A model generated the notes under the pieces. That model was not told the origin of the DNA. It saw only the letters and a program-made list of their open reading frames with translations, and did no database searches. Positions 1 through 20,005 of a stretch of DNA of 20,005 nucleotides are shown piece by piece. This DNA is from a virus, in the IMG/VR virus record IMGVR_UViG_3300025853_000887, positions 1 through 20,005 of that record. One strand, written 5' to 3'. The translations under genes and the position numbers were made by a program. Each line of letters begins with the position of its first letter. Position 1 is the stretch's first letter.

Positions 1-207
1 ATTGAAGGTAAAACAGGTATTACAATAGATCCTGACATTGCTCATGGATATCTTCGGCATTACCACCCAAGTGATTTATTTGGATTATCAGGGTCACCAT
101 ATTCATTTATTGTAGGGTCTGCTATCATATTTGACAATCAGCGTATTCACTGCACAAGTTATTTTGAAGGAATTAAATTAGGATTAAGTTTGAGGTATAA
201 ACTATGA
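1..207 (+). CDS. C-terminal end of a probable 2OG-Fe(II) oxygenase-like protein (partial)
   Basis: Open from the first base of the window (frame 1) to a TGA at 205-207, leaving 68 residues. The end of the protein has a hydrophobic strand followed by IIFDNQRIHC and then LGLSLRYKL. That layout (strand, distal His, about 15 residues, a strand with a basic residue) matches the last part of the double-stranded beta-helix of 2-oxoglutarate/Fe(II) oxygenases, where the His binds iron and the Arg binds 2OG. The HxD half lies outside the window, so this is an inference from a fragment. The stop overlaps the next start (ATGA), which suggests translational coupling. It could also be an unrelated beta-rich phage protein. 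Confidence 0.45.
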   Translation: MEGKTGITIDPDIAHGYLRHYHPSDLFGLSGSPYSFIVGSAIIFDNQRIHCTSYFEGIKLGLSLRYKL

Positions 208-479
208 AACAAAATACAGATTATGAAATGATTGTAGGTACTGGAGAGAACTGGGACATCCGTATTCTTACAGGCGAGTTTAACGAAACTGTTCTCGCAT
301 TTGATACACTGAAAATCACTGATGATGGTGAACACCTCTCTTTTAATTTTAATATTGTGTCAAGCCCTATTAATGATCTTGATACCGAAACTAATATTGA
401 ACTACAAGAAACTGCCGGTCTTATTCTACAGAACATTCTTGAAACAGCTGCAGTAATTGAGACAAAGGACAAAATATGA
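204..479 (+). CDS. Small conserved phage protein, function unknown
   Basis: Encodes 91 residues, acidic, with no signal peptide or membrane segment. The pattern of alternating strands (residues about 7-55) followed by an amphipathic helix from about residue 62 suggests a small alpha/beta domain. The start overlaps the stop of the upstream gene by four bases, so it is probably read on the same message as its neighbours. From memory, proteins of this length and style recur in T4-like marine phages, but I cannot name a family. No catalytic motif is visible. A purine-poor upstream region gives no clear ribosome binding site, which fits coupled translation. Confidence 0.7.
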   Translation: MKQNTDYEMIVGTGENWDIRILTGEFNETVLAFDTLKITDDGEHLSFNFNIVSSPINDLDTETNIELQETAGLILQNILETAAVIETKDKI

Positions 480-507
480 CTTCTATTGAATATGAAGTGG
501 AATAGAA

Positions 508-981
508 ATGAGTACCTTTAATTGGCAAAAACCAACAGTGCAAATGCTTGGTCGCTGGCAGCCATGGCATGATGGTCATACAGAACTTTTTAAAAGAGCA
601 CATGACATTACAGGTCAGGTGTGTATTATGGTTCGTGACGTTGGTGGTATTGTAGGCGAGGATGCTGGAGCGGGTAGAACCGCAGCCCAGACAGACAATC
701 CATTTAATAAAGATACGGTGTTTAATAATATTGAGAAAGGTCTATCCCTGCACTTTACAAAAGGTAAAGATTATATTATAATAGCAGTACCAAACATCGT
801 AGATATTTCATATGGACGTGGTGTTGGATATACATTTACTGAGCATGATCTAGGTGAAGATATTCACAAAATTTCTGCTACCAAGATCAGAGCAAAGATG
901 AGAGCCGAAGGTATCTTGGGTTACACAGAAGGCACTCGAATGGATGATAACTATTATTACATGAAAGATCCTAATGATTAA
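508..981 (+). CDS. HIGH-type nucleotidyltransferase (cytidylyltransferase/NMN adenylyltransferase fold)
   Basis: A 157-residue protein with both signatures of the nucleotidylyltransferase superfamily. GRWQPWHDGH at residues 15-24 is the (T/H)xGH nucleotide-binding loop seen as GRFQPxHxGH in NadM-type enzymes. ISATKIR at 122-128 is the distal ISxTxxR motif that contacts the triphosphate. The length fits a bare catalytic domain. Such enzymes join a nucleotide to a phosphorylated small molecule such as NMN or phosphopantetheine. Lying directly upstream of the helicase, it may serve NAD or cofactor supply during replication; the substrate is not readable from sequence. It overlaps the helicase start by eight bases. 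Confidence 0.8.
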   Translation: MSTFNWQKPTVQMLGRWQPWHDGHTELFKRAHDITGQVCIMVRDVGGIVGEDAGAGRTAAQTDNPFNKDTVFNNIEKGLSLHFTKGKDYIIIAVPNIVDISYGRGVGYTFTEHDLGEDIHKISATKIRAKMRAEGILGYTEGTRMDDNYYYMKDPND

Positions 982-2341
982 TGCAAATATAGAACAAACA
1001 ATTATCCGCAATCTCCTTACTAATGAGGAGTACATGCGTAAGGTATTACCGTTTATTCAACCTGCATATTTTGAAGGTGTTTACCAGAACTTGTTCAAGC
1101 AAGTTGTGGCATTTGTAGCTAAGTATAATAAACTACCTACAGCAGAAACATTTAAAATTGAACTTGATAATGCCACAACATTTTCAGATGAGCAGTACAG
1201 ACACGCAGTAGAAATTCTGCCTGAAATTTTTAAAGAAGAATCAATTGATGAAACATGGCTTCTCAATAATACAGAAAAATGGTGCCAAGACCGAGCAGTA
1301 TTTAATGCTATTATGGAATCAATTTCTATCATCGATGGTAAACATAAATCTCTTACAAAAAATGCACTACCAGATATTCTCACCAAAGCTCTTGGTGTTA
1401 CATTTGATACCAATGTCGGTCACGATTACTTAGAACAAGTAAGTGAACGATATGACTTTTACCACACAGAAGAGGAAAAAATTCCATTTGATATTGAATT
1501 ATTAAATGAAATCACCAAAGGTGGTTTGTCTCTTAAAAGCCTGAACATTATTCTTGCTGGTACTGGCGTTGGTAAATCACTTGCTATGTGTCATATGGCA
1601 GCAAGTGCCTTGAACCTTGGTAAAAATGTTCTCTATATTTCTATGGAGATGTCAGAAGAAAGAATTGCAGAACGAATTGATGCTAACTTGCTTGATATTC
1701 CTATTGACATGCTTGATAAACTATCATTGCAAATGTTCACAGAAAAAGTTGCTGGATTAAAAAAGAAAACTAATGGTAGAATGGTTGTTAAAGAATACCC
1801 AACATCTGCCGCTAATGCTAACCATTTTCGTGCTCTACTTAATGAATTAAAACTCAAGAAAGGATTTGAACCTGATATTGTGTTTATTGATTATCTCAAT
1901 ATCTGCGCATCTTCTAGGATTAAAATGGGTGCGTCTATAAACTCTTATACATACATTAAATCCATAGCAGAAGAATTGAGAGGGCTTGCCGTTGAATTTA
2001 AATTACCGATTGTCTCTGCAACGCAAACGACACGTACTGGTTATGGTTCGTCGGATCCTGGGCTTGAGGACACGTCCGAGTCTTTTGGACTACCCGCTAC
2101 TGCCGACCTCATGGTTGCCTTGGTCTCTACAGAAGAACTTGATCAACAAGGTCAGATTATGGTCAAGCAACTCAAGAACCGATATAACGACCCAAACAAA
2201 AACAAAAGATTCTTAATTGGTATTGATCGAGCAAAAATGCGGTTGTATGATGTGCAAGACAGCGAACAGAACTTAGTACAAGATGCTCCAGTATTTGATA
2301 GCACAGACACAAATGAAAGATTTAAAGATTTTAAATTATAG
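974..2341 (+). CDS. gp41: DnaB-like replicative helicase (T4 gp41 family)
   Basis: A 455-residue protein, close to the 475 residues of T4 gp41. The N-terminal ~150 residues are helical, as in the DnaB N-domain and linker. The RecA-like motor follows, with a Walker A loop GTGVGKS at 196-202, the strand NVLYISMEMS at about 218-227 (motif H1a region), and a Walker B strand DIVFIDYLNI at 301-310 with Asp306. SATQTTR at about residue 350 fits motif H3 (sensor region). The enzyme would be the hexameric 5'-to-3' helicase that opens the phage fork and partners the primase. The ATG at 974 lies inside the end of the upstream gene, consistent with an operon. Confidence 0.95.
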   Translation: MINANIEQTIIRNLLTNEEYMRKVLPFIQPAYFEGVYQNLFKQVVAFVAKYNKLPTAETFKIELDNATTFSDEQYRHAVEILPEIFKEESIDETWLLNNTEKWCQDRAVFNAIMESISIIDGKHKSLTKNALPDILTKALGVTFDTNVGHDYLEQVSERYDFYHTEEEKIPFDIELLNEITKGGLSLKSLNIILAGTGVGKSLAMCHMAASALNLGKNVLYISMEMSEERIAERIDANLLDIPIDMLDKLSLQMFTEKVAGLKKKTNGRMVVKEYPTSAANANHFRALLNELKLKKGFEPDIVFIDYLNICASSRIKMGASINSYTYIKSIAEELRGLAVEFKLPIVSATQTTRTGYGSSDPGLEDTSESFGLPATADLMVALVSTEELDQQGQIMVKQLKNRYNDPNKNKRFLIGIDRAKMRLYDVQDSEQNLVQDAPVFDSTDTNERFKDFKL

Positions 2342-2350
2342 GAGAATATT

Positions 2351-2626
2351 ATGACTCGTGTTAAAAATGGCCGTAAAGGTAAAGTCTCAAAAGGTGAACG
2401 TCTTAGCTCGATGCGCACTCGCGGCTTCGGTGTCACTAATGTTGATAAAATGTTGCGTAAATTGCGCGCCCTTGAAAAAGGCGCAGATGTAAAAATTACT
2501 CTTGAAAATCCTAACAAACAGGAAACAAATCGTAAGTTTATTACCTATAAAGTTAGCGGTAAAGAGTACCAGAAATATATACAAGGTGTACGTAAACGTA
2601 ACCCTTTGATGGATTTAGGAGGCTAA
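2351..2626 (+). CDS. Small basic protein, function unknown
   Basis: Encodes 91 residues with a strongly basic first third (many Lys and Arg before residue 40) and a basic C-terminus. The Shine-Dalgarno AGGAG at 2340-2344 is well placed before the ATG. No membrane segment, cysteine or known motif is visible. It sits in a tight run between helicase and thyX and is separated from thyX by one base, so it is probably co-transcribed with them. The charge suggests nucleic-acid binding, but that is only an inference. I do not recognise the family. Confidence 0.7.
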   Translation: MTRVKNGRKGKVSKGERLSSMRTRGFGVTNVDKMLRKLRALEKGADVKITLENPNKQETNRKFITYKVSGKEYQKYIQGVRKRNPLMDLGG

Positions 2627-2627
2627 T

Positions 2628-3299
2628 GTGACTTCAGCAAAACTAATCGGTTTCACTCAGCCAGTTGGTCTTGAACTATCTGAATTAGAAACTGCACAAG
2701 ACTTGATCGCATATTGTGCAAGGGTATCCAATCCATCAAATCAGATGAATAAGGAGACAGGTGAGAAGCTTATCCGATATTTGGTAAAACACAAACACTG
2801 GTCTCCTCTTGAAATGGCGTCTGCTACTATTGAGGTCACTACGACACGTGATATTGCAAGACAGTTTCTACGTCACCGTTCGTTCTCTTTTCAAGAGTTT
2901 TCTCAGCGATACGCAGATCCGAGAGACATGGATGATACCTTTGTAATTCGTGAAGCACGTTTACAAGATACCAAGAACCGTCAGAACTCTATTGCCACAG
3001 ATAATGAAGAACTTCAGAAGGCTTGGGCTATAAAACAGTCTCAGATTATTTTTGAAGCCAAGTTGGCATATAAGTGGGCTATTGAAAATGGTATTGCAAA
3101 AGAACAAGCACGTTCGGTATTACCAGAGGGTAATACCAAGTCTGTTGTTATTGCAAACGGAACTCTGCGGTCTTGGGTACACTATATAGAACTAAGAACA
3201 GCAAACGGAACGCAGAAAGAACATATTAATTTGGCAAGAGAATGTGCTTGGGAAGTGGCAAAGGTATTTCCCATGATTAAGGAGTTTGTGAATGAATAA
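2628..3299 (+). CDS. thyX: Flavin-dependent thymidylate synthase ThyX
   Basis: Encodes 223 residues, the usual ThyX length. The signature RHRx7S is present as RHRSFSFQEFS at residues 82-92, followed by QRY. The upstream HWSPLE at 57-62 matches the conserved H-x-S-P-x-E dUMP-site motif. The C-terminal half has the LPEGN and NGTLRSWVHYIELR segments typical of the family. ThyX methylates dUMP to dTMP with FAD, methylene-tetrahydrofolate and NADPH, and supplies thymidylate for phage DNA. The start is GTG at 2628, chosen because a full AGGAGG (2617-2622) lies five bases upstream. It belongs to the replication operon and overlaps the next gene by eight bases. Confidence 0.95.
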   Translation: MTSAKLIGFTQPVGLELSELETAQDLIAYCARVSNPSNQMNKETGEKLIRYLVKHKHWSPLEMASATIEVTTTRDIARQFLRHRSFSFQEFSQRYADPRDMDDTFVIREARLQDTKNRQNSIATDNEELQKAWAIKQSQIIFEAKLAYKWAIENGIAKEQARSVLPEGNTKSVVIANGTLRSWVHYIELRTANGTQKEHINLARECAWEVAKVFPMIKEFVNE

Positions 3300-3522
3300 T
3301 ACCAGAGTGATATCAACTTACTGGAGTGATATGGAAGAAGGTCATTATTGTGAAGTCAAGATAAACTCCAAAGAAGAACACTTTTACATTAAATACTATG
3401 ATAGTAAAGGTAAGTGTTATCATCGTGAAGATACAGAACACATTAATAAATCATTACGTTGGTGTGAAGATGCTGCAGAAAACTGGGCACTAGGAATTAA
3501 GAAGTTGGTGAAAAATGAGTGA
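3292..3522 (+). CDS. Small protein, function unknown
   Basis: Encodes 76 residues rich in aromatic and charged residues, with a likely beta hairpin around residues 20-45 (HYCEVKINSKEEHFYIKYYD) and a C-terminal helix. There are three cysteines but no metal-binding spacing that I recognise. It overlaps thyX by eight bases and the next gene by eight bases, so translation of the three is probably coupled. No family is recognised. Confidence 0.65.
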   Translation: MNNTRVISTYWSDMEEGHYCEVKINSKEEHFYIKYYDSKGKCYHREDTEHINKSLRWCEDAAENWALGIKKLVKNE

Positions 3523-4198
3523 AGTAATAATTAAAAACCAAGAATTACTAGCAGAATTAAATAGTGGTCTTGATAAATTTTTTGCTATTGAAGGTAGAAA
3601 TAATCCTAAATATCATGTATCTCAGCCAGGTGATGCAAAAACAAATGGTTTGCATTATACATCTGATGAGTATATCAAAGAAAAATTAAAAATGGGAGAC
3701 AAACATAGCGGGTACCCAGAAGAACATTTCTCACAGCCTATTAGTAAAATGGCTGAAGAAGATCCAGATAAATGGAATCAGATCATGTGGGAAATGAAAA
3801 AAGAATTACCTGCATTTATTGGCGCACATTCTAATGCACTTTTTAATTATTATCCACCAAAAGGTCACGTAGGTTGGCATACTAACTGGAATGCAAATGC
3901 CTACCAGATTTTGTTTTCGTGGTCTGAAACAGGTGAAAGCTGGTTTAAGTATCGTGATCCAGAAACTAAAGAAGTGGTTACCGTACAAGATAAGCCAGGT
4001 TGGAATTGCCGACACTATTATTTTGGTCATATCTCTGAACGAGATCATCACTGCTGGCATGCAATGTATACAGAATGTGAAAGAGTTACTCTTGCATTTA
4101 AAGTGGTTAACGGTAAAGGATTACACGACCCTATTAACCCTAAAGCAGTCCAGATGAGAGATCAGATTATTGAGGATATCTCAAACGAGGATTATTAG
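3515..4198 (+). CDS. 2OG-Fe(II) oxygenase-like double-stranded beta-helix protein with an atypical metal site
   Basis: A 227-residue protein. The region from about residue 110 to 195 looks like a jelly-roll oxygenase: FNYYPPKGHVGWHTNWN supplies the first metal-site histidine (His122), and CWHAMYTECERVTLAFKV supplies a distal histidine (His182) followed eight residues later by an arginine (Arg190), the usual 2OG ligand. The acidic iron ligand expected in H-x-D is Asn124 here, so the site is H-x-N. The enzyme may be inactive, may use another residue, or may not be an iron enzyme. A substrate cannot be inferred. It is the last gene before an operator and promoter, and its stop TAG overlaps the first base of that operator. 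Confidence 0.6.
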   Translation: MSEVIIKNQELLAELNSGLDKFFAIEGRNNPKYHVSQPGDAKTNGLHYTSDEYIKEKLKMGDKHSGYPEEHFSQPISKMAEEDPDKWNQIMWEMKKELPAFIGAHSNALFNYYPPKGHVGWHTNWNANAYQILFSWSETGESWFKYRDPETKEVVTVQDKPGWNCRHYYFGHISERDHHCWHAMYTECERVTLAFKVVNGKGLHDPINPKAVQMRDQIIEDISNEDY

Positions 4199-4217
4199 TG
4201 TATCATAAATGTTACAC
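4198..4217. promoter_or_regulatory. Operator-like palindrome, copy 1
   Basis: GTGTATCATAAATGTTACAC is a near-perfect 20-bp dyad: GTGTA...TACAC arms and a CAT..ATG core. Near-identical copies stand at 5360-5379 and 13820-13839, each ahead of a TTTACA/TATAAT-type promoter. This copy ends 45 bp before the -35 box at 4263. The position suggests a regulator-binding site; the regulator is unknown. Confidence 0.7.
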
Positions 4218-4262
4218 TTATATGTTTTTTCGAAAAAAGTTTTAAAAAGTGTTAATTAGGTG

Positions 4263-4291
4263 TTTACATCTGTATCTGCATATGGTATATT
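4263..4291 (+). promoter_or_regulatory. Sigma70-like early/middle promoter for the 4319-5360 operon
   Basis: The -35 box TTTACA (4263-4268), a 17-bp spacer and the -10 box TATATT (4286-4291) match the housekeeping sigma pattern. The sequence AGGTGTTTACA around the -35 is shared with the promoters at 13874 and 14730. An A/T-rich tract upstream (4221-4250) could act as an UP element. Transcription would start near 4298. Confidence 0.75.
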
Positions 4292-4318
4292 AAATTATCA
4301 AATCAAGAGATGTACAAG

Positions 4319-4531
4319 ATGGAACAAATAACAAACCGCCAAATGAAATCAGAGGTTCTAAGCCGTATGGAATATGACCTTAAGTCACTTGTAAAAAATG
4401 CATATTTGTTTGATGCACTCGACAAAGGTGACTTCGATCATTATGATCAGATAATGACCCTTGATTCTCTTATAGATGATTTGGCTAAATGTTTGGTACG
4501 TTGCCGTAAAGTAAATGGAGATGAGGTATAA
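4319..4531 (+). CDS. Small early protein, function unknown
   Basis: About 70 residues, predicted almost wholly helical, with mixed charge and a DxxDHYDQ stretch in the middle; no membrane segment. It is the first gene after the operator/promoter pair at 4198-4291. I chose the ATG at 4319 because AAGAGA (4305-4310) lies eight bases upstream. An ATG at 4310, adding three residues, is in frame but has no spaced ribosome binding site. Phage genes in this position, just behind a strong early promoter, often encode host take-over factors. That is only context, and no family is recognised. Confidence 0.6.
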   Translation: MEQITNRQMKSEVLSRMEYDLKSLVKNAYLFDALDKGDFDHYDQIMTLDSLIDDLAKCLVRCRKVNGDEV

Positions 4532-4584
4532 TATTCTAAAAGATATCCAAGATGCAGAAATGTCTGAAAACGAGGAAGTTTAAA

Positions 4585-5115
4585 ATGAAATTTAAATGGC
4601 TTTATTATACTTCAGCAATGGCCGCTAATGTGGCCATTGGTGTGTTTGTCTGGAATACTTTGACTGCAGCACAACCTACTCCTGTAGCCGAAGTCAAAAG
4701 TCATCACATTGTTGCAAATATACCAACCGATGTTAAAGAGCTAAAATGTCTTGCAGACAATATTTACTTTGAGTCTCTTATTGAACCTCTTGCTGGTCAG
4801 ATTGCAGTAGCAAATGTAACTATGAATAGAGTTAATTCACCGCATTTCCCAAATACTGTATGTGAAGTGGTTTGGGCAAACAAACAGTTTTCTTGGACTC
4901 ATGATGGTAAGAGTGACACTCCAGTGGCTGGAAAACAGTATGATGATATTTACAAACTTGCCAAAGATGTTTATACTGGCAAGATAAGTGACATCACTGA
5001 AGGTTCTACATTTTATCATGCCGATTATGTAAATCCATCATGGGCAAAGAAAATGGACCGTAAAGTTGTAAAAATTGGTAGGCACATCTTCTACTGGAAC
5101 AAGGATCTAAGTTAA
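4585..5115 (+). CDS. SleB-type cell-wall hydrolase with N-terminal signal anchor (putative endolysin)
   Basis: A 176-residue protein of the Hydrolase_2 (SleB/CwlJ) family. CLADNIYFES at 55-64 holds the catalytic glutamate (Glu63), followed by the GQIAVANVTMNRV helix, KQFSW at 100-104, and STFYHADYVNPSW near 141-153. These enzymes cut the glycan strand of peptidoglycan. The N-terminus (residues about 8-28) is one weak hydrophobic segment rich in Ala, Val and Thr without an obvious cleavage site, as in signal-arrest-release endolysins. The ATG at 4585 was chosen over the in-frame 4552 because GAGGAA (4572-4577) is well spaced before it. Its place behind an early-type promoter is odd for a lysis gene. 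Confidence 0.85.
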   Translation: MKFKWLYYTSAMAANVAIGVFVWNTLTAAQPTPVAEVKSHHIVANIPTDVKELKCLADNIYFESLIEPLAGQIAVANVTMNRVNSPHFPNTVCEVVWANKQFSWTHDGKSDTPVAGKQYDDIYKLAKDVYTGKISDITEGSTFYHADYVNPSWAKKMDRKVVKIGRHIFYWNKDLS

Positions 5116-5360
5116 TGAAAGATAGAAAAAAAGTTGCGTCTGATGGACTGTCAACTTCATATTATAAAATTCCTGAACATGCCGAAGAACTCAGGCATCT
5201 CATTTCTTATAAAGGGATGAGTAAAAGCCGTGGAGATATTTTCAAGGCGTGTTATCGTCTTGGAGAAAAAGATGGTACCGATGTCCTCTACGATCTAAAT
5301 AAAATGAAGTTCTTTATTCAAGATTTGATTGAGATGCACTCAAGAGGAGAGCATCTATAG
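5115..5360 (+). CDS. DUF3310-like protein
   Basis: Encodes 81 residues. The central stretch DIFKACYRLGEKDGTDVLYDLNKMKFFI follows the DUF3310 pattern (N/D-x-x-K-x-x-x-R-x-x-x-K-x-G-x-x-x-x-x-DL-x-K-x-x-x-x-), the family that includes T7 gp1.7, a nucleotide-kinase-related protein. The assignment is by pattern and the protein is shorter than T7 gp1.7, so the function stays open. It starts on the overlapping TAATG of the hydrolase stop and ends one base before the second operator palindrome, making it the last gene of this early operon. Confidence 0.65.
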   Translation: MKDRKKVASDGLSTSYYKIPEHAEELRHLISYKGMSKSRGDIFKACYRLGEKDGTDVLYDLNKMKFFIQDLIEMHSRGEHL

Positions 5361-5379
5361 TGTTACATTTATGATACAC
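5360..5379. promoter_or_regulatory. Operator-like palindrome, copy 2 (upstream of the tmRNA)
   Basis: GTGTTACATTTATGATACAC is the reverse complement of copy 1 with a single difference. It begins on the last base of the DUF3310 gene's TAG stop and ends 23 bp before the -35 box at 5403. Confidence 0.7.
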
Positions 5380-5402
5380 CTTTTTTATTTGTTTGTAAGG
5401 GG

Positions 5403-5431
5403 TTTACAATATCAAAAAAATGATTTAATAT
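5403..5431 (+). promoter_or_regulatory. Promoter of the tmRNA
   Basis: TTTACA (5403-5408), 17 bp, then TAATAT (5426-5431). The -10 box is weaker than at the sister promoters. Start of transcription would be near 5438, exactly where the predicted acceptor piece begins. Nearby TATATAAC (5430-5437) is an alternative -10 with a longer spacer. Confidence 0.6.
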
Positions 5432-5500
5432 ATAACTTGTAAACGTTGAAGTGACGTGGACACATTCTGGACCGTGGGGCAGTACCACGCAGGTCCACCA

Positions 5501-5594
5501 TAGATACACTATTAACAAAACAGCCGTGGCTGGCTCGCTAGACTACCCCGGGTTCTTAGTTTGTTAGGGAAAAAAGCTATAGTGTATCTTTGAT
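5501..5594 (+). other. Excised intervening segment of the pre-tmRNA
   Basis: It links the CCA end (5500) to the mature 5' end of the coding piece (5595). AGATACACTAT (5502-5512) pairs perfectly with ATAGTGTATCT (5579-5589), and TAACAAA (5513-5519) pairs with TTTGTTA (5560-5566). Together they extend the acceptor stem into one long hairpin. In the family this segment is removed by host RNases, leaving two RNA pieces. Confidence 0.75.
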
Positions 5595-5674
5595 GGGCCT
5601 GAAATAGGATCGACAGGTGTGAAAGTGAAGTGGAGTTTACCGGATGACTGCGTTATTGGTCAAAATTCACAATT

Positions 5675-5716
5675 GCAAATGACAATCGTGCGCCAGAAAT
5701 GGCAATGGCAGCCTAA
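5675..5716 (+). other. tmRNA proteolysis tag reading frame
   Basis: The resume codon GCA is at 5675. The frame reads ANDNRAPEMAMAA then TAA at 5714-5716. The ANDN start and the small hydrophobic Ala-Met-Ala-Ala end fit SsrA tags recognised by ClpXP (C-terminus) and SspB-type adaptors (N-terminal part). Confidence 0.9.
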
Positions 5717-5733
5717 TTAGGCTTCCGGGGTAT

Positions 5734-5766
5734 GGGCTCCACCTTGCAACAGAACGGGCCTTTTTA
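5734..5766 (+). terminator. Weak hairpin with T-tract at the 3' end of the tmRNA
   Basis: GGGCTC (5734-5739) can pair with GGGCCT (5756-5761) using two G-U pairs, followed by TTTTT (5761-5765). The loop carries GCAACAGAA (5746-5754), which I recall as recurrent in this part of alphaproteobacterial tmRNAs. It may be an RNA domain rather than a full terminator, so read-through into the next gene is likely. Confidence 0.4.
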
Positions 5767-5796
5767 TAATGTAACTTAAACAACAGGAAACAAAAT

Positions 5797-6132
5797 ATGA
5801 AAATTGGTATTTTTGCAACAACAATGGCACTCATTGCTACAACAGCAACTGCAGACTCGATGTTTGACTTTGGGGCTAAAGGTAAAATGGAATATAGTGT
5901 CGAGAATGAAGGCTTTACTATGGAAGCTGGTCCCACTGTTACTTTTGGAAAATTTGACGTTGAATCTAGACTCATCGGTACTGTAGATACAGGTGCAGAA
6001 TTTGATTTTGTTGGTGTTGAACTCGAAGGCACTTATGACTTGTCTGATAGACTAGACCTCTACGGTGTGATTTCCACGGATAGTAGCCTTGATTATGAAG
6101 ACCTGAAATTTGGCGTCAGCTTTAGTTTCTGA
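5797..6132 (+). CDS. Small exported outer-membrane beta-barrel-like protein
   Basis: Encodes 111 residues. Residues 1-19 form a signal peptide with a cleavage site after ATA. The mature part (about 92 residues) is a string of amphipathic strands such as KMEYSVENEGFTMEAGPTVTFGKFDVESRLIGT and ends in KFGVSFSF. A C-terminal Phe after alternating residues is the classical BAM recognition signal of outer-membrane barrels. About eight strands is the minimum for a barrel. The protein could insert in the host outer membrane and block receptors or change permeability; no function is known. It follows the tmRNA with AGGAAA as ribosome binding site and is closed by a strong terminator, so it may share the tmRNA promoter. 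Confidence 0.75.
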   Translation: MKIGIFATTMALIATTATADSMFDFGAKGKMEYSVENEGFTMEAGPTVTFGKFDVESRLIGTVDTGAEFDFVGVELEGTYDLSDRLDLYGVISTDSSLDYEDLKFGVSFSF

Positions 6133-6169
6133 ACCAAATAACTTATTTTAATTATTATATTTTTTTATT

Positions 6170-6197
6170 AAAAAGGTCCCTTGCGGACCTTTTTTTT
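6170..6197 (+). terminator. Rho-independent terminator
   Basis: Stem GGTCC (6175-6179) with GGACC (6185-6189), loop CTTGC, extended by AAAAA/TTTTT and followed by an eight-T run (6190-6197). It separates the tmRNA/barrel unit from the late secreted cassette. Confidence 0.9.
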
Positions 6198-6204
6198 ATA
6201 AATA
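6197..6204 (+). promoter_or_regulatory. T4-type late promoter
   Basis: TATAAATA, the exact T4 late -10 box used by the gp55/gp33/clamp system. It directly follows the terminator's T-run and lies about 36 bases before the 6241 start. Three more exact copies stand before late-type genes in this window. Confidence 0.7.
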
Positions 6205-6240
6205 TTGATGAATGAAAACTTTTAGTCAATGGAATATAAT

Positions 6241-6822
6241 ATGTACAGAATTCTATTAACATTATTTTTTATTATTATTGGTAGCGTTGGCTATGCACAA
6301 GGAGCTGCAATTGATTGCCCAGAAGGATACATTTGTACTATATCAGATACAGATGGAACACAGACTATAGACAGTACAACTACAGTCAAGTCTCCTCCTC
6401 CATCAGCTATTAGCCCCACAATTAACACAAGCAACAGTGACACTTGTACTATTGGTGTTTCTGGTGCGGTACAGACACAGATCCTTGGTATTAGTGCGGG
6501 TAAAACAGTTAGAGACTTTAACTGTGAAAGACTCAAAAATGCAAAAACACTTTATGATATGGGCATGAAGGTAGCTGCAGTTTCTGTAATGTGCCAAGAT
6601 AAAAGAATTTTTGATGCCATGATGGATGCAGGGACGCCATGTCCATATGACGGAATGATCGGAAAGATGGCTAAAGATGCTTGGGAAAATGACCCAAAGA
6701 AACAAGAAGAAAATACGAATAAAGACTTTAATATATTCAAGGATTGGGATAAGGATGACGCAGATACTGCAAAGGCTAGCCTTGGTATTGCTGCTTTGTT
6801 TGCCATCTTACTCGCACTCTGA
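6241..6822 (+). CDS. Exported cysteine-containing protein with hydrophobic C-terminus
   Basis: Encodes 193 residues. Residues 1-19 form a signal peptide cut after GYA. The mature part has six cysteines (including the IDCPEGYIC pair near the N-terminus), fitting disulphide bonds in the periplasm. A Thr/Ser/Pro-rich stretch around residues 48-72 is followed by a helical domain containing ERLKNAKTLYDMGMKVAAVSVMCQ. The last 15 residues are hydrophobic and may anchor the protein in a membrane. ATG 6241 is preferred to the in-frame ATG 6229 because GGAA lies six bases before it and the signal peptide then begins at once. It opens the late secreted cassette. The family is not recognised. Confidence 0.75.
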   Translation: MYRILLTLFFIIIGSVGYAQGAAIDCPEGYICTISDTDGTQTIDSTTTVKSPPPSAISPTINTSNSDTCTIGVSGAVQTQILGISAGKTVRDFNCERLKNAKTLYDMGMKVAAVSVMCQDKRIFDAMMDAGTPCPYDGMIGKMAKDAWENDPKKQEENTNKDFNIFKDWDKDDADTAKASLGIAALFAILLAL

Positions 6823-7624
6823 AATAATATTCGGAAGAGGCACAACAACAGAGCAAGAATGGGTTATGACAAATATTTTGCCTCAAGCTTTGGGACTAAA
6901 AGTGAATGGTATTTACCATCGTTATACTATTGAGAAAGATCCTACGACTGACTCTTTAGTTAAAATTTGCAATGAGAATCCGAATGGAAATGGATGCACA
7001 TATTTACATGTTGATGATTGGAGTCAACAACCAGGGAGTACAAAAATTCAATATGATCCAGTAAGCATACTGGGAGAAACATTAGGAAAAGGATCTATTA
7101 CTGTTGAAGGTGATGGCACAATAACAGACTCTATAATCCATTATGATTACGTATATGATACATGTGACGAACCAATAAATGATCCAAGATGTCCAGGTTA
7201 TGAATCGGCTCTTTTAGCTTTTTTATTAGATAATGGTTTACTTAATGACCCTGATGTAGAGAATCCATATTTAGATGAATACGTTCAATTGCAGTTAAAC
7301 AAAAAGGCAGAACAAGAAGAGGAAGATGGTAATAAAGAGGAAATTGTAGAGGAAAAAGAAGAAGAAAAAGAGACTTTACAAGAACAACTTGCAGTTGGTG
7401 GTGCAACAGAAAAGATTGCAAATATAGCAGAACAAAATGAGATGATGGTAGCTTTAAGTCAAGCACCAAAACTTAATTCTTATTATTCACAAGATATAAA
7501 AGGTGGCGAATATAAGGATACCATCACGTTAAAGGATAATGAAATAGTTGACAATAAAAGAGCATTGAGAAGCTTATCTAGTGATACAAGACATAGAGAA
7601 ATAGTACGCTCTCAATATAAATAA
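6755..7624 (+). CDS. Exported protein with acidic coiled-coil region
   Basis: Encodes 289 residues when started at ATG 6755, where MTQILQRLALVLLLCLPS gives a clear signal peptide. Upstream in-frame starts (from 6677) would bury it. The first ~150 mature residues are a soluble domain with cysteine pairs (KICNENPNGNGC and TCDEPINDPRCPGYES). Residues about 185-215 are almost purely Glu/Lys/Gln, a likely coiled coil or charged spacer. The C-terminus is mixed charge and polar. The gene overlaps the previous one by 68 bases in another frame. The role is unknown; the context suggests an envelope or surface complex with its four exported neighbours. Confidence 0.75.
   Translation: MTQILQRLALVLLLCLPSYSHSEIIFGRGTTTEQEWVMTNILPQALGLKVNGIYHRYTIEKDPTTDSLVKICNENPNGNGCTYLHVDDWSQQPGSTKIQYDPVSILGETLGKGSITVEGDGTITDSIIHYDYVYDTCDEPINDPRCPGYESALLAFLLDNGLLNDPDVENPYLDEYVQLQLNKKAEQEEEDGNKEEIVEEKEEEKETLQEQLAVGGATEKIANIAEQNEMMVALSQAPKLNSYYSQDIKGGEYKDTITLKDNEIVDNKRALRSLSSDTRHREIVRSQYK
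7616..7623 (+). promoter_or_regulatory. T4-type late promoter
   Basis: Exact TATAAATA, overlapping the stop codon of the upstream gene and 23 bases before the ATG at 7647. It would give the 7647-8949 genes their own late start. Confidence 0.65.
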
Positions 7625-7646
7625 ACTAAAATTAAAAGGAAACACC

Positions 7647-8147
7647 ATGAAAAAATTCTTAGCAGCTACTGCTTTGGTTATTATGGGCACAAGTGCAGCA
7701 TATGCAAATATCACTAACATTCAAGGTAATGTTCAATCACGCTGTTCAATTATCACAGAAACATCTGGTGTATATGGTAACCCTACAGCAGATAAACTAT
7801 CAACAGCACCTTCTGATGCTGGTGTTCTACCAATTATTCGTGTAGATGTTATCCAAGCAGATTCATATAAAGTTAAAATCTCTTGGCCTAATTCATTCTC
7901 ATCAAGCCCGCCACTTAGCGATAGTGTTGTATGGGATGGTGAAGTAGAAGTAAGTGCTGTATCAGACGCAAATATGTCATCATATGAAATTGATAAAGTT
8001 GAATATGAAAATCATACTGAATATGATTTAACCCTTTCTGGAAGTACTTGGTTTAAAGTAACATCTACTGCAGAATATGGAGCCGATAAATCATTTCCAG
8101 GTGGTTTATATACAGCTATTGTAACAAGTGAATGTATTCCGAAATAA
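7647..8147 (+). CDS. Exported beta-rich (pilin/spore-coat-U-like?) protein
   Basis: Encodes 166 residues. A clean signal peptide (1-20, cut after AYA) starts the protein, with AGGAAACACC as ribosome binding site. The mature part is strand-rich with one cysteine near each end (Cys33 and Cys163), which could be joined by a disulphide. The ending GGLYTAIVTSECIPK resembles the G-x-Y-x-x-x-V-T-V last strand of spore-coat-U and DUF4402 pilin-like domains. This likeness is weak and only by eye. It may be a secreted structural subunit. Immediately followed (TAATG overlap) by another exported protein, and headed by a late promoter. Confidence 0.7.
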   Translation: MKKFLAATALVIMGTSAAYANITNIQGNVQSRCSIITETSGVYGNPTADKLSTAPSDAGVLPIIRVDVIQADSYKVKISWPNSFSSSPPLSDSVVWDGEVEVSAVSDANMSSYEIDKVEYENHTEYDLTLSGSTWFKVTSTAEYGADKSFPGGLYTAIVTSECIPK

Positions 8148-8536
8148 TGAAACAACTATTATTATTATGTATCTTATTGACGTTTGTTTTTGTGAACTAT
8201 AGTGTAGCACATGAACTGACGCCTACGTACCCAGAAATAAAAGAATCCCATGTAGATAATGTATATGTGGTGGACTTACAAACAATAAATCGGAGAGAAG
8301 ATGTAAAATATTATGAAATCCAAGTACTAGACAAAGATATGAAACCTATAGTATTTGCGACTACAGATAGAATTATTAGTTTACCACATTTATCAAGAAA
8401 AAACTTTTCTGTGTACGTACGGAAAAAAGACGTGAAATCGGTAGTGTATGTTTGCACTGTCTCAAAATTAAATAGGTTTGCAGGTGATTCTGCAATTTCA
8501 GTCGTAGCTTCGAGGGTTTGCTCGAAGATTAAGTGA
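8147..8536 (+). CDS. Small exported protein, function unknown
   Basis: Encodes 129 residues from ATG 8147, which overlaps the previous stop. An in-frame ATG at 8132 would add five residues before the signal peptide and is less likely. Residues 1-21 are a strong signal peptide (cut after SVA). The mature part starts HELTPTYPEI and continues with about seven strands, including YYEIQVLDKDMKPIVFAT and KNFSVYVRKKDVKSVVYVCT, suggesting an immunoglobulin-like sandwich, with two cysteines near the end. I recall similar proteins in other marine T4-like phages but cannot name a family. Co-translated with 7647 and followed after eight bases by 8545. Confidence 0.7.
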   Translation: MKQLLLLCILLTFVFVNYSVAHELTPTYPEIKESHVDNVYVVDLQTINRREDVKYYEIQVLDKDMKPIVFATTDRIISLPHLSRKNFSVYVRKKDVKSVVYVCTVSKLNRFAGDSAISVVASRVCSKIK

Positions 8537-8544
8537 GGTGAATT

Positions 8545-8949
8545 ATGAGAATACTTTATGTATTCTTTCTGATTATGATTGCTAATAAAGTATTTGCTGA
8601 TAGTAGTAGTTCTTTAAACTTACAATTGCCAAATAGTGTTAGCAATTACCAATCAGATAAGTTTAGAGATGGTGATTTAGATTGTTCTAATGCTATCGGG
8701 TCGGCAACAAACCTAGAGTTTGGAGTTACAGGAATTATTGATGGTAATTCGTCTACAAGCACATTTGATATGGATCAGAGTACTGATATTGGTGTATTTG
8801 CTAAAATTACGATACCCCTAGGTCGAAGGGTTAAACAAAGGATCGACTGTAATAGATTATTCGAGTTGGCGATAAGACAAAAGCAGCTAGAAGTTATGAG
8901 ACTAGAAGCTGAATTAAGAAAATTACAAGAACTTACGTTCGAGAACTGA
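8545..8949 (+). CDS. Small exported protein with C-terminal helix
   Basis: Encodes 134 residues. Signal peptide 1-18 (cut after VFA), with GAGGTG as ribosome binding site. The mature part has a polar Ser/Asn-rich start, then strands ending in GVFAKITIPLG, then RIDCNRLFELAIRQ and a long charged helix with a leucine pattern (about 108-132) that could form a coiled coil. The strand-then-G-R-x-x-K layout could mark a barrel or membrane-attached part. It is the last of the five exported proteins. No family is recognised. Confidence 0.7.
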   Translation: MRILYVFFLIMIANKVFADSSSSLNLQLPNSVSNYQSDKFRDGDLDCSNAIGSATNLEFGVTGIIDGNSSTSTFDMDQSTDIGVFAKITIPLGRRVKQRIDCNRLFELAIRQKQLEVMRLEAELRKLQELTFEN

Positions 8950-8962
8950 TTTATTACTACTA

Positions 8963-9006
8963 CCCCTTGGGTGTGATTTACATTATGTTTAACACATTAC
9001 AAGGGG
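8963..9006 (+). promoter_or_regulatory. Hairpin covering the lipase ribosome binding site
   Basis: CCCCTTG (8963-8969) pairs perfectly with CAAGGGG (9000-9006). An inner GTGT (8971-8974) pairs with ACAC (8992-8995). The right arm contains AAGGGG, the only Shine-Dalgarno-like sequence before ATG 9013. Folding would hide it. No U-tract follows, so a terminator is less likely. Confidence 0.5.
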
Positions 9007-9012
9007 ATTATT

Positions 9013-9729
9013 ATGTCTTATGTAGACAGAAGCCACAAGATGGCTATTATGGCACAACTTGCCTATAAAGACAAAGAAGCTTGGATGGAATTCAAAGAAC
9101 TTGGATATCCATACCATAGATTTTTTAATATTGATGGTGCTCAAGTACACGTTGTTTGGAACAGTGGAGAGATGTGTATTTGTTTCCGAGGTACTGAACC
9201 GTCACAATTTTCCGATATTAAAGCAGATTTAAATGCGTTTCCAGATAAAGCGCAGGTTGGTGGCTGGGTTCATAATGGATTCCAGAACGAACTTGAAAAA
9301 GTATGGGATAAAGTTGCAAAAACCGTATCTGATAGAGGTAAGAAAAAGAAGCTATTCATATGCGGCCATTCCCTTGGTGGTGCTATGGCTACGGTGTGTG
9401 CAAGTAGATTAAAACCTACTGCTCTCTTTACATATGGATCCCCAAGAGTTGGTACACGTAAGTTCGTGCGCAATATTACTTGTGAACATCACAGGCATGT
9501 TAATAACAACGATATTGTCACGAAAGTCCCATTTGCCATTATGGGTTACAGACATCATGGTTCACTATGTTACATTAACTTCTACGGTAATATCCGTAAG
9601 ATGACTCCATGGCAGAGAATCAAAGATGGCTGGAGAGGTCGTTTCGCAGCATGGAAAAGGAAACAACTATTTGACTCTTTTAGAGATCACAGCATGCAAA
9701 ATTACATCAAATATCTGGAGAAAAAATAA
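9013..9729 (+). CDS. Class 3 lipase (alpha/beta hydrolase)
   Basis: A 238-residue protein with the layout of the Lipase_3 family. The oxyanion strand CFRGTEP is at about 57-63. The nucleophile elbow GHSLGGAMA holds Ser120, YGSPRVG is at 141-147, NNNDIVTKVP holds Asp167, and YRHHG holds His181/182, giving a full Ser-Asp-His triad. No signal peptide is visible, so the enzyme would act in the cytoplasm or leave at lysis. It probably hydrolyses acylglycerols or phospholipids. A role in membrane break-up or lipid salvage late in infection is an inference. It is followed without a gap by a nuclease, and its ribosome binding site lies in a hairpin. Confidence 0.9.
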   Translation: MSYVDRSHKMAIMAQLAYKDKEAWMEFKELGYPYHRFFNIDGAQVHVVWNSGEMCICFRGTEPSQFSDIKADLNAFPDKAQVGGWVHNGFQNELEKVWDKVAKTVSDRGKKKKLFICGHSLGGAMATVCASRLKPTALFTYGSPRVGTRKFVRNITCEHHRHVNNNDIVTKVPFAIMGYRHHGSLCYINFYGNIRKMTPWQRIKDGWRGRFAAWKRKQLFDSFRDHSMQNYIKYLEKK

Positions 9730-10197
9730 ATGGGCGACACTAACCTTTACGACGCAAAACTTTTAAAAGTAGTTGATGGAGATACATGCGATGTGGATAT
9801 CAATCTCGGATTTGGTATCACACTTCAAAACGAGCGTGTGCGGATTATGGGCATTGATACACCCGAATCACGTACATCTGATAAAGTAGAAAAGATTTTT
9901 GGCACTGCTGCCAAAAACCGACTGAAAGAAATTTTGGAAGGTGAATGTGTTCTTATCACTCACGAGGATAAAAAAGGTGAGGATATGAAAGGCAAGTTTG
10001 GCAGAATATTAGGTGATTTTCAAGTAGGAGATAAGACAGTAACACAGATAATGATTGAAGAAGGTCACGCTGTTGGATACTGGGGTGGGTCCAAAGAAGA
10101 GCTAGAACAACAGCATTTGAATAATAGAGCAAAACTATTAGCAGAAGGTGTTGTATCTCAAGCAGATGTTGATGCTGCAGAGAAACTAATGAAATGA
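9730..10197 (+). CDS. Staphylococcal-nuclease-like (thermonuclease, SNase) protein
   Basis: A 155-residue protein with the SNase OB-fold and its active-site residues. VDGDT is at 15-19. RVRIMGIDTPE (36-46) carries the counterparts of Arg35, Asp40 and Glu43 of the Staphylococcus enzyme at Arg38, Asp43 and Glu46. FGRILGDF carries the Arg87 counterpart at Arg82. The family cuts DNA and RNA with calcium. No signal peptide is present, so it would act inside the cell, perhaps in host DNA or RNA breakdown. It starts one base after the lipase stop and overlaps the next gene by four bases. Confidence 0.9.
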   Translation: MGDTNLYDAKLLKVVDGDTCDVDINLGFGITLQNERVRIMGIDTPESRTSDKVEKIFGTAAKNRLKEILEGECVLITHEDKKGEDMKGKFGRILGDFQVGDKTVTQIMIEEGHAVGYWGGSKEELEQQHLNNRAKLLAEGVVSQADVDAAEKLMK

Positions 10198-10472
10198 TAG
10201 AAATGATAGAAAGAATGTTTGGCGATACGCTGTGGATTTGGACGGCTATTGCTGGTGCTTTACTCGGTGCGGCATTTCTTGCATGGTTTAAAGAAACACG
10301 GGCTGGTATTTGGGGCTACTCTAAGTTTGACCAGTTACTAGATCATCTTGTTAACAGCTGGGGGTGGACTTGGTTACAAGAACCACCTGATGCTTGGCGG
10401 AAAAAATATCCAAAAATAACCAGAAAAATAGATGAACTGGAGGACAGAATCAATGAACTGGATAAAAAGTAG
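10194..10472 (+). CDS. Small membrane protein
   Basis: Encodes 92 residues. One hydrophobic segment (about 13-31, LWIWTAIAGALLGAAFLAWF) is followed by a tryptophan-rich amphipathic stretch and a charged C-terminal helix (ITRKIDELEDRINELDKK) that could form a short coiled coil. It starts on the ATGA of the nuclease stop and overlaps the next small gene by 20 bases. With its neighbours it makes a cluster of small membrane proteins, where holins or spanins might be expected. No family is recognised. Confidence 0.7.
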   Translation: MIEMIERMFGDTLWIWTAIAGALLGAAFLAWFKETRAGIWGYSKFDQLLDHLVNSWGWTWLQEPPDAWRKKYPKITRKIDELEDRINELDKK

Positions 10473-10605
10473 ACTGAAAGAACGAACGTCTTGGGACGGT
10501 ATGGTTCTTATTGGTGGTGGAGTGGCAATGATACTCATGCCAATCTCTCTTGTAGCCTATGGCATGATTGCTTGGGGCGCATTTACAATTTGGAGAAAAG
10601 GGTAA
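10453..10605 (+). CDS. 50-residue single-span membrane protein
   Basis: Runs from ATG 10453 to TAA 10603-10605, directly abutting the next ATG at 10606. The product starts MNWIKSRLKERTSWDGMVLI, a basic amphipathic helix, then one membrane span (about residues 17-42, glycine- and methionine-rich), and ends IWRKG. GGAGGA (10439-10444) is a good ribosome binding site. From memory, similar tiny proteins beginning with IKxRLKERTSWDG occur in marine T4-like phages, which supports it as a real gene. The function is unknown; the topology allows a holin-like or regulatory membrane role. Confidence 0.7.
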   Translation: MNWIKSRLKERTSWDGMVLIGGGVAMILMPISLVAYGMIAWGAFTIWRKG

Positions 10606-10929
10606 ATGTCTGAGGAAGAAGTAAAAAACTATCATCCAGCCGACAGCAACGGTGACGGAAAAGTAAGTGCCGAAGAAGAGGCAATGTACCTAGAGTTTAA
10701 GCGCAAAGAACTCGAAGATGCAGATGCAATGAGAGATGCACAGCGTAATATGACCTGGTTTGCTTTGGCTGGTTTATTGCTTTATCCGTTTGCAGTTGTT
10801 CTTGCTAACCTAATCAGTCTGGATCAAGCAGCAAAGATCTTAGGAGATATGGCAGCAACATATTTTGTGTCGGTAGCTGCTATTGTTGCGGCATTCTTTG
10901 GTGGACAAGCATACGCAAAGAAAAAGTAA
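10606..10929 (+). CDS. EF-hand protein with two membrane spans
   Basis: Encodes 107 residues. Residues 13-24 (DSNGDGKVSAEE) form a textbook 12-residue EF-hand calcium loop: Asp, Asn, Asp, Lys, Ser and Glu at positions 1, 3, 5, 7, 9 and 12. A charged helix (about 26-44) follows, then two membrane spans (about 48-68 and 83-103) and a lysine-rich end. Calcium binding on one face with a hairpin of two spans suggests a calcium-sensing membrane protein or a holin-type pore. It is translated from the stop of the 50-residue gene and precedes another membrane protein. Confidence 0.75.
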   Translation: MSEEEVKNYHPADSNGDGKVSAEEEAMYLEFKRKELEDADAMRDAQRNMTWFALAGLLLYPFAVVLANLISLDQAAKILGDMAATYFVSVAAIVAAFFGGQAYAKKK

Positions 10930-10940
10930 AGGAATTGTAG

Positions 10941-11495
10941 ATGGCAGAGATTGAATATGAAGGAATCAAGATAGGAGGATCAAAGCTACTGCTTCTGATT
11001 CCTTTACTTGGTACCCTTGCCGGTGGTCTTTGGGGTGGTTTCGAGTTTTACAAAGATTATATGGATATGAAAGAAATCATAGCGAATATAGACACCGATG
11101 CAATCTCTGCCCGCAATGACGTAATTGAAACAAAACTTGGCGAGGCAATCGACTACACAAGAGATATCAAGAATGATTTAAGATCTGACGTGATGGCAAT
11201 GGAAGATCTAGTGGATAGAATCGAGAGTAAAGTTGATACCGCAGAAAACCGTATTAAGGAATCTCAGAATGGCATCGAAACAACTCTTGAAGGTGTGCGT
11301 AATGAGATGAACTCCTTGCAGAAAGATGTGACTGCATCCATTCGTGAGGTAGAAGCTAATAGTAGAATAAATGAAAAAGATGTTCGTGATACTATGAGAG
11401 CAACTGAAACTCGTATTGATAAAAAGATGAGATTGCTCGAAAGAGATTTAAAAGAGATACTACAAGAGGCACTTGACAATCCTTTAGCTGACTGA
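10941..11495 (+). CDS. Membrane-anchored coiled-coil protein
   Basis: Encodes 184 residues. One membrane span lies near the N-terminus (about 15-36, KLLLLIPLLGTLAGGLWGGF). The remaining ~145 residues are almost wholly helical, acidic and basic in regular alternation with heptad-like hydrophobics, a long coiled coil. This could bridge the periplasm or cytoplasm, as spanins or structural rods do, but no lipobox or known motif is present. AAGGA lies ten bases before the start. It is the last of the four small membrane genes. Confidence 0.7.
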   Translation: MAEIEYEGIKIGGSKLLLLIPLLGTLAGGLWGGFEFYKDYMDMKEIIANIDTDAISARNDVIETKLGEAIDYTRDIKNDLRSDVMAMEDLVDRIESKVDTAENRIKESQNGIETTLEGVRNEMNSLQKDVTASIREVEANSRINEKDVRDTMRATETRIDKKMRLLERDLKEILQEALDNPLAD

Positions 11496-11548
11496 TATTA
11501 TAGATAGTATTGATAAGGGTAAAGCTTATCAACTATTTTAATGTGAGC

Positions 11549-11565
11549 GACGGTGTAAAACCGTC
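11549..11565 (+). promoter_or_regulatory. Leader hairpin before the transporter gene
   Basis: GACGGT (11549-11554) and ACCGTC (11560-11565) pair perfectly around a GTAAA loop. There is no U-tract, so this is not a classic terminator. It ends seven bases before the AGGAG at 11573-11577 that serves ATG 11583. It could steady the message or be a translational operator. Confidence 0.4.
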
Positions 11566-11582
11566 AAGCATAGGAGAAATAA

Positions 11583-12542
11583 ATGGACGCACTCACACTG
11601 TGGAGCCTAGTCGGCTTCCTATTGGCTGCATATGCAGTTATTGCAAACGATTCAGTACAAACGCTCGGTACTTGGATGGCATCAAACAATGAGCGATTTA
11701 AATATACAACATTATGGGCAGCGGCATCCGCTGTTCTATTAGCAACACTCTGGTATGGTTGGAGTGTAAATGGTGGGGATATTTCATACGGTCGTTTGAA
11801 TAAAATCCCATGGCAAGAGGTACAGTGGTACCACGCTGCTGCACCTGCTATTTTGGTTGCACTGACTCGACTTGGTGTACCAGTATCAACTTCATTCCTA
11901 ATCTTATCTGTATTTGCTTCTACGTTTGTGTTAGAGAAAATGCTTATGAAATCTATTATGGGATATGGTGTTGCCGCTGCATTTGCATATGTTATCTGGT
12001 TTGCTATTCACAAATATGCTGGACAATGGTTTGATGAAACAAAACCAGTAACCGAAAGCAACAAAAGAGCATGGCGTATTGCTCAGTGGGTTGCAACAGG
12101 TGGTCTGTGGTGGACTTGGTTGTCTCACGATATGGCTAACATTGCAGTGTTCTTACCAAGGGTCATTCCAGTTGATCTAATGTTAATGATCAGCGTAGTG
12201 TTTGTTGGTGGTCTGTTTTTCATGTTCCGAGAACGTGGTGGTAAGATCCAACAGATTGTACTTGAGAAACACAACACAAGGTATGTTCGATCAGCAACAC
12301 TGATTGATCTATTCTATTGGTTGTGCTTGTACTTCTTTAAAGAACTCAATGACATTCCTATGTCTACTACTTGGGTCTTTGTTGGTTTACTTGCTGGTCG
12401 TGAACTTGCAATGGCTACTTACTTTGGTAAGAAGAAAACAAAGTCAGTGTTTCCATTGGTTGCAAAAGACTTTGGTAAGATGATGGTTGGACTTGGAGCT
12501 TCTGTCGCTCTGGTTCTCTTTATTCACTATGTATTAGTATAA
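11583..12542 (+). CDS. PiT-like inorganic phosphate transporter
   Basis: A 319-residue polytopic membrane protein, about eight to ten spans. It shows the internal duplication of the PiT/PHO4 family. The first half has IANDSVQTLG (about 20-29), recalling GANDVANA, and then RLGVPVSTSFLI. The second half has SHDMANIAVFLP and NDIPMSTTWVFVGLLAG, recalling the second AND motif and PVSTTH. It is much shorter than cellular PiT proteins (over 400 residues) because the central hydrophilic loop is small. Such proteins carry phosphate with sodium or protons. In a phage it would top up phosphate for DNA synthesis in phosphate-poor sea water. The match is by motif, so another ion-transporter family is possible. 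Confidence 0.7.
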   Translation: MDALTLWSLVGFLLAAYAVIANDSVQTLGTWMASNNERFKYTTLWAAASAVLLATLWYGWSVNGGDISYGRLNKIPWQEVQWYHAAAPAILVALTRLGVPVSTSFLILSVFASTFVLEKMLMKSIMGYGVAAAFAYVIWFAIHKYAGQWFDETKPVTESNKRAWRIAQWVATGGLWWTWLSHDMANIAVFLPRVIPVDLMLMISVVFVGGLFFMFRERGGKIQQIVLEKHNTRYVRSATLIDLFYWLCLYFFKELNDIPMSTTWVFVGLLAGRELAMATYFGKKKTKSVFPLVAKDFGKMMVGLGASVALVLFIHYVLV

Positions 12543-12545
12543 ATA
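12538..12545 (+). promoter_or_regulatory. T4-type late promoter
   Basis: Exact TATAAATA overlapping the transporter's stop codon and 27 bases before ATG 12573. It would drive 12573-13692 late. Confidence 0.65.
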
Positions 12546-12572
12546 AATCTGCTAGGTATGAGGATATTGAAA

Positions 12573-13211
12573 ATGGATGATGATGACGCTTATAAAAAAT
12601 ATCAAAAGCATCATAAATGGTTCAATAAATTATACCTAGCAGAATCTCTCGGATATAATTGCGGTCCGTGTGGATTAGCACCTGAAGTCTCAGGTTGGTA
12701 TATAGTACGGCCAATTTACAACTTGTACGGAATGAGTGCTCTTGCAGAAAAGAAATGGATCGAAAAAGGTAATTGTAAAAATGGGCCACCTGGTCATTTC
12801 TGGTGTGAGTGGTTTGAAGGTCATCACTGGTCGGTTACATATAAATTTAGGTTAGCCTTGAACCCTTGGTGGGAAGCACTGAGTGCATATAGAGCAGAAA
12901 AACAAGGTTTAAAATTTACTAGGTGGAATAGATGGGTGCATTTAGAGGACACTCCTACTGTTCCTAGAATATTAAATGATCTGTCTGGCTTGCCAAAAAT
13001 AAATGTAGAGTTTATTGATAATAAGGCAATAGAAGTTCATTTAAGAGAATCGCCTGACCCAGATTATGATATATTAATACCAGTTTGGGCAGATACTGAC
13101 CAATCAAGAAAACCATCTGGCTATGATTTTATAGAGATGTTTGATGATGCAAAAGAATATTTAGAAAATCCTAGATTAGGTTTTTGGGTGAAAAATTATG
13201 CAAAATTTTAA
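12573..13211 (+). CDS. Conserved phage protein, function unknown
   Basis: Encodes 212 residues from ATG 12573, chosen because GAGG (12560-12563) sits nine bases upstream. An in-frame ATG at 12558 would add five residues but is too close to its AGG. The protein is very rich in Trp, Tyr and His, with a CGPCG motif near residue 31 and a segment GWYIVRPIYNLYGMSALAEK, later PGHFWCEWFEGHHWSVTY. The R-P-x-x-N-x-x-G-M and FWCE-x-x-x-G spacing faintly recalls ATP-grasp enzymes, but I would not assign it. It overlaps the following hydroxylase-like gene by 14 bases and shares its late promoter. Confidence 0.65.
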   Translation: MDDDDAYKKYQKHHKWFNKLYLAESLGYNCGPCGLAPEVSGWYIVRPIYNLYGMSALAEKKWIEKGNCKNGPPGHFWCEWFEGHHWSVTYKFRLALNPWWEALSAYRAEKQGLKFTRWNRWVHLEDTPTVPRILNDLSGLPKINVEFIDNKAIEVHLRESPDPDYDILIPVWADTDQSRKPSGYDFIEMFDDAKEYLENPRLGFWVKNYAKF

Positions 13212-13692
13212 AATTTTACGTCATATTGTAAATATAGAACAACTTTTAAAAGAAGTTGAATACATATTCAGTATCACAAACACTTCACTTGATACATCTG
13301 CTTTATCTATACAAATAGGTCTACAATCTGATAAACCGGATCAAAACTGGAAAGCATCTATCGGTAGAGCAGATTTAATGACAGAAACAGATTTTATACA
13401 TACTATTTTTGATACACCTATTCTGAATCATTACATTAAAAAATACAATATGTACAGGACTAGGATTATGGTAAGTAATCCTAGAACCTGCCTGAGTTGG
13501 CATAGAGATAGGCAACCAAGAATACATATTCCAATCCAAACAGATATTGGTTGTAGAATGGTTATAGATGGTGAGGAAATGCATATGAAAAGAGGTAAGG
13601 TCTATATAGCAGATACTACAAAATATCACTCAGCCATGAATGCTTCAAACAGTCAACGCATACATATTGTTGGGTGCGTTTCTGTTTTTTAA
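13198..13692 (+). CDS. Aspartyl/asparaginyl beta-hydroxylase-like 2OG-Fe(II) oxygenase
   Basis: A 164-residue protein with a complete set of oxygenase residues. LSWHRDRQPRIHIPI gives the H-x-D pair (His102, Asp104), and TKYHSAMNASNSQRIHIVG gives the distal His144 and the 2OG-binding Arg154. The order and spacing match the Asp/Asn hydroxylase branch (PF05118 type) of the double-stranded beta-helix fold. These enzymes hydroxylate side chains using iron, oxygen and 2-oxoglutarate. The target could be a phage or host protein and is not visible from sequence. It overlaps the upstream gene by 14 bases, and a minus-strand gene runs into its 3' end (48-base overlap). Confidence 0.75.
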   Translation: MQNFKILRHIVNIEQLLKEVEYIFSITNTSLDTSALSIQIGLQSDKPDQNWKASIGRADLMTETDFIHTIFDTPILNHYIKKYNMYRTRIMVSNPRTCLSWHRDRQPRIHIPIQTDIGCRMVIDGEEMHMKRGKVYIADTTKYHSAMNASNSQRIHIVGCVSVF

Positions 13693-13761
13693 ATCTTCTC
13701 GTATCCAGTCCAACCAGTGCACAACATCGTCGCACGGATCATAACCAAAGCCAATAGGCAT
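13645..13761 (-). CDS. Small minus-strand protein with its own promoter
   Basis: A 38-residue product starting MPIGFGYDPCDDVVHWLDWI and continuing REDLKN, from ATG 13761-13759 with a purine-rich AAGAGAAG before it. ATG at 13776 adds five residues and would leave a leader of only about seven bases. The acidic, Trp-containing helix reads like true protein. The strongest evidence is the promoter on the same strand: TTTACA (13818-13813), 17 bp, perfect TATAAT (13795-13790), with the operator palindrome one base upstream. It is the only minus-strand gene I can support. It converges on the hydroxylase gene, so it could also act as antisense RNA. Confidence 0.55.
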   Translation of the reverse strand: MPIGFGYDPCDDVVHWLDWIREDLKNRNAPNNMYALTV

Positions 13762-13789
13762 ATCTTCTCTTTCCATAGTGTAGTTATAT

Positions 13790-13818
13790 ATTATATCACA
13801 TATTTTGTTAGGTGTAAA
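13790..13818 (-). promoter_or_regulatory. Divergent minus-strand promoter
   Basis: Read on the minus strand: TTTACA (13818-13813), 17-bp spacer, TATAAT (13795-13790). It is the same class as the plus-strand early promoters and has a perfect -10. Confidence 0.75.
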
Positions 13819-13819
13819 C

Positions 13820-13839
13820 CTGTTACATAAATGATACAC
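13820..13839. promoter_or_regulatory. Operator-like palindrome, copy 3 (shared by divergent promoters)
   Basis: CTGTTACATAAATGATACAC, three differences from copy 2 with the CAT..ATG core and ATACAC arm kept. It lies one base from the minus-strand -35 and 34 bases from the plus-strand -35, so it sits between two divergent promoters. Confidence 0.7.
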
Positions 13840-13873
13840 AAACACCTTTTTTCAAAAAAAGTTTTAAAAGGTG

Positions 13874-13902
13874 TTTACATCTATACCTACATGTGGTATA
13901 GT
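13874..13902 (+). promoter_or_regulatory. Promoter of the 13926 operon
   Basis: TTTACA (13874-13879), 17 bp, TATAGT (13897-13902). An inverted repeat CACCTTTT (13843-13850) / AAAAGGTG (13866-13873) abuts the -35. The AGGTGTTTACATCT core is shared with the promoter at 4263. Confidence 0.75.
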
Positions 13903-13925
13903 AACAGAGTCAAAAGGAGAAAAAT

Positions 13926-14330
13926 ATGACTGTTTACACTTTCGATGAGAACACCATTTCCGACCTTCACAAAGATGCTCGTGGTTTCCGTCCGGGAGAA
14001 TACTGGTGGAACCAGTGGAATGCTTCCACCGACGAAGAAAAGCAAACCACATGGGATTCTCTGATCGTTGAGCTCGAAGAAGACCTGGAGCGGGTGCGCC
14101 GGTGGGAAGAGGAAGCCGTCAAGGACTTTGAGGCCGACGTAAATCAGCATATTGCTCTTGGCGCCGGGGATCGTGAGACTGCCCTGCGGTGGATGACTTC
14201 CGACGAAGAGTTCTACAATGACCAGTGTATTGAACATTGGGTGTGGAACCACGACATTCTGTTCACCGACTATGGTCGGGACCTGGTCAAGGAACTCAAA
14301 TCAATCATAACCTTGAAGGAGTATGAATAA
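13926..14330 (+). CDS. Conserved phage protein, function unknown
   Basis: Encodes 134 residues, acidic and rich in Trp, probably all helical. It starts MTVYTFDENTISDLHKDARG and has many Glu-rich helices (for example EELEEDLERVRRWEEEA). AAAGGAG before the ATG is a strong ribosome binding site, and a sigma70-like promoter lies 24 bases upstream. Base use changes sharply here: the 60 bases from 14041 contain 34 G or C, against 11 in the 60 from 13201. This suggests a separate origin or selection for high expression. I recall proteins of this kind in many marine phages, but no function is known to me. Confidence 0.8.
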   Translation: MTVYTFDENTISDLHKDARGFRPGEYWWNQWNASTDEEKQTTWDSLIVELEEDLERVRRWEEEAVKDFEADVNQHIALGAGDRETALRWMTSDEEFYNDQCIEHWVWNHDILFTDYGRDLVKELKSIITLKEYE

Positions 14331-14332
14331 AT

Positions 14333-14512
14333 ATGATTACGTGCAAACAACTTGAATTTAGCCTGGGCTGGTGTAAGAACAATCCTGATCTGTTCGCAAA
14401 GTCTATGGTTGAATGGACTCAAGAATGTGTAGAACTTGGTCTGACAATTAATCAAGAGCCTGATATGTCTCGTAATGGGTTCATGACTATTACCGCTAAG
14501 GAGTATGCATGA
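14333..14512 (+). CDS. 59-residue protein, function unknown
   Basis: Runs from ATG 14333 to TGA 14510-14512. The product starts MITCKQLEFSLGWCKNNPDL and ends MTITAKEYA, with three cysteines. Its codon choice matches the genes on both sides and it fills the space between them exactly, overlapping the next start. GAAGGAG (14316-14322) lies eleven bases before the ATG. No family is recognised. Confidence 0.65.
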   Translation: MITCKQLEFSLGWCKNNPDLFAKSMVEWTQECVELGLTINQEPDMSRNGFMTITAKEYA

Positions 14513-14712
14513 TGTGGGCAATTGAAGCAAAAAACTTTGGTGATCATCCTGATTACTTTTATGTTTCTGGTCTTACTGAAGCCGAGTCCAAAAAGATGCA
14601 TAACTCTATGGCAAATTCTGGCGAGTGGGCAATGGTTCGCTCTTGGGATAAGGTTGCTGAATGGGAACAGGAGAAAGCAAACGAACGCATCCGTAACTGG
14701 AAAAAGTTTTAA
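14509..14712 (+). CDS. 67-residue protein, function unknown
   Basis: Starts at ATG 14509 (or the adjacent in-frame ATG 14512), with AAGGAG (14498-14503) as ribosome binding site. The protein begins MMWAIEAKNFGDHPDYFYVS and ends with a basic helix. A strand-rich first half followed by two charged helices is likely. It is the last gene of the operon begun at 13926. An A/T-rich tract and the DUF932 promoter follow. No family is recognised. Confidence 0.65.
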   Translation: MMWAIEAKNFGDHPDYFYVSGLTEAESKKMHNSMANSGEWAMVRSWDKVAEWEQEKANERIRNWKKF

Positions 14713-14729
14713 AAATTGCACTTTAGGTG

Positions 14730-14758
14730 TTTACAGGACTTTTAAAATGTGTTATAAT
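14730..14758 (+). promoter_or_regulatory. Consensus promoter of the DUF932 gene
   Basis: TTTACA (14730-14735), 17 bp, perfect TATAAT (14753-14758), with TAGGTGTTTACA as in the 4263 promoter. The 20-bp palindrome of the other promoters is absent. Confidence 0.8.
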
Positions 14759-14765
14759 TAACACA
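14748..14765. promoter_or_regulatory. Inverted repeat over the DUF932 -10 box
   Basis: TGTGTTA (14748-14754) and TAACACA (14759-14765) are perfect inverted arms around TAAT, enclosing the -10 hexamer. A protein bound here would block RNA polymerase. Confidence 0.5.
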
Positions 14766-14791
14766 TCAGAACAAAAAAGAGGAAATATAAC

Positions 14792-15760
14792 ATGGCACAC
14801 GAACTTGAAATTGTGAACGGCGAAGCCCAGATGGCATATGCCGGCGACCTTCCTTGGCACGGTCTGGGTACAAAGGTATCCAACGATCTTACTCCACAAC
14901 AGATGATGGAAAAAGCCGGAGTTGATTGGTCCGTTGAAGAGGTTGAATCTTACATTGATTACGATGGTGAGAAAATTCCTACTGGTCAAAAATCTCTTGT
15001 CCGTTCTACTGACGGTAAAATTCTTACCAACGTAGGTAAAGGTTGGCATCCTTGCCAAAATGAGACCGCTTTTGAGTTTTTCAATGAGTTTGTTCTTGCT
15101 GGTGATATGGAGATGCATACAGCTGGTTCACTGAAAGGTGGCACGTATGTTTGGGCTCTTGCAAAAATCAAAGAGTCCTTTGACATCTTTGGTGAGGATC
15201 GTGTAGACTCTTACATGCTGTTCTCGAACCCGCATCAGTATGGAAAGGCTATCGATGTTCGGTTCACTCCTATCCGCGTTGTTTGTAACAATACTCTTAC
15301 CTTTGCGATTGACCGTGAGGCTCAGCGTGCAGTCAAAGTTGGTCACCGGACTGAATTTAACCCAGACTCTGTGAAAGAAACACTTGGTCTTGCCCACGAA
15401 AAGTTTAGCAAGTACAAGGAAATGGCAGAGTTTCTTGGTTCCAAGCGTTTCACTGTTGAGTCATTGTTGAACTACTACAACGATGTATTCCCACTGTCTA
15501 CTGGTGAGAAACAGGAAGTTGTTACGGCAGAAAATCTTTCTCGGCCAGCCAAGCAGGCATACGATGTTCTGGAAACACAGCCTGGTGCAGAATACGGTGA
15601 AGGATCCTGGTGGCAGGCATTTAACTCTGTCACATATATGACGGATCACGTGCAGGGTCGGTCCGCTGACTCTCGTCTGTTTAATCAGTGGTTTGGCTCC
15701 AATCAGTTGCGTAAAGTGAAAGCGGCTGAAAAAGCTGTGGAATATGCTCTTGCGGCATGA
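14792..15760 (+). CDS. DUF932 family protein
   Basis: Encodes 322 residues. The N-terminus has the family start: MAHELE..., then PWHGLGTKV at 21-29 and the long alpha/beta region including VRFTPIRVVCNNTL. This is the phage/plasmid-type DUF932 protein found in many phages and plasmids, of unknown biochemical role; links to DNA metabolism or anti-restriction are only suggestions. AGAGGAAA lies before the ATG and a consensus promoter with an inverted repeat drives it. Its codon use is richer in G and C than the AT-rich genes around 13200 and 16200, fitting the block begun at 13926. Confidence 0.85.
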   Translation: MAHELEIVNGEAQMAYAGDLPWHGLGTKVSNDLTPQQMMEKAGVDWSVEEVESYIDYDGEKIPTGQKSLVRSTDGKILTNVGKGWHPCQNETAFEFFNEFVLAGDMEMHTAGSLKGGTYVWALAKIKESFDIFGEDRVDSYMLFSNPHQYGKAIDVRFTPIRVVCNNTLTFAIDREAQRAVKVGHRTEFNPDSVKETLGLAHEKFSKYKEMAEFLGSKRFTVESLLNYYNDVFPLSTGEKQEVVTAENLSRPAKQAYDVLETQPGAEYGEGSWWQAFNSVTYMTDHVQGRSADSRLFNQWFGSNQLRKVKAAEKAVEYALAA

Positions 15761-15839
15761 TATCCATGAAGATTGGATCGAGTTCTTTCACAAGAACTCG
15801 GTCCGTGAATTATACCATGAATACATACTGAGAGAGTGA
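15744..15839 (+). CDS. Possible 31-residue protein
   Basis: ATG 15744 to TGA 15837-15839, overlapping the end of DUF932 by 17 bases. The product, starting MLLRHDIHEDWIEFFHKNSV, reads as one amphipathic helix rich in His, Glu and aromatics. The other frames of this gap look less protein-like. No clear ribosome binding site is present, so the call rests on composition and on filling the gap before 15855. Confidence 0.35.
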   Translation: MLLRHDIHEDWIEFFHKNSVRELYHEYILRE

Positions 15840-15854
15840 AAGAGGAAAGAAATA

Positions 15855-16046
15855 ATGAAGCTAGTGAACGACAGCAAAGATCCTTACCTAGTAGGTATAC
15901 TTGACTCAGACCAAGAAGTTCCTGATATTACAAATTGGGTCAGTAGTCTAAATAGGGATTTAATTGATTCTGGTTTTGAAAATTACCAGTATGATGTTAT
16001 CAAAAGAGGTAAAAAACTTTACATAGAACAACGAAAGGGGCGTTAA
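15855..16046 (+). CDS. Small protein, function unknown
   Basis: Encodes 63 residues starting MKLVNDSKDPYLVGILDSDQ and ending with a basic tail. A beta-alpha-beta layout is likely. AGAGGAAAG lies a few bases before the start. The stop codon lies in the loop of a rho-independent terminator, so this is clearly the end of the early unit. No family is recognised. Confidence 0.65.
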   Translation: MKLVNDSKDPYLVGILDSDQEVPDITNWVSSLNRDLIDSGFENYQYDVIKRGKKLYIEQRKGR

Positions 16047-16058
16047 GCCTCTTTTTTT
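16034..16058 (+). terminator. Rho-independent terminator overlapping the stop codon
   Basis: AAAGGGGC (16034-16041) pairs with GCCTCTTT (16047-16054) using one G-U, loop GTTAA containing the stop TAA, then a T-run. It closes the 14792-16046 unit just before a late promoter. Confidence 0.85.
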
Positions 16059-16064
16059 ATTTTA

Positions 16065-16072
16065 TATAAATA
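16065..16072 (+). promoter_or_regulatory. T4-type late promoter of the virion operon
   Basis: Exact TATAAATA seven bases after a terminator and 38 bases before ATG 16111. Terminator followed by late box is the same arrangement as at 6170-6204. Confidence 0.75.
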
Positions 16073-16110
16073 GAAGTAATATCTAATAACCTTAAATAAA
16101 GGAAGTGTCA

Positions 16111-16881
16111 ATGGAGAGGTTTAAAAGGTACATTTCAGAGATGTCTGTGACAGCTCAACAAGGTTTCCAATATGAGGTAAATGCTGTTAATGCACTTAAA
16201 CCTTTAGGAATTGTACCAAAAGATTTTACGCCAGCTGGCGCTGGTTCAGATATTCCAGATATTATGTTGCAGAAAAATGGGATTAAATCTGGTTGTGAAT
16301 TAAAAATCACTGCAGCCTCGGCTGGTTCATTAGTTATGAAATATGCAAATGGTAAATGGTCCATTGGTAACCCTAATGAAAAAAATGATGAAAAGATTTT
16401 TGTTATAGAACTTGCAAAAGAAGTTGGTGTACTAGATCTTATTGCAAAGCAGTGGAAAAATGAACCTTATAAATTTACTAAAGATGATGGTCTTAAATCT
16501 GAGATTGCAGGTCTTGGTAAACGAGAAATTTACTCAAAAGAATTAGCAAGATTTAAAGAAATCAAAGGTAAAATTCCTGCTACAAAAATTGAAGAATATT
16601 ATAATAAAAAGAAAACATATTATGTAAATGTTGGAACTCATGGTTTCTATTTGTTAGGAAAAAAGAACCCTCTTAGACTTAAAGACATACCTACATTTGG
16701 ACAGTCTGCTGAAGCAGTATATAGAGCAAGAGTTCAAGCAAAAGGTGGCGGTGCATATCAGTTTACATTTGAGATGTCTTTCAGTATTCCAGCTGGTAAG
16801 AAATCAAAATACAATATTGCGCCAATTAAAAAAGGATCTGTTAAAATTTTAGACCTAGATATAGAGTGGTATAAAAAATAA
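16111..16881 (+). CDS. Capsid-targeted protein with a PD-(D/E)xK nuclease-like site
   Basis: Encodes 256 residues from ATG 16111, after AAAGGAAG (16098-16105); the GTG at 16105 is in frame but lies in that site. The N-terminus MERFKRYISE aligns position by position with the T4 internal-protein targeting peptide MKTYQEFIAE, ending in I-x-E, where the gp21 protease cuts. After it, SDIPDIML (Asp47, Asp50) and SGCELKI (Glu63-x-Lys65) have the spacing of a PD-(D/E)xK nuclease core, with Glu22 in the first helix. Inference: a nuclease carried in the head and injected with the DNA. The fold call is by eye and could be wrong. Confidence 0.7.
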   Translation: MERFKRYISEMSVTAQQGFQYEVNAVNALKPLGIVPKDFTPAGAGSDIPDIMLQKNGIKSGCELKITAASAGSLVMKYANGKWSIGNPNEKNDEKIFVIELAKEVGVLDLIAKQWKNEPYKFTKDDGLKSEIAGLGKREIYSKELARFKEIKGKIPATKIEEYYNKKKTYYVNVGTHGFYLLGKKNPLRLKDIPTFGQSAEAVYRARVQAKGGGAYQFTFEMSFSIPAGKKSKYNIAPIKKGSVKILDLDIEWYKK

Positions 16882-17654
16882 TGGCTATTAGTAGTAGACA
16901 TTTTGCAAATACACATCTAGCCGAATCGGTTGATATATCTGCTGGAAGGGTACTTAAAACTGATTTCATTCACAAGTTTGGGCGTAATCCAAGTGTAGGT
17001 GGTGCTCCTGAAACCATATGGCAACATGGTGGTATTTATAACTACCTTTCTTCGGCATCAACTGTTTTTGTTTCAAGTAATGATGCAGATGATAACCCAA
17101 CTGGAAACGGAGCGCAAACAGTAACAATCCTAGGATTAGATGCAAATTACAATGAGATTGAAGCAACTCAGCCAGTTAACAATCTTGTAGGTACTACTGA
17201 ATTTTTGAGAGTCTATCGTGCGTTTGTTGCATCTGCAGGTTCAACTGGAACAAATGAAGGTAATGTAATAATATCAACAGCAGCCGGCGGCGGTGGCACA
17301 GTCTTAGCTGATATCGGCACAATTGGAGTCGGTACAACTTACGGTCTAGGACAAACGCAACTTGCGCTTTATACTATTCCCCTTCACTGCACTGGATATT
17401 TAACTAAATGGAATGTTGGAGTTGGCGCTTATAACTCTTCAATAACTGCATCATTATATACGAGACTTTATGATCCTAATAATGGAGCATTTAGAACTAG
17501 AGATATTATGGATGTTCCTGGTGGGTTTCATACTCGCGATTATCAAATTCCAATTAAGCTTCCGGCAAAAACAGATATTGAAATAAGAGCAATCGCTTCG
17601 ACTGGTAGCATTATTTCATCATCGTTTGACATAACATTGGTAAGAAACAGATGA
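16881..17654 (+). CDS. Probable virion structural protein
   Basis: Encodes 257 residues, rich in Gly, Ser, Thr and Asn, almost all beta strand, with no signal peptide. Segments such as APETIWQHGGIYNYLSSAST and NPTGNGAQTVTILGLDANYN have the look of repeated-strand phage head or tail surface proteins, which I recall from other marine phages. It overlaps the genes on either side (TAATG at the start, ATGA at the end), so it is made together with the capsid-targeted proteins. Unlike those four it has no targeting peptide, consistent with an outer or decoration role. The exact position in the particle is unknown. Confidence 0.7.
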   Translation: MAISSRHFANTHLAESVDISAGRVLKTDFIHKFGRNPSVGGAPETIWQHGGIYNYLSSASTVFVSSNDADDNPTGNGAQTVTILGLDANYNEIEATQPVNNLVGTTEFLRVYRAFVASAGSTGTNEGNVIISTAAGGGGTVLADIGTIGVGTTYGLGQTQLALYTIPLHCTGYLTKWNVGVGAYNSSITASLYTRLYDPNNGAFRTRDIMDVPGGFHTRDYQIPIKLPAKTDIEIRAIASTGSIISSSFDITLVRNR

Positions 17655-18868
17655 ACTTTAAAGATTTTATAACTGAACAAAAGAATACCCATATGACGCA
17701 CATTGAAGATGCTGTCATATATGGCGGTGTGAATGGTGCTAGAGAAAGTATTCTAGCTTTAAGATCTGTACGTGATATGCTAAAAGGGGAACATGATGGA
17801 AACATTTCTGTTAAATGGGATGGTGCTCCTGCTATTTTTGCTGGTACTGACCCTAGTGACGGAAAATTCTTTGTTGCGAAGAAAGGAATCTTCAATAAAA
17901 ATCCTAAAGTATATAAGACTGCTGCTGATGTTGATGCTGACACTAGTGGTGATCTTGCTAATAAATTAAAACTTGCACTTAAGGAATTACCTTCAATAGG
18001 TATCAAAGGTGTTATTCAAGGAGACTTTTTGTACGGACCTGGTGATGTTAAAACCAAAAAGATTAAAGGTGAATCCTACGTCACGTTTCATCCTAATACT
18101 ATTGTTTATGCTATCCCTGATGGAACACCAATGGCAGATGATATTAAGAGAGCAAAACTAGGTATTGTTTGGCACACTACATATAAAGGACAAACATTCG
18201 AAACAATGAGGGCTTCTTATGGAGTAGATACATCTAAGTTTAAATCGAGAACTGTCTGGTCACAAGACGCAATGTTAAGAGATCTTTCAAAATATACAAT
18301 GACGAAAAAAGAAACTGGAGCTGTAAATGCACATCTTTCAAATGCTGGCAAAATATTCAACAAAATTTCTGGAACTACTCTCCGAAAAATTGAAGCAAAT
18401 CCCACACTTGCTCAGCACATCGAAACGCATAACAACACATATGTCAGAGCCGGAACTGTTATCGGAGATACAACAAGACATGTATCCAGTCTTATTAAAT
18501 GGATTTCAAAAAAGTATCAAAAAGAAATTGATTCAAGAAAAACTGAAAGAGGCAAGAGAACTCAGCAGGCAAAGCTAGATGAAATTCTTGATTTTTTCAC
18601 ACCTCAAAACAAAAATAGTTTAAAATTGTTGTTTGATTTACAAAAAGAATTGGTCCTAGCAAAACTAATCCTTATAAATAAACTTAATAAATTATCTTCT
18701 ATTAAAACCTTTGTAAAAACAAATAAAGGTTATGTTACCACTGGACCTGAAGGTTACGTGGCAATTGATAAAATTGGTGGTGATGCGTTAAAGATTGTTG
18801 ATCGAATGGAATTTTCTTACAACAACTTTTCGCCGGATGTTTTAAAGGGCTGGGATAAAGGCCGATAA
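17651..18868 (+). CDS. Capsid-targeted DUF6267-like protein with a ligase-like KWDG motif
   Basis: A 405-residue protein. MNFKDFITE (residues 1-9) matches the capsid-targeting pattern and ends in I-x-E. THMTHIEDAVIYGGVNGAR follows. ISVKWDGAPAIFAG at 52-65 contains K-x-D-G, the nucleotide-attachment motif of the ligase/capping fold, and IKGVIQGDFLYG (118-129) looks like its motif III. From memory this type of protein (DUF6267) is widespread in T4-like marine phages. The C-terminal half is helical and basic. It may seal or modify nucleic acid after injection; activity is an inference. It overlaps the upstream gene by four bases. Confidence 0.75.
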   Translation: MNFKDFITEQKNTHMTHIEDAVIYGGVNGARESILALRSVRDMLKGEHDGNISVKWDGAPAIFAGTDPSDGKFFVAKKGIFNKNPKVYKTAADVDADTSGDLANKLKLALKELPSIGIKGVIQGDFLYGPGDVKTKKIKGESYVTFHPNTIVYAIPDGTPMADDIKRAKLGIVWHTTYKGQTFETMRASYGVDTSKFKSRTVWSQDAMLRDLSKYTMTKKETGAVNAHLSNAGKIFNKISGTTLRKIEANPTLAQHIETHNNTYVRAGTVIGDTTRHVSSLIKWISKKYQKEIDSRKTERGKRTQQAKLDEILDFFTPQNKNSLKLLFDLQKELVLAKLILINKLNKLSSIKTFVKTNKGYVTTGPEGYVAIDKIGGDALKIVDRMEFSYNNFSPDVLKGWDKGR

Positions 18869-18880
18869 TGGGGAAACCTA

Positions 18881-19318
18881 ATGTTAAGATTTAGAGATAT
18901 GTATGTAGTAGAGTATCGTCCAGGAGAAGACGAACTTACTAATTATCGTGCTCACAGGCGCCACCACATCGGCGAAGAAGCTGTTGACGAAAAACTTTCA
19001 ATGCAAGCAAGATTAAGAAAATCTCGAGTAATGAAGCGAAATAAAGCTAAATTAAAACTCGGGAGAAATAGAGCTGCCCGTAAATTTGCAGATATGAAAA
19101 CTCTTAAAAAAAGAGCTCAACGGCAAGCATATAAAACAATGTTTAAGAAATTATCAAAGGGTGCTACTAACCTGGCACCTGGACGTAAATCTGAAATTGA
19201 AGCCAGACTAAGAAAACCTATTATGGTATCTAAAATTAATCGAACAGCTAAAAAATTAGTCAAGGTTGTGAGGCAACGAGAGAAGGACCGTAAGGCCTCT
19301 AAAGTGGCGGGTAAATAA
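18881..19318 (+). CDS. Very basic protein with capsid-targeting-like N-terminus
   Basis: Encodes 145 residues, about a third Lys or Arg, with few acidic residues after residue 40. MLRFRDMYVVE fits the pattern of the neighbouring targeting peptides, though the cleavage triplet is V-V-E rather than I/L-x-E. Small and basic is the character of T4 internal proteins, which are packed with the DNA. The rest is long basic helix with repeated R-K-x-x-x-K patterns and would bind DNA. The ATG at 18881 follows GGGGAA at 18869-18874. It lies between two other targeted proteins. Confidence 0.7.
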   Translation: MLRFRDMYVVEYRPGEDELTNYRAHRRHHIGEEAVDEKLSMQARLRKSRVMKRNKAKLKLGRNRAARKFADMKTLKKRAQRQAYKTMFKKLSKGATNLAPGRKSEIEARLRKPIMVSKINRTAKKLVKVVRQREKDRKASKVAGK

Positions 19319-20005
19319 ATGATAGGGTCATTTAAACAATATTTGGTTGAGGAAAACAAGATTGTTGTTTTCTCTTTTGGGCGTATGAATCCGCCTACCA
19401 TTGGTCATGAGAAATTGTTAGACGCTATGGCAAAAAATGCTGGTAGGAATCCTTACCGTATGTACTTGTCTCAGTCTCAAGATGCTAAAAAGAATCCTCT
19501 TGCATACAAAGATAAATTAAAAATTGCAAGAAAGATGTTTCCCAAACACGCCAGAAATATTCTTAAATCAGATAAATTAAAAAATGTATTTCAGGTTGCC
19601 ACTTCTTTATATAATGAAGGTTACCGCAACGTAATTATGGTTGTTGGATCCGATCGTATTCGTGAATTTGATATTTTATTAAATAAGTACAACGGTAAAA
19701 AAGGAGCGCACGGCTTTTATAACTTTATGGATATTAAAGTTGTATCAGCTGGTGATCGTGACCCTGATGCAGAAGGTGCTACTGGAATGTCTGCATCTAA
19801 AATGCGTGCAGCTGCATCTGACAATGACTTTACCAAATTTTCTCAAGGTATTCCAAAAGCAGTAAGCAACGCAGAATCTAAAAAGATTTTTAACATGGTC
19901 CGTAAAGGTATGGGTCTCAAAGAACAGACTGAGTTTAAGAGACACATTCAGTTAGAACCAGTATCTGATGTGCGTGAAGCATATGTGGATGGATCACTAT
20001 ATTCT
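19319..20005 (+). CDS. Capsid-targeted nucleotidyltransferase (partial, runs off the window)
   Basis: The first 229 residues are present and the frame is open to the window end. MIGSFKQYLVE is a targeting-type peptide ending in L-x-E. GRMNPPTIGH at 21-30 is the HIGH-type nucleotide-binding loop and MSASKMR (157-163) the distal motif, so the fold is that of NMN adenylyl- or cytidylyltransferases. VVGSDRIREF is the usual central segment. This is the second such enzyme in the window; the one at 508 lacks the targeting peptide. The ATG lies directly after the upstream stop. Substrate unknown. Confidence 0.8.
   Translation, partial: MIGSFKQYLVEENKIVVFSFGRMNPPTIGHEKLLDAMAKNAGRNPYRMYLSQSQDAKKNPLAYKDKLKIARKMFPKHARNILKSDKLKNVFQVATSLYNEGYRNVIMVVGSDRIREFDILLNKYNGKKGAHGFYNFMDIKVVSAGDRDPDAEGATGMSASKMRAAASDNDFTKFSQGIPKAVSNAESKKIFNMVRKGMGLKEQTEFKRHIQLEPVSDVREAYVDGSLYS

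Follow-up and report, generated by a model that had tools for sequence, protein, structure and literature searches.

The internal head proteins IPI, IPII and IPIII of phage T4, together with Alt, carry N-terminal propeptides that are cut by gp21. For IPIII, a review (PMC9026906) attributes targeting to residues 4 and 7 of this peptide and processing to residues 8 and 10, and an aspartate at residue 10 allows targeting with processing blocked. In phages SPN3US and phiKZ, head proteins are cut after glutamate by a gp21-related protease and are partly delivered into the host (PMC9026906). Reports of enzymes in cyanophage virions date back to 2010, with no packaging route given and with contamination remaining a doubt; a conserved, experimentally defined T4 signal carried by these enzymes offers such a route. 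In the accessible portions of the cyanophage virion papers, no targeting sequence, packaging route or tag removal is mentioned, and a limited, open-access literature search yielded no paper linking the capsid-targeting sequence (CTS) to marine T4-like phages, virion enzymes or DUF6267.

The stretch of DNA analysed here (the window, 20,005 nucleotides) is the 20-kb record of an uncultured virus, a T4-like phage related to Kyanoviridae. The closest annotated genome is that of Phage C48C1 (63% identity across gene 3), and a longer contig of this virus (44.9 kb), termed G001, matched the window exactly at the operon positions tested. A five-gene operon on the + strand occupies the right end of the window, from 16111 to its end, with the following features:

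16065..16072, + strand: T4-type late promoter TATAAATA, 39–46 nt upstream of gene 1
16111..16881, + strand: gene 1, PD-(D/E)xK nuclease-like protein (invariant residues; phrog_26930)
16111..16140, + strand: CTS of gene 1, MERFKRYISE (strict motif match)
16881..17654, + strand: gene 2, untagged structural-type virion protein (phrog_8198, 3e-61)
17651..18868, + strand: gene 3, DUF6267 (PF19782, 1e-102), RNA/DNA-ligase-like nucleotidyltransferase
17651..17677, + strand: CTS of gene 3, MNFKDFITE (strict motif match)
18881..19318, + strand: gene 4, small, very basic protein (composition; phrog_23027, 1e-5)
18881..18913, + strand: CTS-like, off-register N-terminus of gene 4, MLRFRDMYVVE (strict motif not matched)
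19319..20005, + strand: gene 5, cytidyltransferase/NMNAT-like protein (phrog_3041, 1e-62), truncated by the window end
19319..19351, + strand: CTS of gene 5, MIGSFKQYLVE (strict match, kept on 85/104 homologues)

T4-type late promoter sites were more numerous in the window than expected (6 versus 1.9), and six were reached in 0 of 100 shuffles. On the + strand, four of the five sites stand 13–39 nt before gene starts, three of them, besides TATAAATA, at 13–25 nt. Late expression of the operon from TATAAATA at 16065 is predicted on sequence evidence only, in agreement with the preliminary description, which had predicted a late operon. The start of gene 1 was placed at ATG 16111, preceded at 5 nt by AGGAAG; translation might instead begin at GTG 16105.

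The start codons of gene sets were scanned with a strict CTS motif,.{2,5}[FY][KRSTQNED].[FYL][ILV].E, for which the expected number was taken from the motif rate inside the same proteins and P from the Poisson distribution. Three matches were found in the window versus 0.10 expected (P about 1.5e-4) and four in G001 versus 0.11 expected (P 5.6e-6); the additional match, MVRFRQYISE, starts a 124-aa protein in the downstream part of the operon, beyond the window end. Phage C48C1 yielded six matches versus 0.54 expected, all of them at 57.3–68.4 kb, within 11 kb of a 156-kb genome. In the T4 control scan, the tags of IPII and IPIII were recovered, plus gene 61.1. The same start-codon scan of HTVC008M, a relative with gp21, gave zero strict CTS genes.

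The preliminary description had claimed four tagged N-termini in this operon. All four peptides are present where it placed them, and those of genes 1, 3 and 5 match strictly, with aromatic residues equivalent to positions 4 and 7 of T4 IPIII followed by the [IL]-x-E form of the gp21 cut site (ISE, ITE and LVE, respectively). The fourth remains doubtful: the N-terminus of gene 4 is off register, with one residue too many and V-V-E in place of an I/L-containing site, and does not qualify as a strict CTS. Gene 2, which had been described as lacking the tag, was indeed without the motif, as were 46 of 46 homologues.

Conservation of the tag was determined with a residue set narrower than the one given above, D and E having been added before the S-CREM2 scan described below. 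The gene 5 homologues, with the strict motif on 85 of 104, form a sample not selected by the tag. For gene 3, the strict motif was observed on 71 of 126 homologues and a looser form on 21 of 126; this locus set had been picked in part by its own N-terminus (pattern MNFKDFIT), and the claim of conservation therefore leans on gene 5 and on the loci fetched via gene 1, where 33 of 35 full-length copies of gene 3 carry the tag. Gene 1 itself was strictly tagged in 25 of 86 homologues, while the tag is absent from the start of 58 of 86, most of these beginning at MAAQQGF, i.e., where the tag would end. Among homologues of gene 4, the pattern [FY][KR]x[FYLM] was kept in 76 of 90 and V-D was present in 44 of 90, with a full CTS in only 3 of 90; the C48C1 homologue has a strict one (MLSFKQFVSE). 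Carriage of the tag is modular, some lineages having gene 3 alone tagged, and it varies, since HTVC008M has gp21 without a strict CTS and more than half of the nuclease homologues are untagged.

The columns conserved in common by three unrelated families (genes 1, 3 and 5) are F/Y, F/Y, I/L and E. The resulting pattern, aromatic-x-x-aromatic-[IL]-x-E, corresponds to residues 4, 7, 8 and 10 of the T4 CTS.

A gp21-type Peptidase_S77 gene was found in every member of a set of nine phage genomes, T4 included, and in all five searched metagenomic genomes above 140 kb; S-CRM01 also has one. In the window record and in G001, no gp21 gene was found; both are fragments, and for this reason gp21 is inferred for this virus from its relatives. 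S-TIM5, in which no S77 match was found, was considered as a gp21-free negative control and set aside as not clean, because it nevertheless has one strict CTS match. At the cleavage site of the major capsid protein (gp23), T4 has L-T-E and all aligned relatives have L-x-E, so the cleavage rule of the prohead protease appears, from the aligned sequences, to be conserved in this lineage.

Further evidence comes from virion mass spectrometry of cyanophages by other laboratories. The virions of S-SM1 (PMC3037559), S-CREM2 (PMC10665884, Table 3) and S-SZBM1 (PMC9146016) were shown to contain a cytidylyltransferase, and the homologue in S-SCSM1 virions was detected as NMNAT (PMC9602691; record annotation). 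All four virion-detected enzymes are tagged: MKKFSAFLNE in S-SM1, MKNFSSFLTE in S-CREM2, MRFRQFIIE in S-SZBM1 and MKSFLQFLKE in S-SCSM1. The last fits at the four key positions, with a second-position residue outside the strict motif set.

In S-CREM2, only three of 219 genes carry the strict CTS, namely a SAM hydrolase, an APH-like kinase and the cytidylyltransferase. All three belong to the virion set of 52 proteins (P 0.013, hypergeometric); with a wider motif, five of seven genes fall into this set (P 0.009), and with the narrower residue set lacking D and E there is one match, also a virion protein. Two genes adjoining the kinase likewise encode virion proteins: ORF13 (MKDLHSFLTE) and ORF12, annotated as Cas9, which has a stretch resembling the CTS near residue 18. 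The same kinase class is cited in PMC10665884 as present in S-CRM01 virions. The S-CRM01 kinase begins with MISFDQFLSE, and the same or a near motif was observed on its neighbours, a cytidyltransferase (MKLFNQFFKE), a small protein (MKKLDQFLTE) and another protein (VKLSLDSFIKE). Virion proteins without the tag also occur in these operons (e.g., S-SCSM1 89, 90 and 92), and the tag is therefore not the sole route into the virion.

The reading of these N-termini as a T4-like CTS, first made from the window alone, is supported in four respects. The conserved residues are those to which T4 mutational work assigns targeting and gp21 processing (PMC9026906), complete relatives have the gp21-type protease and the L-x-E capsid site, the operon is preceded by a late promoter, and tagged homologues are found in virions by the mass spectrometry of other laboratories.

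Regarding the cargo, motif I (KxDG), motif IV (EGxV) and the lysine of motif V are all present in gene 3, and K55, D57, G58, E367, G368, V370 and K381 were invariant in 38 sequences. The AlphaFold model reached pLDDT 87.6, with the tag (residues 1–13, pLDDT below 50) predicted to be disordered and to lie outside the folded domain as a tail. Structural alignments placed RNA ligases on top, with Z values of 7.7 for a Naegleria RNA ligase and 7.1 for T4 Rnl1; the fold would have been regarded as settled at Z 8. A Foldseek search gave E of about 0.1, and searching the PDB by sequence produced no useful match for this gene. The ligase-like assignment proposed earlier is supported by the invariant motifs together with a good model, which aligns best to RNA ligases, with Z at most 7.7.

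For gene 5, the earlier assignment as a nucleotidyltransferase is clear by family (phrog_3041). The match to PF01467 was 19.3 bits, just below the cut-off of 21, and NPPTIGH fits the [HT]xGH motif; in G001 the full-length protein has 555 aa, with a long extra C-terminal part. The nuclease-like character suggested for gene 1 stands on a single basis, the residues E24, P51-D52 and E65-x-K67, which do not vary in 26 homologues with identities as low as 31%. There was no Pfam match and no usable NCBIfam family, PDB sequence searches yielded nothing useful, and the AlphaFold model, made from a single sequence without an alignment, was unusable (pLDDT 33.8). Gene 4 is possibly DNA-binding, judging from composition; Pfam and NCBIfam offered no usable family. 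For gene 2, a structural role apart from that of the tagged members is likely, because its homologue S-CREM2 gp176 (35% identity, 7e-31) is well detected in virions, with 20 peptides in Table 3 of PMC10665884.

Taken as a whole, the results favor, with a probability of roughly 0.83, a late operon in a T4-like phage related to Kyanoviridae, in which enzymes bearing a true T4-type CTS are packed into the head, cut by gp21 and delivered to the host. The operon genes would be expressed late; the aromatic pair F-x-x-F/Y would dock the tag to the prohead core and direct each enzyme there; and the gp21-type S77 protease would cleave [IL]-x-E behind its glutamate, just as it processes the major capsid protein. 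Once released, the enzymes would stay inside the head alongside the DNA and pass into the host together with it. The predicted cargo comprises the PD-(D/E)xK nuclease-like protein, the RNA-ligase-like DUF6267 protein, the cytidyltransferase/NMNAT-like protein and the tagged 124-aa protein of G001. Their role can only be guessed as immediate repair or counter-defence before any phage gene is expressed, with tasks that the enzyme types might indicate: RNA ligation, supply of NAD+ or nucleotides, and cutting of host DNA. Nucleotide and protein sequences directly show the tag and its conservation, the late promoter and, for the relatives, both the protease and the capsid site; the cut position, ejection, and function in the host cell are inferred. 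Virions of this phage have not been analysed, and the data suggest, without demonstrating virion presence, cleavage, injection or enzyme activity for it, that the tagged enzymes are packed in the head and injected with the DNA.

Packing into the head might serve assembly only, the tag binding the core or scaffold and the proteins not being meant for the host. T4 IPIII does affect head morphogenesis (PMC9026906), and gene 4 might be a protein that is targeted yet uncut, by analogy with the aspartate variant that permits targeting without cleavage in T4; its register differs, and this is not claimed. The tagged bodies, however, are enzyme-like, with conserved active-site residues, and are not scaffold proteins, and the tagged enzyme differs between lineages, including elsewhere a SAM hydrolase and kinases, which makes a purely morphogenetic purpose improbable.

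It is less probable still that the motif reflects only the ordinary likeness of short basic-aromatic starts and that the virion enzymes are contaminants. The S-CREM2 authors themselves raised the possibility that soluble enzymes co-purify (PMC10665884), and the association within that single genome is modest (P 0.013). Yet in several genomes the motif is more frequent at gene starts than inside proteins, unrelated families keep the same four columns, and the published virion lists of S-CREM2 and S-SZBM1 hold few non-structural enzymes, the strictly tagged ones included. On these three grounds, neither chance nor contamination was accepted as the main explanation; the tag on virion enzymes argues against contamination. 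Convergent likeness of a peptide aimed at a membrane, the tail or a replication complex is the least credible option: short amphipathic N-termini can serve many ends and several relatives have these genes close to replication genes, but the invariant E after [IL]-x matches the site at which the capsid protein of those genomes is cleaved, the promoter is of the late type, and homologues are present in virions.

Beyond delivery of tagged enzymes in this one phage, we lean, with considerably more reserve, towards a general interpretation. T4-like phages of marine and freshwater origin would share a swappable ten-residue capsid-loading code, which different enzymes acquire or lose (RNA-ligase-like, nuclease-like and NMNAT-like proteins, SAM hydrolase, kinases and the Cas9-annotated nuclease), giving lineage-specific, pre-made sets for counter-defence or takeover that can be read from sequence. 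The CTS as such was already known from T4; what is new is the cargo set and a usable prediction rule. Given the signal, the contamination doubt becomes directly testable through virion peptides starting right after the E, a place in the virion and a ligase-like fold are suggested for DUF6267 (about 450 phage records), and candidate injected proteins of uncultured phages can be listed from sequence.

Compared with the internal proteins of T4, the operon has the same 10-residue N-terminal tag with aromatics at 4 and 7 and [IL]-x-E at 8–10, a late-type promoter, and, in relatives of the phage, a gp21-type protease. It differs in the bodies that are tagged, which are unrelated in family searches (ligase-like, nuclease-like and cytidyltransferase), and in that untagged homologues of its enzymes exist. 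The ejection proteins of SPN3US and phiKZ belong to another phage lineage and have other bodies, and the cut motif of phiKZ is S/A-x-E. Gene 3 shares KxDG and EGxV with T4 RNA ligase 1 and the RNA/DNA ligase/capping-enzyme superfamily, and in structure it aligned best with RNA ligases including T4 Rnl1 and Rnl2 (Z 7.7 to 6.9); differences from them are that identity is only about 10–16%, that its motifs are separated by a large helical region, that it bears a capsid tag and that Z stays below 8. Further counterparts are the virion cytidylyltransferase/NMNAT (T4-GC190) and kinases of S-SM1, S-SCSM1, S-SZBM1, S-CREM2 and S-CRM01, which bear the same tag; the cyanophage virion cytidyltransferase is homologous to gene 5 and usually adjoins DUF6267.

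Two of the operon products were found joined to a third in other phages, in different combinations. In S-PM2 (locus L005:5992-7771), cytidyltransferase and DUF6267 sequence were joined, and in DLP6 (locus L002:9721-11889), the basic protein and the cytidyltransferase. Because their sequences are joined in these phages, joint action of the DUF6267, cytidyltransferase and basic proteins is suggested, on sequence grounds alone.

A second CTP_transf_like protein, with an HDGH motif and without the CTS tag, was observed at window 508-981, its match falling below the Pfam cut-off. A DnaB/gp41-like helicase gene adjoins it.

A TATAAATA late promoter was located 13-25 nt ahead of each of three further window genes (6229-6822, 7647-8147 and 12558-13211), the products of the first two of which look, by eye, like exported proteins. 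Also by eye alone, the product of 9013-9729 was judged lipase-like (GHSLGG), and that of 11583-12542 a phosphate-permease-like membrane protein.

Small proteins of cyanophages carrying a peptide like GFTGxxAxxGPxAGYDP:
S-CREM2 ORF160, L011:16343-17236
S-SCSM1 97, L264:33122-33307
S-SM1 197, L263:22806-23354

In the mature major capsid protein, the N-terminal arm has a sequence matching this peptide. Two of the three small proteins are listed virion proteins.

Cyanophage proteins with a CTS-like stretch behind a shared N-terminal leader, xSRWxxWSxG:
S-CREM2 ORF12, L214:7704-10313
S-CRM01 128, L267:10702-11253

Since this common leader precedes the CTS-like stretch in both, certain tags may be displaced inward from the extreme N-terminus.

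In T4 itself, the start-codon motif scan yielded a strict CTS match, MKTFKEFIKE, at the N-terminus of gene 61.1 (NC_000866, 18966-19130, minus strand). Its 54-aa product, of unknown function, may, judging from this motif, be an additional small internal protein of T4.
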